Notes under the pieces: generated by a model
The model's database searches: none
Told to the model about the DNA's origin: nothing
The model's input: the letters and a program-made list of their open reading frames with translations, nothing else
DNA from: an uncultured Pelagibacteraceae bacterium
Lineage (GTDB): Bacteria; Pseudomonadota; Alphaproteobacteria; Pelagibacterales; Pelagibacteraceae
Direction of reading: 5' to 3'
Length of the DNA: 64,000 bases
Assembly (NCBI GenBank): GCA_902633335.1
Contig: CACPFY010000004.1
Location: 1 to 64,000, forward strand
Program-made: the position numbers and the translations under genes
Shown here: positions 1 through 64,000 of the stretch, piece after piece
How positions within the stretch are numbered: position 1 is the stretch's first letter
How the letters are laid out: the number at the start of each line of letters is the position of its first letter

Positions 1-580
1 CTTGACTTCCTCCTAATACTAAAATGTTTAAATAATTACTTGTTTCAAGATCATATGATTTTGAAAAATTAAGTATATTTTCTCTTATAATATTTCCTAC
101 TACTATAGTTCTATTTTTATATTTAGCATTTATTCCTTGAATATCTTTGTATGTAACAAAAATTCTTTTAGAAAAAGGAGCTAAAAATCTATTTGCCTTA
201 CCAATCAACAAGTTATTTTCATATATAATAATTGGTATTCTTAAAAGTAATCCAGCCAAACATATAGGAAAAGATGCATAGCCTCCCATCCCAAAAATAA
301 ATTTTGGTTTATTTTTGAGCAGAATAATTAAAGATTTAAAAATAGAACGCAATATCTTTAAAATAGAAATAATTTTTTTCCCGCTATTTAATGGAGAGCT
401 ATCGATTAAAATTGTTTTTTGCATGTTTTTTTTATCGATAAATTTTAATCCTCTTAAATCAGTTGTTAAAATTGACACAAACCCAATTTTATTGAGATAC
501 TCCATTAAACTAATAGCAGGAAAAATATGTCCACCAGTACCTCCCGCTGCAATAATAATATGTTTATTATCTTTATTCAT
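1..580 (-). CDS. murG: MurG, lipid II-forming GlcNAc transferase (partial, C-terminus off the window)
   Basis: Transfers GlcNAc from UDP-GlcNAc to lipid I on the inner face of the membrane, making lipid II. The first 193 residues are present and read without interruption. They show the GT-B N-terminal signature GGTGGHIFPA near residue 13, the GMGGYASFP loop, and the start of the C-terminal domain (ILVLGGSQ) at the window edge. The ATG start overlaps the end of ftsW by 8 bases, as in other tightly coupled division clusters. MurC, MurB, Ddl and FtsQ/FtsA would be expected further downstream, outside the window. Confidence 0.95.
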   Translation of the reverse strand, partial: MNKDNKHIIIAAGGTGGHIFPAISLMEYLNKIGFVSILTTDLRGLKFIDKKNMQKTILIDSSPLNSGKKIISILKILRSIFKSLIILLKNKPKFIFGMGGYASFPICLAGLLLRIPIIIYENNLLIGKANRFLAPFSKRIFVTYKDIQGINAKYKNRTIVVGNIIRENILNFSKSYDLETSNYLNILVLGGSQ

Positions 581-1700
581 TATCAAATCTATTCTTTGTT
601 AAATTTAAAATCACACCAGCTAAAATTGAGCTTCCAATTAATGATGATCCACCATAACTTAAAAAAGGTAAAGTCATTCCTGTGGTTGGTAACAAACTAG
701 TATTAACTCCTACATGTATGAAAGTTTGAAAAATAAATAAAGAGGATAAACCACATAATGCAATTTTAGAATTTTCGTCAGAAGTTTTAATACAATTCTT
801 TATAATTTTATATGAAATATATAAAAAAATAGTAATAACTAAAATTGAAATTATTGAGCCAAATTCCTCTGTAATTACTGCTATTATATAATCAGTATGA
901 GCTTCCGGTACACTCTCTTTTAAAATTCCCTCGCCCATTCCTTGACCCTTAAGCCCTCCTTGTTTAATTGCAGCTAGAGCTTTATCAGTTTGGAAATTAT
1001 CTCCTTTAGTGGGATCCAAAAAGGTGGTTAATCTTTGAGCTATGTAACCAAATTTTTCAGGAAATATTATTAAAAGAGTAATTGAAAAAATCAACATTAA
1101 ACAAAATAAAATTAAAATATAACTCATCTTAATACCTGAGATAAACACTATAGACACCCAAGTTGTAATTAACAAAATTGATTGACCAATGTCCGGTTGA
1201 TTTAAAAGTAAAATGACTATTAATAACAAAATAGTTAAACTCAAAAAATAAGAATAATTTGAATTTTTTTCTTTACCTCTAGTTATTAAATTAGCAGTGA
1301 TTAATACGAAGAAAGGTTTAATTAATTCAATTGGTTGTAATCGAAAAATTATCAAATCTAGCCATCTTTTTGCTCCTTTAATTTCAACCCCAACAAAAGG
1401 GACTAAAATTAATAATATTAATGAAATAATAAAAATAGGTAAAATTGTTTTTTTTAAAAATGATATTTTTACATATGAAATAGAGAACATTACAACAATA
1501 GCTAATATGGAAAATGTTAGGTGCTTAGAAAAATAATGATAAAAATCTTTATTTAGTCTCTCACCGGCCAATGATGAGGTAGAAGAAAATGAAAAAAAAA
1601 TTCCAAGAAAAAACAAAGTCAAAAAGCTGAATAAGATATTTTTATCGATATTTCTCCAATAATCACTTGCTCTTTGAGAACTAATTAAATTTTTTAGCAT
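573..1700 (-). CDS. ftsW: FtsW, SEDS-family peptidoglycan polymerase of the divisome
   Basis: Polytopic membrane glycosyltransferase that polymerises lipid II at the septum together with FtsI. The 375-residue protein has about ten hydrophobic segments. It carries the SEDS hallmarks: GVEIKGAKRWLD in the first half, an FTYDP-like loop (FLDPTKGDNFQTDKALAAIKQGG), and the C-terminal LPTTGMTLPFLSYGGSS. The start overlaps the end of murD by 20 bases and the end overlaps murG. Length is normal for the family (RodA would look similar, but the dcw position decides for FtsW). Confidence 0.95.
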   Translation of the reverse strand: MLKNLISSQRASDYWRNIDKNILFSFLTLFFLGIFFSFSSTSSLAGERLNKDFYHYFSKHLTFSILAIVVMFSISYVKISFLKKTILPIFIISLILLILVPFVGVEIKGAKRWLDLIIFRLQPIELIKPFFVLITANLITRGKEKNSNYSYFLSLTILLLIVILLLNQPDIGQSILLITTWVSIVFISGIKMSYILILFCLMLIFSITLLIIFPEKFGYIAQRLTTFLDPTKGDNFQTDKALAAIKQGGLKGQGMGEGILKESVPEAHTDYIIAVITEEFGSIISILVITIFLYISYKIIKNCIKTSDENSKIALCGLSSLFIFQTFIHVGVNTSLLPTTGMTLPFLSYGGSSLIGSSILAGVILNLTKNRFDNE

Positions 1701-2953
1701 TATATTTTACCAAACTTTTAAATTTTTCTCCTCTTTCAACAAAATTTTTAAATTGATCATAGGAAGCACTTGCAGGACTAAATAAAATAGTTAATTTTCG
1801 TTTTTTGTCAAAAGTCCTAAATAATCGATAAATTGCTGTATTTAAATTATTGAAAGTTTCAAATTTAATTTTTTTATCAATTTGTTTAATAAAAAAATTT
1901 TTGTGATTACCTATAATATAGGCTTTTATTATTTTCTCTTTAAATTGATCAATATCAAATTTATCATTTTTTTTTGGTTGGCCTCCAGTTATCCAAATAA
2001 TATTATTATTGGATTTTAAAGCAAATTTTGTAGACTCAAAAGATGTCGCTTTAGAATCATTGATAAAAGTATGATTTCCAATTTTTAAGAAAAATTCATG
2101 TCGATGGGGTAAACCTTTAAAAGATTTTAAAGATGAAAGAAAGAATTTTTTTTTAATATTAAACAATTTTGATATAAAATAAGCGAATTTAATATTATTT
2201 GAATTTGTTTCAAGTTGAAGGTATCTGTTTTGAATATTTTTAATTTTTATTGGATTATTACTTATTAACTTTAATTTACCAAAAAAACTTTTTTTTTTCG
2301 TATATTTTTTTCAATCTTTTATCACTTAAAAAAGCGATGTCTTTTTTAGTTTGATTGTTAAAAATTTTTATTTTTGACATTATATATTTTCTTTTTGATC
2401 CATGCCAGTCCAAATGATCTTTAGAGATATTCAAAATTGCGGCGCAATATGGTTTCAAAAATTTGGAGTATTCAAGTTGAAAGGAAGAGGCTTCAATAAC
2501 ATAAATTTCATTTTTAAGAAATTTTAAATTTAAAATTGGTTTGCCTATGTTACCTGCCAATTTAGTTTTAATTTTATTCTTTTTAAAAATATGATAAATT
2601 AATGAACATGTTGTTGATTTGCCATTTGTTCCAGTAATTATGATAGATTTTTTTACATCATTTTTTAAAAAAAATAGATCGAGATCTGTTATAATCTTTT
2701 TCTTATTTTTAAATAATAATTTTTTAAATCTTGATTTTTTAATATTTATTCCTGGGCTGACTATTATATAATCTACAATATTTAAATTTACCTTAAATCT
2801 TTTTAATTTTTTATTGTTTTTAGTAAGGCGGTCATCCCAAGCTAAAATTTCATTCGCCTTATTTTTTTTTAGAAATTTTAATACTGATTTTCCTGTTATC
2901 CCTAAGCCATAAACAGCAAAGCTTTTATCTTTAAAGTTAAATGTTCTTCGCAT
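1681..2953 (-). CDS. murD: MurD, UDP-MurNAc-L-Ala:D-Glu ligase, broken by a one-base frameshift
   Basis: Cytoplasmic ATP-dependent ligase adding D-glutamate to UDP-MurNAc-L-alanine. The upstream part (225 codons from the ATG at 2953) has the N-terminal Rossmann region (VYGLGITGKS), the P-loop TGTNGKST and the KDHLDWHG motif. It runs into a stop just after a coding-strand A10 tract (2289-2298) and a T7 tract (2281-2287). One frame over, reading continues without a stop from GKLKLISNN through FINDSKATSFES and WITGGQPKK to the normal C-terminus. Removing one base from either tract gives a protein of about 423 residues, a normal MurD length. Its start shares one base with the mraY stop. Whether this is sequencing error, slippage or a true mutation cannot be decided here. 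Confidence 0.85.
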
Positions 2954-4038
2954 TATCTTAATTTAAGTGTTGCTAGACCAACTAAAGCAAGAATAATAGC
3001 GATAATCCAAAATCTTATTACAATCGTCGACTCGGGCCACCCTTTTTTTTCAAAATGATGGTGGATAGGAGCCATCATAAAGACTCTTTTCCCTGTTAAC
3101 TTAAAGGATATTACTTGAATAATTACTGAAACAGTTTCTAAAACAAATAATCCTCCAATTATAGCGAGAACAATTTCATGTTTAACAATAATTGCTACTG
3201 CCGCTAAAGAACCCCCTAAAGACAAGGATCCTGTATCTCCCATGAAAATTTTTGCAGGAGGTGCGTTGTACCAAAGAAAACCAAGACATGATCCTACAAT
3301 CGCTCCACAAAAAATTGCGGTTTCACCTACCCCTTGAATATATTGAATTTGTAAATATTCAGAAAAAATTATATTTCCAACTACATAACCTATGAAAGTA
3401 AAAGATAAAGCTACCAACATTATTGGCACAGTGGCTAAACCATCTAATCCATCGGTTAAATTAACTGCATTAGAGGATCCAATTATTACAAATAGGCCAA
3501 AGGGTATAAAAAATATTCCAAGATCTAAAATTAAATTCTTAAAAAAAGGAAAATAAATATTATTTATATATTCATGATTTGAAAAATTTATTATAATTAA
3601 AAGTGTTATCAATCCTATAACAAATTGACCAAAAAACTTTATTTTTGAATTTAATCCGATAGAATTTCGATACTTGATTTTTAATAAATCGTCTGCAAAT
3701 CCTAAAGCTCCTAAGCTTAAAGAAATGAAGATTAATGACCAGATATAAATATTTTTAAGATCTGCCCACATAAGTGTGCTTGTTAAGATACCTATAATGA
3801 TAATAATTCCGCCCATAGTTGGTGTACCAGTTTTTTTTACTATGTGATCAATTGGTCCATCCTGTCTTATTGGTCCCGTAATATCCATTTTAGAGAAAAA
3901 TTTTATTAGAGGGCCGCCTATTAGAAAAACAATAATAAGTGAAGTCATTAAGGATAAACCAGTTCTAAAGGTAAGATATTTAAATACATTTAAAAAAGAA
4001 TATTGATCAATCAATGAAGTTAAAAATTCAAATAGCAT
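2953..4038 (-). CDS. mraY: MraY, phospho-MurNAc-pentapeptide translocase
   Basis: Integral membrane enzyme that moves phospho-MurNAc-pentapeptide onto undecaprenyl phosphate, forming lipid I. The 361-residue, roughly ten-helix protein carries the family motifs: the KKTGTPTMGG loop, FADDLLK (Mg-binding Asp pair), NAVNLTDGLDGLA, MGDTGSLSLGG and the histidine motif PIHHHFEKKGW. It starts inside the true end of murF (11-base overlap once the murF frameshift is corrected), and its TAA shares a base with the murD ATG. Confidence 0.97.
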   Translation of the reverse strand: MLFEFLTSLIDQYSFLNVFKYLTFRTGLSLMTSLIIVFLIGGPLIKFFSKMDITGPIRQDGPIDHIVKKTGTPTMGGIIIIIGILTSTLMWADLKNIYIWSLIFISLSLGALGFADDLLKIKYRNSIGLNSKIKFFGQFVIGLITLLIIINFSNHEYINNIYFPFFKNLILDLGIFFIPFGLFVIIGSSNAVNLTDGLDGLATVPIMLVALSFTFIGYVVGNIIFSEYLQIQYIQGVGETAIFCGAIVGSCLGFLWYNAPPAKIFMGDTGSLSLGGSLAAVAIIVKHEIVLAIIGGLFVLETVSVIIQVISFKLTGKRVFMMAPIHHHFEKKGWPESTIVIRFWIIAIILALVGLATLKLR

Positions 4039-6788
4039 TTATTCTCCCTTTAGTTAAATTTTTGGAAATTTGTTTTAAACCTGTGGCATTAGAACCTTTA
4101 ATCATGAGATAATCATTATTTTGTAAAATTGGAAGTATTGTTTCTTTAAAATCTGATTTGTTTTGAAGAATGTTACCACGCTTTTTTTTTATTAACATTT
4201 TTATATGTATTCATTATATGTTCCCCATGTATAAACATCTTATTTATATTTGATTGATTAATAATTGGAGATAATTTTTTGTGTAAAATTTGAGTTTTTT
4301 TTCCTAATTCCAGCATATCTCCTAACAAAATATACTTAAAATTATTATTGTTTATTTTAGATAAATTTAATATTGATTGTTTCATTGATAAAGGGTTGGC
4401 ATTGTAGCTTTCATCTACTAAATTAAAATTTAAGTTTTTATATTTAATTTTATATATCTTGCCTCTTCCCTCAGGAATTCCAATTTTTTTGATTTTATTT
4501 TTAATCTTATTAATATCTAAATTTAAAATTTCTAAAACTGCTACTGCAAACAATATATTTTTAATTAATTGCCCTTTAATTTTAAATTCATATTTTTTAT
4601 TAAAAGATTTTACAGTTAGTAATTTATAATGAAGATAGTTTTTTATCTTTTCTATTTTGATATTTGAATTATTATTATAACCCACAGAAATTACTTTTAT
4701 TTTTCTTTTTTCGGCCTTTGATTTAAAATAGTTAAAAAATTTGCTATCTCTATCAATTATAAGACTGCCTTGAGACGAAATATTGTTAATTATTTCTCCT
4801 TTAGCTTTTGCTATATGATTTAAATTTTTAAAATTTTCTATATGCGCCTCTGCTATATTTGTAATTATTGCGATATTGGGTTTGACAACTTTAGAAAGGT
4901 TATTAATCTCTCCCTTTTTACTCATACCAATTTCAAAAACTCCATATTTATGTTCTTGCTCAAGATTACAAAGACTGAGTGGAACCCCATAATAATTATT
5001 AAATGATCTAGGAGAAAAGTAAGTTTCGCCAAAATTTTTAAGTAAATTTCCTATCATTTCTTTTACGGTTGTTTTGCCTGAGCTGCCTGTAACAGCAATA
5101 ATCTTTCCATTTGTATAATTTCTTTTTAAAATAGCTAATTTATTAAGAAATTTGAAAGTGTTAGAAACTTTTATAATTTTATTTTTTGGAATTTTATCAA
5201 ATTTTTTCGATGCTACACAATAAGAAGCTCCTTTTAAAAAAGATTCTCTCAAATAATTATGCCCATCGTTATTTTTTCCTTTAATTGCTACAAATAAATT
5301 TCCTCTTTTAACTGATTTGGAGTCTATAGATACTCCAAGAAAACTTTTATTTAACTTTGACTTTATTACTTTATTTATTAAAAAATTATTTTGTTGTCTG
5401 TTAATCTTTTTTTTTGAATTGTTTTTTTTAATCTTTATATTTTTTACTATTCCAAAATCTGATATTTTAATTTTCTTTTTTCCATAATCTTGAAATTCTT
5501 CATGTCCCTTACCAGCAATTAAAATTATTTCATTTGATCTAGATTGTTTTATAGCTGATCGTATTGCAAAAGTTCTATTAGGTATTTCAAAAACCTTTTT
5601 CTTTTTAATATTTTTAATAATTGCTTTTCTTATATTTTTTGGATTTTCTTCTCTCGGATTATCATCAGTAACAAATATTTTATGACACAATTTATCTACA
5701 ATCTTTCCCATCTTTGCTCTTTTTCCTTTGTCTCTCTCTCCGCCACAACCAAAAACAATTGTTATATCTTTTTCATATTGCTCTCTTAAAGAAGTTATTG
5801 CAGTTTTAATCGCATCAGGAGTATGTGCAAAATCTATAAAAACTTTTGTTTGATCTGGAAATTCTCTTGCTAACTCTAATCTTCCTTTAACGCTTTTTAA
5901 TTTATTTATACATCTAGAAATATTTTTTTTGCTTAACCCTAGAATTTCACATGCTTTAATAGCCATCATTAAATTTTTCTTTTGAAAACTTCCAATAGGT
6001 GTGAAACTTTCAACATTATAATCCTTTTCTAAAAAGTTTATTAATTTCTTTTTTAATCCTTTTTTTTCTGCAATATTTTTTATCTTTTTATATTGTGGAA
6101 TAGATTTATCTGTAATTATAAAACTATTTTTTTTTAATAATTTTCTAAATAGAATTAACTTAGCATTTAAGTACTTTCTCATTGATTTATGATAATCTAT
6201 ATGATCTTGACTTAAATTTGTAAAAATTCCTGCCTTAAGTTTTATCCCTTCCAACCTGCCTTGAATTAGACCATGACTAGATGCCTCTAATAATACATTG
6301 TCAATTTTTTTTTCTTTAAGTTCGTGAAGTTCTTTATGTAAACTTATTGAGTCAGGACTAGTAAGATTTATTTTTTTTATTTTTTTTGTTTTTACCCCTA
6401 GAGTTCCTATTGTAGCTACTGACATACCATTTAAAGTTAATATTTGATGGAAAAAATCTGCTACAGAACTTTTTCCATTAGTTCCAGTAACTGCAATAAT
6501 GTTTTTTGGTTTTTTAGCATAAAACTTGGAACAAATTTTTCCTAAATATTCTCTAACATTATTTACTTTGATAATTTTTGATTTTTCTTTAATTTCTTTT
6601 GAGGAAACAATCGCGCATGCTCCTTTTTTCAAAGCCTGTCTTATAAACTTTTCACCATTTGTTTTTGAACCCTTTAAAGCAAAAAATAGATCACCCTTTT
6701 TTATCTTTCTTGTGTCAGATGACAGTCCTTTTACATAAATATTAGATAATTTATACGGGCAATTTTTAATTAGTTTTTTTAACAACAT
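4028..6788 (-). CDS. murE-murF: Bifunctional MurE-MurF fusion; MurF end shifted out of frame by a homopolymer indel
   Basis: Adds meso-diaminopimelate (MurE) and then D-Ala-D-Ala (MurF) to the cell-wall precursor. Residues 1-450 are MurE: P-loop TGTNGKSS at about 101-108 and the DAP-selecting DDNPR at 375-379. A Lys/Asn-rich linker of about 20 residues follows. MurF starts near residue 470 (GVSIDSKSVKRG) with P-loop TGSSGKTT near 567-574. No ATG, GTG or TTG lies in frame across the linker, so the fusion is not a start-calling artefact. The uninterrupted frame stops at 4173, after an A9 tract (4182-4190). One frame over, the sequence continues with the typical MurF tail (DYLMIKGSNATGLKQI) to a TGA at 4028-4030, giving about 919 residues with one A removed. 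Confidence 0.88.
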
Positions 6789-8493
6789 GATGATTTAGAA
6801 CTTCTTTATTATTTATGGCTAAAATAGGTCCAATTTTTTCTATAATTTTGCCTGACGAATAAACTGCGTTCCAACCCGCTTCGTTTCGTGTGCCTTTAAT
6901 TTTAAGGCCTCTATAATTATAGATAAGATTTTTTGCTACCTTAGGATCATCTAACATTACTAAAAGAACATATTTTTTATCAGATACTGTAAAAAATGAT
7001 ATAAATGAGTTTATATTTTTATTTTTGTCATCATAATATTGAGATGTTCCGGTCTTTCCAGATACGTTATAACCGTAAATATCTGCCAAACTAGCTGTTC
7101 CCTTTTCATCTGTTACGACTTTTCTTAATATATTTTTTATCTTAAGACTTGTCTCTTCAGAAATAATTCTTTTAAGTCTCAAATTATTATTTTTATCTTT
7201 TTCTAAGGTTGGTGATATGAGTTTTCCCCCATTAATTAAAGTAGCATAAGCTGCAGTTGCCTGAAGAGGTGTCGTAGTAATACCATGGCCAAATGAAACT
7301 GTTTCGAGTTTACATTTATTCCAATTAAAAGGTATTGGGCTACCTATTTCATCTAATTCAAATTTTGGACTTTTAAACAGGTTCAATTGTTTTAGAAATT
7401 TTTTAAATTTTTCTTCCCCAATTCTTTTAGCTATTTTTACTGTGCCAATATTTGAGGATTGAATAAGTATATCTTCAACACTCATTGACTCAGGAAATTG
7501 TTTAATATCTGAAATTTTATGTATTGAACATTTCATATTCCTTGTAATATTCTCTATAATTGTTTCAGTATCCACTATTCCCTCTTCCAGAGCTAAAGCC
7601 ACTGTAAAAGTTTTAAATATTGAACCCAACTCAAAAACACCTTTGGTAATTTTATTCATGAGTGCTTTATCGTTTAAATCTCTTCTTTTATTAATATTAA
7701 AATCAGGTAAAGAAACTAGTGATAAGACTTCACCATTGTTAGCATTCATTAGTAAAGAAGCTGCTCCTGCAGCCTCAAAGATTTTTAATGAGGCTTCAAG
7801 TTCACTTTTGATGAGATATTGAATATTAGTATCTAATGACAGCTGCAACGGTTTATTAAATTTATTTTTATCTCTCAGGAAATTGTCGTAATAATTTTCA
7901 ACACCAGATATACCAAAATTATCGTAATCAGTTTGACCTATGATATGGCTATAAAGATTTGAATGAGGATATACTCTAGTTTGAAAAGGTTCAAATATGA
8001 TACCTTTTTCTCCTAGTTTCCATAATTTTTCTTTTTCTGTTTCATTCAATCTTTTTTTTAAATAAAAGTATTTTTTCTGATTCAAATTTTTAATTAAGTT
8101 ATCACTATCCGTTTCAGGTAAAGCTAGCTTGACTTTAACAAGAAACTTTTTTTTATCTTTTATAAAGCTTGGCTTTACCGCGGCGTGATAAGCAGTAATA
8201 TTCCTTGATAATAAAACGCCATTTCTATCAACAATGTCATTTCTTATAGGATTAAAATTATACTTATAATTTTTACTTTCTTTCAAATTAAAATTTTGAA
8301 AAGAAATAAATACTATTTTTAAAGAAAAAATTAAGATTAATGAAAAAAATGAAAAAAAAAGAATATACACTCTATCTTCGTTGATTGTAGAATTTTTTTC
8401 TTTTTTAAATTTTTGGTTTGTACTTAAATAATCTTCAAAGAAAAAGCTACGTTGATTAGTATTGAAGTTATTTTTTATTTTTTTTCTCTTCAT
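6766..8493 (-). CDS. ftsI: FtsI (PBP3), septal peptidoglycan transpeptidase
   Basis: Class B penicillin-binding protein that cross-links septal peptidoglycan. One N-terminal membrane helix (about residues 42-65) is preceded by a basic cytoplasmic tail of 40 residues. The non-catalytic domain follows, then a transpeptidase domain with the serine active site SIFK at 291-294, SSN at 346-348 and KTGT at 480-483. The 575-residue length is normal. It overlaps murE by 23 bases and ftsL by 26 bases. Confidence 0.96.
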   Translation of the reverse strand: MKRKKIKNNFNTNQRSFFFEDYLSTNQKFKKEKNSTINEDRVYILFFSFFSLILIFSLKIVFISFQNFNLKESKNYKYNFNPIRNDIVDRNGVLLSRNITAYHAAVKPSFIKDKKKFLVKVKLALPETDSDNLIKNLNQKKYFYLKKRLNETEKEKLWKLGEKGIIFEPFQTRVYPHSNLYSHIIGQTDYDNFGISGVENYYDNFLRDKNKFNKPLQLSLDTNIQYLIKSELEASLKIFEAAGAASLLMNANNGEVLSLVSLPDFNINKRRDLNDKALMNKITKGVFELGSIFKTFTVALALEEGIVDTETIIENITRNMKCSIHKISDIKQFPESMSVEDILIQSSNIGTVKIAKRIGEEKFKKFLKQLNLFKSPKFELDEIGSPIPFNWNKCKLETVSFGHGITTTPLQATAAYATLINGGKLISPTLEKDKNNNLRLKRIISEETSLKIKNILRKVVTDEKGTASLADIYGYNVSGKTGTSQYYDDKNKNINSFISFFTVSDKKYVLLVMLDDPKVAKNLIYNYRGLKIKGTRNEAGWNAVYSSGKIIEKIGPILAINNKEVLNHHVVKKTN

Positions 8494-8803
8494 AAATTAT
8501 TTTTTTTGAAATTTTTTTTTGACTTGAAATAAAGTCGTAATAGTCTAAATAAATTTTAGAAATTCCCATATGTTGGTATTTATCACTTGTTAAAAAAGAT
8601 ATTTTTTCTTGAAGTATTTTTGGTGATGTTAAATAATAAAAATCCAATTGGCTTTCATAAAGTTCTTTTTCTAGATTAAATACTTCCTTTTCGTATAAAG
8701 TTATATTTTTTTCGATAATTCTTGTTTTGTTTTTAATAATTGAAGTGCAAAATAATAAAAAAGAAAAAACTAATATTGATATTGTAAATTTTGTGTTAGG
8801 CAA
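8468..8803 (-). CDS. ftsL: FtsL-like divisome protein
   Basis: Small bitopic protein of 111 residues with one N-terminal membrane helix (ISILVFSFLLFCTSI) followed by a heptad-like periplasmic stretch. That architecture fits FtsL, which scaffolds FtsB/FtsQ and activates FtsWI. Sequence conservation in this family is poor, so the call rests mainly on position between rsmH and ftsI and on topology. It overlaps both neighbours. Confidence 0.8.
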   Translation of the reverse strand: MPNTKFTISILVFSFLLFCTSIIKNKTRIIEKNITLYEKEVFNLEKELYESQLDFYYLTSPKILQEKISFLTSDKYQHMGISKIYLDYYDFISSQKKISKKIIYEEKKNKK

Positions 8804-9803
8804 TTCGTTTCTCCAAATCAGTGAGATACTTAAATCTGTTTCTAAGTTTTATTGGATCCACAAACTCATCGGAACTTCTAATTGCAACTCGCAATTTTGC
8901 TGACCTTGATCGTGGGTTTATTTTTACTTCTCTTGATGTTGCTGTAATTATTTTATTTTTATAATTGTCAAACAAACATAAATTTTCATTATTCTCAGGC
9001 AAATATTTATTTGATCTTGAATGATTTTTTGAAAAATTTTTAAAATAAAACTTAACAATTTTATCTTCAATTGAATGAAAGGTTACTATAACAAGTTTAC
9101 CTCCAGGTTTAAGAATTTTTGTTGCTTTAATTATTCCATCAATTAGTTCTGTGATTTCTTTATTCACAAACATTCGTATAGCTTGAAATGTTTTTGTACT
9201 TTCATCAATTTTATTTTTATAATTTTTTTTTTTGGAATTTTTAATAATCTTAACTAGTTCATCGGTAGTATTAATTGGTTTTTTAGATCTTTCCTTGACG
9301 ATATTATTAGATATCTTTGAGGCTTCCTCTTCCTCCCCAAAGTTTTTAATTATATCTTTCAAATCTTTAGAGCTATAAGAATTTAATACTTTTTTTGCAG
9401 ACAGATCTGTTTGTCCCATGGACATATCTAGCTCTTTTTTAGATTTAAAAGAAAACCCTCTAGATAAATCGTCTAATTGAATGGAAGATAAACCTAAATC
9501 AAAAATTACGGCATCAAATTTTATTTTTGTTACAAAGTCTAATTGACTAAATTTTTTATTATGGAATATAAATCTGGTCTTAAACTTGTCTTTTAATTTT
9601 TCAGCTAATTTAGTTACGTATGTATCTCTATCTAATGCTACAACTTTTGTTTCTTTGAATTTAAGTAATTCTCTTGAATAACCACCCCCTCCAAAAGTGC
9701 AATCCATAAAAATTTCACCTTTTTTGGGATTGCAAACTTTTAAAACCTCATCGATCATCACCGGAAGATGCTTGCCTTCCAGTGATGTGTGGGGTGATTT
9801 CAT
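8796..9803 (-). CDS. rsmH: RsmH, 16S rRNA m4C1402 N4-methyltransferase
   Basis: SAM-dependent enzyme that methylates N4 of C1402 in 16S rRNA. The 335-residue protein shows HLPVMIDEVL at the N-terminus, the SAM-binding loop DCTFGGGGYS, DLGLSSIQLDD, a RGFSF segment and the C-terminal VTFHSIEDKIVK and PRSRSAKLR motifs typical of MraW/RsmH. It directly follows ftsZ (21 bases) and overlaps ftsL by 8 bases. Confidence 0.97.
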   Translation of the reverse strand: MKSPHTSLEGKHLPVMIDEVLKVCNPKKGEIFMDCTFGGGGYSRELLKFKETKVVALDRDTYVTKLAEKLKDKFKTRFIFHNKKFSQLDFVTKIKFDAVIFDLGLSSIQLDDLSRGFSFKSKKELDMSMGQTDLSAKKVLNSYSSKDLKDIIKNFGEEEEASKISNNIVKERSKKPINTTDELVKIIKNSKKKNYKNKIDESTKTFQAIRMFVNKEITELIDGIIKATKILKPGGKLVIVTFHSIEDKIVKFYFKNFSKNHSRSNKYLPENNENLCLFDNYKNKIITATSREVKINPRSRSAKLRVAIRSSDEFVDPIKLRNRFKYLTDLEKRIA

Positions 9804-9824
9804 TATTATTAATCAAAATTTCCA

Positions 9825-11261
9825 TTAAAATTTTTGTTTTCTTAAAAAAGCAGGTATCTCAAATTCTTCATCATCAGAATAGCTTTGATCAAATAATTTA
9901 TTATTTTGAAGATCGTTTTCTTCAATCTTATGACTGTCCTCTTCAGAAAATAATTTAGGAGTGAATTCCTTTTCTGTTCCTAAATTATCAATCTTATTTT
10001 CAATCTCTAAATTATTTTCAATGTAAGAAGCATTTTCAATTGAAATACCATGAGATTCTGTATCCTGATAAGTTTTAACATTTTCGGCTGTTTCTCTAGC
10101 CATGGTTTCATTGCTTATGTTTGATGGGTTTGTATCAATCTCTAGCTGCTCATCAAGTTTCAAAGCTGTAGCCCCATGAATTGAATTAATAGTATTGTTG
10201 TCAATATTTGGGTTTTTGAAAAGATTATCAGAATATCCAGGATTTCTATTTTGAATTCTATTAACCATATTCAAAACAGTTTTTGACTCAGGTTTGTGTC
10301 CATCTAAAGACGTTGCAACGATAGATACTCTAATTTTTCCTTCCATGTTTTCATCCTTAATTGCGCCAAAAATTAATTCAGCCTCTGGATCAACTTCAGC
10401 TCTTATTTTATTTACAGATTGGTCTACTTCAAAAAGTGTAATATCCTTTCCACCAGTAATATTAACCAAAAGTCCCTTGGCACCTTTAAGGGAATACTCA
10501 TCTATTAAAGGATTATTTAAAGCCATTTCGGTTGCAGCCATTGCTCTATTTTCACCTTCTGCTTCTCCCGTACCCATCATTGCTTTGCCCATAGCGCTCA
10601 TGACAGTTTCAACATCTGCAAAATCAAGATTAATCATTCCTGGTCTTACCATTAAATCTGTTACGCTTTGCACTCCATGTTTTAAAACATCATTTGATAA
10701 TGAAAAAGATTCTTCAAATGTAGTAGCTTCATTAGCGATTTTAAAAAGATTTTGATTTGGAACAACAATAACAGTATCTAAATGTTTTTTTAATTCCTCT
10801 AGTCCTTCAATCGCTCTTCTCATTCTTTTCGGTCCTTCATAAGCAAAGGGAAGAGTAGTTACTCCGACTGTAAGAATATTTAATTCCTTAGCTGCTCTCG
10901 CAATTACATGTGACGCACCTGTTCCTGTTCCACCACCCATACCAGCAGTAATAAAAATCATATTACTTCCTTGAATGTAGCTGACAATTTCATTGAGTGA
11001 CTCATCTGCTGCAGCTTGACCAATATCATTTTTTGCACCAGCACCAAGTCCTTTGGTCAAATTCATTCCAATTTGTATTTTAGAGTCTGCTTTGTTTACT
11101 CTTAAATCTTGTGCATCAGTATTTACAGCAACGAATTCTACTCCTTGCATTCCAGACTCAATCATAGAATTTATTGCATTACCGCCTGCACCACCGATTC
11201 CCATTACCAAAATTCTTGGTTTTAATTCCTTTAATTCACCTCCTCCTATATTAATAGTCAT
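9825..11261 (-). CDS. ftsZ: FtsZ, tubulin-like division GTPase
   Basis: Forms the cytokinetic ring. The 478-residue protein has the GTPase domain (GIGGAGGNAIN near residue 21, tubulin signature GGGTGTGAS near 109, the NTDAQ loop) and the T7-loop region (MINLDFADV). A long low-complexity Asn/Glu-rich linker ends in the C-terminal peptide EFEIPAFLRKQ, which binds FtsA/ZipA-type partners. A strong ribosome binding site precedes the ATG. Position is unusual: it lies directly after mraZ and before rsmH rather than at the distal end after ftsA, so it should share the mraZ promoter. Confidence 0.98.
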   Translation of the reverse strand: MTINIGGGELKELKPRILVMGIGGAGGNAINSMIESGMQGVEFVAVNTDAQDLRVNKADSKIQIGMNLTKGLGAGAKNDIGQAAADESLNEIVSYIQGSNMIFITAGMGGGTGTGASHVIARAAKELNILTVGVTTLPFAYEGPKRMRRAIEGLEELKKHLDTVIVVPNQNLFKIANEATTFEESFSLSNDVLKHGVQSVTDLMVRPGMINLDFADVETVMSAMGKAMMGTGEAEGENRAMAATEMALNNPLIDEYSLKGAKGLLVNITGGKDITLFEVDQSVNKIRAEVDPEAELIFGAIKDENMEGKIRVSIVATSLDGHKPESKTVLNMVNRIQNRNPGYSDNLFKNPNIDNNTINSIHGATALKLDEQLEIDTNPSNISNETMARETAENVKTYQDTESHGISIENASYIENNLEIENKIDNLGTEKEFTPKLFSEEDSHKIEENDLQNNKLFDQSYSDDEEFEIPAFLRKQKF

Positions 11262-11266
11262 ATACC

Positions 11267-11272
11267 CCTCCT
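11267..11272 (-). promoter_or_regulatory. Consensus Shine-Dalgarno of ftsZ
   Basis: AGGAGG five bases before the ftsZ ATG. It stands out because most genes in this AT-rich window have weak or no recognisable Shine-Dalgarno. It fixes the ftsZ start and suggests high translation. Confidence 0.75.
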
Positions 11273-11278
11273 ATATTT

Positions 11279-11731
11279 TTAATTATTGTTATTATTCCAT
11301 TTAAGTGTTGATCTACTTTGTAAGGCTTTTTTCCTTGCAAAATTTTTAAATTTTTCAAAATTTTTAGGATTCCAAACTTGAAAAGTTTTGCCTAAGCCGA
11401 CAAACAAAATATCGCTTTTAATTTTAGCAAAATTTAATAGTTTATTTGGAAATTGTACCCTGCCTTCAGTATCAAAAATTAGGTTAGAACTCTCTGATAA
11501 AACAGCGGTAGCAAAATAATCTCTTTTTTCTTCAAATGGATTTAATGTATCTATCGAGTTTGATAGTTTTTCAATTCTTTCTTGAGTGCAGCATTCTAAT
11601 GCTGGATTACTAAAAGAGGGGTAAGATACGAAACCGTTATAACCTTGGGCTGTTAAAAAGGATCTAAATGATGCAGGCACTGACACCCTTCCTTTTTTGT
11701 CTATTTTGTTTTCGTAACTTGATAAAAACAT
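11279..11731 (-). CDS. mraZ: MraZ, transcriptional regulator of the division cluster
   Basis: AbrB-fold DNA-binding protein that represses its own dcw operon. The 150-residue protein has two tandem SpoVT/AbrB-like units: KIDKKGRVSVPASFR near residue 10 and the second DTEGRVQFPNKL near residue 87. It ends in a short Asn run. A set of decamer repeats of the MraZ operator type lies upstream, and ftsZ follows after 17 bases. Confidence 0.95.
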   Translation of the reverse strand: MFLSSYENKIDKKGRVSVPASFRSFLTAQGYNGFVSYPSFSNPALECCTQERIEKLSNSIDTLNPFEEKRDYFATAVLSESSNLIFDTEGRVQFPNKLLNFAKIKSDILFVGLGKTFQVWNPKNFEKFKNFARKKALQSRSTLKWNNNNN

Positions 11732-11780
11732 ATTTTTTAAATTTTCTCTCTGTTTTTTTAATAATCAATAAATCCTCCAA

Positions 11781-11820
11781 TTTGGGATTATTTGGGATCA
11801 TATGGGATTTAACGGGTTAG
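11781..11820. promoter_or_regulatory. Putative MraZ operator: four tandem 10-bp repeats
   Basis: Four adjacent decamers on the plus strand (TTTGGGATTA, TTTGGGATCA, TATGGGATTT, AACGGGTTAG) put a GGG core at exactly 10-bp intervals, one helical turn. Known MraZ operators are TGGGN-type repeats with 5-bp spacers, the same period. They lie 49-89 bp upstream of the mraZ ATG and just downstream of a possible promoter. The fourth unit is degenerate (CGGGT). Confidence 0.75.
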
Positions 11821-11823
11821 TCA

Positions 11824-11853
11824 ATACAATAGTTTTAATGGAAAAAAGTACAA
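11824..11853 (-). promoter_or_regulatory. Possible sigma-70 promoter of mraZ-ftsZ
   Basis: On the minus strand a TTGTAC -35-like hexamer and a TTGTAT -10-like hexamer are 18 bp apart. A start near 11817 would put the MraZ-type repeats across and just after +1, suiting repression. The -10 match is weak. Confidence 0.3.
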
Positions 11854-11883
11854 ATAAAGAACATTTTGGTGAGGTTATTTTAG

Positions 11884-12240
11884 ATTGCCAGATAATCTAT
11901 AAGCCGGGTTCTGTCATTTAAGAAGTCATTTATCTAGGCATATTTTTGCAAACATGCTCAAGCAGCTAACCCGGATGACGAACTAAAGACTGTTTTTAGC
12001 GTTTAACGCAGTGTCATCCCTATTTAGCCTTGCTCCATCTGGGGTTTACCTAGCGATTTTTGTTACCAAAAACCCGGTGCGCTCTTACCACACCGTTTCA
12101 CCCTTACCTTGATTAGGCGGTCTGTTTCTGTGGCACTAGCCCTGAGGTCGCCCTCGCCAGCCGTTAACTGGCAAATTGTCTTTACGGAGCCCGGACTTTC
12201 CTCTATCAGTTAGATAGCGACTGTCCAATTATCTGGCAAT
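11884..12240 (-). ncRNA. rnpB: RNase P RNA (class A)
   Basis: Catalytic RNA of RNase P, which matures tRNA 5' ends. The 5' conserved block GAGGAAAGTCCGGGCTCC, the central GGTAAGGGTGAAACGGTG block, AGAGCGCACCGG and the 3' block ACAGAACCCGGCTTATAG all read on the minus strand. The two ends (12228-12240 and 11884-11896) form a perfect 13-bp P1 helix (ATTGCCAGATAAT with its complement), which sets the boundaries at about 357 nt. The order amidase-rnpB-mraZ fits alphaproteobacterial synteny as I recall it. Confidence 0.96.
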
Positions 12241-12246
12241 AATTAA

Positions 12247-12272
12247 ATAGTATTTATGAAGTTAAAAATCAA
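12247..12272 (-). promoter_or_regulatory. Possible rnpB promoter
   Basis: TACTAT on the minus strand sits six bases before the first base of the RNase P P1 helix, the right place for a -10. The best -35 candidate, TTGATT, is only 14 bp away, so that assignment is weak. Confidence 0.35.
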
Positions 12273-12286
12273 GTAATATTCAAGTT

Positions 12287-12994
12287 TTAAGCCAATAATT
12301 GGCTAATTTTAAGGGTTTTATCAGTTATTTTGCCATTAACATCTTTTGGCAAAAACCTCCTTTGAAAAGCCATTATTATCTTGCGATCATTATAAGATTT
12401 TTTTGACAGGCTAAAATACCGGTAGCCAATTTTATATATGTTGCGGAAAAAAATTTCTCTCCTGGTTTTTAAATTAGTATCGTAGTTTTTAAGTTCAGTT
12501 TTAGGATACCAAACAGCAACACCTTTTTTGCTCAAAAAATTCCATGGAAATTTTTCTCCAGGATCTAACTTTCTTAGAGGAGCAATATCAGAGTGGCCTA
12601 AAATATTTCTTTTCGTTATTTTATATTTTCTCATAAGTATTTTAATCAATTTTATTAACGAGAAGATTTGTTTTTTTGAATATTTCTGGTAGCTGATAAA
12701 GTGACCTTTGTTTTGAATCTCTATTCCGATAGAGTGTTTGTTTAAATTGTTCAAGTTTCTCCATTTAGATTTTCCAGCATGCCAAGCTATTTTATTATCT
12801 TCCACCATACTGTAAATATTGCCATTCCTCTCTATAAAATAATGACAACTGACCTTTGACTTAAGGTTTTTAAGTCTATTCATAGATACACGTCCAGATT
12901 GCATTCCAGAGTAATGAATTATTACATAGCGAATAGCTTTGGAAGATCTTGATTTCTTTGAAAAATTGAATGATTTATTTACTTTTAGCATCAT
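12287..12994 (-). CDS. N-acetylmuramoyl-L-alanine amidase (AmpD/AmiD type) with C-terminal peptidoglycan-binding region
   Basis: Zinc amidase cutting the MurNAc-L-Ala bond, probably in wall recycling. The Amidase_2 fold shows VIIHYSGMQSG, the HAGKSKWR loop, IGIEIQNKGH and GHSDIAPLRKLDPGEKFPW, supplying the His/His/Asp zinc set. The last 40 residues (IIMAFQRRFLPKDVNGKITDKT) look like a small peptidoglycan-binding repeat. An upstream ATG at 13060 is open, but the ATG pair at 12989-12994 is preceded by GAGGA and begins where homology starts. No clear signal peptide is seen. It lies upstream of rnpB. Confidence 0.88.
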   Translation of the reverse strand: MMLKVNKSFNFSKKSRSSKAIRYVIIHYSGMQSGRVSMNRLKNLKSKVSCHYFIERNGNIYSMVEDNKIAWHAGKSKWRNLNNLNKHSIGIEIQNKGHFISYQKYSKKQIFSLIKLIKILMRKYKITKRNILGHSDIAPLRKLDPGEKFPWNFLSKKGVAVWYPKTELKNYDTNLKTRREIFFRNIYKIGYRYFSLSKKSYNDRKIIMAFQRRFLPKDVNGKITDKTLKISQLLA

Positions 12995-13102
12995 AAATTT
13001 GTCCTCTATTTTCTTAGAATAGACTAAATTTATATGTAAAATCTCATAAAATAAAGGCATGATTTATGTGCAAAATCTCTATAATTTATATATATAGCGA
13101 AT

Positions 13103-13855
13103 ATGGAATTTAAAAAAATACAAACGATTTTATACTCTGTTGTAATAAGTGCTCTTCTAATATTTAGTGCTAATGCTCAATCACAAAATGAATGCTTTGA
13201 AAAGGTAAGTAGAGGAGTTTTTAAATTTAATCAAGGTTTTGATAACTTAGTTTTAGAACCCGTTGCCAAGGTTTATAATAAACTTCCTGAACCAGTTAGA
13301 AACGGAACAGGAAATTTTACTTCGAATATAGCTACTTTGCTTTCTATACCAAATCATCTTTTACAAGGTGAATTACGCTTAGCTGGACACGCTACTGGAA
13401 GCTTTGTAATAAATACAACGATAGGAATTCTTGGATTTGGCAACCCCGCGGCAGCACTAGGGTTAGAAAATCAAAAAGAGGATTTAGGCCAAACTTTAGG
13501 TGCTTATGGAGTTGGTGGTGGATGTTATTTTGTTTTACCAATTTTAGGTCCAACTACAATTAGAGACTCTTTTGGAATGATTATAGATAATCAGTATTTA
13601 GATGCATTTGCCAGAGTGACTTGGCATGAAAAAGAAATTAAAAGCCTGTCTGGAAATAAACTAGATTATGTAGGCGTAAAAGCAGCAACAGCTGTCGATT
13701 TTAGAGGGGATAATATGATTAACTTTGAAAGCTTAGAGAAGAACTCTATAGATCTTTATGCGGCGACTAAAAGTTTATATCTTCAGGATAGATCCAAAAA
13801 AATAAAAAATAAGTCAAGTTCTGATGATGACTCCTGGGGTGAATTAGACAAATAA
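13103..13855 (+). CDS. mlaA: MlaA (VacJ) family outer-membrane lipid-asymmetry protein
   Basis: Outer-membrane component of the Mla system, which removes misplaced phospholipids from the outer leaflet. The 250 residues include the family signatures FNQGFDNLVLEP, LLSIPNHLLQGE and the LGQTLGAYGVGGGCYFVLP/LGPTTIRD block. An N-terminal signal peptide is clear, with likely cleavage after SANA at residue 25. There is no lipobox Cys; the first Cys is residue 31, so it may be periplasmic or anchored differently. Followed 9 bases later by mlaC. Confidence 0.93.
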   Translation: MEFKKIQTILYSVVISALLIFSANAQSQNECFEKVSRGVFKFNQGFDNLVLEPVAKVYNKLPEPVRNGTGNFTSNIATLLSIPNHLLQGELRLAGHATGSFVINTTIGILGFGNPAAALGLENQKEDLGQTLGAYGVGGGCYFVLPILGPTTIRDSFGMIIDNQYLDAFARVTWHEKEIKSLSGNKLDYVGVKAATAVDFRGDNMINFESLEKNSIDLYAATKSLYLQDRSKKIKNKSSSDDDSWGELDK

Positions 13856-13864
13856 GCCCTTTCG

Positions 13865-14467
13865 ATGAAAAAAAAATTATTTATTCTAGTATCATTTACT
13901 TTTTTATACTTTAATTTTCTAACGGCAGTAACTTATAATTCAGAACCAAAGATTTTTATTCAAGAACTTGTTGACGATGCAACTAAAACTTTAAGCGATA
14001 AATCTTTAACATTGGAAGAGAAAAATAGTTTTATAGAAAAAGTAGCGGTTGAAAACGTAGATATCAAAGCACTTGGACTATATACTTTAGGACAAATAAG
14101 AAAAGATCTTGATGAAACTACTCTCAACACTTACCAAAGTCTTTTTAAAAAGTACTTTTTAAAAAGTTTAACTTCGAGATTAAATGATTATTCATCTCAA
14201 AAATTTGAAGTTTTAGAAGCTGAGCAAAAAAATGCGAATTATACAATTGTTAAATCCAAAATAGCAGAAAGTGTAAAATCACCTGAGATAAAAATTGATT
14301 GGAGAATTTACACAAAAAACCCGCAAAAACCATTAATAAGAGATTTAATAGTTGAAGGATTAAGTTTAGCAAGAACTCAAAAAGAGGAATTCGCCTCAAT
14401 TTTAAACTCGAATAGTAACGACATTAATGCTCTTTTAAAAAAGTTACAGGAATTTATATCGAATTAG
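13865..14467 (+). CDS. mlaC: MlaC (Ttg2D) family periplasmic phospholipid-binding protein
   Basis: Ferries phospholipid between MlaA and the inner-membrane MlaFEDB transporter. The 200-residue protein has an N-terminal signal peptide (about 20 residues). The helical/NTF2-like body has the usual segments: NVDIKALGLYTLG, FKKYFLKSLTSRLNDYS, then a basic-to-acidic strand region with KIDWRIYTKN and the VEGLSLARTQKEEFASIL tail. Pairing with mlaA supports the call. The ABC transporter part is not in this window. Confidence 0.9.
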   Translation: MKKKLFILVSFTFLYFNFLTAVTYNSEPKIFIQELVDDATKTLSDKSLTLEEKNSFIEKVAVENVDIKALGLYTLGQIRKDLDETTLNTYQSLFKKYFLKSLTSRLNDYSSQKFEVLEAEQKNANYTIVKSKIAESVKSPEIKIDWRIYTKNPQKPLIRDLIVEGLSLARTQKEEFASILNSNSNDINALLKKLQEFISN

Positions 14468-14470
14468 TTT

Positions 14471-14547
14471 TGGTGGGCCCGCCAGGACTCGAACCTGGGA
14501 CCAATACATTATGAGTGTACTGCTCTAACCAACTGAGCTACAGGCCC
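14471..14547 (-). tRNA. tRNA with CAT anticodon, probably tRNA-Ile2 (lysidine type)
   Basis: A 77-nt cloverleaf on the minus strand with encoded CCA: acceptor GGGCCTG/CGGGCCC, D-arm GCTCAGTTGGTTAGAGC, anticodon loop CTCATAA, T-arm CCAGG-TTCGAGT-CCTGG. The CAT anticodon fits Met or Ile2. Base pairs C4-G69 and C5-G68, which TilS uses to pick Ile2 in E. coli, favour Ile2. It lacks the initiator C1-A72 mismatch. Confidence 0.93.
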
Positions 14548-14585
14548 TAGCTAACTTTTACTACTATAAGAACTTTTATTCAACT

Positions 14586-15268
14586 TTAATTTATTTTCTT
14601 TATTACACACAATACATTTTTACCAAACTTGTAATTAGTTAAGTAATCTAAAAAAAGAGATATAGGAGTAAAAAATTTATCCCATACAAATATTTTAAAT
14701 GCGCTTGGATATGACTCATTTTTAAAAAAAGTTTATTTAAGTAATAAAGAAAATACCCTGCTGAATCCAAATAATATAATTTTTCAATTTTAGCATCTTG
14801 CAAGCGTAAATTTTTAAAAAAGTCCAAGTCATATCTTCTAAAATGACCGATTTCTTTATCAAATTTAGAAAAAAGTTTTTGATGTGCGGGCACTAATATT
14901 ATTAACATTCCATTTTTGTTAAGGATTTTTAAAGAGTTATTTATTTCTTCTTCGTCTTTCTCAATATGTTCTAAAACATTCATATACATTATAGAGTCAA
15001 AATTAACGTTTATTTCAGTAACATATTTATCAATTATTTTTATATTTGTTTTTGCAAACCTTTTTTTTAAAAATTCAAGGTTATGAGGGTCTAATTCAGA
15101 AACTGTTATTCTGCTGGCATTTTTAAAATATGTAGAAGTAAAACTTCCTAATCCAGCGCCAATTTCTAATATATCTCCTCTAATAAATTTATTTGTTTTA
15201 AAAAAAATATATTTACGCCAAAAATTTGCTTTGTCGAATAATTCCAATTCTTTCCCAGGATAATTCAT
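14586..15268 (-). CDS. Class I SAM-dependent methyltransferase, broken by a one-base frameshift
   Basis: Rossmann methyltransferase of the Methyltransf_11/23 type; substrate unknown. The SAM-binding loop DILEIGAGLGSFT is near residue 32, followed by SELDPHNL, MNVLEHIEKDEEEI and the GHFRRYD motif common in this family. The uninterrupted frame ends at 14648, but its last 30 residues look unlike a protein end. One frame over, beginning at a T7 tract (14724-14730), the expected tail appears: ESYPSAFKIFVWDKFFTPIS, then DYLTNYKFGKN, stopping at 14586. Adding one T restores about 227 residues. Confidence 0.82.
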
Positions 15269-15301
15269 AAATTATAAAAAAGTTTTGTAGAATATTATTC
15301 T

Positions 15302-17173
15302 TTATTTTTCTAAGAAGCTTTTAAGTTGTTTTGATCGACTAGGATGTTTTAATTTTCTTAGTGCTTTAGCTTCAATTTGTCTTATTCTCTCTCTTGTTAC
15401 AGAAAACTGAAGTCCTACTTCTTCAAGAGTGTGATCTGTGTTCATACCAATACCAAAACGCATTCTAAGAACCCTTTCTTCTCTTGGTGTGAGCGAAGCT
15501 AAAATTTTTGTTGTCGACTCACTTAAATTAGATTGTATAGCTGTATCAAGAGGCTGTAGAGCATTTTTATCCTCTATGAAATCTCCAAGACTACTGTCCT
15601 CTTCATCGCCAACAGGTGTTTCAAGAGAAACTGGTTCTTTTGCAATTTTAAGTACTTTCCTAACTTTCTCTAAAGGCATGGCAAGCTTTTTTGCAAGTTC
15701 TTCAGGGGTTGGCTCTCTACCAAATTCACTCATTATTTGCCTTTGAGTTCTAACAATTTTGTTAATTGTTTCAATCATATGAACTGGAATACGAATTGTC
15801 CTAGCTTGGTCAGCAATTGATCTAGTAATTGCTTGTCTGATCCACCAAGTTGCATAAGTAGAAAACTTGTATCCTCTTCTATATTCAAATTTATCTACTG
15901 CTTTCATTAAACCAATATTTCCTTCCTGTATTAAATCTAAAAATTGTAAGCCTCTATTAGTATATTTTTTAGCAATAGATATTACCAATCTTAAATTTGC
16001 TTCAACCATTTCCTTTTTGGCAATTCTTGACTCTCTTTCTCCTTTTTGAATTCTACTAACAAGTCTTTTAAATTCCCCAACTGATAAGCCAATTTTTTTA
16101 CTAAATTCTACCAATCTATCTCTGATTTCAGCAAAATCCTTCTTAAATTTTTTAAAAAAAGACTTCCAAAGTGGGTTTTGATTAAGGAAAGACTCAAATT
16201 TTGGATTTATTTCATTTCCAATATAATATTTTAAAAATTCTTCTCTAGAAATTTTATTATCTGTAGCGAGTCTGAGCAAAACACCTTCTAAAGAAACTAT
16301 CTTTTTATTTTCTTTATAATGAGATTGTACTAATTCTTCAACAACATGAGGTGCTATTTGTAAATTTTTAAAGTTATCGACTAAAATAGATTGTATTTTT
16401 TTAAAATTTTTATTTTTAGAAACTGATAGCTCTTTGCCAGACAATATACACTCCAAATTTTCTTTTTGGTACTTTTGTAACTTCAAGTAATTTTTATTTA
16501 AAGAGTCTAACAATTTAAGTATCTTGGGCTTAATCTCTTCTTCCATTTTAGCAAGAGATAAATTAAATTCATCTTCTTCGGTAACTTCTCCTTTATCATC
16601 TTGATTTTTTTCAATGTCGTTCTTCTCATCTTTAGTCTTGATTTTCTTTTCTTTTTCTTTTTTAGTTTTAATCTCTTCGTCGTTCGATGCTTCAAAGTCT
16701 TCATATGTAGAGTCAATATCAATAATATCTCTCACCAACATTTCTTGATTTTCAATTCCGTCTTTCCATTCTGATATTTTTTTTCCAACTATTGGACTTT
16801 GAGTAAGAGCATTTATCATTACATCTTTCCCAGCTTCTATTCTCTTTGCAATAGCTATTTCACCTTCTCGAGATAATAGTTCTACTCCACCCATTTCTCG
16901 AAGATACATTCTTATCGGATCATCACTTTTGTCCGATGACTTTTCCTCTGTATTGCTTGAAGCCTCTTTTTTTTTGTGAGATTGATATTCTGATTTTTTT
17001 TCAACTAAAGTAATTTTATTATCTGCAATAATTAAAAAAGCTTTCTCGGTATTCTCAAAAGATCCTCCTCTTTTACCTAAAGATTTCCCAAGTTCCTCGT
17101 AAGTAATGAAACCTCTATTTTTTCCTTTTTCAAGAATCCGCTCAAACGATTTTGTAATTAATTTTTCACCCAT
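15302..17173 (-). CDS. rpoD: RpoD, primary sigma-70 factor
   Basis: Housekeeping sigma factor. The 623 residues contain region 1.1, region 1.2 ([20 protein letters not shown] at about 85-104) and a non-conserved insert. The insert has a very charged Lys/Glu/Asp stretch at about 158-205. Regions 2.1-2.4 ([19 protein letters not shown], then [14 protein letters not shown]), region 3 and region 4.2 ([20 protein letters not shown]) follow. It sits downstream of dnaG on the same strand, the classic macromolecular-synthesis order. Confidence 0.98.
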
Positions 17174-17231
17174 AAGCTGAATTAAATAGTGAAATATATA
17201 TAAACACTAAATATTAAAAATCTATCTAAAA

Positions 17232-19013
17232 TTATTCCCTATTTATTTGACTTTTAAGCTTTATAAGTTCTGTAAAGGCCTTCTCTTCCATATTATTTAT
17301 TAATTTCTTCTCTAAAGATTCTATCTTTTTTTTGCTCTGACTTTCAAGAAGGTCGCTAGTAAAATCTTCAAATATTTCTTTTATCTGATCATAGTTCTTG
17401 TTGTTGACTATCAACTTTAAATTAGAATTTTCAATAATATTTTTGACCAAATTTGAATTCACTTTGAGAGCTTCATTTTCTAATTCTTTCTCATTTTTAT
17501 TTTTTATAATTAAATGAATCAAAATATTTTTCAATTTTTCATTTTCAGGATTTGAAAATATTATCGTAGATATACGATTAATATCATTTTTAACAGCCCC
17601 TCCATGAAATATCATTATATAGAGTATTGAAAATTCTATTAAATTTTCTCTTGTAAAGTCTTTTTTTTGTAAATGTATTTTTTTTGTTTCATTAAGCACC
17701 CTAAAATTTTTTCTTTTTGAAAAATTATAATCAACCTTGCTGTTTACATTTGGAGTAAGTTTATTAATCTTGCTTAAAAAATCTTCTAAAATATATTTTT
17801 TAAGAGTGTCGTCTTTAATAGAAGAACAAAACTTCCTCATTTGCTTTTCAAATTTAGTTACTTCGTAAGGATTATTTGTGTTGATCTTATTTACATAAGT
17901 TTCCCATATAAAAGATTGAATGATAATTTTATTTTCTAAAAATTTTAAAAAACCTTCTTTACCTAAATCTTTAACTATATCATCTGGGTCTTTTCCCTGA
18001 TTAAGGATTGAAAAGTGAATTTTATTTTCTTCGTTTATTAAACAAAACAATCTTTCTGCTATTCTGAGTGCCGCTTGCTGACCACTTTTATCTCCATCTA
18101 AACAAATGATAGGGTTTGAAAAAAATTTCCAGATTAAATTAATCTGACTTTCTGTAATAGCTGTTCCACAGTTTGAAATAACGTTTTTAATTCCTCTTGA
18201 GTAAAGAGATATTACATCCATATACCCTTCAACTATAATCACCTCATTTGAGTTTGCTCGCTCGTCTTTAGCGAAATTTAAATTAAACAGTTGTCTACCT
18301 TTTTTAAAGAACTCAGTCTCGGGTGAATTTATGTACTTTGCTAAATTTGTATCATTTATAATCCTACCCCCAAACGCGATTGCATCACCTGATAAATTGA
18401 ATATTGGAAAAATAATTCTATTTCTAAATCTATCTATAAATTTTTGGTTTTTTTCAACTAAATAGTATAGGCCTGTCAATTTTATATCTTCTATAGAATA
18501 TTTTTTTGATAACTCTTCAAAAAAATTATTAGTTGGAATATAGCCTAATTGAAATTTTTTAATTGCTTCATCAGATAATTTTCTTTCTTTCAAGTAATTC
18601 AATGCGAAATAATTTTTTTTATCAAATAACTGGTTTTGAGAAAAATCTGAATATTCTTTTATTATTTTTTTATAATTGTTGTACTTTTCCTCTTTTTCTT
18701 TATCGTATTTTGTAAATTTATAAACTTGCATACCTGCTTCTGAAGCTAAAACTTTTACAGCCTCCCCAAATCCTAAAGATTTGGTCTTCATTAAAAAATC
18801 AAAAATATTCCCATGTTCACCAGTACTGAAACAATGATAAAATCCCTTTTCATCGTTAATAGTAAAGGAGGGTGTTTTTTCATTCTTGAACGGGGACAAA
18901 CCAATAAATTCTTTACCTCTTTTTTTTAATTGAATATATTTTCCTACCACTTGGGATACTTTTAACCTGACTTTAATTTCATCTAAATATTCTTTTGGAT
19001 ACTTCATCTTCAT
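17232..19013 (-). CDS. dnaG: DnaG primase
   Basis: Makes RNA primers at the replication fork. The 593 residues comprise the N-terminal zinc-binding-like domain, the TOPRIM catalytic core (EVIIVEGYMDVISL and CLDGDKSGQQAA) and a C-terminal DnaB-interacting region. Of the usual four zinc ligands only Cys61 remains: positions matching C40, H43 and C64 of E. coli are Ser, Lys and Thr. As I recall, this loss is common in alphaproteobacterial DnaG. The start forms an ATGA overlap with the yqeY stop, supporting translational coupling. Confidence 0.97.
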   Translation of the reverse strand: MKMKYPKEYLDEIKVRLKVSQVVGKYIQLKKRGKEFIGLSPFKNEKTPSFTINDEKGFYHCFSTGEHGNIFDFLMKTKSLGFGEAVKVLASEAGMQVYKFTKYDKEKEEKYNNYKKIIKEYSDFSQNQLFDKKNYFALNYLKERKLSDEAIKKFQLGYIPTNNFFEELSKKYSIEDIKLTGLYYLVEKNQKFIDRFRNRIIFPIFNLSGDAIAFGGRIINDTNLAKYINSPETEFFKKGRQLFNLNFAKDERANSNEVIIVEGYMDVISLYSRGIKNVISNCGTAITESQINLIWKFFSNPIICLDGDKSGQQAALRIAERLFCLINEENKIHFSILNQGKDPDDIVKDLGKEGFLKFLENKIIIQSFIWETYVNKINTNNPYEVTKFEKQMRKFCSSIKDDTLKKYILEDFLSKINKLTPNVNSKVDYNFSKRKNFRVLNETKKIHLQKKDFTRENLIEFSILYIMIFHGGAVKNDINRISTIIFSNPENEKLKNILIHLIIKNKNEKELENEALKVNSNLVKNIIENSNLKLIVNNKNYDQIKEIFEDFTSDLLESQSKKKIESLEKKLINNMEEKAFTELIKLKSQINRE

Positions 19014-19462
19014 TTTAAAAATTCTTTAATAAAATTACTAACTTTTGAAAAATCTAAGACATCCCCATATTCTTTTTTGAGCACTCCCATGACTTTTCCC
19101 ATGTCCTTAATAGATTTTGCCTGATGATTTTCAATTACTTTTTTACAAATATTTTTAGTTTCTTCATCGCTCATTTGTTTAGGTAGAAAATTATTAATAA
19201 TTGAAATTTCCTCTTGTTCTTTTTTGAGTAGATCTTCCCTGCCTGCTTTTTTGTAAGCTTCGCACGAATCATTTCTTTGTTTGTTCATTTTTTTTAATAT
19301 TGAGATGATTTCTTGGTCTCTCAATGAACCTTCCTTAACTTTGGAAGCTATTTTAAAATCTTTAATAGCAGAAATTATTAGTCTTAAAGTTGGAAAGACT
19401 GTTTTATCTTTATTTTTGAGACTTTCGTTTAATTTTTCTTCTATTTTTTTTTCTAGAGACAT
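19010..19462 (-). CDS. yqeY: GatB/YqeY family protein
   Basis: A 150-residue protein matching the YqeY/GatB C-terminal-like family: TLRLIISAIKDFKI, the EAYKKAGREDLLKKEQEEI segment, FLPKQMSDEE and MGKVMGVLKKEYG. It resembles the tRNA-binding tail of the amidotransferase subunit GatB. Its exact role is unknown; a tRNA-related function is inferred. It sits just before dnaG-rpoD, a frequent bacterial arrangement. Confidence 0.92.
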   Translation of the reverse strand: MSLEKKIEEKLNESLKNKDKTVFPTLRLIISAIKDFKIASKVKEGSLRDQEIISILKKMNKQRNDSCEAYKKAGREDLLKKEQEEISIINNFLPKQMSDEETKNICKKVIENHQAKSIKDMGKVMGVLKKEYGDVLDFSKVSNFIKEFLK

Positions 19463-19514
19463 TTTTTTTACTTAAGTTTAATCACAAATTATATTTAAAA
19501 TAAAAAGATCTTTC

Positions 19515-19543
19515 TTGACGATTTTTAAAGTTTTTCATATGTT
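19515..19543 (+). promoter_or_regulatory. Sigma-70 promoter of carAB
   Basis: TTGACG and TATGTT are separated by exactly 17 bp, about 40 bases before the carA reading frame becomes usable. This is one of the better consensus promoters in the window. It drives carAB away from the divergent yqeY. Confidence 0.6.
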
Positions 19544-19585
19544 TCGCAAAATCATGTTTATAAGTTTTTTACTTTAACTCATGAG

Positions 19586-20794
19586 TTGTATTTGAAACAG
19601 ATTGATCAAAATATATACTCAAAAAATAATCTTAAAAAGATCAATTGTACCGCTATTTTAGTTCTTGAAAATGGGAATGTATTTAAGGGTTTTGGTTTAG
19701 GATACGAGGGACATGCAACAGGAGAAGTTTGCTTCAACACTTCTTTAACTGGTTATCAAGAAATAATTTCAGATCCATCGTATGCTGAACAAATTATTAA
19801 TTTTACTTTTCCTCATGTTGGAAACGTTGGAACAAATAAAGAAGATCATGAGTCTGATAAAATATGGACTAAGGGTGTAATATTTAATACCGAGATCACT
19901 GATCCAAGCAATTATCGTTCCTTAAAGCATTTAGATTTATGGTTAAAAAAAAATAGAATAGTTGGAATAACTGGTATTGATACAAGGAATTTAACTAATT
20001 TCATTAGGGATAAAGGTGCCCCTAAAGGTACGGTGGTTTTTTTAAAAAATGGTAAATTTAATTTAAAAAAAATTTTAAAGGCCACAAAGAAATGGAGTGG
20101 TTTAAAAAATTTAGATTTGGCAAAACAAGTTACGACCAAAAAAAGTTATGTTTGGAAAGATTTTAAAACTTGGAAAAAGGGATCAGGTTTTATAAAAAAT
20201 AGGAAGAAAAATTTACATGTAATAGCAATAGACTATGGAATAAAAAAAAATATACTTAGATATTTTTCTGACTATAATTGCAAAGTAACAGTTGTTTCAT
20301 GCAAAACAAGTGCGAGTGATATTTCAAAATTAAAACCCAATGGTATTTTTTTATCTAACGGACCTGGAGACCCGGCGGCTACAGGGAGATATGCTATTCC
20401 GATTATAAAAAAACTTATAAAGATGAATCTGCCTATATTTGGAATCTGTCTAGGTCATCAGTTATTAGGTTTAACTTTGGGAGCAAAAACAAAAAAAATG
20501 AATTTAGGACATAGAGGTGCTAATCACCCGGTAAAAAATTTAATAAAAGGAAATGTTGAGATCACAAGTCAAAATCACGGGTTTGAAATAGTAAGAAAAA
20601 ATTTGCCAAGAAATATTCAAATTACTCACCAGTCTCTTTTCGATAATAGTATAGAGGGAATTAAACTCAAATCTAAACCGATTTTTTCAGTTCAATATCA
20701 TCCTGAGTCAAATCCGGGACCACAAGATAGTGTTTATTTATTTGAAGAATTTATAAAAACCATGAAACAAAATGCCAAAAAGAAAAGATATTAA
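19586..20794 (+). CDS. carA: CarA, carbamoyl-phosphate synthase small (glutaminase) subunit
   Basis: Hydrolyses glutamine and feeds ammonia to CarB for arginine and pyrimidine synthesis. The N-terminal CPSase domain starts at [15 protein letters not shown]. The class I glutaminase domain follows with FLSNGPGDP, the nucleophile motif [10 protein letters not shown] and YHPES (His/Glu of the triad). The start is uncertain: no in-frame ATG precedes the conserved region, only TTG codons at 19586 and 19592, so about 20 N-terminal residues are provisional. Its end overlaps carB by 23 bases. Confidence 0.95.
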
Positions 20795-23700
20795 AAAAAT
20801 TTTAGTTGTTGGCGCCGGTCCTATTATTATAGGGCAAGCTTGTGAGTTTGATTATTCTGGTACTCAAGCATGTAAAGCTTTGAAAGATGAAGGTTATAAA
20901 GTAATTTTAATTAATTCCAATCCAGCAACAATCATGACGGACCCAGATGTTGCAGACAAAACATATATTGAACCTATAACTTTAACCGTTTTAGAAAAAA
21001 TTTTAGCCAAAGAAAAACCAGACGCAATTCTTCCAACCATGGGGGGTCAGACTGCATTAAATTTAGCTATGGAGGCAGAAAAAAAAGGAATTCTAAGAAA
21101 ATATAAAATTGAACTTATCGGTGCTAATTCTAGAGCTATTTCAAACGCAGAAGATAGAAAAAAATTTAGAAAAAATATGCTCGATATTGGCTTAGATCTA
21201 CCTAAGTCAAAAATTGTAAATAATTTTAGCCAAGCTTCAAATGCACTAAAACAAATTGGTCTTCCAGCAATTATAAGACCTGCTTTTACCTTAGGTGGAC
21301 TTGGTGGAGGAATAGCAAACAGTAAAAAGGAATTTTTTAAAATATTAAAAAATGGATTACATGAGTCACCGGTTAACCAGGTCTTGGTGGAAGAATGTTT
21401 AGAGGGCTGGAAAGAGTTTGAAATGGAAGTAGTAAGAGATAAAAATGATAATTGTATAATAATATGTTCGATTGAAAATGTTGATCCTATGGGAATTCAT
21501 ACTGGAGACTCTGTAACTATAGCTCCAGCATTAACTCTTACAGATAAAGAGTACCAGGTAATGAGAAATGCATCGATAGCTTGTTTAAGAAAAATAGGAG
21601 TAGAAACTGGGGGTTCAAATGTTCAATTCGCAATAAATCCCAAAGATGGGAGAATGGTTATTATAGAGATGAATCCAAGAGTTTCTAGATCTTCTGCTTT
21701 AGCATCAAAAGCCACTGGATTTCCAATTGCTAAAGTGGCTGCAAAACTTGCTGTAGGTTATACTTTAGATGAATTAAAAAACGAGATTACTAAAGTTACT
21801 CCAGCTTCTTTTGAACCTACAATAGATTACGTTGTAACTAAAATTCCTAGATTTACCTTTGAAAAATTTTCAACCTCAAAAGCAGTTTTAGGCACATCTA
21901 TGAAATCAGTTGGTGAAGCTATGGCTATAGGAAGAAACTTTAAGGAGTCCTTACAAAAAGCTTTGGTTTCTCTTGAAACTGGTTTTTCGGGTATAGACCA
22001 AATATTTAATTTAAAAGTCAAACAAATTGAAAAAAAACTTGCAGAAAATATACCTAATAAAATTTTGCTAATTGGTGAGGCTTTTAGAAAAAAAATCAAA
22101 ATGAAAAAGATACAAAAACTTTCGAAAATAGATAATTGGTTTTTAAATCAAATAAAAGAAATAATAGATAAAGAAAATGAGATTAAAAAAAACGGATTAC
22201 CAAAAACGTATAATGAATTTAATTATATAAAATCAATAGGTTTCTCGGATAAAAAACTTTCTGAATTAGCAAATACCTCAGAGGATAATGTGAGAAAAAT
22301 AAGATCAAAATTAAAAATTTTTCCTGTTTATAAAAAAGTAGATACTTGTGCCTCAGAGTTTAAGTCATTTACTCCATATATGTATTCCACTTATCAAAGA
22401 AATTTTTCTGTTAATTCTGAGTGTGAGGCAGATCCATCTAGTAGAAAAAAAATTATTATTCTTGGTGGTGGGCCTAACAGAATAGGCCAAGGTATTGAAT
22501 TCGATTACTGTTGTTGTCAAGCTAGTTTTGCTTTGAAAAAAGCTGGGTATGAAACAATAATGATTAATTGTAATCCTGAAACTGTCTCTACAGATTATGA
22601 TACAAGCGATAGATTGTATTTTGAGCCGTTAATAGAAGAATTTGTTTTTAATATTATTAAAAGAGAAAAAGTTAAAGGAAGTTTGGTAGGTGTTATAACT
22701 CAATTTGGTGGACAGACACCTATTAAATTGGCTAAGTTTTTACATGAAAACAAACTTCCAATATTAGGAACTCAATATACTTCGATCGATTTAGCTGAAG
22801 ATAGAGATAGATTTAGAAATCTTTTGAATAAATTAAAATTAAAACAAGCTAAAAGTGGAATAGCAAAAACATTTTCAGAGGCATTAAAAATAGCTGAAAA
22901 AATTGGATTACCCCTTATGGTAAGACCTTCCTATGTTTTAGGAGGAAGAGCAATGGAAATTGTATATGAAAAAAAGCAACTTAAGAATTTTGTACAGGAG
23001 GCATTTAAGGCAGCAGAAAAAAATCCAATTTTAATTGACAAATTTATCGATAATGCGATGGAAGTAGATGTTGATGCGCTATCAGATGGCAAACAAGTAT
23101 TTGTTGCAGGGATCATGCAGCATATTGAAGAGGCAGGAATTCATTCCGGTGACTCGGCATGCAGTTTGCCTCCAGTTTCTATCAAACCTTTTTTGATTAA
23201 AGATATTGAAAGCCAAACTAAAAAGTTGGCTCTTGCACTTAAGGTAAAGGGTTTTATGAATGTTCAATTTGCAATTAAGAACGATGAAATTTTTGTTATA
23301 GAAGTCAACCCTAGGGCAAGCAGAACTGTACCATTTGTATCAAAAGCAAAAAACCTTCCATTAGCCAAAATTGCTTCTAGGATAATGGCAGGTGAAAAAT
23401 TATCTAAATTTAATTTAAGAAGTAAAACAAGAAAAATGTTTGCGGTAAAAGAAGCGGTGTTCCCATTTAATAAATTTCCAAATAGTGATCTTATACTTGG
23501 CCCAGAGATGAAATCTACCGGAGAAGTAATGGGTTTCGATGAAAATTTTGGAATGGCTTTTGCCAAAAGTCAAATGGCAGCCTCTAACTCGCTTCCTACA
23601 AAAGGTCTAGCATTTATATCACTTAAAAATAGCCATAAAAATGAGGGAGTGGATTTGGCGAAACAGTTAAATAAGCTTAACTTCAAACTTTGCGGAACTG

Positions 23701-23996
23701 GAGGGACAGCTGAATATATTAATAAGCACGGAATAAAATGTAAAAAAATAAATAAAGTCAATCAAGGATCACCTCATATTGTCGATATCCTAAATGCAAA
23801 AAAAATTGCTCTAGTAATTAATACTGGTGGAGGTAATAGTGAAAAACAACTTAATGATGCTTTGGCATTAAGAAGAGCAACTTTAGCAAATAAGGTCCCT
23901 TACTGCACAAATATGTCGACAGCAAAAGTTTGTATTGAAGGTATTAAGTCTCTTAAAAATAAAGAAATAAAAGTTACTTCTCTGCAAGATATTTAA
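20772..23996 (+). CDS. carB: CarB, carbamoyl-phosphate synthase large subunit
   Basis: Makes carbamoyl phosphate from bicarbonate, ammonia and two ATP. The 1074-residue protein has two homologous ATP-grasp halves. The first begins [20 protein letters not shown] and the second [20 protein letters not shown]. The ATP-grasp cores include [17 protein letters not shown] and [15 protein letters not shown]. The C-terminal MGS-like allosteric domain ([11 protein letters not shown]) is present. Full length and uninterrupted; it follows carA with overlapping frames. Confidence 0.98.
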
Positions 23997-24000
23997 AATT

Positions 24001-24663
24001 TTATTTTACTTTCCAGTCAGTTTCGAAAGTAACGTAGTTAATTTGAATACATCTACGCTCCTTTTTAATCTCTTTTTTTTCCATACCATGCCAAGAGTTT
24101 GGTCCGCTAGTAAAGAAATATCCATAATTATGTTTATACGGAACTGTTTTTACTTTAGTTAATTTAGTATCGTAGAAATCTGTTCCTAAATTTTCAGATT
24201 CATTATGAAGGTTAATAAAAACTATTGAGGACATTAATTTTTCTTTAATATCACAATGAGGTTTAAGCCAAAAACCCTCTCTATCACAAATAACTTCTAG
24301 CCTGACAAAAGAATTGCTTAAATCTTTTTCTATCAAGCTACCTATTTTATTGTAAACTTTAGGGGATCTCAGCTCCTCAATAAAATTTTTAAGGTGTGGA
24401 AATTGATTTGCGTTTTCTTTGGTCACATAGCATCTTATTTTTTTTGCCTTTCCACCATCTTTTATACCTGAACGAAAAGCACCATCTCCACCATCAAGTG
24501 CTCTAGTGCCATCGTAGTTTAAGTTTTCTTTTTTAGGGTCGACAATATCTGCATTACTTATTTCCTTGATAGCTTCTTTGGTTAATGGTTGATTAATCTC
24601 AAAGTGTTTAAAAGGATCGTTGAACGATTTAGTTCTGTTCTCTAATGACTTAAATAATTCCAT
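24001..24663 (-). CDS. 2-oxoglutarate/Fe(II)-dependent oxygenase-like protein
   Basis: A 220-residue protein with the double-stranded beta-helix iron triad of 2OG oxygenases: LKPHCDI (His-x-Asp), then SWHGM (distal His), then the Arg of ERRCIQINYV that would hold 2-oxoglutarate. The substrate is unknown. The pattern resembles small marine bacterial oxygenases adjacent to glycan or polysaccharide genes, but nothing here proves this. Its start overlaps the end of the ELM1-like gene by 14 bases, so the two are probably co-translated. Confidence 0.75.
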   Translation of the reverse strand: MELFKSLENRTKSFNDPFKHFEINQPLTKEAIKEISNADIVDPKKENLNYDGTRALDGGDGAFRSGIKDGGKAKKIRCYVTKENANQFPHLKNFIEELRSPKVYNKIGSLIEKDLSNSFVRLEVICDREGFWLKPHCDIKEKLMSSIVFINLHNESENLGTDFYDTKLTKVKTVPYKHNYGYFFTSGPNSWHGMEKKEIKKERRCIQINYVTFETDWKVK

Positions 24664-25600
24664 TTTTTTTAATCTTCTCGTTAATCAAAGGTGATATTCT
24701 GTTTACCTCGTCAAGTTTGCTATATGACCACAAATCAATTTTATCTGTCAAATCTTTTATAATATTTAATTGTTTAAATTGGGAGAAAAATTTTTGGAAT
24801 CTCAAATTATTCTTACTTGAGTTCATTTGTGCCACATATATTGGTTTTCCAGTAATTGCAGCTTCAGAAATCATTGACGTGGAATCGCAAGTTACAACAA
24901 TATAGTCTGAAATTGACAGTGCTGACAAATAAGCTTTTTTATCTACATTTTTTATAACCTTATGATCGTGACCAAAAGAATTAAAAGCTTTTTTAATAAT
25001 ATCCGATGGTGTCCTATAAGAAGGTATTACAACTAACTTATATTTATCTCTAGTGAAAATAGTTTTTATTTTGTTAAATAAAAAATCAATCTCTTTATCT
25101 GAATAAGTATAATATTTATTCGGCCCACCAATAATAAAGGCAATTATTTTTTTATTTTCTTTATCAATTGCTAGATAATTGTTTTCTCTTGAAATTTCTT
25201 TTTCAGAAAGATAATGAATTGCTCCAGTTGTTTTGATTACATTATTACCAATTAAATCATCATGTTCAGGACAAATGATTAAATCAAATTTGTCTATTGA
25301 AACTTTTGGATCTTGAATATGAATTGTAAAGATTTTTTCTTTATACTTTTTTTTTAAAGCTAAAGAAGGAATTACACTTTTTCTTCCACAAGAAATTACT
25401 ACTTTCGAATCAAATATAAATTGACTTTCTAGAACACTCATAGATGTAGGTGTAAGAGATGGCGGTATAAAATTCCAAAACTTTTTAAGTTTAATTTCTT
25501 GATGTTTATAGTTTAAATTCAAAGCTTTTGCTAAGCCTTCGACCTGACTAACCATACCGTGCATACCTTGCGTTAAAAGGAGTGCTTTTAATTTTGACAT
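24650..25600 (-). CDS. ELM1-like protein (mitochondrial fission ELM1 / COG3660 family)
   Basis: A 316-residue GT-B-like protein. It shows the family opening LLTQGMHGMVSQVEGLAKAL, VISCGRKSVIPSLALK, the FTIHIQDPKV segment, DLIICPEHDDL with TTGAIHYL, IAFIIGGPNKYY, and CDSTSMISEA plus TGKPIYVA near the C-terminus. The last two resemble the nucleotide-sugar site of glycosyltransferases. Bacterial function is not established; plant homologues act in mitochondrial fission. Co-directional and overlapping with the 2OG oxygenase. Confidence 0.85.
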   Translation of the reverse strand: MSKLKALLLTQGMHGMVSQVEGLAKALNLNYKHQEIKLKKFWNFIPPSLTPTSMSVLESQFIFDSKVVISCGRKSVIPSLALKKKYKEKIFTIHIQDPKVSIDKFDLIICPEHDDLIGNNVIKTTGAIHYLSEKEISRENNYLAIDKENKKIIAFIIGGPNKYYTYSDKEIDFLFNKIKTIFTRDKYKLVVIPSYRTPSDIIKKAFNSFGHDHKVIKNVDKKAYLSALSISDYIVVTCDSTSMISEAAITGKPIYVAQMNSSKNNLRFQKFFSQFKQLNIIKDLTDKIDLWSYSKLDEVNRISPLINEKIKKNGII

Positions 25601-25624
25601 TTGTTACTATATACCTTCATTAGA

Positions 25625-26572
25625 ATGAATAATAAATCATCTAAACATACAAAAGTGTTGATTCTTGGATCAGGACCTGCGGGCTACACTGCAGCAATAT
25701 ATGCCGCTAGAGCCCTTCTTAAACCAATATTGGTTTTTGGGTCTGAGCCAGGTGGACAACTTACAACAACAACCGATGTTGAGAATTTTCCTGGTTTTGC
25801 AAAAGTAATTCAAGGACCATGGTTAATGGAAGAAATGAAAGGCCAAGCTCAAGCTGTAGGTACCGAGATGATTCAAGATCATATTAAAAAAGTTGATCTT
25901 TCAAAAAAACCTTTTTCGGCTTATGGCGATAGTGGTCAAGTTTATACTGCAGATAGTATTATTATTTCTACAGGCGCTCAAGCAAGATGGTTAAATTTAG
26001 AGTCTGAACAAAAATTTAGAGGATTTGGAGTATCTGCTTGTGCAACATGTGATGGTTTTTTCTTTAAGGAAAAAGAAGTTGCCGTCGTTGGGGGTGGAAA
26101 CGCTGCAGTAGAAGAGGCAATGTTTTTAACTAAATTTGCTTCTAAAGTTCATTTAATACATAGAAGAAACGAGTTGAGGGCAGAAAAATTATTACAAGAA
26201 AAGCTTAAAGCTAACAAAAAAATTCAAATTATTTGGGATAGTGTTGTTGAAGAAGTAATTGGAACAAACGAACCCAAAGGAGTTAATGGAATTAAAATCA
26301 AAAACGTCAAAACAAATAAAACTTCTGATCTTAAAGTTGATGGTTTATTTATAGCAATAGGTCACGACCCAGCTACATCTTTATTTAAAGATCAATTAAA
26401 AATGGATAAAGAAGGTTATTTGATTACTAAACCAGACTCAACTATTACAAATATACCAGGGGTATTTGCTGCTGGAGACGTGAAAGATAAAGTTTTTAGG
26501 CAAGCAGTAACTGCTGCTGGAATGGGTTGTATGGCTGCACTAGAAGCTGAAAAGCATTTATCTAGTAAATAA
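25625..26572 (+). CDS. trxB: TrxB, thioredoxin reductase
   Basis: FAD/NADPH flavoenzyme that reduces thioredoxin. It has the FAD Rossmann motif LILGSGPAGYTAA at the N-terminus, the redox-active CATC followed by DGFFF, the NADPH loop VVGGGNAAVEEA and the C-terminal FAD motif GVFAAGDV. An upstream ATG at 25601 is in frame but adds only a nonconserved leader. The ATG at 25625 fits the family start. It diverges from the ELM1-like gene with just 24 bases between start codons. Confidence 0.97.
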   Translation: MNNKSSKHTKVLILGSGPAGYTAAIYAARALLKPILVFGSEPGGQLTTTTDVENFPGFAKVIQGPWLMEEMKGQAQAVGTEMIQDHIKKVDLSKKPFSAYGDSGQVYTADSIIISTGAQARWLNLESEQKFRGFGVSACATCDGFFFKEKEVAVVGGGNAAVEEAMFLTKFASKVHLIHRRNELRAEKLLQEKLKANKKIQIIWDSVVEEVIGTNEPKGVNGIKIKNVKTNKTSDLKVDGLFIAIGHDPATSLFKDQLKMDKEGYLITKPDSTITNIPGVFAAGDVKDKVFRQAVTAAGMGCMAALEAEKHLSSK

Positions 26573-26573
26573 A

Positions 26574-28714
<2,141 letters not shown>

Positions 28715-28748
28715 TTATAATGTTTTTTTTAATTATTAATATCACAGA

Positions 28749-30920
28749 ATGCAAAATACGTATCAAGAAAAAATATTAGATTTAGAAAATACTAACAACT
28801 CTATTAATAAAAAATTAGAGGGAGGTATAAAATTTAAAATAAAAAGTAATTTTCAACCTGCTGGAGACCAGCCTCAAGCTATCAAAAAACTGATTTCTAA
28901 TCTTAAAGGTCAAAAGAACGAACAAGTCTTACTTGGTGTTACAGGCTCAGGAAAAACTTTCACGATGGCAAAAGTTATTGAAGCATCTAACAGACCAGCT
29001 TTAGTTCTCGCTCCAAATAAAACTTTAGCCGCGCAGCTTTACGGTGAGTTTAAAAATTTTTTTCCAGATAATGCTGTTGAATACTTTGTTTCATATTATG
29101 ATTATTATACTCCAGAGGCTTACGTTCCAAGGTCTGACACTTACATTGAAAAAGAAGCATCTATTAATGAACAAATAGATAGGATGAGGCATTCAGCTAC
29201 TAGGTCACTATTGGAGAGAGATGATGTAATAATTGTTGCAAGTGTTTCATGTATCTATGGTCTTGGATCTGTAGAAGCTTATTCAAAAATGACTATAACT
29301 CTTAAAAAAAACTATGAATATGACAGAGATCAGTTAATTAGGGCATTTATTAACTTGCAATATAAAAGAAATGATCAAAATTTTTTTAGAGGAACATTTA
29401 GAGTTAGGGGAGAAAATTTAGAAATATTTCCATCACATTTAGAAGATAGAGCTTGGAGATTAAGTTTAAATTTAAATAAATTAGAAAAAATTGAAGAATT
29501 TGATCCTTTAACTGGAGATAAAACTAATGATTTTTCAATTATTAAAATTTATGCTAACAGTCACTATATTACTCCTAAACCAACAATCGATCAGGCTATT
29601 CAAGAGATTAAAAAAGAACTAGAGGTCACTTTAAAAAAACATCAGGATAACAACAAATTATTAGAGGCTCAAAGATTAAGAGAACGAACAAAATTTGATT
29701 TAGAAATGATTGAGGCTACAGGTACTTGTGCTGGAATTGAAAATTATTCACGATTTTTGTCTGGAAGAAAACCTGGAGAACCTCCCCCAACATTATTTGA
29801 ATACTTTCCTGATAATACAATTATTTTTGTTGATGAAAGTCACGTAACTGTGCCACAGCTAAACGGAATGTATAAAGGTGACAGAACCAGAAAAAGCACA
29901 TTAGCTGAATATGGTTTTAGGCTTCCGTCATGTATGGATAATAGACCTTTAAAGTTTGAAGAATGGGATTTAATGAGAACTCAAACAATATTTGTATCTG
30001 CTACACCTGGACCGTGGGAATTAAAACAAACAAAGAATGAATTTATAGATCAAATTATCCGTCCTACAGGTTTGATAGATCCGCCCGTAGAAATAAGGCC
30101 AGCAAAAACTCAGGTGGATGATTTAATGCACGAAGCAAAAGGTATCGTAAAAAAAGGTTTCAGAATTTTAGCTACAACGTTAACAAAAAAAATGGCTGAA
30201 GATTTAACCGAGTATCTTCATGAAAATGGATTAAAGGTACGATATATGCATTCTGACATTGATACATTGGAAAGAATAGAAATTATAAGAGATTTGAGAA
30301 TGGGTGTATTCGACATCCTAGTTGGAATAAATTTATTAAGAGAGGGATTGGATATTCCTGAATGTGCACTGGTAGCAATACTTGATGCAGACAAAGAGGG
30401 CTTCTTAAGATCAGAAACATCTTTAATTCAAACTATAGGAAGAGCTGCTAGAAATGTAGATGGAAAGGTGATTTTATACGCAGACAAAGTTACAAAAAGC
30501 ATAGATAAGGCTATCAAAGAAACTGATCGAAGGAGAAGTAAGCAATTACAATATAACAAAAAAAATAAAATTACAGCAGAGTCAGTTAAAAAAGAAATTA
30601 GTGATATTTTAGAGTCAGTTTATGAGAAAGACTATGTAAAAATAAGCGAAGGTTCAAACGTTGGTGGAAATCTTAAGAAACATTTAAAAGCTCTTAATAG
30701 AAAAATGAAAGAGTCCGCTGCCAATTTGGAATTTGAAGAAGCTGCCAAAATTCGTGATGAAATAAGAAAATTGGAAGCAAGTGAGCTAGAGATATCTTTA
30801 AATCCAAAAATAAATCAGTACAAATTAAAAAATAAAGTATACCCTAAAGGTAGATCAACAATGGGAATGCCAGGCACTAAGCCTAGAAAAGCAATAAAAA
30901 AATGGAAGCCAAAAAGATAA
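28749..30920 (+). CDS. uvrB: UvrB, excinuclease ABC subunit B
   Basis: Damage-verifying helicase-like subunit of nucleotide excision repair. The 723 residues contain Walker [13 protein letters not shown], the beta-hairpin region [12 protein letters not shown], the DEAD-type FVDESHVT, helicase motifs V/VI ([17 protein letters not shown]) and the C-terminal UVR motif ([20 protein letters not shown]) that binds UvrC. It heads a run containing two pterin genes and uvrC, with overlapping ends throughout. Confidence 0.98.
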
Positions 30921-31657
30921 TTATTACAGGTGGTGCAACAAGAGTTGGAGCCGCTATTGCGAAAGGCTTAGCAGGTTACGATATTAACATTACAATTCAT
31001 TATAATAAATCGAAAAATCTGGCTAATAAATTAAGAAAAAAATTAGAAGATTTAGGTAGTAATGTATTTTTAATTAAGGCTGACTTGAATAATTCTAATC
31101 AGGTACGAAAATTAATAAAAGATGCTTTTAATAAAATGAAAGGTTTAGACTGCCTTATTAACAATGCTTCAGTTTTTGAAAATGACAACCTCAACAACCT
31201 TAACGATAAAAGCTTTTCAAAGCACATGAATGTTAATCTAAAAGCCCCAGCCTTATTAACTCAAAATTTTAAAAAATATGTAAAAAAAAACTATGGAACT
31301 ATTATTAATATTATCGATCAAAGAATTGAAAAATTAACACCTTATTTTCTATCTTACACTTTAAGTAAGTCAGCTTTAGGAACACTTACTATAACTTCAG
31401 CCATGAAATTAGCTCCTAATATCAGAGTAAATGCCATATCTCCTGGTCCAACTCTTAAGAATAAAAGACAATCAGAGTCTCATTTTAAAAAACAGTGGAA
31501 ATCGATTTTATTAAAGAAGCAAGTAGATGTAGAAAACATAAGTGAAACAGTAAAATTTCTAATAAAAAATGACAATATAACAGGGGAAATAATAAATGTT
31601 GATAGCGGCCAAAGACTGGCATGGGTAACACCTGATATTATAAATGTAAAAGAATGA
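30902..31657 (+). CDS. folM: Short-chain reductase, FolM/pteridine-reductase type
   Basis: SDR-family reductase, probably reducing dihydromonapterin or dihydrofolate. It has [12 protein letters not shown] (the TGxxxRxG variant typical of pteridine reductases, where ordinary SDRs have TGxxxGxG), NNASVF, the active-site YTLSKSAL (Tyr-x3-Lys) and the C-terminal DSGQRLAW characteristic of FolM. It overlaps uvrB by 19 bases. The next gene, folB, is also in pterin metabolism, which supports this over a generic SDR. Confidence 0.82.
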
Positions 31658-32052
31658 AAATAATTAAATTTAAAGATAAAAAAAAATATAAATATAAAAG
31701 AAAAGTAAGTATTAAAAACTTAATACTAAAAATTTCAGTTGGTCTTCATGATTTTGAAAAAAAGAAGAAGCAAAGAGTGAGATTTAATATTGATATTTTG
31801 ACTGACTCAAATATTAAGCCTAATAATAATAATTTGGCATCTATCGTTAATTATGAGGATACTATAAACAAAATAACTTATATTACTGAAACAAAACACC
31901 ACGAACTTTTAGAAGATTTAGCAGAAAATATTTTTGATATAATTTTTGAAAGCAAGATAGTAAAAAAAGTTAATCTTAAATTAGAGAAATTAGATATAAT
32001 CAAGAATACAGAGTCTGTGGGTATAGAGGTGTCAAAACGTAGAGATGAATAA
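31654..32052 (+). CDS. folB: FolB-like dihydroneopterin aldolase
   Basis: T-fold enzyme of folate synthesis that cleaves dihydroneopterin. The 132-residue protein starts with a basic leader. Then come [20 protein letters not shown] (the G-x-x-x-x-E entry motif), [12 protein letters not shown], the pterin-binding Glu region [13 protein letters not shown] and [12 protein letters not shown]. It overlaps the stop of folM by 4 bases and the start of uvrC by 8 bases. Confidence 0.87.
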
Positions 32053-33883
32053 TAGTTTAGAATTAGGAAAGAAGGTTATAAAAGAAAAAATTCCACTAAT
32101 ACCGAAAAATCCTGGTATTTATAGAATGATAAGTGTTTCTGGAGAAATTTTATATATTGGAAAGGCTAAAAATATTCCTAATAGACTTAAGAGTTACGTT
32201 TCCGACACAAATTTACCAATAAGAACAGAAAGAATGCTTTCTCTAACACATAACCTAGAAGTAACTACTACTAATAATGAGAGTGAGGCTCTTCTTCTAG
32301 AAGCTAACCTTATCAAAAAACATAAGCCAAGATTTAATATTTTGTTGAGAGACGATAAATCGTTTCCATATATTTATATTGGTCACAAAGATAAATGGCC
32401 TCAACTAACTAAATTGCGAGGGAAAAAATCTAGAAATGGATATTATTTTGGGCCTTTTGCTTCAATAGGATCTGCTAATTGGACGATTAAAATTTTACAA
32501 AAAATTTTCCAACTACGGGTTTGTGATGATTCTGTTTTTAAAAATAGAGAGAGACCATGCATTTTATATCAAATTAAAAGGTGTTCTGCTCCATGCGTTG
32601 GGCACATTGAAGAGTCTCATTATAAAAAAACAGTGTCGGAAGCTATAAATTTTATTTCTGGTAAATCAAGAAGAATACAAAAGTCTTTATCTAAAGATAT
32701 GGAGCTTGCAAGTAAAGAATTAGATTTTGAAAAAGCTGCAATAGCTAGAGATAGAATAAAAGCCTTAACTCAAATTCAAACTTCACAAAAAATAAATCAA
32801 ACAAATTTAAATGAAGCAGACGTTGTAAGTATTTACAAAGAGTCAGGAAAAACTTGTATACAAGTATTCTTTTTTAGATCAAAACAAAACTGGGGAAATC
32901 AAGCTTTTTACCCGAAGCACGATACAGATGACAATGTAAAAGAAATAATGACTTCTTTTTTAACCCAATTTTATGAAAATAAAGTTGTGCCAACCATGAT
33001 AATAACAAATACTGAGGTTGAAGATTTAAAACTTTTAGAAAATGCCTTTTCACAAAAAGAAAAAAGAGATGTCCTAATAAAAAAAGCGAGGACTAAGGAC
33101 GAAGTAAATATATCAAAATTAGCTGAAAAAAATGCTAAACAAGCTTTAACACAAAAACTTTATCAAACCGAAAGCAACAACAACTTAATAGAAAATTTAG
33201 CAAATAAATTTGATTTGAATAATAATATAAATCTAATTGAAGTTTACGATAATAGTCATATTCAAGGTAGTGACTCCGTGGGAGCTCTAATATGTTTTGG
33301 TAACGAAGGTTTTATAAAAAAAAGGTATAGAAAATTTAATATAAAAAATGAAAAAGTTAAAAATGATGATTTCGGTATGATGAAGGAAGTTTTGTACAGA
33401 AGATTTTCAAAAGCAATAAAGGAAAAATCTGGGTCTCTTTCTTTACCAGAATTAATTTTAATAGATGGTGGCAAAGGTCAATATTCAGTGAGTAGAGAAG
33501 TATTAAATGAGTTAGGTTTACATGATTTGCCAATATTAGCTGTTGCAAAAGGTAAAAATAGGAATGCCGGTGAAGAAAAAATATACCACGAAAATAAAGA
33601 ATATATTCTAAAAAAAAATGATCCTTTGTTATTTTTTATACAAAGATTGCGAGATGAAGCTCATAGATTTGCAATAAGTACTCATAGAGCAAAAAGAAAA
33701 AAAGGATTAAGTAAATCTTTACTAGATCAAATTGATGGAATAGGAAAACAAAGAAAAAGATCTTTACTTAATCATTTTGGGTCAGCAAGATCTGTAGAAT
33801 CTGCTAGCTTAGAAGATTTAAAGTCTGTAGAAGGTATTGAAGAAAGTATTGCAAAAAAAATATATAACTACTTTCATGAATAA
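32045..33883 (+). CDS. uvrC: UvrC, excinuclease ABC subunit C
   Basis: Makes both incisions in nucleotide excision repair. The 612 residues have the GIY-YIG domain (PGIYRMI and [10 protein letters not shown]), a Cys-rich region ([15 protein letters not shown]), a UVR motif ([14 protein letters not shown]), the RNase H-like endonuclease domain ([10 protein letters not shown] and [12 protein letters not shown]) and C-terminal helix-hairpin-helix motifs ([17 protein letters not shown]). It is closely followed by pgsA. Confidence 0.98.
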
Positions 33884-33885
33884 AA

Positions 33886-34470
33886 ATGAAATTTAAAATT
33901 CCCAATATATTAACAATAGGAAGAATAATAATAGTTCCTATATTTATATTTACTTTTTTTTTACCTGGTTTTTTTGGTGACCTAATCCCCTTTTTTCTTT
34001 TTGTTTTAGCAAGTTTCACTGATTATTTAGATGGACTTTTAGCCAGACTATTTAAGGAGGAGTCCAAACTTGGAGAGTTATTAGATCCTATTGCTGATAA
34101 AATTCTAGTCTCCACTGCTCTCCTTTTGCTTATAATGAACGGCACAATTAAAAATTTTGAAGTAGTCGCAGCTATAATAATTATAACGCGAGAAATTATA
34201 ATTTCTGGTTTAAGAGAGTTCTTAGCTAAAGGAAGCATATCTATGCCTGTAACAAGTTTGTCAAAACTAAAAGCATTTATACAAATGTTTGCAATATCTG
34301 TTTTATTAACAGGAGATATTGGTAATAAAATTATAAACTTTCAGGACTATAACGCTCAAACTATTGGAATAATTCTTTTGTGGCTTTCAGCAGCCTTAAC
34401 TTTGTATACGGGTTATGGTTATATCGTAAAAGGTATAGATCATGCTTTGAGTGAAGATGATAAATCTTAA
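33886..34470 (+). CDS. pgsA: PgsA, CDP-diacylglycerol-glycerol-3-phosphate 3-phosphatidyltransferase
   Basis: Membrane enzyme making phosphatidylglycerol phosphate. The 194-residue polytopic protein begins KIPNILTIGRI. It carries the CDP-alcohol phosphatidyltransferase signature D-G-x2-A-R-x8-G-x3-D-x3-D (from DGLLAR to DPIAD) and the TREIIISGLREF segment typical of PgsA. It starts two bases after the uvrC stop. Its end overlaps the convergent ilvE gene by 4 bases. Confidence 0.95.
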   Translation: MKFKIPNILTIGRIIIVPIFIFTFFLPGFFGDLIPFFLFVLASFTDYLDGLLARLFKEESKLGELLDPIADKILVSTALLLLIMNGTIKNFEVVAAIIIITREIIISGLREFLAKGSISMPVTSLSKLKAFIQMFAISVLLTGDIGNKIINFQDYNAQTIGIILLWLSAALTLYTGYGYIVKGIDHALSEDDKS

Positions 34471-35354
34471 GCAGCTGATTTTTTTCTAACTATATTCTGA
34501 TAACTAACGCTTAAATCTTTAATAAGCTCACAAACTTTAAAATTAAATTTATCAATTTTAGAAACAGGAGTAATTTCTGCCGCCGTTCCTGTTAAAAAAC
34601 ATCCTTCAAAATCTGTCATCTCATTAGGTGAAATTTTACGTTCATTTACTTTTATATTTTTTGATTTTGCAATTTCTATAACTGCTCTTCTAGTGATACC
34701 GTCAAGAAATGAGTCGGGAACAGGAGTATGTAATTCTCCGTTTTTTGATTTAAAAAAAATATTAGCGCCGGTTGCCTCTGCTATGTTTCCCTCAAAATCT
34801 AACATCAAAGAATCTGTAAAACCTTGCGCCTCTGCCTCGTGTTTTGATAATGTGCAAATCATATATAACCCGGCGGCTTTCGTATCCCAAGGAATAGTAT
34901 TAGGAGCTGGTCTTCTCCATTTAGATATATTTAATTTAATTCCTTCTACTTTTAATTTTGGGTCAAAATATGATCCCCACTCCCAAGTAGCAATAGCAAC
35001 GTGTATTTTATTTTTTTGAGCAGATATAGCCATCATTTCACTTCCTCTCCAAATAACTGGTCTTACGTATCCATTTTTAACTTTTTGAATATTTACAATG
35101 TTCTTACAAGCTTCATTGATTTCCCTTTGACTATATGGAACTTCTATACCCATTCTTTTAGCGGAGTAGAATAATCTCTCAGTATGTTCCTCAAGCTTAA
35201 AGATTTCTCCGTCATAAACTCTTTCTCCCTCAAAAACACAACTTGCGTAATGCAGTCCGTGGTTTAATACATGAATTTGTGCATCTTCCCAGTTTACGGC
35301 TCTACCATTAAACCAAATTTTACCAGATCTTTTATCGTAAGGTATCATTTCCAT
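34467..35354 (-). CDS. ilvE: Branched-chain amino acid aminotransferase
   Basis: Class IV PLP enzyme for the last step of Val, Leu and Ile synthesis. The 295 residues include IWFNGRAVNWEDAQIHVLNH, the GLHYASCVFEGERVYDG region, RPVIWRG, the PLP lysine in NTIPWDTKAAGLYM, EATGANIFF and the FLTGTAAEITPV loop. This composition matches IlvE rather than D-amino acid transaminase or PabC. The ATG two codons further in is an equally good start. Confidence 0.94.
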   Translation of the reverse strand: MEMIPYDKRSGKIWFNGRAVNWEDAQIHVLNHGLHYASCVFEGERVYDGEIFKLEEHTERLFYSAKRMGIEVPYSQREINEACKNIVNIQKVKNGYVRPVIWRGSEMMAISAQKNKIHVAIATWEWGSYFDPKLKVEGIKLNISKWRRPAPNTIPWDTKAAGLYMICTLSKHEAEAQGFTDSLMLDFEGNIAEATGANIFFKSKNGELHTPVPDSFLDGITRRAVIEIAKSKNIKVNERKISPNEMTDFEGCFLTGTAAEITPVSKIDKFNFKVCELIKDLSVSYQNIVRKKSAA

Positions 35355-35432
35355 AGAAAAAAATAATATATCTTTTTTTTTGTGAGAAAAAAGTATATTT
35401 CTTAATAGAATAAGTCAATATAGCTGACCATT

Positions 35433-35870
35433 ATGAAGGACTTACTTTATCTTAAAGACGAGCAAATTAAAGATTTTATTCAATTGCTTTATTATGCTTA
35501 TAGAGAAACTTACTCAGATCCAAAAGACATATTATCAAAAAAATTTTTTGGACCTGCGCATTTAAGAGCTTTAAATTTAATTGAGAGCAATCCTGGTGTT
35601 AGCTTAGGAGATTTGATTTTCAAACTTAAAATTACTAAACAAAGTATTAATAGGGTGATAAGAGATTTGCTAAATTCAAAAATGATAAAACAAATAAAAG
35701 ATGATACAGATACCAGAAAAAAAAGGTTATACCTTGATAGGGATGGGAAAATATTTTTTGATATAATCTATAAAAAACAAAAGAAAAGAATATTTAATGC
35801 GCTTAAAAATTCTGAACCTGAGTCAGTCATTAAATTTAAAGAGGTTTTAAAAAAAATAATAAATGGATAA
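35433..35870 (+). CDS. MarR family transcriptional regulator (PetP-like)
   Basis: A 145-residue winged helix-turn-helix protein: HLRALNLIESNPGVSLGDL then KLKITKQSINRVIRDLLNSK (recognition helix), and the wing with DTRKKRLYLDRDGK. It overlaps the following OmpR-type regulator by 8 bases. A MarR protein coupled to an OmpR-type regulator is the arrangement known as petP-petR in Rhodobacter, so it may influence that regulator or share its targets. The ligand is unknown. Confidence 0.85.
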   Translation: MKDLLYLKDEQIKDFIQLLYYAYRETYSDPKDILSKKFFGPAHLRALNLIESNPGVSLGDLIFKLKITKQSINRVIRDLLNSKMIKQIKDDTDTRKKRLYLDRDGKIFFDIIYKKQKKRIFNALKNSEPESVIKFKEVLKKIING

Positions 35871-36537
35871 TAGAAGTCATATATTAGTAGTTGATGATGA
35901 CGATCGTATAAGAAGTCTTCTCAAAGAATATCTAAATGAAAAAAAATTTATTGTCACTACTGCCCAAAATGCTGATGAGGCAAAAATTAAGTTAAGCCAT
36001 TTCAAATTTGATCTAATTGTTCTTGACGTAATGATGCCAGGCCAGAGTGGGTATGAGCTTACCAAAGAAATTAAAGTTAATGATTGTCCTCCTATAATTC
36101 TACTTACTGCAAAAGGAGAGGTCGAAAATAGAATAAAAGGTCTTGAAATTGGAGCTGATGACTACATAGGAAAACCGTTTGAACCTAAAGAACTTCTCTT
36201 GAGAATAAGAAATATTATATCTAAAAAAGTTAAGATTGATCAAAAAAAGGAGTACTTTGTTGGTGAAGCTATAATAGATTTAAGAAAAATGGTGATTAAA
36301 TTGAAAAATATTCCAAAAAAAATTAATGTGACTGAAAAAAAAATTTTATCAGAAATGTTATTAAATCCTGGCAAGACTTACTCAAGATCAAAAATTGGAG
36401 AATTATCAGGCATATTACAAGAAAGATCGATTGATGTGATGATTACTCGTCTAAGACAAAAAATTGAAATCGATCCAAAAAATCCAAAATATTTACAAAC
36501 TATAAGAGGGTCAGGCTATGTTCTCTGGATTGAATAA
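35863..36537 (+). CDS. OmpR/PhoB-family response regulator (PetR-like)
   Basis: A 224-residue two-domain regulator. The receiver domain has the acidic pair in VVDDDDRIR, phospho-acceptor Asp55 in LIVLDVMMPG, the switch Thr in LLTAKGE and Lys in YIGKPFEP. The C-terminal winged helix has RSIDVMITRLRQKIE and TIRGSGYVLW. It lies between the MarR gene and the histidine kinase with overlaps on both sides (8 and 20 bases), so all three form one translationally coupled unit. Confidence 0.95.
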   Translation: MDNRSHILVVDDDDRIRSLLKEYLNEKKFIVTTAQNADEAKIKLSHFKFDLIVLDVMMPGQSGYELTKEIKVNDCPPIILLTAKGEVENRIKGLEIGADDYIGKPFEPKELLLRIRNIISKKVKIDQKKEYFVGEAIIDLRKMVIKLKNIPKKINVTEKKILSEMLLNPGKTYSRSKIGELSGILQERSIDVMITRLRQKIEIDPKNPKYLQTIRGSGYVLWIE

Positions 36538-37837
36538 TTTTTTTAAAAAAATTTTGCCAAAGGGGTTGTTTTATAGATCTTTAATAATCGTTGCGGCACC
36601 AACTATTCTTTTACAACTTATTGTTACTATTGTTTTTTTTGACAGTATCTGGATCAAGGCAAATAAAGGTATGACACGGTCAATTGTAGGCGAAATTAAA
36701 ACATTAAGTGATGTTTATAATTCAGAAAATAAAAATCAAATAAATTATATAACTGATATTTATAAAAGTAACTTTGATTTCGTAATTAATTCCATTAATG
36801 AACCACTGCCTGATGAAGTATTTGAGAGAAGGTTTAGTCCTATGGATAGGTCGTTAAGACGTGAATTAAAATCTACCTTCGGAAATGGAAATTACTGGTT
36901 TAACACTGTAAATTATTTAGACATTGTTGAAATACGAATTAGATCAGGAAATAAAAATTTACAATTTTTTTTTCCTAAAGAGCGAATAGCAACTTCATCG
37001 GTTCGACTTTTTGTTTTATGGATAACATTGCCATCGATTATTCTAATACTTATAGCGATACTTTTTTTAAAGAATCAAACTAGGCCGATTACAAATCTTG
37101 CAATCGCAGCACAAAGATTTGGTAAAGGAGACTATATTAATGAGTTTAGACCTTCAGGAGCAAGAGAAATTAGAAATGCTGCATATGAATTTGATAGAAT
37201 GGCTAAAAGAATTAATAGACATTTAAATCAAAGATCGGAAATGTTGTCTGGCATAAGTCACGATTTAAGGACACCACTTACTAGACTTAAACTTCAATTG
37301 GCTATGGTTAACAATAAAGAAATTACTAATAATATGTCCAAAGATATTGATGAAATGGAAAGTATGTTAAATGACTACCTTCAATTTGCTAAAACACAAG
37401 CAAAGGAAAGTACAGAAAAAATTTTTTTAACAGAAATATTTCAAATTATTGAAAATAAATTAAAAAATTCGAACTTAGAAATAAATATTGATAATGAAAC
37501 TTCTTTTCATGGAAGAAAAAATGCTCTCCAAAGGTGTTTTACAAATATTATCAATAATGGACTAATATATGGAAAAAGAGTAAAGGCTACTGTTCAAAAA
37601 AGTTCAAATAGAGTTGTAATTTTATTTGACGATGATGGACCGGGGATACCTGCGGAACATCACAGGAATGTTTTTAAACCATTTTTTAGGTTAGATAAAA
37701 GTAGAAGTTTAAATAAATCAGGTGTTGGTTTAGGTTTAGCTATTGTTGAAGATATTGTTCATTCCCACGGAGGTAATGTGCATTTATCAAAAAGTGATAT
37801 GGGAGGTTTGCAAGTTAAGATTTCTTTACCTTTTTAG
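36518..37837 (+). CDS. Membrane sensor histidine kinase (EnvZ-like)
   Basis: A 439-residue kinase. Membrane helices at about 21-46 and 163-184 bracket a periplasmic sensor of about 115 residues. A HAMP domain starts near 185. The phospho-accepting His248 lies in GISHDLRTPLTRLKL. The ATPase domain has NIINNG (N box, 343-348), DDDGPGIP (G1) and GVGLGLAIVEDIV (G2). The architecture matches EnvZ. Its partner is the regulator overlapping its start. Its end overlaps the convergent ubiK by 23 bases. Confidence 0.94.
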   Translation: MFSGLNNFFKKILPKGLFYRSLIIVAAPTILLQLIVTIVFFDSIWIKANKGMTRSIVGEIKTLSDVYNSENKNQINYITDIYKSNFDFVINSINEPLPDEVFERRFSPMDRSLRRELKSTFGNGNYWFNTVNYLDIVEIRIRSGNKNLQFFFPKERIATSSVRLFVLWITLPSIILILIAILFLKNQTRPITNLAIAAQRFGKGDYINEFRPSGAREIRNAAYEFDRMAKRINRHLNQRSEMLSGISHDLRTPLTRLKLQLAMVNNKEITNNMSKDIDEMESMLNDYLQFAKTQAKESTEKIFLTEIFQIIENKLKNSNLEINIDNETSFHGRKNALQRCFTNIINNGLIYGKRVKATVQKSSNRVVILFDDDGPGIPAEHHRNVFKPFFRLDKSRSLNKSGVGLGLAIVEDIVHSHGGNVHLSKSDMGGLQVKISLPF

Positions 37838-38051
37838 TTTTAGATAATTGTTTGATTTTTAAATCTTGTTTTTCTACTATTTTTTTTAATACATTAAACT
37901 CGTCTCTGGAAACAAGATCTAATTTGCCCATAATATCATCCTTTTTAAATTTAAAATTTGTAATTAATTCTTTTTTAATGTCATTAACAGTTAAAATTCC
38001 TGTTTCTAACAAAGTTGATAGGGTCTTTAATATTTTTTCTTTATCTGACAC
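37815..38051 (-). CDS. ubiK: UbiK-family accessory factor (BMFP/YqiC-like)
   Basis: A 78-residue helical protein with an N-terminal amphipathic region and the C-terminal coiled-coil motif SRDEFNVLKKIVEKQDLKI, typical of the UbiK/BMFP family, ending in a Lys-rich tail. UbiK supports the ubiquinone biosynthesis complex in other proteobacteria. It is convergent with the histidine kinase (23-base overlap) and upstream of the divergent lgt. Confidence 0.85.
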   Translation of the reverse strand: MSDKEKILKTLSTLLETGILTVNDIKKELITNFKFKKDDIMGKLDLVSRDEFNVLKKIVEKQDLKIKQLSKTKKVKKS

Positions 38052-38104
38052 ACTATATCTTATTTGATAAGTTTATTTTTTTCAATTATGTTATTCATTC
38101 TATA

Positions 38105-38884
38105 ATGTACATTCATAATTTAAATCCCATAATATTTGAATTTGGTATTTTGTCACTTAGGTGGTATTCCCTAGCTTATTTAGTCGGAATAATTTTTGGA
38201 TGGTGGTATGGAAAAAAAATTCTTGCGCTTATTAATAATAAACATAGTAAGAACTTCAAATTAAATTTATTCGATGACTACATAACGTACGTTATCATTT
38301 CTATTATTATTGGTGGTAGATTGGGATACGTTTTTTTTTATAATATTAATTATTTTATTTTCAACCCTTTTGAAATATTTTTTATTTGGAACGGCGGAAT
38401 GTCTTTTCATGGTGGTGTCCTAGGTATAATTGTTGCTACAATAATTTTTTCAAAAAGACATAATTTTGATAAACTTGTTTTGTTAGATGTAGTTTCGTGT
38501 GTCGCACCAATTGGAATATTTTTTGGAAGACTTGCTAATTTCGTGAATGGCGAACTTTATGGAAAACCTTCAGATTTACCATGGGCTGTTGTTTTTCCAA
38601 ACATAGACAGTTTAGGAAGGCACCCTTCTCAAATCTATGAAGCGTTTCTTGAGGGAATTTTATTATTTATAATATTAAATTTTATAATTAGAAAAAATTT
38701 TTATAGAAAAGGTGAATGTGCAGCTTTATTTTTATTATTTTATTCAATTTTTAGAATTATATCTGAACTATTCAGAGAGCCTGATTTACATATTGGATAT
38801 ATTTTAAATTTTATTAGTATGGGATCTTTATTAAGTTTTATTATGATTATCCTTGGGATTATAATGTATTACAAAATAAGATGA
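38105..38884 (+). CDS. lgt: Lgt, prolipoprotein diacylglyceryl transferase
   Basis: Membrane enzyme that attaches diacylglycerol to the lipobox Cys of prolipoproteins. It has the RWYSLAYLVGIIFGWWYG segment, the GGRLGYVFFY region, WNGGMSFHGGVLG, the signature GRLANFVNGELYGKPSDLPW and RHPSQIYEAFLEG. The ATG at 38105 matches the usual start; an in-frame upstream ATG at 38015 would run into ubiK with nonconserved sequence. It is followed by midA with an ATGATG overlap. Confidence 0.95.
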   Translation: MYIHNLNPIIFEFGILSLRWYSLAYLVGIIFGWWYGKKILALINNKHSKNFKLNLFDDYITYVIISIIIGGRLGYVFFYNINYFIFNPFEIFFIWNGGMSFHGGVLGIIVATIIFSKRHNFDKLVLLDVVSCVAPIGIFFGRLANFVNGELYGKPSDLPWAVVFPNIDSLGRHPSQIYEAFLEGILLFIILNFIIRKNFYRKGECAALFLLFYSIFRIISELFREPDLHIGYILNFISMGSLLSFIMIILGIIMYYKIR

Positions 38885-39927
38885 TGAAACTTAACGGTAC
38901 CTATTCAATTGATAAATTTCTTGACGAGGCGCTATACAATAAAAAATTCGGTTATTATTCTCAAAGTAAACCGTTTGGCAAAGATGGAGATTTCACAACT
39001 GCGCCTTTAATCACCCCAATGTTTAGTGAAATGATATCTATATGGATAATTTCTTTTTGGATAAAAGTTGGTAAACCAAAAAAATTTTCTTTTGTTGAAT
39101 TGGGTCCTGGAAATGGTGTTTTCTGCAAAACTTTTTGTAATACATTAAAAAATTTTCCTGCGTTTAAAAAATCTATAAAAATATATTTACTAGAAAAAAG
39201 TGAAAAACTAAAAAAGACCCAAAGAGACTTAATTAAAGAAAAAAATGTAACCTGGATTAAAAATCTAAACCAAATTAAGAATGGCCCTATACTGTTTTTT
39301 GGAAATGAATTTTTTGACTCTATTCCCATAAAACAATTTGAAGTAAAAAAATCGAAAATTTATGAAAAATTTATAGAGTTTAAAAAAGGTAAATTTAAAA
39401 AATTTATTTTAAAAAAAACTTCAAAAAAAATGGTGAAAAAACTTAACAATTTTAATTTATGTCTCAAAGATGGTATTATTGAGTATCCTCAAGATGGGTT
39501 AAAAATTCTAGATTTAATTATTAAAAAAATAAAAAAACTTAACGGTGGAATATTGTTGATAGATTATGGTTATTTAAAAAAACAAAAAATTGATACTTTA
39601 CAATCTTTAAAAGAACATAAAAAAAATGTCTATTACAAAAATATTGGTAAAGCAGATATTACTAGTTTAGTAAATTTTCAACTTTTATATAAATTTTTGT
39701 CAAAGAAAAAACTAATTTTGAATGAAATTGTTAACCAAAGTTTCTTTTTGAAAAAGATAGGAGTTATTGAAAGAGCTGAGATTTTATCAAAGAAAATGAG
39801 CTTTAAGGAAAAGTCTGACTTGTATTATAGATTAGAAAGACTTTTAAGTGAAAAAAAAATGGGTGAATTGTTTAAAGTGATATTTGCCTCTAGTAAAAAA
39901 ATAAAATTTGATCTCGGCTTTAAATAA
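38881..39927 (+). CDS. MidA/NDUFAF7-like SAM-dependent methyltransferase
   Basis: A 348-residue member of the COG1565 family; the mitochondrial homologue NDUFAF7 methylates an arginine in a complex I subunit. Motifs are GYYSQSKPFGKDGDFTTAP, the SAM loop FVELGPGNGVF, FFGNEFFDSIPIKQFE and ILLIDYGYLK. It overlaps the lgt stop by 4 bases and shares one base with pgeF. The bacterial substrate is inferred only. Confidence 0.9.
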   Translation: MMKLNGTYSIDKFLDEALYNKKFGYYSQSKPFGKDGDFTTAPLITPMFSEMISIWIISFWIKVGKPKKFSFVELGPGNGVFCKTFCNTLKNFPAFKKSIKIYLLEKSEKLKKTQRDLIKEKNVTWIKNLNQIKNGPILFFGNEFFDSIPIKQFEVKKSKIYEKFIEFKKGKFKKFILKKTSKKMVKKLNNFNLCLKDGIIEYPQDGLKILDLIIKKIKKLNGGILLIDYGYLKKQKIDTLQSLKEHKKNVYYKNIGKADITSLVNFQLLYKFLSKKKLILNEIVNQSFFLKKIGVIERAEILSKKMSFKEKSDLYYRLERLLSEKKMGELFKVIFASSKKIKFDLGFK

Positions 39928-40697
39928 TGTTTTTTTCAAAAAAATTAAAAAAATTCAAAAATTTAAACCACTGTTTTTTTTCGAGAAAAAGTGGTTTTTC
40001 AAAAGGTTTTTATAAAAGTCTTAACTGTGGACAAGGATCGAAAGACAGTAAAAAAAATATTGATAGAAATTTAAATCTAGTAGCCAAAAAAATGAAAGTA
40101 AAAAAAAGAAAACTTGCTCTAATGTATCAGACACATAGTAATAAAGTAGTAATAATAAATAATCGTAACAAAAATTTTGTTAAATTTAAGTCAGATGCTT
40201 TAATTACAAAAGTAAAGGGCTTGGCCTTAGGAGTTGTTACAGCAGATTGCGTGCCGATTATTCTTTTTGACTCTCAAAATCATATCATTGGATGTATTCA
40301 TGCAGGATGGAAAGGCGCATTAAAAGGAATTATTGAAAATACTATTAAAAAATTTAAAAAATTAAATTCAAAAAATAAAATTTATGCTGCAATAGGTCCT
40401 TGTATTGGAAATAAAAGTTACGAGGTCGATCTATCTTTTTATAACAAATTTTTATTGAAATCTAAAAAAAATGGTATTTATTTTATAAATAAAAAAAAGA
40501 ATAAAAAGTTATTTGATTTAAGAAAATATGTTAATGATAAATTGATAAAACTTAATGTTATAACTGATAATATTAATAGAGATACTTATCGAGAAAAAAG
40601 TAATTTTTTTAGCTATAGGAGATCGCGAAAACTCAACCAAAATGATTATGGAAGATGTATTTCTGTGATTACAATGACAAAGTTTAGCCAAAATTAA
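39927..40697 (+). CDS. pgeF: PgeF/YfiH-family protein (Cu/Zn laccase-domain)
   Basis: A 256-residue protein of the YfiH family, members of which act as purine nucleoside phosphorylases or peptidoglycan editing factors. It shows SLNCGQGSKDS, the metal site set MYQTHSNKV (His), VTADCVPIIL (Cys) and CIHAGWKGALKG (His), and IGPCIGNKSYEVD. It follows midA with its ATG overlapping the previous stop, as in lgt-midA-pgeF clusters of alphaproteobacteria. The specific reaction in this organism is not shown. Confidence 0.92.
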   Translation: MFFSKKLKKFKNLNHCFFSRKSGFSKGFYKSLNCGQGSKDSKKNIDRNLNLVAKKMKVKKRKLALMYQTHSNKVVIINNRNKNFVKFKSDALITKVKGLALGVVTADCVPIILFDSQNHIIGCIHAGWKGALKGIIENTIKKFKKLNSKNKIYAAIGPCIGNKSYEVDLSFYNKFLLKSKKNGIYFINKKKNKKLFDLRKYVNDKLIKLNVITDNINRDTYREKSNFFSYRRSRKLNQNDYGRCISVITMTKFSQN

Positions 40698-40715
40698 TCA
40701 TTATGTTAATAATTG

Positions 40716-40731
40716 TTAAAGCTCTTTAACG
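40716..40731. repeat. Perfect short inverted repeat upstream of prs
   Basis: GTTAAAG-CT-CTTTAAC: 7-bp arms around a 2-bp centre in the 110-base gap between pgeF and prs. There is no T-run after it, so it is a poor intrinsic terminator. It could be a small operator, or chance in an AT-rich gap. Confidence 0.4.
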
Positions 40732-40766
40732 TAAAACCTTCAACAACAATTTGATTATGAAACAAC

Positions 40767-40795
40767 TGGAAATGGTTTAAAAATAATTGTATAAA
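40767..40795 (+). promoter_or_regulatory. Possible prs promoter
   Basis: TGGAAA and TATAAA hexamers with a 17-bp spacer end 12 bases before the prs ATG. The -10 is good and the -35 is weak. A start this close would leave almost no leader. Confidence 0.35.
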
Positions 40796-40807
40796 TAATT
40801 ACATTTC

Positions 40808-41740
40808 ATGAAAATTTTATCTGGAACTAGTAATCCTAAACTCAGCAAAGAAATCTCAAAATTACTTAAGCTAAAACTTGTTAATACAAACATTAAAAGA
40901 TTCTCCGACGGTGAAATTTATATTGAAATTAACGAAAACATAAGAGGAAACAGTGTGTTTGTAATTCAGTCGACTTCTAATCCTGCAAATGACAACTTAA
41001 TGGAATTATTGCTTTGCGTTGATGCTTTAAGAAGATCTTCTGCAAAAAATATAACCGCTGTTATTCCATACTACGGGTATGCCAGACAAGATAGAAAAGT
41101 TGTGCCAAGAACTTCAATTTCTGCAAAAGTCGTTGCAAATCTAATTACAAATGCTGGTGCAAGTAGAGTTGTAACAGTCGACTTACATGCCGGTCAAATA
41201 CAAGGATTTTTTGATATGCCAGTTGATAACCTTTTTACGACTCCTTTATTTGCAAGATACATAAAAAAAAAATTAAAAAATAAAAAATTGATCTGTGTAT
41301 CACCTGATGTTGGTGGAGTACAAAGAACAAGAGGACTTGCTACAAAGATTAAAGCAGACTTAGCAATTATTGACAAGAGAAGACCTAAGCCTGGTAAATC
41401 TCAAGTCATGAATATAATAGGTAACGTAAAAGGTAAAACTTGTATTATCGTGGATGACATAATTGATAGTGGGGGAACAATTATAAACGCTGTTGATGCT
41501 TTAAAGAAGAATGGGGCAACTGAAGTTTATGTATTTATTACCCATGCTGTCTTAAGTGGTGATGCAGCTAATAAAATTAAAAAATCAAAAATAAAAAAAT
41601 TAATAATAACTGATACAATTGATAACTCTCATAAAATAAAAAATAACAACAAAATTGAGGTATTATCTATCTCATCATTAATGGCTGAAGCTATAAAAAG
41701 AATTTCAAACTCTACATCGGTGTCAGATTTGTTCAATTAA
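40808..41740 (+). CDS. prs: Prs, ribose-phosphate pyrophosphokinase
   Basis: Makes PRPP for nucleotide, histidine and tryptophan synthesis. The 310-residue class I enzyme shows FSDGEIYIEINENIRG, PYYGYARQDRK, DLHAGQIQGFFDMPVDNL and the PRPP loop VDDIIDSGGT. Normal length. It heads the prs-rplY-pth-ychF run. Confidence 0.97.
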   Translation: MKILSGTSNPKLSKEISKLLKLKLVNTNIKRFSDGEIYIEINENIRGNSVFVIQSTSNPANDNLMELLLCVDALRRSSAKNITAVIPYYGYARQDRKVVPRTSISAKVVANLITNAGASRVVTVDLHAGQIQGFFDMPVDNLFTTPLFARYIKKKLKNKKLICVSPDVGGVQRTRGLATKIKADLAIIDKRRPKPGKSQVMNIIGNVKGKTCIIVDDIIDSGGTIINAVDALKKNGATEVYVFITHAVLSGDAANKIKKSKIKKLIITDTIDNSHKIKNNNKIEVLSISSLMAEAIKRISNSTSVSDLFN

Positions 41741-41795
41741 CACTTGTTTTATTTTTAAAGTTGAGTTAAATAACCTTTTCAAATTTTAAATATTT

Positions 41796-42560
41796 ATGAT
41801 TAATATAAAAGCTACAATTAGAGAAAAGTCTTCTGCAGGCTATACGAACAAATTAAGGTTAGATGGTTTCATTCCAGCAATTTTATATGGTGGAAAAAAT
41901 GAAAATGAAAAAATATCTATAGCAAAAAAAGATTTAAGAAATTTTATAAAAAATGAGTCTTTTTTATCTACAGTATTTGAAATTGAAATTAATGGTAAAA
42001 AAGAAAAAGTTTTACCTCGTGATGTAGCATATCATGTTACCACAATGGAACCAATACATTTAGATTTGATGAGAATAGTTTCAGGAACTAAAATTGCGAT
42101 AGAAATCCCTGTAAAATTTATTAATAACAACGACTCTCCCGGTTTAAAAAGAGGTGGTGTGTTAAATATTGTGAGAAGAAAAGTTGAGCTAAGATGTCCT
42201 GCGGATAGTATACCTGAAGATATTACAATAGATTTAGCTGGTACAGACATAGGGACAAGTATAAAAATTTCCTCTGTAAAATTGCCTGAAAGTGTAACGC
42301 CTGTTATTGTTGACAGGGATTTTGTAATAGCAACAGTAGCAGCACCAACAATTATTAAAGAACCAGAAAAACCAGCTGAAGGTGAAGCAGCAGAGGGAGT
42401 GGAAGGGGAAGCACCTGCTGAAGGAGCAGAAGGCAAAACCGAAGCAGCTAGCAAAGATGGTGATCAGGCTAAAAAAGACGATAAAGGTAAAGAGGCTGCT
42501 ACTGATAAAAAACCTGCGGACAAAAAACCGGCAGAGAAAAAACCGGCTGAGAAAAAATAA
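41796..42560 (+). CDS. rplY: Ribosomal protein bL25 (Ctc type) with a long charged C-terminal tail
   Basis: 5S rRNA-binding large-subunit protein. The N-terminal L25 domain (RDVAYHVTTMEPIHLDLMR, VSGTKIAIEIPVKF) and the TL5 beta domain (GGVLNIVRRKVELRCPADSI) are normal. After about residue 190 a tail of 60 residues follows: first acidic/alanine-rich (AEGEAAEGVEGEAPAEGAEG), then Lys-rich with near-repeats of DKKPAEKK. The tail DNA is more GC-rich and partly tandem-repeated. Followed 5 bases later by pth. Confidence 0.95.
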   Translation: MINIKATIREKSSAGYTNKLRLDGFIPAILYGGKNENEKISIAKKDLRNFIKNESFLSTVFEIEINGKKEKVLPRDVAYHVTTMEPIHLDLMRIVSGTKIAIEIPVKFINNNDSPGLKRGGVLNIVRRKVELRCPADSIPEDITIDLAGTDIGTSIKISSVKLPESVTPVIVDRDFVIATVAAPTIIKEPEKPAEGEAAEGVEGEAPAEGAEGKTEAASKDGDQAKKDDKGKEAATDKKPADKKPAEKKPAEKK

Positions 42561-42565
42561 ATAAT

Positions 42566-43138
42566 ATGCTTTTACTTGTTGGATTAGGAAATCCTGGACC
42601 TGATAGTGAGAATAATCGTCATAATATTGGTTTTAAGATAATTGATGCCATCAATTCTCACTTTAAACTGTCAAAGCAAAAACCAAAATTTAAAGGTCTT
42701 CTCACAACAGGAAATATAGAGTCTAAAAAAGTTTACGCGATTAAACCTCTTACTTTCATGAATAACTCTGGAACAGCAATTAAAGAATTAATTGATTATT
42801 TTAAAATCGATGCAAAAAATGTGATAGTTTTTCATGATGATCTTGATATAGATTTTGGAAAAGTTAAAGCAAAAGTAGGTGGAACAAGTGCTGGTCATAA
42901 CGGTATTAAATCAATAGATAAGTTTATTGGAACAGATTATTCAAGAGTAAGAGTTGGCATAGGTCATCCAAAGGAAAAGAAAAGAGTAAATAGCCATGTG
43001 CTTGAAGATTTTAAAGATGACGAAGAGGAAAGAATAAAAGAAATTACTGAAAATATTGTAAAACTAGTTCCAACTTTAATAGATAAGAAAATCGATTTAT
43101 TTTCGAGTAAAGTAAATCAGAATTTAAATGGGATTTAA
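42566..43138 (+). CDS. pth: Peptidyl-tRNA hydrolase
   Basis: Frees tRNA from prematurely released peptidyl-tRNA. The 190-residue protein has LLVGLGNPG, the catalytic His19 in NRHNIGF, the LTFMNNSG loop, FHDDLDIDFGK (catalytic Asp region), GGTSAGHNGIKSI and RVRVGIGHP. It ends 11 bases inside the ychF start, and the rplY-pth-ychF order is common. Confidence 0.97.
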   Translation: MLLLVGLGNPGPDSENNRHNIGFKIIDAINSHFKLSKQKPKFKGLLTTGNIESKKVYAIKPLTFMNNSGTAIKELIDYFKIDAKNVIVFHDDLDIDFGKVKAKVGGTSAGHNGIKSIDKFIGTDYSRVRVGIGHPKEKKRVNSHVLEDFKDDEEERIKEITENIVKLVPTLIDKKIDLFSSKVNQNLNGI

Positions 43139-44198
43139 GTGCGGTATTGTGGGTTTGCCTAATGTGGGTAAATCAACTTTATTTAATGCTTTAACATCAA
43201 CAAAAAATGCTGAGGCTGCTAATTTTCCGTTCTGTACAATTGATCCTAATATTGGTGTAGTTGACGTACCGGACAATCGTTTGGATACTCTTGCGAAATT
43301 ATCTGATTCCAAAAAAAAAATTTATACTACGATTACTTTTGTTGATATTGCTGGTTTAGTAAAAGGGGCTTCAAAGGGGGAAGGTTTAGGAAATAAATTT
43401 TTATCTCACATTAGAGAAGTTGATGCAATTATTCACTTAGTAAGATGTTTTGAAAGTGAAAATATTCAGCATGTCAACAACAAAGTAAATCCAGTGGAAG
43501 ATCTCGAAACTATTAAAACAGAGATTGCATTGTCAGATATTGAAACTATTCAAAAAAAACTTGAAAAATCAAAAAAAAAGCTTCTATCTCAAAAAGAAGT
43601 TGAAATTTTAGAAAAATCGCTCGAAGTGCTAAATAATGGAAGTGAACTTAACTCTTTAGAACACCCGTCAAAAGCATTTTTAAGTCAAATAGGTTTGCTT
43701 AGTTTAAAACCTAAAATAATAGTATGTAACGTTGATGAAGCGACTTTAAAAAATGGGAATGATCATACATTTAATATTATGAAAACTTATTCAAAAGAAA
43801 AAGTGATAACTATATGTGCAGATATTGAAGATCAACTATCAAGTCTAACAGGTGACGAAAAATCTAGATTTATGAAAGAGATAGGTCTTGAAAAAATGGG
43901 TATTAATAAACTTATTAAAGAAGGATATGACTTGCTTGGTTTAGAAACTTTTTTTACGTCCGGCAAGGAAGAGAGTAGAGCTTGGACAGTGAGGAAAAAT
44001 ACTTCAGCACCGAAAGCTGCTGGTGTTATACATACTGATTTTGAAAAAAATTTCATAAGAGCAGAGGCTGTTGACACCTCAGATTTTATTAAATTTGGTA
44101 GTGCTGAAAAGTGTAAAGAAAATGGAAAATTAAGAATAGAAGGTAAAGATTATATTGTTAAAGATGGTGATGTTCTATACTTCAGGGTTAACCCGTGA
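43128..44198 (+). CDS. ychF: YchF/OLA1-family ATPase
   Basis: Obg-related P-loop protein that hydrolyses ATP and binds ribosomes. The 356 residues show G1 GIVGLPNVGKST, FCTIDPN, G3 DIAGLVKGASKGEGLG, the altered G4 NVDEA (the family's ATP-selective form of NKxD) and the C-terminal TGS-like domain ending [10 protein letters not shown]. It overlaps the convergent petC by 24 bases. Confidence 0.96.
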   Translation: MGFKCGIVGLPNVGKSTLFNALTSTKNAEAANFPFCTIDPNIGVVDVPDNRLDTLAKLSDSKKKIYTTITFVDIAGLVKGASKGEGLGNKFLSHIREVDAIIHLVRCFESENIQHVNNKVNPVEDLETIKTEIALSDIETIQKKLEKSKKKLLSQKEVEILEKSLEVLNNGSELNSLEHPSKAFLSQIGLLSLKPKIIVCNVDEATLKNGNDHTFNIMKTYSKEKVITICADIEDQLSSLTGDEKSRFMKEIGLEKMGINKLIKEGYDLLGLETFFTSGKEESRAWTVRKNTSAPKAAGVIHTDFEKNFIRAEAVDTSDFIKFGSAEKCKENGKLRIEGKDYIVKDGDVLYFRVNP

Positions 44199-44951
44199 CC
44201 ATATTTTTTTCATACTTAAAAAAACTAAAATTGATAGTAAAACTAAATATAAAATTACTTTAACTCCGGTTTTATGTCTGCTTTCTAGCTCTGGTTCTGC
44301 AGCCCAACTTAGAAAAGTAGTAACGTCCTTTGCCATTTGATCAACTGTTGCCTCTGTCCCATCAGCATAATCTACTAAACCATCAGACAAATTATTTGGC
44401 ATTTTAATCTTATTACCAATCATATATTTGTTGTAATAAACGCCTTCATCTAATGTTACCCCAGTAGGCGGATCTTCATAACCAACTAAAACTGAGTAAA
44501 TATAATTGGCGCCCCCTTTTCTTGCTTTCACCAATACAGACATGTCAGGAGGATAAGCTCCTCCGTTAGCTGCTGCAGCTGCATTAACATTTGGGTAAGG
44601 ACTTACAAATTTATCAGAAGGTCTCCCTGGTCTAGTAAACATTTCCCCTTGAGCATCTGGACCATCAGTCACCTCAAAACCTGCTGCTATAGCTTTAACC
44701 TCTTCCTCTGAGAATTCAGGACCACCAGGCTCACCAAGATTTCTATAACTCAAATACTGCATTGAATGACAAGATGCACAAACCTCATTATATACCTGAT
44801 ATCCTCTTTGTAGAGACGCTCTATCGAATTTACCAAGTAAACCTTTGAAGCTCCAATCAACTTTAATTGGATCAATTTGTTCTGCGGACTTAAGAGTATT
44901 AAAAATAGTTAGAGATAACAGTATACAAAAAAATAATTTAAATTTTTTCAT
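44175..44951 (-). CDS. petC: Cytochrome c1 of the bc1 complex
   Basis: Haem c subunit that passes electrons from the Rieske protein to cytochrome c. The 258 residues include a signal peptide (about 22 residues), haem-binding C58-A-S-C61-H62, the [11 protein letters not shown] segment, a candidate axial Met in [11 protein letters not shown] and one C-terminal membrane anchor ([16 protein letters not shown]). Last gene of the petABC operon; its start overlaps the petB end by 14 bases. Confidence 0.97.
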
Positions 44952-46197
44952 TATCCTTCTTCGCTATTGAATAATCAGCCGACCCTGATAGGACTGGCTC
45001 AGATATGCTTAAAGGGACAGGTTCAGTTTTTTCTAAATATCCAACTACTGGTAATATTACTAAAAAGTGAAGGAAGTAATAAACAGTACCAACTCTTGCC
45101 AATACTAGGTAAATACCTTCAGCTGGCATTGCTCCCACGTATCCTAGAACCAACACATCTAATATTAAAATCCAAAAGAATTGTCTGTAGATTGGTCTAA
45201 ATACTGCTGATCTTACCTTAGATGTATCTAACCAAGGTAGCACAAATAAAATAAATATTGCACCGAACATAAGAATTACACCACCTAGTTTATCTGGAAC
45301 TGATCTTAAAATTGCATAGAAAGGTAGTAAATACCATTCAGGCACTATATGTGCTGGAGTAACCATTGGATTAGCTTGGATGTAATTATCTGAATGTCCT
45401 AAAACATTAGGAGCGAAAAATACAAAACCAGCAAAAATAATCATAAAAAGAAGTAAAGCAAAGGTATCTTTAATAGTAATATAAGGATGAAAAGGAACAG
45501 TATCTTTAGATGGTTTTTTTATGTCTATGCCAACTGGATTATTGTTTCCTGGTACATGCAATGCCCATATATGTAAAACGACTAAACCTAAAATTAGAAA
45601 AGGTATTAAATAATGCAAGCTAAAAAATCTTGTCAATGTAGGATTGTCAACCGAATATGCGCCCCATAGCCATGTAGTTATACTATCCCCAACTAAAGGA
45701 ATTGCACTAAATAAATTCGTAATAACTGTTGCACCCCAAAAACTCATTTGACCCCAAGGCAAAACATAGCCCATAAATGCGGCAGCCATCATTAAAAGAT
45801 AAATCATTAAACCTAATATCCATATTATCTCTCTTGGAGACTTGTAAGATCCATAGAATAAAGATCTAAATATATGAATATAAACTGCTAAGAAAAACAT
45901 TGAAGCTCCATTACTATGAATATATCTAATTAACCAACCGTAATTAACATCTCTCATAATATGCTCTACACTAGCAAAAGCTAAATCTGCGTGCGCAACA
46001 TAATGCATAGCTAGAACTATTCCAGTAATAATTTGCGTCAACAAACAAAAAGTTAATATACCTCCGAAGGTCCACCAATAGTTTAGATTTTTAGGAGTTG
46101 GATAATCTGTTAAATGGGAAGCTAATGACAGCAAAGGTAGTCTATCATTAAACCACTTTCCAGCTTTTGATTTTGGTACGTATTCTTGTTCACTCAT
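44938..46197 (-). CDS. petB: Cytochrome b of the bc1 complex
   Basis: Membrane subunit with two b haems and the Qo/Qi sites. The 419-residue, roughly eight-helix protein carries [18 protein letters not shown], the haem-ligand helix pairs ([31 protein letters not shown]), [18 protein letters not shown] and the Qo motif PEWY in [15 protein letters not shown]. It sits between petA and petC. The length is typical of alphaproteobacterial single-chain cytochrome b rather than the split b6/IV form. Confidence 0.98.
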
Positions 46198-46202
46198 AAA
46201 TA

Positions 46203-46727
46203 TTATCCAATTTTAATAGTGTTAGCGTCAACAAACTCATATTTTGGTATTTCCATATTCTTAGGTGCTGGACCTTTTCTAATTCTACCAGACAAATCAT
46301 AATGTGATCCATGACAAGGGCAAAACCATCCTTTATAGTCTCCTTTGTTTGAAAGCGGGACGCATCCCAAATGCGTACAAACACCTAACATAACTAACCA
46401 TTCGTCTTTTCCACTTTTAACTCTCTCTTCATCTTTTTCAGGATGAGGAAGATCTTTCAAAGAAACTGATCTTGCCTCTAAAATTTCCTCTTGAGTTCGT
46501 CTTTTTAAAAAAACTGGTTTTCCTCTCCACAAAACAGTAATTGATTTTCCCGGTTCAATTTGACTTATGTCCACCTCTGTTGTTGCTAAAGCCTTTTGAG
46601 CTTTATCAGGATTCATTTGGTCTATCAAAGGCCATATCACTGCGCCTAGACCTACAGCGCCTACTGTGTAACTAGTTGTAAATAAAAAATCTCTTCTAGT
46701 TGTTGTTTTTTTTTCTGATTTGTCCAT
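46203..46727 (-). CDS. petA: Rieske iron-sulfur protein of the bc1 complex
   Basis: 2Fe-2S subunit that oxidises quinol at Qo. The 174 residues begin with a twin-arginine signal (TTRRDFLF) and a single N-terminal membrane helix. The cluster ligands lie in CTHLGC (C117, H119) and CPCHGSHY (C136, H139), with C122 and C138 forming the disulfide pair. First gene of the bc1 operon, divergent from trmL. Confidence 0.97.
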
Positions 46728-46810
46728 ATTGATGTTTATACTCTTATTTATTAAATAAGACAGAAAATTAACATTTTCTAGGGTCAGAATGACACATAAT
46801 ATTATTAATA

Positions 46811-47260
46811 ATGATTAGTATTGCTCTATATAAACCTGATATCCCTCAAAACACTGCGTCGATTTTAAGGCTTTGTGCATGCTTCGGACTTAAAACGCAT
46901 ATTATTGAGCCATGCGGTTTTAATCTTAACGACAATAGGTTTAAAAGAGTAGCTATGGATTATATAAATCATAGTAGTATTATAAGGTATGAAAGTTTAG
47001 AGGATCTTATAAAAAAAAACAAAAAGTCTAGAATAATACTAATGTCAACTAAAGGTAAAAAATCACTATTTAGATTTAAGTTTAAGAATAATGACATGAT
47101 TCTTTTAGGTAGAGAGAGCAAAGGTGTACCAGAATATGTTCACAACGAACTTCAAAATGTTATAAAGATTCCTATAGCCTCTCAAACAAGATCTTTAAAT
47201 GTTTCAATAGCTGCTTCAATTGCAGCAGCAGAAGCTCTAAGACAAATTAAAATATTTTGA
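46811..47260 (+). CDS. trmL: TrmL-like tRNA (cytidine/uridine-34-2'-O)-methyltransferase
   Basis: SPOUT-fold enzyme that 2'-O-methylates the wobble base of tRNA-Leu. The 149-residue protein has LYKPDIPQNTASILRLCACF, HIIEPCGF, the knot motifs MILLGRESKGVPE and IKIPIASQTRSLNVSIAASI. The small size, without an RNA-binding extension, fits TrmL. hemF follows after one base. Confidence 0.95.
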   Translation: MISIALYKPDIPQNTASILRLCACFGLKTHIIEPCGFNLNDNRFKRVAMDYINHSSIIRYESLEDLIKKNKKSRIILMSTKGKKSLFRFKFKNNDMILLGRESKGVPEYVHNELQNVIKIPIASQTRSLNVSIAASIAAAEALRQIKIF

Positions 47261-47261
47261 C

Positions 47262-48086
47262 ATGGATATCGAAGAAAAAAAAATATATTCAGATAAATGG
47301 TTTTCATATTTACAAGCACAAATATGCAATCATTTTGAAAAAATAGAGAAAGATACTAAAAGTTCGAAGAAATTTGTTTCTAAAAATTGGGTTAAAAATT
47401 CTAAAGGTGGAGGTGGTACTTATAAAATATTAAAAAAAGGAAAAATTTTTGATAAAGTAGGTGTAAATAAATCAACAGTTTCTGGTATATTCTCAAAAAA
47501 ATTTCGTAAAAATATTCCTGGAGCCCAAAAAGATGGTAAATATTGGGCGTCTGGAATTTCAGTAGTGGCTCATATGAAAAACCCAAAAATTCCTGCTATT
47601 CATTTTAATACGAGATTTATAGTTACATCAAAAAATTGGTTTGGAGGCGGAATAGATTTAACACCTTGCTTCAAAGATAAAGTTGAGGAAAAATATTTTC
47701 ACTCCACTTTAAAGAGAGTCTGTAAAGAAAATAATAAAAACTATAATAGATATAAAAAATGGTGTGATAAATATTTCTTTTTACCTCACAGAAACGAACC
47801 TAGAGGAATCGGTGGTATATTTTTCGATTATGAAAACAAAAATTGGGAAAAAGACTTTAAGTTCATTAGAGAGGTTGGAATGAGTTTTTTAGAAATATCA
47901 AAAAAAATAATTAAGAGAAAAATGAAACTAAGATATAAAGATAAAGATAAAGATAAACAACTCCTCAAGAGAGGTAGATACATAGAATTTAATCTATTGT
48001 ACGATAGAGGAACAAAATTTGGTTTAAATTCTGGAGGAAATACTGAAGCAATTTTAATGTCTTTGCCTCCAAAAGCTAAATGGTAA
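47262..48086 (+). CDS. hemF: HemF, oxygen-dependent coproporphyrinogen III oxidase
   Basis: Converts coproporphyrinogen III to protoporphyrinogen IX with oxygen, in haem synthesis. The 274 residues include ASGISVVAHMKNP, PAIHFNTRF, FGGGIDLTPCF, KYFFLPHRNEPRGIGGIFFD and GRYIEFNLLYDRGTKFGL. Slightly short at the C-terminus (ends PPKAKW) but all conserved blocks are present. It contains a small AAAGAT microsatellite (residues DKDKDK near 230). The end abuts greA. Confidence 0.95.
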   Translation: MDIEEKKIYSDKWFSYLQAQICNHFEKIEKDTKSSKKFVSKNWVKNSKGGGGTYKILKKGKIFDKVGVNKSTVSGIFSKKFRKNIPGAQKDGKYWASGISVVAHMKNPKIPAIHFNTRFIVTSKNWFGGGIDLTPCFKDKVEEKYFHSTLKRVCKENNKNYNRYKKWCDKYFFLPHRNEPRGIGGIFFDYENKNWEKDFKFIREVGMSFLEISKKIIKRKMKLRYKDKDKDKQLLKRGRYIEFNLLYDRGTKFGLNSGGNTEAILMSLPPKAKW

Positions 48087-48091
48087 TTAAA

Positions 48092-48568
48092 ATGGATAAA
48101 GAACCAATTACAAAAGATGGTTTAGAAAAACTTAAAAAAGAATTAGCAAATCTGAAAAATATTGAACGTCCAAGAATTGTAGAAGCTATTGCAGAAGCAA
48201 GGTCTCATGGTGATTTAAAAGAAAATGCCGAATATCACGCAGCAAAAGAGCAGCAAGCTAAGATTGAAGGCAGAGTCTTATCTATTAATGATACAATAGC
48301 AAGAGCAAATGTAATTGATGTAACTAAGTTGGAAAACAACGGTAAAGTAATATTTGGTTCAACAATTGTAGTTGAAGATTTGGAAACAAAAAAGAAAATC
48401 AAGTATAAACTAGTAGGTAAAGATGAAGCTGATATAAATTTTAATCTGATTTATTTTAAAAGTCCTATAGGGAAATCTTTAATAGGTAAAGCTTGTAATG
48501 ATATGGTTAGTGTAGAAACACCATCAGGAGAAAGAAATTTTGAGATTTTACAAGTAGACTATATTTAA
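48092..48568 (+). CDS. greA: GreA transcript cleavage factor
   Basis: Rescues backtracked RNA polymerase. The N-terminal coiled coil (DGLEKLKKELANLKN) has the acidic tip in EARSHGDLKENAEYHAAKEQ. The C-terminal FKBP-like domain ends SPIGKSLIGKACNDMV. An ATG at 48080 is also in frame but overlaps hemF; the ATG at 48092 matches the family N-terminus. It is convergent with the CCA-adding gene (4-base overlap). Confidence 0.96.
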   Translation: MDKEPITKDGLEKLKKELANLKNIERPRIVEAIAEARSHGDLKENAEYHAAKEQQAKIEGRVLSINDTIARANVIDVTKLENNGKVIFGSTIVVEDLETKKKIKYKLVGKDEADINFNLIYFKSPIGKSLIGKACNDMVSVETPSGERNFEILQVDYI

Positions 48569-49830
48569 TTTGTAGATGAATTTTTCTTAATTATTGTTTC
48601 GATTTCTTCAGATGATAAGTTAAAATTATTTTCTACCCAAAACCTTTCAGCCTCTTTCAAAATTTTTCCAATTTTTTTTCCTTCTTGAATACCTTTTTTG
48701 ATTAAAAATTTTCCATCAAATGGAAATTTTGGAATAAAGATTTTTTCTATTACTTGAAAAAAACTAATTTCTTTAGAAGCAATTTTTTTTTTATCTAATA
48801 AATTTAAACAGAATAATATTTTCAGATTTTTTACACCTATATTATACAAATTATTCTTTAATTTTTTCTTAAAAAACTCTTTATCAAATTTAGAGTCTCT
48901 AAACTTATTACCCAGCAAGTATAAGTTTTCATGGACTTTATTTGACACTTTGTATTTATGGGAAAAATATTCATGATTACCTTTTAAGTCTACAAGTAAT
49001 ATAGCTAATAGTAATATTTCTGAATTTTCTATATGGTTTTTAATTAAACTGAAATTTTTAAATCTATCAATTTTTTTAAATTCCGGAAAAACTAAACAAA
49101 AAATTTCTAATAATTCTTTATTATCAATCAACTTAAAAAAATTTTCTAATTTAAGTATTTTTTGTAATTCTGATAAAACTCGTTCTTTAGAAAGATTTTT
49201 AATACCATTTAATTTTAATTTGATTGCCTTGACTGTAGTGTGCTCTACAACAGAATTATATTGTATTGAAAATCTTAAAAATCTTATGATTCTTAAAAAA
49301 TCTTCCTCTATTCTTGTTTGTGGATCCCCAATAAATTTAACAACTTTATTATTAAGATCGTTAATTCCTTGCTGCGGATCAAAAATTTTTCCTTTTTTAT
49401 TTAAATAAATTGCATTTATTGTAAAATCTCTTCTCTTAGAATCTTCTTTCCAATTATCGATTGTTTCTATTTCAGCATGTCTACCATCAGTTCTGATATC
49501 TTTTCTTAAAGTAGTTAATTCAAATTTTTTATTTTCTAATACAACAGTTACAGATCCATGTTCAATTCCTGTATCAATGATTTTAAATTTGGAATGTTGT
49601 AATTTTTTTTTTACTTCATCCGGAGTAAATATTGTTGCAATATCAATGTCTTCAATTTTTTTGGACTGTAAATGATTTCTTACACAGCCTCCGACAAACA
49701 TTGCTACTTCTTTTCCTTTAGTCTCACCTTTTTCTAAATTTTTAAATAATAATTTTATATCTTTTGAATTATAAAATGGAAAAAAATATTTACTAATTGT
49801 TAAGGTTAAATATCTAATAAATTTTTTCAT
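48565..49830 (-). CDS. cca: CCA-adding enzyme / poly(A) polymerase family nucleotidyltransferase
   Basis: Class II nucleotidyltransferase that repairs tRNA 3' ends or adds poly(A). It shows MFVGGCVRNHL, the metal-binding DIDIAT, the RRDFTINAIY motif, DLNNKVVKFIGDPQTRIEED and LRIIRFLRFSIQY. The in-frame ATG at 49884 lies inside the tRNA-Gln gene, so the ATG at 49830 is preferred (about 421 residues). Both tRNAs in this window already encode CCA, pointing to a repair role. It lies 5 bases after tRNA-Gln, so the two are likely co-transcribed. Confidence 0.88.
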   Translation of the reverse strand: MKKFIRYLTLTISKYFFPFYNSKDIKLLFKNLEKGETKGKEVAMFVGGCVRNHLQSKKIEDIDIATIFTPDEVKKKLQHSKFKIIDTGIEHGSVTVVLENKKFELTTLRKDIRTDGRHAEIETIDNWKEDSKRRDFTINAIYLNKKGKIFDPQQGINDLNNKVVKFIGDPQTRIEEDFLRIIRFLRFSIQYNSVVEHTTVKAIKLKLNGIKNLSKERVLSELQKILKLENFFKLIDNKELLEIFCLVFPEFKKIDRFKNFSLIKNHIENSEILLLAILLVDLKGNHEYFSHKYKVSNKVHENLYLLGNKFRDSKFDKEFFKKKLKNNLYNIGVKNLKILFCLNLLDKKKIASKEISFFQVIEKIFIPKFPFDGKFLIKKGIQEGKKIGKILKEAERFWVENNFNLSSEEIETIIKKNSSTN

Positions 49831-49835
49831 TATTT

Positions 49836-49909
49836 TGGCTGGGGCACTAGGATTCGAACCTAGGATGGTGGTACCAAAAACCACTGCCTTACCGCTTGGC
49901 TATGCCCCA
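49836..49909 (-). tRNA. tRNA-Gln(TTG)
   Basis: A 74-nt cloverleaf on the minus strand with encoded CCA: acceptor TGGGGCA/TGCCCCA with G73, D-arm GCCAAGCGGTAAGGC, anticodon stem-loop GTGGT-TTTTGGT-ACCAC (anticodon TTG), T-arm CTAGG-TTCGAAT-CCTAG. The weak U1-A72 pair and G73 are normal glutamine identity elements. Confidence 0.97.
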
Positions 49910-49942
49910 ATTATTTGCTTCATATATCATAAAATATTTAAA

Positions 49943-50773
49943 TTAAATAGTTTTTGTAATAACGCACCAGTATTTAAGGTATTTTCTTTTCAAATTAGCC
50001 ATTGCTAATTTAGCATTTTTTTTTGAATTAAAAACTCCATAGCAAACAGAGCCGGAGCCAGTCATTCTAGAAAAAATACACCCCTCTAATTTGCCAATAA
50101 ATTTTAAAAGACTAGAAATCTTTAAATACTTCTTTTCTACAATTTGCTGCAAGTCATTACGATCTTTTTTAATTATTTCAATGTATTTTTTTCTATTTAA
50201 TGTTTTAAAATAATTTACGCTTGATTTAGAGCTGAAATTTCTAACTATCCTATATATGTTTTTTGTTTTACAATTAATATTTGGATATACAAGTAAAACA
50301 TATGATTTAATATTATTTTTTATTTTAAAAACTCTTCTTAAATTTTTTTGAAATGAATTATTGTTTAAAAATAATCTAAAATCTGATCCAATTTTTTTTT
50401 CAAGAGCATTTAATAATTTTTCATTAAAATTTTTTTTTAAAAAGTGCCTTGCAATACTAAATGAATTACTAGTCCCTCCTCCTAAGCCTGCGTAAACCGG
50501 TATATTTTTTTTTATTGTAATCTTATAAAAATTATTAATAATTTTAAATTCTCGAAGTAAATTCAATGTGTCAATAATACTATTTTTTTTTGGGTTAACT
50601 TTATTTTTAAATCTTCCATGAAAAATAATTATATCTTTTTTATTTTTTTTTATATAAATTTCATCGTATAAATTAATTAATGTCGAATTAGTTTCAATAT
50701 TATGCAGACCAGATTTTAGTTTTTTCAAAACTCTTAATGTTAAATTAATTTTTGAATAAGACTTTAATCTCAT
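49943..50773 (-). CDS. ispE: IspE, 4-diphosphocytidyl-2-C-methyl-D-erythritol kinase
   Basis: GHMP kinase of the non-mevalonate isoprenoid pathway. The 276 residues begin YSKINLTLRVL (substrate Lys), with the GHMP ATP loop VYAGLGGGTSNS and an IGSDFRLFL segment holding the probable catalytic Asp. The C-terminal MTGSGSVCYGVF glycine loop is present. Its ATG shares a base with the end of the TPR gene upstream, so they form an operon. Supplies isoprenoids that the downstream crtI product would ultimately use. Confidence 0.93.
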   Translation of the reverse strand: MRLKSYSKINLTLRVLKKLKSGLHNIETNSTLINLYDEIYIKKNKKDIIIFHGRFKNKVNPKKNSIIDTLNLLREFKIINNFYKITIKKNIPVYAGLGGGTSNSFSIARHFLKKNFNEKLLNALEKKIGSDFRLFLNNNSFQKNLRRVFKIKNNIKSYVLLVYPNINCKTKNIYRIVRNFSSKSSVNYFKTLNRKKYIEIIKKDRNDLQQIVEKKYLKISSLLKFIGKLEGCIFSRMTGSGSVCYGVFNSKKNAKLAMANLKRKYLKYWCVITKTI

Positions 50774-52491
50774 TAATTTAATGTGTTTGGGCCATAAAGT
50801 ATTTTATTTTCGATTTTATTTTTAAGCTCATCTTCAGTATCTTTTAGACTCAAGACATGCCTCCAATAATATCTTGCTTGCAACTTTTCTCCATTAATCC
50901 ATAGGATATCAGCAAAATGATCGTTAACTATTGGATCTAATGGCATAAGTTGAACAGCTTTTTTTAAATATTCTTCTGCTTTTTCATATCTTTTCAATTT
51001 ATATAAAGCCCAACCCAAAGAGTCTGTTATATAACCGTCGTTTGATCTCAGTCTATTCGCTTCCTCTAACATTTTAAGTGATTTTTCAATTTTAACTCCT
51101 TTTTCAATCCAGCTGTATGCTAAATAATTTATTACATAAGCTTGATTTGGCTTAACTTCTAACGAGTCCAAGAAATCTTTTTCTGCTTTCGGCCAATCTC
51201 CAGTTTGTTCATAAGCTATACCTCTTCCATCTTTAACTTTCGGATATAATTCATGGGATCGTGTAATGTTTTGTAATATTTTTGAATAATACTTAATTGA
51301 CTTTTTAAATTTTTGATTATTTTTTAGAAATTGTGCAAAATCATACGTTTGATAATTGTTAGGTAAGTTTAAATTTTTATAACTTGCTTCTATTGTTCTT
51401 AAAGCTTTTTCGGTTTGAGAATTTTCAATATCAAGTGAAGCTATTTGTTTTGATGAATGCCAACTATAGTGGTCGCCAAATCTGTTTAAAAGAAGGTAAA
51501 TTTTTTTTGCCTTTTCATAGTTTCCTATCATAATAAAATTTTCTGCAAGTAAAGTGTTGTAAGAAAAGAAATCTTGATTTAAATATTTTGACAGATTTAT
51601 ATAAAAATTAGACTCTGAATATAAACTTTGAGACGATAAAGCATTTGCAGTTATGTATAATAATTCAGCAATTACATTAGATATGTTTTTGCAATCAAAA
51701 TTATTTTTCAAATAATTTTGCTTTTTTTTGTTAATATCTGAATATAGTTGATTAAGTAGTAAATTTCTTGGGGCTTGCTTTAATTTTGAATTTAAAACTA
51801 AATTTGCTTTTTTTATAAGATCTTTTTTTAATAAATAATTAGCATAAAAAAATGTATATCGTGAGAAATCAGTTGTTTGATCATTGGTTAAACTTAAAAA
51901 CTTTTCATTTACATTTGAAGTATCAAAGTAACAATTTAAGAAAACATCATTAATTTTTTTAATATTTTTGTATTTAGGACTTATCAACTTAAATACTTGT
52001 TTAGCATCATCGTAATTTAACTTTGATTTTTCTACAGATATCCAGCTAAATATTATCTGGCTTAACAGCTCTTGTAATGGAGTGTAGTTATTTTTATTGG
52101 TTAAATTTAAATAATCGTGAGCTTTAGAAAAATTGTTGTTTTTTATAAATTTGCTAATGATGACTATGTCACTTTGGAAAAAATTCTTTTTTTTAATTTC
52201 TAATTTCTTCGAGTATTGAAATGCTTGATTAATTTTGGAGTTGTTAATCAAAGTCTCAATATATAATTTTGAAAATTTATAATGATTATCCTCAAGATTG
52301 TTAAGTCTTTTAAAAAAATTATAAGAGTCATCATAATTATTATTTTGTAAAGAAATCACACCAGCAAAATAATTTGATATTTTATCCCCTGTGTAATATT
52401 TTTCTAAACCCACACTAGAACTTGTAAATACCAAAATATACAAAAAGAAGGTTTGTAAAATTATTCTAATTAGTTTAAAAAATTTATTCAT
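50773..52491 (-). CDS. Tetratricopeptide-repeat protein, secreted or membrane-anchored
   Basis: About 570 residues with an N-terminal hydrophobic signal/anchor (FFLYILVFTSSSVG) and many TPR-like helical pairs. They are clearest in the C-terminal third: GIAYEQTGDWPKAEKDFLDS, YVINYLAYSWIEKGVKIEKS, YITDSLGWALYKLKRYEKAE and AVQLMPLDPIVNDHFADILW. This C-terminal pattern is frequent in alphaproteobacterial TPR proteins encoded next to ispE. The molecular role is unknown; protein scaffolding in the envelope is an inference. The ATG at 52491 is preferred to 52515, which would overlap the divergent glycosylase gene. Confidence 0.85.
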   Translation of the reverse strand: MNKFFKLIRIILQTFFLYILVFTSSSVGLEKYYTGDKISNYFAGVISLQNNNYDDSYNFFKRLNNLEDNHYKFSKLYIETLINNSKINQAFQYSKKLEIKKKNFFQSDIVIISKFIKNNNFSKAHDYLNLTNKNNYTPLQELLSQIIFSWISVEKSKLNYDDAKQVFKLISPKYKNIKKINDVFLNCYFDTSNVNEKFLSLTNDQTTDFSRYTFFYANYLLKKDLIKKANLVLNSKLKQAPRNLLLNQLYSDINKKKQNYLKNNFDCKNISNVIAELLYITANALSSQSLYSESNFYINLSKYLNQDFFSYNTLLAENFIMIGNYEKAKKIYLLLNRFGDHYSWHSSKQIASLDIENSQTEKALRTIEASYKNLNLPNNYQTYDFAQFLKNNQKFKKSIKYYSKILQNITRSHELYPKVKDGRGIAYEQTGDWPKAEKDFLDSLEVKPNQAYVINYLAYSWIEKGVKIEKSLKMLEEANRLRSNDGYITDSLGWALYKLKRYEKAEEYLKKAVQLMPLDPIVNDHFADILWINGEKLQARYYWRHVLSLKDTEDELKNKIENKILYGPNTLN

Positions 52492-52504
52492 AATATCAAA
52501 AAAT

Positions 52505-53191
52505 ATGAATAACAAATTAACTAAGTTAATTAAATACTATAGTTTGATTAATCACAATTTAATCTTTAGTAATAAATCAATAAATCGGTATAATATTGGA
52601 CAGCCATTCGTCCAAAAAGATAAGGCTGGAAGTTTACAAAAACTAAGAGAGGAAATTAATAAAATTAAAAATTGTAAATTAAAAGAAAATGCTTCAAATC
52701 TTGTTTTTTCAGATGGTAATCCTAATGCAAAAGTAATGGTGATTGGTGAAGGACCAGGAGCTAACGAGGATAAAGAGGGATTTCCATTTGTTGGGAGGGC
52801 GGGACAATTGTTGGATAAAATGCTTAATGCAATTAATCTTAGTCGTAAAAATGTTTATATCACAAACGTTGTTAATTATAGACCTCCCGAAAATAGAAAA
52901 CCTACCGAAAAGGAAGTTGAAAGATATCTTCCATACTTAAAAAAACATATAGAAATTATAAAACCAAAAATTATTTTACTTCTAGGCAGCACTGCAATGA
53001 ATGCTATTTTAAAAAAAGCAGATGTAATTTCAAAAATGAGAGGAAAATGGATTGAGATTGAAATCAATAAATTAAAAATATTTTCAATTGTATCTTTTCA
53101 TCCGGCCTACCTCTTAAGGCAGCCAGACCAGAAAAAATTCTCTTGGATAGACTTAAAAATGATTAGAGAAAAATTGAGGAGAGTAAGTTAA
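52505..53191 (+). CDS. Family-4-type uracil-DNA glycosylase lacking Fe-S cysteines
   Basis: Removes uracil from DNA, by homology. The 228 residues carry the family-4 motif GEGPGANEDKEGFPFVGRAG, VYITNVVNYRPPENRKPT, LLLGSTAMNAIL and the C-terminal SFHPAYLLRQPDQK (catalytic His loop). Canonical family-4 enzymes bind a 4Fe-4S cluster with four Cys; this protein has one Cys in total (in NCKL, about residue 57). Positions where the C-terminal pair would lie read NYRPP and YLPYL. An N-terminal extension of about 50 residues precedes the core. It is followed by rnhB after two bases. Confidence 0.88.
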   Translation: MNNKLTKLIKYYSLINHNLIFSNKSINRYNIGQPFVQKDKAGSLQKLREEINKIKNCKLKENASNLVFSDGNPNAKVMVIGEGPGANEDKEGFPFVGRAGQLLDKMLNAINLSRKNVYITNVVNYRPPENRKPTEKEVERYLPYLKKHIEIIKPKIILLLGSTAMNAILKKADVISKMRGKWIEIEINKLKIFSIVSFHPAYLLRQPDQKKFSWIDLKMIREKLRRVS

Positions 53192-53193
53192 AT

Positions 53194-53766
53194 TTGAAAA
53201 ATTATAAGATTATAGCTGGTATTGATGAAGTGGGAAGAGGATGTTTAGCGGGGCCTGTTGTTTCAGCTGCAGTAATTTTAAAGGAAGGCTTACCGATTAA
53301 AAATTTAAAGGACTCAAAAAAACTTAGTTTTAAACAAAGAGTAGAAATTTCAGAGGAAATTAAAAATAAATCTTTTTTTTCATTTGGAATAGCCTCAGTA
53401 AAAGAAATAGAAAAATTAAATATTTTAAAAGCTTCATTGCTATCCATGAAAAGAGCTATTTTAAAATTATCAAAAAAACCCGACTTAGTACTTGTAGATG
53501 GTATATTTGCTCCACAAGTTCAAAATAAATGTAAAACCATAATTAAAGGTGATGAAAAAATAAAATGTATAAGTGCAGCTTCTATCTTAGCAAAGGTTTA
53601 TAGAGATAAAATAATGATTAAGATGTCAAAAAAATTTAAAAATTATGCCTGGGACAAGAATTTTGGTTATGGTACCAAACAACATATTGTTGGCTTAAAA
53701 AAATATGGTTTCACAACAATCCATAGAAAAAATTTTAAACCAATATACAATATGTTGTTGAAATAA
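53194..53766 (+). CDS. rnhB: RNase HII
   Basis: Cleaves RNA in RNA-DNA hybrids, including single ribonucleotides in DNA. The 190 residues have AGIDEVGRGCLAGPVV (catalytic Asp-Glu), DSKKLSFKQR, VLVDGIFAPQ, GDEKIKCISAASILAKVYRD and FGYGTKQHIVGLKKYGFTTIHR. It begins with TTG two bases after the glycosylase stop. The two repair genes are probably one transcript, and ccrM follows with its own promoter. Confidence 0.95.
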   Translation: MKNYKIIAGIDEVGRGCLAGPVVSAAVILKEGLPIKNLKDSKKLSFKQRVEISEEIKNKSFFSFGIASVKEIEKLNILKASLLSMKRAILKLSKKPDLVLVDGIFAPQVQNKCKTIIKGDEKIKCISAASILAKVYRDKIMIKMSKKFKNYAWDKNFGYGTKQHIVGLKKYGFTTIHRKNFKPIYNMLLK

Positions 53767-53807
53767 TCTTAATGCAACTAAAAACCTTTTTTTTCACGTA
53801 AAAATAA

Positions 53808-53836
53808 TTGACCTAAGATTCAATTTAAGGTTGAAT
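53808..53836 (+). promoter_or_regulatory. Putative ccrM promoter
   Basis: TTGACC and TTGAAT are 17 bp apart, with the -10-like element only 6 bases before the preferred ATG, so the transcript would be nearly leaderless. Two GANTC sites lie in the spacer and the -10 region, suggesting methylation-sensitive control. Confidence 0.45.
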
Positions 53837-53839
53837 CTT
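53815..53839. promoter_or_regulatory. Perfect inverted repeat with a GANTC site in each arm, upstream of ccrM
   Basis: AAGATTCAA and TTGAATCTT are 9-bp perfect arms separated by 7 bases. Each arm holds a GANTC (GATTC at 53817-53821, GAATC at 53833-53837), the site CcrM methylates. The repeat ends 3 bases before the preferred ccrM start. In Caulobacter, GANTC sites in the ccrM promoter region link its transcription to methylation state; a similar feedback loop here is an inference. Confidence 0.65.
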
Positions 53840-53842
53840 GAA

Positions 53843-54910
53843 ATGTCAAAGTTTCATAATAAAATTATAAACGGAAATTGCTTAGAAGAATTTAAAAGAA
53901 TTCCTGATAGCTCTTTTGATCTAATTTTTGCTGACCCTCCTTACAATATGCAAATAGGGGAAAAGTTGACTCGTCCAGATGCAAGTAAAGTAAATGGAGT
54001 AAACGATAAATGGGATCAATTTAGCAGCTTTAAACATTATGATGTTTTCTGCAAAGCATGGCTTACTGAATGCAAAAGAATTTTAAAAGATAACGGGAGC
54101 ATATGGGTTATAGGTTCTTACCATAATATTTTTCGTTTAGGCTACCACTTACAAAACTTAAATTATTGGCTGCTTAATGATGTAATCTGGAGAAAAAATA
54201 ATCCAATGCCTAATTTTAGGGGAACCAGATTTACAAATGCTCACGAAACTCTTATTTGGGCATCAAAAAGTAAAAAGTCGAAATACACTTTTAATTATCA
54301 GTCACTTAAGTGTTTAAATGATGATTTACAGATGAGGTCAGATTGGATATTTCCAATATGTAATGGGAGGGAGAGATTAAAAAAGAATGGAAAGAAAGTT
54401 CATTCTACTCAAAAACCAGAAGCATTACTTCATAGAATTATACTAGCTACCACAAATAAGGGTGACAGCATTTTTGACCCGTTTTTAGGCACTGGGACAA
54501 CAGCAGTTGTTGCAAAAAAATTAGGAAGAAATTACTACGGGATAGAAAAAGAGAGAAAATATTTTAAAGCTGCTAGCGAAAGGATTAAAAAAACAAAAGT
54601 TATTAATGATAGTTATCTTGATACGATTGAAAATAACAAATCTAAGCCTAGAGTGCCTTTTGGCTCACTCGTAGAATTAGGAATGTTAAAGCCTGGAACA
54701 TCTTTATTTGATGCTAAGAAAAAAATTAACGCAAAAATTATGGCAGATGGAAGCATTAAATATAAAGAGTCCGAAGGTTCAATTCATAAAGTAGCAGCAA
54801 AAATAATGGGCGCAGATAGTTATAATGGTTGGACTTACTGGCATTATAATTTAAATGGTTCAACGGTTTTAATTGACAGTCTGAGACAAAAGTTTATAAC
54901 ACAAAAATAA
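53843..54910 (+). CDS. ccrM: CcrM-type adenine-N6 methyltransferase (GANTC)
   Basis: Orphan, cell-cycle-type DNA methylase. The beta-class order is visible: DPPY (about 31-34 from this start) comes first and the SAM motif DPFLGTGTT (about 212-220) second, with HSTQKPEALL before it. The last 90 residues (RVPFGSLVELGMLKPGTSLF to WTYWHYNLNGS) form the RAMA-type domain found on CcrM. No restriction gene is adjacent. The ATG at 53843 is chosen over a TTG at 53831, which lies inside the inverted repeat. Confidence 0.95.
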   Translation: MSKFHNKIINGNCLEEFKRIPDSSFDLIFADPPYNMQIGEKLTRPDASKVNGVNDKWDQFSSFKHYDVFCKAWLTECKRILKDNGSIWVIGSYHNIFRLGYHLQNLNYWLLNDVIWRKNNPMPNFRGTRFTNAHETLIWASKSKKSKYTFNYQSLKCLNDDLQMRSDWIFPICNGRERLKKNGKKVHSTQKPEALLHRIILATTNKGDSIFDPFLGTGTTAVVAKKLGRNYYGIEKERKYFKAASERIKKTKVINDSYLDTIENNKSKPRVPFGSLVELGMLKPGTSLFDAKKKINAKIMADGSIKYKESEGSIHKVAAKIMGADSYNGWTYWHYNLNGSTVLIDSLRQKFITQK

Positions 54911-54912
54911 AT

Positions 54913-56043
54913 TTAGTTTTTATAAACCGTGCCTAAATAAGAATTAACAAAACTTTTTCTTTTTAAAAAAAATTTCATAAAAAAGTTTCTAATTATTTGC
55001 ATAAACTTGCTCGATAAATGAAACAGAAAAAAATTAAAGTTTGATCTTCTTCTTACTTTTTTCGCTCTCTTCGATCTTTCTAGAAAATATATTTTTTGTA
55101 TATCCCCTCTTTCATTTTTAATTAGATTAAATAATTCATAAGCGCTTTCTATCGATTGTCCTGCGCCTTGAGCTAATGTTGGTAAAAAACCATTAAATGC
55201 ATCACCTATATAGAAAACTTTACTATTAGATGAGGGAAGTATTTTAGGAGTTGCATATAATGGCCAAGATTTTAAATCCTCTTCATACACTTTCTTTAAA
55301 TTAGGATTTTGTTTAACAATCTTATCCAACAAAATTTTGATATTATCAGGATTGTTTTTTCTGTGTCTTAATATACAAACAAAGTTAAGATCTTTATTTT
55401 TATTTATTGGGTAGATAACTAAATGACAATTTTTTCCCATCATCAGACTAACTTTAGATTGATCAATATCCAATCCTGATGTTGAATTAAGAATTGTCCT
55501 CAATGCGATAGCGTTTTTAAACACTGGTTTATTTTTTTTCTTTTCAAAAAATGTGCGTGTATTAGAAAAAATTCCATCTGCACCAATTACATAATCTACA
55601 AGATCATTCGTGTTATCATCAAATTTAATAAGAACTTTTCCCTTTAATTCTGAAACCTCTTTCATTATTTTTCCAAATCTAATGTGCTGAGTATAAATAT
55701 CATCTTTTAAAAATTCAATTAAAGTGGATCTCTGCAAAGTGGTGTACTTTTCATTATTTGAGTTAAATTGAGCTAAATTTAAATCACATAATTTTTTGTT
55801 TTGAATATTGTAAATATCAAGGTCTTTCGGGTGATATATTTTTTCACTATCAACTTTACTAAAGTTTAATTTGTTCAAAATTTTAATGCTGTTAGTTGAG
55901 AGTTGTATACCATAGCCCTCATCAAGTGGAAGGCTATCATTTTTTTCATAAATCATAAAATCATGATTTTTATTTTTATATAAAAAATTTGCTAAAGTTA
56001 AACCAGCTATTCCAGATCCAATTATTGCAATTTTTTTTTTCAT
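54913..56043 (-). CDS. FAD-dependent monooxygenase (UbiH / salicylate-hydroxylase-like)
   Basis: A 376-residue flavoprotein hydroxylase: FAD Rossmann IIGSGIAGLTLANFL, LDEGYGIQLSTNSIKIL, VIGADGIFSNTR and the second FAD motif YIGDAFNGFLPTLAQGAGQS. The C-terminal 60 residues are basic and hydrophobic and may associate with the membrane. The substrate is unknown: it could be a ubiquinone or an aromatic hydroxylase. Its start overlaps the mutY end by one base. Confidence 0.82.
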   Translation of the reverse strand: MKKKIAIIGSGIAGLTLANFLYKNKNHDFMIYEKNDSLPLDEGYGIQLSTNSIKILNKLNFSKVDSEKIYHPKDLDIYNIQNKKLCDLNLAQFNSNNEKYTTLQRSTLIEFLKDDIYTQHIRFGKIMKEVSELKGKVLIKFDDNTNDLVDYVIGADGIFSNTRTFFEKKKNKPVFKNAIALRTILNSTSGLDIDQSKVSLMMGKNCHLVIYPINKNKDLNFVCILRHRKNNPDNIKILLDKIVKQNPNLKKVYEEDLKSWPLYATPKILPSSNSKVFYIGDAFNGFLPTLAQGAGQSIESAYELFNLIKNERGDIQKIYFLERSKRAKKVRRRSNFNFFLFHLSSKFMQIIRNFFMKFFLKRKSFVNSYLGTVYKN

Positions 56044-57041
56044 TAAAATAAAACTGAAACTTGTTTTAATATTTTTTTTGTGAAAGTTGGTAAAAATTCA
56101 TTGGTATTTTTTATAGAGTACCAAGAGTAATGATTTGGTATGCTTTTTGAGAACTGATAATACAAATTAATATTTAACTTTTTATTTGAAATAGAATTCT
56201 TATATTTTGATAATAATTTCCATTTTTTAAAAGATTTATTGTTTTTAATACTTTCTATTTTCGGCAAGTTGAATTTATTTAAAAAACCCAAATTATTTTT
56301 TTTAGTTAAAGCTATTTCACCCTTTTTAGATAAATAACAAAAAATATTTATGTTTTTATTAACAACTTCTCTCTTTATTTTCCTAATTTTATTTTTAGAT
56401 TTGTAAAATTTACAATTACTCCGGATGGGACATATTCCACATTTTGGAATTTTAGAATTACAGACCAATGCCCCAAATTCCATCATCGCTTCCACGAGGT
56501 CTGAATTTCTGCTGGTATTAAATAGATTTTTTTTATTTATATTTATAAAATTTTCAAAATCTATTTTACTAACTTCCCTATTAAATATTCTTGAAATAAC
56601 TCTTTTCACATTTCCGTCTAGTGCCAATGTTTGTTTGTTGTAAATTAAAGCAGCTAAAACATTTGAAGTATATTCACCAATACCAGGTAGAGTTTTTATT
56701 TCATCAATTTCTCTCGGAAGTTTAGAATTATATTTGTTTACTAATATTTTTGACGTAGCTAAAAGATTTCTAGCTCTCCTGTAATATCCTAAACCCTCCC
56801 ATAACTTAAGAATTTTATTCTCGTTTGCTCTAGATAATGAGTCGAGACTAGCGAATTTTTTTGTAAATTTTTCAAAATAAGGAATAACGGTTTTAACCTG
56901 TGTTTGCTGCAACATAAACTCACTTAATACCCTATAAAAAAGCAAATTAGGTGAATTTTTACCAACACGCCAAGGCAAAGTGCGCTTGTTATTATCATAC
57001 CAAGCTAAAATATTTTTTGTTAAGTTAAACTTTAAATGCAT
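56043..57041 (-). CDS. mutY: MutY, A/G-specific adenine glycosylase
   Basis: Removes adenine mispaired with 8-oxoguanine. It has WYDNNKRTLPWR, SEFMLQQTQV (catalytic Glu), WEGLGYYRRARN, the helix-hairpin-helix LPGIGEYTSN and a 4Fe-4S loop of the C-x6-C-x2-C-x5-C type (from CNSKIPKC to C near residue 210). The C-terminal NUDIX-like domain is degenerate. It diverges from the DUF721 gene with overlapping starts (6 bases), matching the mutY-DUF721-dsbA-smc locus seen in alphaproteobacteria. Confidence 0.95.
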   Translation of the reverse strand: MHLKFNLTKNILAWYDNNKRTLPWRVGKNSPNLLFYRVLSEFMLQQTQVKTVIPYFEKFTKKFASLDSLSRANENKILKLWEGLGYYRRARNLLATSKILVNKYNSKLPREIDEIKTLPGIGEYTSNVLAALIYNKQTLALDGNVKRVISRIFNREVSKIDFENFININKKNLFNTSRNSDLVEAMMEFGALVCNSKIPKCGICPIRSNCKFYKSKNKIRKIKREVVNKNINIFCYLSKKGEIALTKKNNLGFLNKFNLPKIESIKNNKSFKKWKLLSKYKNSISNKKLNINLYYQFSKSIPNHYSWYSIKNTNEFLPTFTKKILKQVSVLF

Positions 57042-57524
57042 AAAAAAAAAACTAATAATAGTTTAACTAAAAATTTCATTCAAGGGCTTAGGCCTTTATC
57101 GAGCACTTTGCCTCAACAAATAAAAAAAGTTTTAAAGAAAAATGGATTTAATTTATCCTCAATTGTTGATAATTGGACAAAAATTATAGGTAATGAGATT
57201 TCAAACAATTGTTATCCTATTAATATAAAGGCACAAGGCAACTCTAAAGATGTAACTTTAATACTCAATGTTATGCATGGAAAAGAAATTGACGTTGAGT
57301 ATAATAAAAAAAATATTATCGACAAAATTAATTCATATTTTGGATATATTTTTATCAAAAATATTCAAATAAAAATTATTAATTCAAAATCAATTAGTTC
57401 AAAAAAAAATGTATCTATGAAAAAAAATAAAAATAACTTTAACGATGAATTGAAAAAAATAAGTGATATTCATTTAAAAAATAAGCTAGAAAAATTAATT
57501 AGTGCCTATGCTGAAAAAAATTAA
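57036..57524 (+). CDS. DciA-like (DUF721) protein
   Basis: A 162-residue protein with the DUF721 core: LSSIVDNWTKIIGNEISNNC, then a strand-rich segment (DVTLILNVMHGKEIDVEYNKK) and a Lys-rich C-terminal part. DUF721 proteins include DciA, the helicase loader/operator of bacteria lacking DnaC, so a replication role is plausible. Position between mutY and dsbA supports the family call. Confidence 0.78.
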   Translation: MHKKKTNNSLTKNFIQGLRPLSSTLPQQIKKVLKKNGFNLSSIVDNWTKIIGNEISNNCYPINIKAQGNSKDVTLILNVMHGKEIDVEYNKKNIIDKINSYFGYIFIKNIQIKIINSKSISSKKNVSMKKNKNNFNDELKKISDIHLKNKLEKLISAYAEKN

Positions 57525-58101
57525 ATTTATTTTAATTACAATATTATTAATTGCCCAGTTTATTCCTGCTAGTGTTTCAGGTGATATTTTAAAAATCGGA
57601 GAAGAGAATGCAAAAATAACTGTCAAAGTTTTTTCATCTTTAACCTGTCCGCACTGTGCGTCTTTTCATAAAAAAGTTTATGAGAAACTTAAAAAAGAAT
57701 ATATTGATAAAAAATTAGTAAAATTAGAACATCATGCTTTTCCTTTAGATTTAGCAGCTCTTAACGCAGAAAAAATAGTCAGATGTGCCCCTAACCCAGA
57801 CACAAAATTTGAACTTTTAACTAAAATTTACGACAAACAAAAAAAGTGGGCAGTAGGTTCAGATATTAAAAAAATTAACGAATCTTTAGTCAAAATTGGA
57901 ACTGATTTTAAAATTAACGACATTGACTTAAGAGCTTGTTTAGACAACGATAGAACTCAAGAAATTATTTTAAATGAGAGAATTGAAGCACAAAAGGAAT
58001 ACAATATTACTTCTACACCAACTATTTACATAAATGGCAAAAAATATGAGGATAAGCATGAATTCAAATCTTTCAAAAAAGAGATAGATAAATTATTATA
58101 A
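57508..58101 (+). CDS. DsbA-family thiol oxidoreductase, periplasmic
   Basis: Secreted thioredoxin-fold protein with a signal peptide (about 24 residues), active site CPHC at 47-50 in SSLTCPHCASFHKK, and the cis-proline loop ITSTPTIYING near residue 175. It has a helical insert as in DsbA/BdbD. An in-frame GTG at 57502 precedes it, but the ATG gives a better signal peptide. It overlaps the DUF721 gene by 17 bases and precedes smc by 4 bases. Confidence 0.9.
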   Translation: MLKKIKFILITILLIAQFIPASVSGDILKIGEENAKITVKVFSSLTCPHCASFHKKVYEKLKKEYIDKKLVKLEHHAFPLDLAALNAEKIVRCAPNPDTKFELLTKIYDKQKKWAVGSDIKKINESLVKIGTDFKINDIDLRACLDNDRTQEIILNERIEAQKEYNITSTPTIYINGKKYEDKHEFKSFKKEIDKLL

Positions 58102-58105
58102 TTTC

Positions 58106-60541
58106 ATGAAGTTTAAAAGATTGGAACTTACCGGCTTCAAGTCATTTTTTGATAAAACAACTTTTTTTATTGAAGATGGTTTGACCGGGATTGTTGGTCC
58201 AAATGGATGTGGAAAGTCAAATATTGTCGAGTCATTAAGGTGGTGTATGGGAGAAACATCTGCCAAAAGCATGAGAGGAGCTGGTATGGAAGATGTAATA
58301 TTTGCTGGAACATCAAATAGACCAGAAAAAAATTTCTCTGAAGTGTCTTTATTAATTGATAACAAAGATAAGGATGGTCCAGAGCAATATCATAAATTAG
58401 ATGAAATTTTAATAAGAAGAAAGATTGAGAGAAATAAAGGTTCAAAATATTATTTAAACGAAAAAGAGGTAAGGGCAAGAGACGCTCAAACTTTTTTTGC
58501 TGATTTATCTACCGGCGCTCATTCTCCGTCTTTAATAAGTCAAGGTAAAATTGGACAACTTGTTACTGCAAAACCTGTAGAAAGAAGATCAATTTTAGAA
58601 GAGGCTGCTGGTATAGCTGGTATACATGCTAGAAGACATGAAGCTGAAACAAGACTAAACGCTGCAGAAAATAATCTCAAAAGAGCAGATGAGCTTAAAA
58701 AACAACAACAAAAACAATTAGACAACCTAAAAAAACAAGCTGAGGAAGCTACAAAATATAAAGAAATTTCAAAAGAAATTAGAAGAGCAGAAGCAGGATT
58801 ATACTACCTTAAGTTAATTGATATTGAAAAAAATAAAAAAGAAATTCTTGAAAAAGTAAGCGAGCAAGATGATGAAATAAGTGCGATCAAAATAGACTTG
58901 AACCATAATACAGAATTATTAAATGAGGAAAACGCAAAATTAACTCCTCTGAGAGATAGAAAGTTAGAAAGCTTGGCTAAACTACAAAAAATAAATTTAG
59001 ATATGACTAATTTAGAAGAAAAGGAAAAAAGGATTAAAAAATTATCTGCAAAACTGGAAAGTTCATTATTAACTATTGAGTCTGATTTAGAAAGGGAGAA
59101 AAGTATCTCATTAGACGCATCTCTTAATGAGAAAAGGATCTTAGAAGAAAAAGATGAATTATTAAAAACTGAAAAAGCATTTGGTACTACTGAAGTAGAA
59201 ATAAATGAAAATTTAGAGCTTTCAAAAAGAAATTTAGATGATTTAAAAAAGGAACTTGAAGGTTTAATTTTCGAAATTGGCAAACTTATAGATGAAGATA
59301 AGAAAATACCAAAGGATTTATTTAATAATCTCAAAAATCTAGTTGATAAAATAACATCAGCACATGAAAATTATGCAACTAATTTTAGTAAAAATGAAAC
59401 CGTAAAAAGTGATTCAATTAAGAGAAAAGAAAGAATTAAAAATATTGATATTGAGTTAGAAAATTGGAAAAGTTTAAAAGTAAATTCTGAAAAAATGATC
59501 AATGATTTGCAAGAAAGGAAAAAGAAGATAAATAATGAGATGAGAGAAAATCAAAAAAATCCTGAAATTATTGCTACTACAAAAGGTCAAAATATACAAA
59601 ATTTAGAAAATACGAAAAAAAGAAGTGAGGAGCTTACAGAAGAACTAAATTCTGCAGAAGAAAGATTTAATAAAATAAATAACAATATTAAAGATGTACA
59701 AGAAAAACTTACAATACTGAGAGAAAACAAAGCTAGAAACGAAGCTACTTTAGAGGGAATTGCAACACGAAAAAAAGATTTATTTTATTCAATAAATTCA
59801 GAATTAAATATTACCGACGAAAATAGATTATTATCTCTTGCAGAATTTAATACTGATGAATTGCCGTCCATAGATAATCAAATATCTACTGTAGAAAAAA
59901 TTAAAAAAGAGAGAGAGTCAATGGGCACTGTAAATTTAAGAGCTGACATAGAAACTAAAAAATTTGAAGATGAAATTAAAAAAATGGAAGACGATAGAGC
60001 TGATCTTTTTTCAGCAATTGTAAAGCTTAAATCTAGTATTGAAGAATTAAATCAAAAAGGTAGGGAAAGGCTTTTAGATGCTTTTGAAAAAGTTAATAGA
60101 AAGTTTAACGAAGTTTATACAAAACTTTTTAGTGGAGGAAGTGCAAAACTAGAATTAGTCGATTCAGATGATCCTTTGGAAGCTGGATTAGAAATGTTTG
60201 TTTCACCACCGGGAAAAAGATTACAATCTATAACCTTGTTGTCCGGAGGCGAACAGGCACTTACGGCCTTATCTTTAGTTTTTGCAGTATTTTTAGTTAA
60301 TCCTTCACCTATATGCGTTTTAGACGAGGTTGATGCTCCTTTAGATGATGCTAATGTCACAAGGTTTTGCTCTTTATTAGATGAGTTGACAAGCATAACT
60401 AAAACTAAATTCATTATAATAACACACCATGCTTTAACAATGTCAAGAATGCACAGGTTATATGGAATTACTATGCCGGAAAAAGGTATCAGCCAATTAG
60501 TTGCTGTTGACTTAGAAAAAGCGGAAGAGTTAGTAGCTTAA
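58106..60541 (+). CDS. smc: Smc, chromosome segregation ATPase, unusually short with no recognisable hinge
   Basis: ABC-type head with Walker A VGPNGCGKSN (about 30-39), the alphaproteobacterial FFADLSTGAHSPSLISQGKI block, signature LLSGGEQALTAL (711-722) and Walker B CVLDEVDAPLDD (D740/E741). Between the heads are two coiled-coil arms, about 165-395 and 430-675. At 395-430 only a short stretch with IDEDKKIPKDLFNNLK interrupts the heptads. The roughly 150-residue SMC hinge, with its conserved glycines, is not there. Total length is 811 against about 1150 for typical Smc. The locus order marks it as the Smc orthologue, not RecF, RecN or Rad50. Confidence 0.9.
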   Translation: MKFKRLELTGFKSFFDKTTFFIEDGLTGIVGPNGCGKSNIVESLRWCMGETSAKSMRGAGMEDVIFAGTSNRPEKNFSEVSLLIDNKDKDGPEQYHKLDEILIRRKIERNKGSKYYLNEKEVRARDAQTFFADLSTGAHSPSLISQGKIGQLVTAKPVERRSILEEAAGIAGIHARRHEAETRLNAAENNLKRADELKKQQQKQLDNLKKQAEEATKYKEISKEIRRAEAGLYYLKLIDIEKNKKEILEKVSEQDDEISAIKIDLNHNTELLNEENAKLTPLRDRKLESLAKLQKINLDMTNLEEKEKRIKKLSAKLESSLLTIESDLEREKSISLDASLNEKRILEEKDELLKTEKAFGTTEVEINENLELSKRNLDDLKKELEGLIFEIGKLIDEDKKIPKDLFNNLKNLVDKITSAHENYATNFSKNETVKSDSIKRKERIKNIDIELENWKSLKVNSEKMINDLQERKKKINNEMRENQKNPEIIATTKGQNIQNLENTKKRSEELTEELNSAEERFNKINNNIKDVQEKLTILRENKARNEATLEGIATRKKDLFYSINSELNITDENRLLSLAEFNTDELPSIDNQISTVEKIKKERESMGTVNLRADIETKKFEDEIKKMEDDRADLFSAIVKLKSSIEELNQKGRERLLDAFEKVNRKFNEVYTKLFSGGSAKLELVDSDDPLEAGLEMFVSPPGKRLQSITLLSGGEQALTALSLVFAVFLVNPSPICVLDEVDAPLDDANVTRFCSLLDELTSITKTKFIIITHHALTMSRMHRLYGITMPEKGISQLVAVDLEKAEELVA

Positions 60542-60545
60542 ATAA

Positions 60546-60827
60546 ATGGATGATAAGGATTTTAAAACTCGCCTAAAGATTGCAAAAAAGGAATTTCTAA
60601 AGAACAACTCCGAGGAAAAAGAGAAAAGAGGACTTTTTATGGGTTCTGCCTTTAGGTTGGGAACCGAATTAGTGGCTGCAGTGGTGGTTGGGACAATTAT
60701 TGGGTTTATTTTAGACAATTGGTTTGGTACTAAACCCTGGTTTATTATTATCTTCTTTTTTATAGGTGTAATAGCAGGAATAATGAACGTTATTAGAGTA
60801 GCAAACAACATGCAAAAAAAAGATTAA
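60546..60827 (+). CDS. atpI: AtpI, ATP synthase assembly protein
   Basis: A 93-residue protein with a charged N-terminal 30 residues and two membrane helices (TELVAAVVVGTIIGFILDNW and PWFIIIFFFIGVIAGIMNVI). This matches AtpI of alphaproteobacteria, which assists c-ring assembly. It heads the Fo operon and starts 4 bases after smc. Confidence 0.9.
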   Translation: MDDKDFKTRLKIAKKEFLKNNSEEKEKRGLFMGSAFRLGTELVAAVVVGTIIGFILDNWFGTKPWFIIIFFFIGVIAGIMNVIRVANNMQKKD

Positions 60828-60842
60828 AAGGGGCATTAAATT

Positions 60843-61577
60843 ATGGCAGCTAATCCGATGCATCAATTTCAAGTTTATAGAATTGGGCCAGAAATAAAGT
60901 TGGGAAATTTTGACTTATCATTTACAAACGCAAGTTTATTTATGCTTATAAGTGCTATATCAATTTGTTTATTTCTGTATTTCGGATCAAAACAAAAAAA
61001 CATAATACCAGGTAGATTGCAGCTTGTAGCTGAATTGTTTTATAACTTTATTGCAAAAATGATTAGTGATACAGCTGGGTCGAAAGCTAAGCCTTATTTC
61101 CCATTTATATTTACCTTGTTTATGTTTGTGCTAATTTGCAATATGATTGGTATGCTACCTTATTCTTTCACAGTAACCAGTCATATTATAGTAACTTTAG
61201 TGATGGCAATGTTTATTTTTATTGCGGTAACTATAATAGGGTTTTTAAAACATGGTCTAAAATATTTATCGATATTTGTTCCAAAAGGTGTACCAGTTGT
61301 ATTGTTGCCTTTGATAACAATTATAGAAATTATTTCTTATTTAAGTAGGCCAGTTAGTCTCTCCGTCAGATTATTCGCAAATATGATGGCAGGACATACA
61401 ATGTTAAAAGTTTTTGGCAGTTTTGTCATTAGTTTGGGTTTATTAGGTGGGTGGTTACCACTTAGTTTTTCAGTTGCATTAACTGGCTTGGAAATATTAG
61501 TAGCTTTTTTACAAGCTTATGTTTTTGCAATTTTAACCTGCATCTATTTGAATGATGCACTTAATCTTCACCATTAA
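60843..61577 (+). CDS. atpB: AtpB, ATP synthase Fo subunit a
   Basis: Stationary proton-channel subunit. The 244 residues include MHQFQVYRIGPEI at the N-terminus and the key helix ISYLSRPVSLSVRLFANMMA, carrying the essential Arg next to the c-ring. The C-terminal helix is GLEILVAFLQAYVFAILTCIYL. About five to six membrane helices; normal length. Confidence 0.98.
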   Translation: MAANPMHQFQVYRIGPEIKLGNFDLSFTNASLFMLISAISICLFLYFGSKQKNIIPGRLQLVAELFYNFIAKMISDTAGSKAKPYFPFIFTLFMFVLICNMIGMLPYSFTVTSHIIVTLVMAMFIFIAVTIIGFLKHGLKYLSIFVPKGVPVVLLPLITIIEIISYLSRPVSLSVRLFANMMAGHTMLKVFGSFVISLGLLGGWLPLSFSVALTGLEILVAFLQAYVFAILTCIYLNDALNLHH

Positions 61578-61582
61578 AAAAA

Positions 61583-61588
61583 AGGAGG
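61583..61588 (+). promoter_or_regulatory. Consensus Shine-Dalgarno of atpE
   Basis: AGGAGG four bases before the atpE ATG. The neighbouring Fo genes lack this. It fits the need for many c subunits per complex, made by stronger translation within one mRNA. Confidence 0.75.
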
Positions 61589-61592
61589 AAAA

Positions 61593-61820
61593 ATGGAGTT
61601 AGAAGCAGCAAAAATGATTGGAGCAGGATTAGCTGCAATCGCACTGGCTGGAGCAGGGGTTGGTATCGGAATTATTTTCGGTAACTACTTATCAGGAGCC
61701 ATGAGAAATCCGTCAGCAGCACAAAAGCAGTTTCCTAATTTGCTTTTAGGTTTTGCTTTAGCAGAAGCGACAGGTTTATTTGGACTTGTAGTTGCATTGA
61801 TTATCTTATTTGCATTTTAA
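61593..61820 (+). CDS. atpE: AtpE, ATP synthase Fo subunit c
   Basis: Rotor-ring subunit of 75 residues with two helices. Helix 1 is glycine-rich (LAAIALAGAGVGIGIIFG), the polar loop is RNPSAAQKQ, and the proton-carrying Glu58 lies in FALAEATGLFG. The ion-binding pattern is that of proton-type rather than sodium-type rings. Confidence 0.98.
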   Translation: MELEAAKMIGAGLAAIALAGAGVGIGIIFGNYLSGAMRNPSAAQKQFPNLLLGFALAEATGLFGLVVALIILFAF

Positions 61821-61828
61821 AAATAAAT

Positions 61829-62404
61829 ATGAGGCTTAAAGTACCCTTTATTATTTTTATATTTTGTTTTGAAACATATTTGTTTGCAGCTGAGGCCGGT
61901 ATGCCTCAGCTGGACGCAAAATATTGGCTATCACAATCATTTTGGTTAATTTTAATTTTTTTCATTCTGTATCTTGCATTATCCAGATTTTTTATACCAA
62001 AAATAAAAAATAATTTAGACGATAGAGAAAAAAAAATTAAGGACAATTTAAATGAAGCAAAAACATTTTCTGAATTAGCAGAGAAAAAAAATTTAGATTA
62101 TGAAAATCAGATACTGAATGCAAAAAAAGAGGTTGTAAAAATAATTACTGAGTCAAAAAAACAATTAGATAAAAGTATTAATCAAAAAAAACAGCAATTT
62201 GAAATAGAAATTGAAAAAGAAGTAGAAAAAGCTGAAGAAGAAATTTTAAATCTAAAAAAAAACTCATTAGGTTCAATACACAATATAGCTGAAGAAATTT
62301 CAGCTAAAGTAATTGAAAATATAACTGGAGAAAAACTAAATGAAAGTAGTATTAAGGCATCAGTTGCAGAAATTTCAAAAAAAAAAATAGATAAATATTT
62401 ATGA
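61829..62404 (+). CDS. atpF': ATP synthase Fo subunit b'
   Basis: Peripheral-stalk subunit of the b' type. The 191 residues show an N-terminal hydrophobic stretch (possible signal), MPQLDAKYWLSQSFWLILIFFILYL as the membrane anchor, LDDREKKIKDNL, then a long charged coiled coil. Having both b' and b genes is usual in alphaproteobacteria. It overlaps atpF by 4 bases. Confidence 0.92.
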   Translation: MRLKVPFIIFIFCFETYLFAAEAGMPQLDAKYWLSQSFWLILIFFILYLALSRFFIPKIKNNLDDREKKIKDNLNEAKTFSELAEKKNLDYENQILNAKKEVVKIITESKKQLDKSINQKKQQFEIEIEKEVEKAEEEILNLKKNSLGSIHNIAEEISAKVIENITGEKLNESSIKASVAEISKKKIDKYL

Positions 62405-62898
62405 TAATCGACGCAACATTTTGGGTGGCAATATCTTTTTTAATTTTTATTTTACTTTTAATTTATTTTAAGATTCCTACAAAAGTTAAAAATATTCTTG
62501 ACGAAAATATAACTAATATAAAAAAACAAATAGATGAGTCAGAAAAGTTAAAAGAAGAAGCTAAGCATAAATTAGCCGAGCACGAAAAAAAAATTGTAAG
62601 TTCGAAATCTGAAATTCAAAAAATGATTAGAGAGGCAAACGAACAAGCTGAAAAGAATATCATAAAATCAAATGAAATTTTTCATAAACAAATTGAAGTT
62701 AGAAAAAAAAGTACTGAAGAGAAAATTAAGCAACTAAAAAATCAAGCAGTAAAAGATGTAAAAAATGCTTCAATTAACATAGCTTTCGAGAGTATAGAGA
62801 AACTTATGCTAAATTCTTTAGATAAAAACAAATTAGATAAGATTTATAATCAAAGTATAGAAGAAACAAAGTTAGCACTTCAAAAGAAATCCAGTTAA
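62401..62898 (+). CDS. atpF: ATP synthase Fo subunit b
   Basis: The 165-residue partner of b' in the peripheral stalk: an N-terminal membrane helix (TFWVAISFLIFILLLIYF), KVKNILDENITNIKKQI, and a long coiled coil to SLDKNKLDKIYNQ. It closes the Fo operon. The F1 genes (atpHAGDC) are not here, as expected for the split alphaproteobacterial arrangement. Confidence 0.93.
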   Translation: MIIDATFWVAISFLIFILLLIYFKIPTKVKNILDENITNIKKQIDESEKLKEEAKHKLAEHEKKIVSSKSEIQKMIREANEQAEKNIIKSNEIFHKQIEVRKKSTEEKIKQLKNQAVKDVKNASINIAFESIEKLMLNSLDKNKLDKIYNQSIEETKLALQKKSS

Positions 62899-62913
62899 AA
62901 TAAGTCACAAAAA

Positions 62914-64000
62914 ATGACAAAAAAAATTATAGTTATAGGCTCCGGCTTTGGTGGATTAGCTGCATCTCTTAGGTTAAAAGCTAAGGGTTATGACGTTACC
63001 TTAGTCGAAAAACACCCAGATTTAGGTGGTAGAGCGAGAGTATTCAAAAAGGGAAATTTTACCTATGATGGGGGTCCCACAGTAATAACAGCTCCTTATC
63101 TTTTTGAGGAACTATTTTCTTTATTTAATAAAAATATTTCAGACTACTTAAAAATTGTACCGTTAGATCTGTGGTACCGTTTTGTATTCAATGACGGACA
63201 AACTTTTGATTACTCTGGAAATGAAAAGTCGATGGAAAAAGAAGTCAAAAAGTTTTCAGATACAGATTTTGAGGGATACAATAATTTAGTTAACTTTACT
63301 GAAAAAATTTTTAACAAAGGCTTTACAGATTTATCGGACAAACCGTTTAATAATATTACTTTTATGTTAAAACAAGTTCCATCGTTATTAAGTCTAAAAA
63401 GTTATAAATCTGTTTATCAATTAGTTTCAAACTATATTAAAAATGAAAAATTAAGAAGGGTATTTAGTATGCATCCTCTTTTAGTGGGCGGCAATCCTTT
63501 TACAACAACTTCAATATATACTTTGATTTTATTTTTAGAAAAAAAATGGGGCATTCATTACTCAATGGGTGGCACAGGTAATGTGGTTTCGGCTTTAGAA
63601 AGATTAATGAATGAGGAAAGTATAGAGATTATTAAAGATGCTGAAGTAACTGAAATAATTTCAAGCAATAATAAAGTGCTAGGTGTAAAGATAAATAATT
63701 CTAAAGTTATTAATTGTGATTATATTATTTGTAATTCTGATCCCCCAAATGTTTACCAAAATTTAATTAAATCAAAAAACAATTATAATTTTTTGTTTAA
63801 ACAAAAAATTAAAAGAATGGATTATTCAATGGGGTTATTTGTTTATTATTTTGGTTCAAAAAAACAATACGAGAATGTAGCTCATCATACTATTTACTTT
63901 GGCGATTCTTATGAAAAACATTTAGATAAAATCTTTGAGAAAAAAATTCTGTCTGAAGATATTAGTTATTATTTACACAGACCCTCGGCTACAGATCCAA
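62914..64000 (+). CDS. crtI: Phytoene desaturase (CrtI family), partial, C-terminus off the window
   Basis: FAD enzyme that desaturates phytoene in carotenoid synthesis. The first 362 residues show the FAD motif IVIGSGFGGLAASLRLKAKG, EKHPDLGGRARVF, the FTYDGGPTVITAPYL block, LLVGGNPFTTTSIY, the GIHYSMGGTGNVVSALE segment and VAHHTIYFGDSY. These fit CrtI rather than CrtN or a generic amine oxidase. It lies 15 bases after atpF on the same strand. Such genes supply retinal precursors in proteorhodopsin-bearing marine bacteria, but no rhodopsin gene is in this window. Confidence 0.92.
   Translation, partial: MTKKIIVIGSGFGGLAASLRLKAKGYDVTLVEKHPDLGGRARVFKKGNFTYDGGPTVITAPYLFEELFSLFNKNISDYLKIVPLDLWYRFVFNDGQTFDYSGNEKSMEKEVKKFSDTDFEGYNNLVNFTEKIFNKGFTDLSDKPFNNITFMLKQVPSLLSLKSYKSVYQLVSNYIKNEKLRRVFSMHPLLVGGNPFTTTSIYTLILFLEKKWGIHYSMGGTGNVVSALERLMNEESIEIIKDAEVTEIISSNNKVLGVKINNSKVINCDYIICNSDPPNVYQNLIKSKNNYNFLFKQKIKRMDYSMGLFVYYFGSKKQYENVAHHTIYFGDSYEKHLDKIFEKKILSEDISYYLHRPSATDP

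Follow-up and report, generated by a model that had tools for sequence, protein, structure and literature searches.

A chromosomal Smc protein without a hinge domain in SAR11 bacteria

In current models of how condensins act, the hinge closes the complex into a ring or a rod. In the canonical Smc–ScpAB system (TIGR02168), as known from Bacillus subtilis and from Alphaproteobacteria, this hinge is present in an Smc protein of about 1150 residues. The SMC hinge and the Rad50 hook link the arms at the apex of their proteins, and the two modules have been described as interchangeable (PMC6969161). Smc arm lengths are reported to fall in steps of about 100 residues, and the viability of shortened B. 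subtilis arms follows a major period of 91 residues (PMC5344682). The same source presents Mini-Smc and Smc(zinc hook), engineered proteins with shortened arms that keep either a hinge or a hook, and reports that B. subtilis does not depend critically on how the dimerisation domain is folded (PMC5344682).

SMC-like proteins without an SMC hinge have been described as well. Rad50 and SbcC combine an SMC-type head with an antiparallel coiled coil and carry a zinc-hook CXXC motif instead of the hinge. The archaeal ASRP/coalescin proteins have an SMC-related head and a coiled coil, mostly with a zinc hook (PMC9389158). In Caenorhabditis elegans, SMCL-1 is SMC-like and hingeless, but it additionally lacks the coils and the catalytic residues and may be a negative regulator (PMC5373644). 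The closest precedent is a "hinge-less" SMC that Sussfeld et al. (2025; PMC12153180) described from ocean metagenomes; they assigned this marine clade to Actinobacteria, with a branching point close to the base of the actinobacterial Smc proteins. This protein has heads and a coiled coil, no hinge, no CXXC hook and no second SMC beside it. Hingeless SMC proteins as a kind are therefore already known, if barely, since 2025. The main text of that paper mentions neither SAR11, Pelagibacter, Alphaproteobacteria nor a kleisin.

Here, a hingeless Smc is described from SAR11, a group of very abundant marine bacteria (PMC10308909). The window, i.e., the whole stretch of 64,000 nucleotides that was analysed, comes from an uncultured Pelagibacteraceae bacterium. 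Its smc gene occupies positions 58106–60541 on the forward strand, and the unbroken frame encodes 811 amino acids. With canonical Smc–ScpAB, the locus has in common the heads with their ATPase motifs, the neck, the head-proximal arms, and the presence of scpA, scpB and ParB in the genome; it differs by its length, by arms that are each about 91 residues shorter, and by the missing hinge. It resembles the protein of Sussfeld et al. in its domain organisation and oceanic origin, but it belongs to an order with many genomes, including one-contig members, and it is accompanied by ScpAB and ParB (PMC12153180). Unlike SMCL-1, it retains the ATPase motifs and the arms, and unlike the B. subtilis constructs it has neither hinge nor hook. 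Searches of the open-licence PMC literature returned no description of SAR11 Smc proteins that lack the hinge; what appears new against that literature is the order-wide occurrence together with ScpAB and ParB, and a second axis along which the tip has been remodelled.

Several elements support the window gene being a genuine chromosomal Smc orthologue. The protein scores 671.4 bits with the NCBIfam model SMC_prok_B (TIGR02168), above the equivalog cut-off of 567.35, and 184.5 bits with SMC_N. It falls far below the corresponding cut-offs of related families, namely 40 bits at best against 1087 for the Rad50 equivalog models and 63 against 300 for the ASRP model. It is the sole Smc match in its genome (G000; 21 contigs, 80.75% complete), which also encodes ScpA, ScpB and ParB; three one-contig genomes (G098, G207 and G308) likewise contain a single Smc match each. 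Upstream of smc lie a mutY-like HhH-GPD protein gene on the minus strand, the gene for DciA (PF05258, noted earlier as DUF721) and one for a DsbA-like thioredoxin; downstream follow genes of the ATP synthase, namely ATPase_gene1, one A chain and two B chains. Close matches of the protein are named Candidatus Pelagibacter or Pelagibacteraceae, such as MED727 (97%) and AG-422-L15 (92%).

The split ABC head is complete. The N-terminal half-head, assigned from its motifs and the position of the LEEA motif, spans residues 1–170 (58106–58615), with Walker A at residues 31–39 (58196–58222). The neck and C-terminal half-head span residues 607–811 (59924–60538), with the LSGGE signature at 60239–60253 and the Walker B residues D740/E741 at 60323–60328. 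Walker A (GPNGCGKSN), the signature LSGGEQ and Walker B are invariant in an alignment of 66 rows, comprising 62 from the family of the window genome (f1) and four from its sister family f159. Moreover, the head boundaries are constant in 10 compared Smcs, short and long: LEEA lies at residues 162–165 in each, and the distance from LSGGE to the C-terminal end is 100–107 residues. Between the half-heads, an AlphaFold2 (AF2) model based on the 66 rows predicts long antiparallel arms. The N arm covers residues 171–396 (58616–59293), including one long helix at 215–396, and the C arm residues 403–606 (59312–59923), with a helix at 403–567 that has a one-residue break at 484. They are joined by a predicted helical turn at residues 397–402 (59294–59311), surrounded by a block with pLDDT 80–90 in which no strands occur. 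The monomer model as a whole has a mean pLDDT of 71.9 and a pTM of 0.33, with parts of the heads below pLDDT 50, so that the placement of the rod and of some head regions is poor. A Foldseek search against the PDB returned SMC-type heads and arms at low TM-scores and carries no information on the tip.

The absence of the hinge was assessed with two profiles. The Pfam hinge profile PF06470 gave no match in the window protein. Its sensitivity in this class is low, however, as its matches, most of them weak, covered only 91 of the 289 genomes of the class, and it missed the real hinges in the f31 and f141 genomes G030, G259 and G161. An alphaproteobacterial hinge profile was therefore built from 31 rows (27 distinct genes), cut by means of a WRWDG-type motif. 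All nine held-out alphaproteobacterial hinges, some of which share families with training rows, scored 99–188 bits, among them the hinge of an 881-residue Smc from f141 with 131 bits. When applied to 103 short Smc loci from families f1, f159 and f24 (95 distinct sequences), the profile left 78 unreported even at an E-value of 100, while the best hinge domain among the remaining 25 reached 0.4 bits and the best whole protein 1.4 bits. As 12 non-alphaproteobacterial Smcs, mostly from Firmicutes, scored only 3–12 bits, the profile is to be read as a test for an alphaproteobacterial hinge. Lacking the hinge of a canonical Smc, the window protein is an Smc by descent rather than a canonical one. 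A zinc hook is missing as well: the cysteines of the window protein lie at residues 35, 47, 737 and 755 only, none of them apical, and a C..C pattern in the arm or apex region occurs in two of the 103 short Smcs.

The first-pass annotation had thus correctly read an uninterrupted smc frame, a chromosomal Smc with both ABC half-heads intact, and a short turn in the middle of the protein where a hinge would be expected. The hinge-profile search it had proposed returned no significant hit with either profile, which agrees with the hairpin in the AF2 model. Its description of the arms as intact did not hold. The comparison with other Smcs that it had also suggested places the loss in the centre of the protein. 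Against the canonical Smc of an alphaproteobacterial genome (G001), residues 2–385 and 423–808 align to the two ends without net gap, leaving an apex segment of 37 residues (386–422; 59261–59371) without hinge-profile match, in comparison with about 374 residues of hinge and distal arms in G001. The span between the LEEAAG and GxVN motifs leads to the same picture. It measures 437 residues in the window protein, 424–440 in other short forms of the family, 483–484 in forms of 857–858 residues and 487 in an f159 member, versus 774–777 in seven of the eight hinge-bearing Smcs of at least 1150 residues in which both motifs were found (799 in the eighth) and 723 in a hinge-bearing Smc of 1100 residues.

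The shortening is symmetric. With the canonical hinge profile edges at approximately 489–651, the N arm measures about 226 residues in place of 318, and for the C arm the values are about 204 and 295, so that the hinge plus some 91–92 residues from each arm are missing. As helix ends of the AF2 model are here set against edges of a profile, this figure is accurate to perhaps five residues. This value is close to the period of 91 residues reported for B. subtilis (PMC5344682), and near one superhelical period. The agreement is suggestive only, because a different step is seen in f141, whose short Smc retains its hinge but whose arms have lost roughly 134 and 146 residues according to extrapolated profile edges.

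The partner proteins of Smc are encoded in the window genome, where the search for ScpA and ScpB that had been recommended at first reading located both. The genes scpA (246 residues) and scpB (227 residues) adjoin with a four-base overlap, away from smc (ScpA at G000:C3 90649–91302, ScpB at G000:C3 91371–91832). In known complexes, the ends of ScpA bind the neck and the head of Smc. Since positions 1–230 of the 232 positions of the ScpA profile are covered, these Smc-binding ends are present. A ParB HTH match was found in the window genome, too. Of the 79 genomes in the family, 61 gave a match for ScpA and 60 for ScpB; when only family genomes with a completeness of 90% or more and a contamination of 5% or less are counted, each protein was found in 30 of 33. 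Three fairly complete genomes (G322, G350 and G289) gave no ScpA or ScpB match. The ParB domain was present in 51 of 60 family genomes.

The hingeless Smc is not confined to the single genome considered in the initial reading, but occurs throughout the members of the order that were examined. An Smc match was found in 75 of the 79 family genomes, corresponding to 67 full-length frames, all of 798–891 residues, and eight broken pieces. Of these frames, 33 have 798–820 residues (one, from G338, with an internal stop) and 34 have 857–891, while in most other members of the class for which a length could be read the Smc has about 1150 residues. In the sister family f159 of the same order, 29 of 30 genomes had a match, with 23 frames of 862–868 residues and six shorter pieces that are taken to be cut by contig ends; the custom profile found no hinge in any of the four f159 proteins examined. 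Hingeless Smcs of 803–817 residues were additionally found in all three examined genomes of a distant family, f24. Hinge loss as a mere effect of short length can be rejected, as shortened Smcs elsewhere in the class keep a readable hinge: 865–866 residues in f31, 881 in f141, 936–1100 in f50, 961 in f118 and 984 in f60 (the hinges of f31, f50, f118 and f60 were in the training set of the profile and that of f141 was held out). Arm shortening and hinge loss are therefore separate events.

The hinge was probably lost no later than the base of the order. For SAR11 and f24, one or two losses would both be compatible with the tree: a single clade was not rejected (p-AU 0.474), in a tree restricted to alphaproteobacterial Smcs from which the long-branched canonical rows L196–L199 were left out and in which the f24 branch is long and of odd composition. 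In a wider scan of 398 genomes of the phylum with profile A1 (E-values up to 1e-40), 255 had a match. The whole profile was matched in one stretch in G000 and G098, both from SAR11. A third genome, G568 (84% complete), had a single match (5.4e-73), and the other 252 had two matches each. From 200 loci, an Smc protein was extracted for 155; the remaining 45 were ScpA/ScpB regions, cut or broken loci, or misfits to the motif pattern, with an internal stop in L021.

The tip itself is variable. Besides the plain hairpin of the window protein, there is a form of 857 residues for which the model predicts an extra helix pair (residues 401–418 and 422–441), albeit at lower confidence near the tip (pLDDT 49 for residues 391–400). 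On a tree of 37 rows (LG+G4, SH-aLRT support only, middle columns left out), six changes of tip size class are needed, all of them forced by well-supported branches; these may be losses, gains or recombination events. In the group of 811, 812 and 814 residues, the least conserved blocks of 20 residues are 361–380 (identity 0.39) and 381–400 (0.44), with 401–420 at 0.54. Conservation is also low at residues 561–600 (0.45–0.49), and most head blocks lie at 0.80–1.0. In the 858 group, identity drops to 0.22–0.29 in blocks 381–460.

The smc gene is under purifying selection. Whole-gene dN/dS was 0.026–0.070 in all ten pairs compared, although dS is near saturation and mostly above 1, which makes the ratios rough. 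The tip is also under purifying selection, weaker than that on the gene overall, with ratios of 0.05–0.37 in nine pairs, each higher than the whole-gene ratio of the same pair; the tenth pair had no dS. The content of large hydrophobic residues was counted around a tip centre that was computed for all rows from one formula, with the window protein as calibration, rather than from a model of each row. Compared with the adjoining 20 residues on either side, the tip has the higher content in seven of nine groups and an equal one in two. The head-proximal arm is as hydrophobic as the tip or more so in eight of the nine groups; for the group of the window protein, the fractions are 0.32 at the tip versus 0.35 for the stretch near the neck.

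By a narrow preference, these elements can be read as a functional Smc that has lost its apex and that would dimerise through its heads and ScpA, with its arms side by side. The entire hinge was lost, together with some 91 residues per arm, probably no later than the base of the order; the heads, the neck and the head-proximal arms were retained, and a helical structure, either a short turn or a small cap, closed the open end. The resulting protein would work together with ScpA, ScpB and ParB, whose genes are present. Two Smc hairpins would be joined through ATP-driven engagement of the heads, one ScpA would span the neck of one Smc and the head of the other, and the hairpin arms would run alongside each other. 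In such a complex, the compartment between heads and kleisin, rather than a hinge-closed ring, would be the main place in which DNA is kept. This reading agrees with the tolerance of B. subtilis for a changed fold of the dimerisation domain (PMC5344682), whereas the lack of ScpA and ScpB matches in G322, G350 and G289 speaks against it. The further step, an open-ended clamp in which two hairpins are tied by nothing but heads and kleisin, without any apical dimerisation domain, is put forward tentatively, at somewhat less than an even chance.

A close rival is that the tip has become a replacement dimerisation module, in which the ends of the hairpins pack as a four-helix bundle, so that the ring stays closed although its arms are shorter; this, too, is a tentative possibility, to which we give about one chance in three. 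It draws on the extra helix pair in the 857-residue form, on the hydrophobic enrichment of the tip relative to its flanks and on the purifying selection that still acts there. Smc of B. subtilis can work with a zinc hook (PMC5344682), and the exchangeability of hook and hinge indicates that an apical contact may be required, which counts against dimerisation through heads and ScpA (PMC6969161). The tip, however, contains part of the least conserved stretch of the protein (blocks 361–400), it varies in length by clade with at least six changes of size class, its dN/dS exceeds the whole-gene value in each of the nine pairs, and its hydrophobic content is unexceptional within the arm as a whole. 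A tip with the lowest identity and so many changes of size argues against one specific interface, and because of this variability dimerisation through heads and ScpA is ranked above tip-to-tip packing. It is further conceivable, but improbable, that the function of the hinge is provided in trans by another protein, or that the true partner is a second SMC-like protein. Whole SAR11 genomes were searched for hinges with PF06470 only, the profile that overlooks G030, G259 and G161, but it found no match in G000 (80.75% complete), G098 or G207, and these three genomes and G308 contain one Smc match each.

Two further explanations are given next to no weight. The window genome is fragmented and incomplete, as would suit a deletion introduced during assembly or a decaying gene. 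The same architecture nonetheless recurs in one-contig genomes at 53–60% identity, in isolates named AG- (up to 93%) and in one MAG (97%), and its presence in these independent genomes refutes an assembly error; decay is at odds with the low whole-gene dN/dS. A normal but divergent hinge that escaped recognition is hardly credible either. Pfam recognises alphaproteobacterial hinges poorly, the short Smcs of f31 and f141 (865–881 residues) do retain one, and the reach of the custom profile is limited, as seen from its 3–12 bits on the 12 Smcs from outside the class. The apex, on the other hand, leaves room for only about 37 residues, the model shows helix-turn-helix only, and the same profile that gave 131 bits for the held-out f141 hinge gave at most 0.4 bits per domain for the 103 short loci.

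SAR11 thus appears to have dropped the hinge, yet keeps the heads, the kleisin, the kite protein and ParB. The question of what the hinge is for becomes directly testable with natural proteins. If the reading as an open-ended clamp is true, a closed tripartite ring would not be needed for a natural ParB–Smc–ScpAB system, and the tip would have become free to vary. Both tip forms occur within each of the genera g225, g226 and g3, and the short hairpin and the helix-pair cap can thus be set against each other in matched comparisons within single genera. Genome G312 may be that of Pelagibacter ubique HTCC1062, in which case a cultured SAR11 strain carries the hingeless form of 857 residues; G030 may likewise be HIMB59, and, if so, HIMB59 keeps its hinge.

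Hingeless Smc proteins are also present outside the SAR11 order. There they occur in a second family, f24, whose Smcs (L110, L111 and L112) are 803–817 aa in size and lack the hinge. The loss of the hinge in this family may have been separate from the loss in SAR11.

Other alphaproteobacterial Smcs have a recognizable hinge (KPGQ..V...G..WRWDG-like) despite strongly shortened arms. These proteins, ranging from 865 to 984 aa, are L181 (genome G030), L182 (G259), L174 (G161), L184 (G118), L185 (G181) and L183 (G270). When the class genomes were searched with the Pfam SMC_hinge model, PF06470, no match was obtained in G030, G259, G161 and G270, although the hinge is readable in their Smcs. Unusually long Smc frames, of 1426–1531 aa, were observed in two further alphaproteobacterial families, i.e., f27 (G026, G158) and f34 (G033, G162, G260).

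With the window Smc as query, 89 of the 289 class genomes gave no match at E 0.001, 60 of these being at least 90% complete. In many of the 89, the only matches to the Smc model are weak ones (about 1e-4 to 1e-12). Smc may be absent from these genomes, or another SMC-like protein may be used. Searches for the partner subunits ScpA and ScpB gave no match in G322, G350 and G289, which all encode a hingeless Smc and are 94–95% complete; assembly gaps possibly explain this.

In two records of single-cell type, L138 and L140, the match spans residues 1–811 of the window Smc, but its length of 2434 bases exceeds that of 811 codons by one; both therefore seem to carry a one-base indel. In G338, which belongs to the window's genus, the Smc match (L021) contains one in-frame TAG, the hingeless Smc being otherwise intact.

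The gene near smc named DUF721 in the first-pass annotation (57036–57524) is dciA (PF05258, 45.5 bits), encoding a replicative helicase loader.
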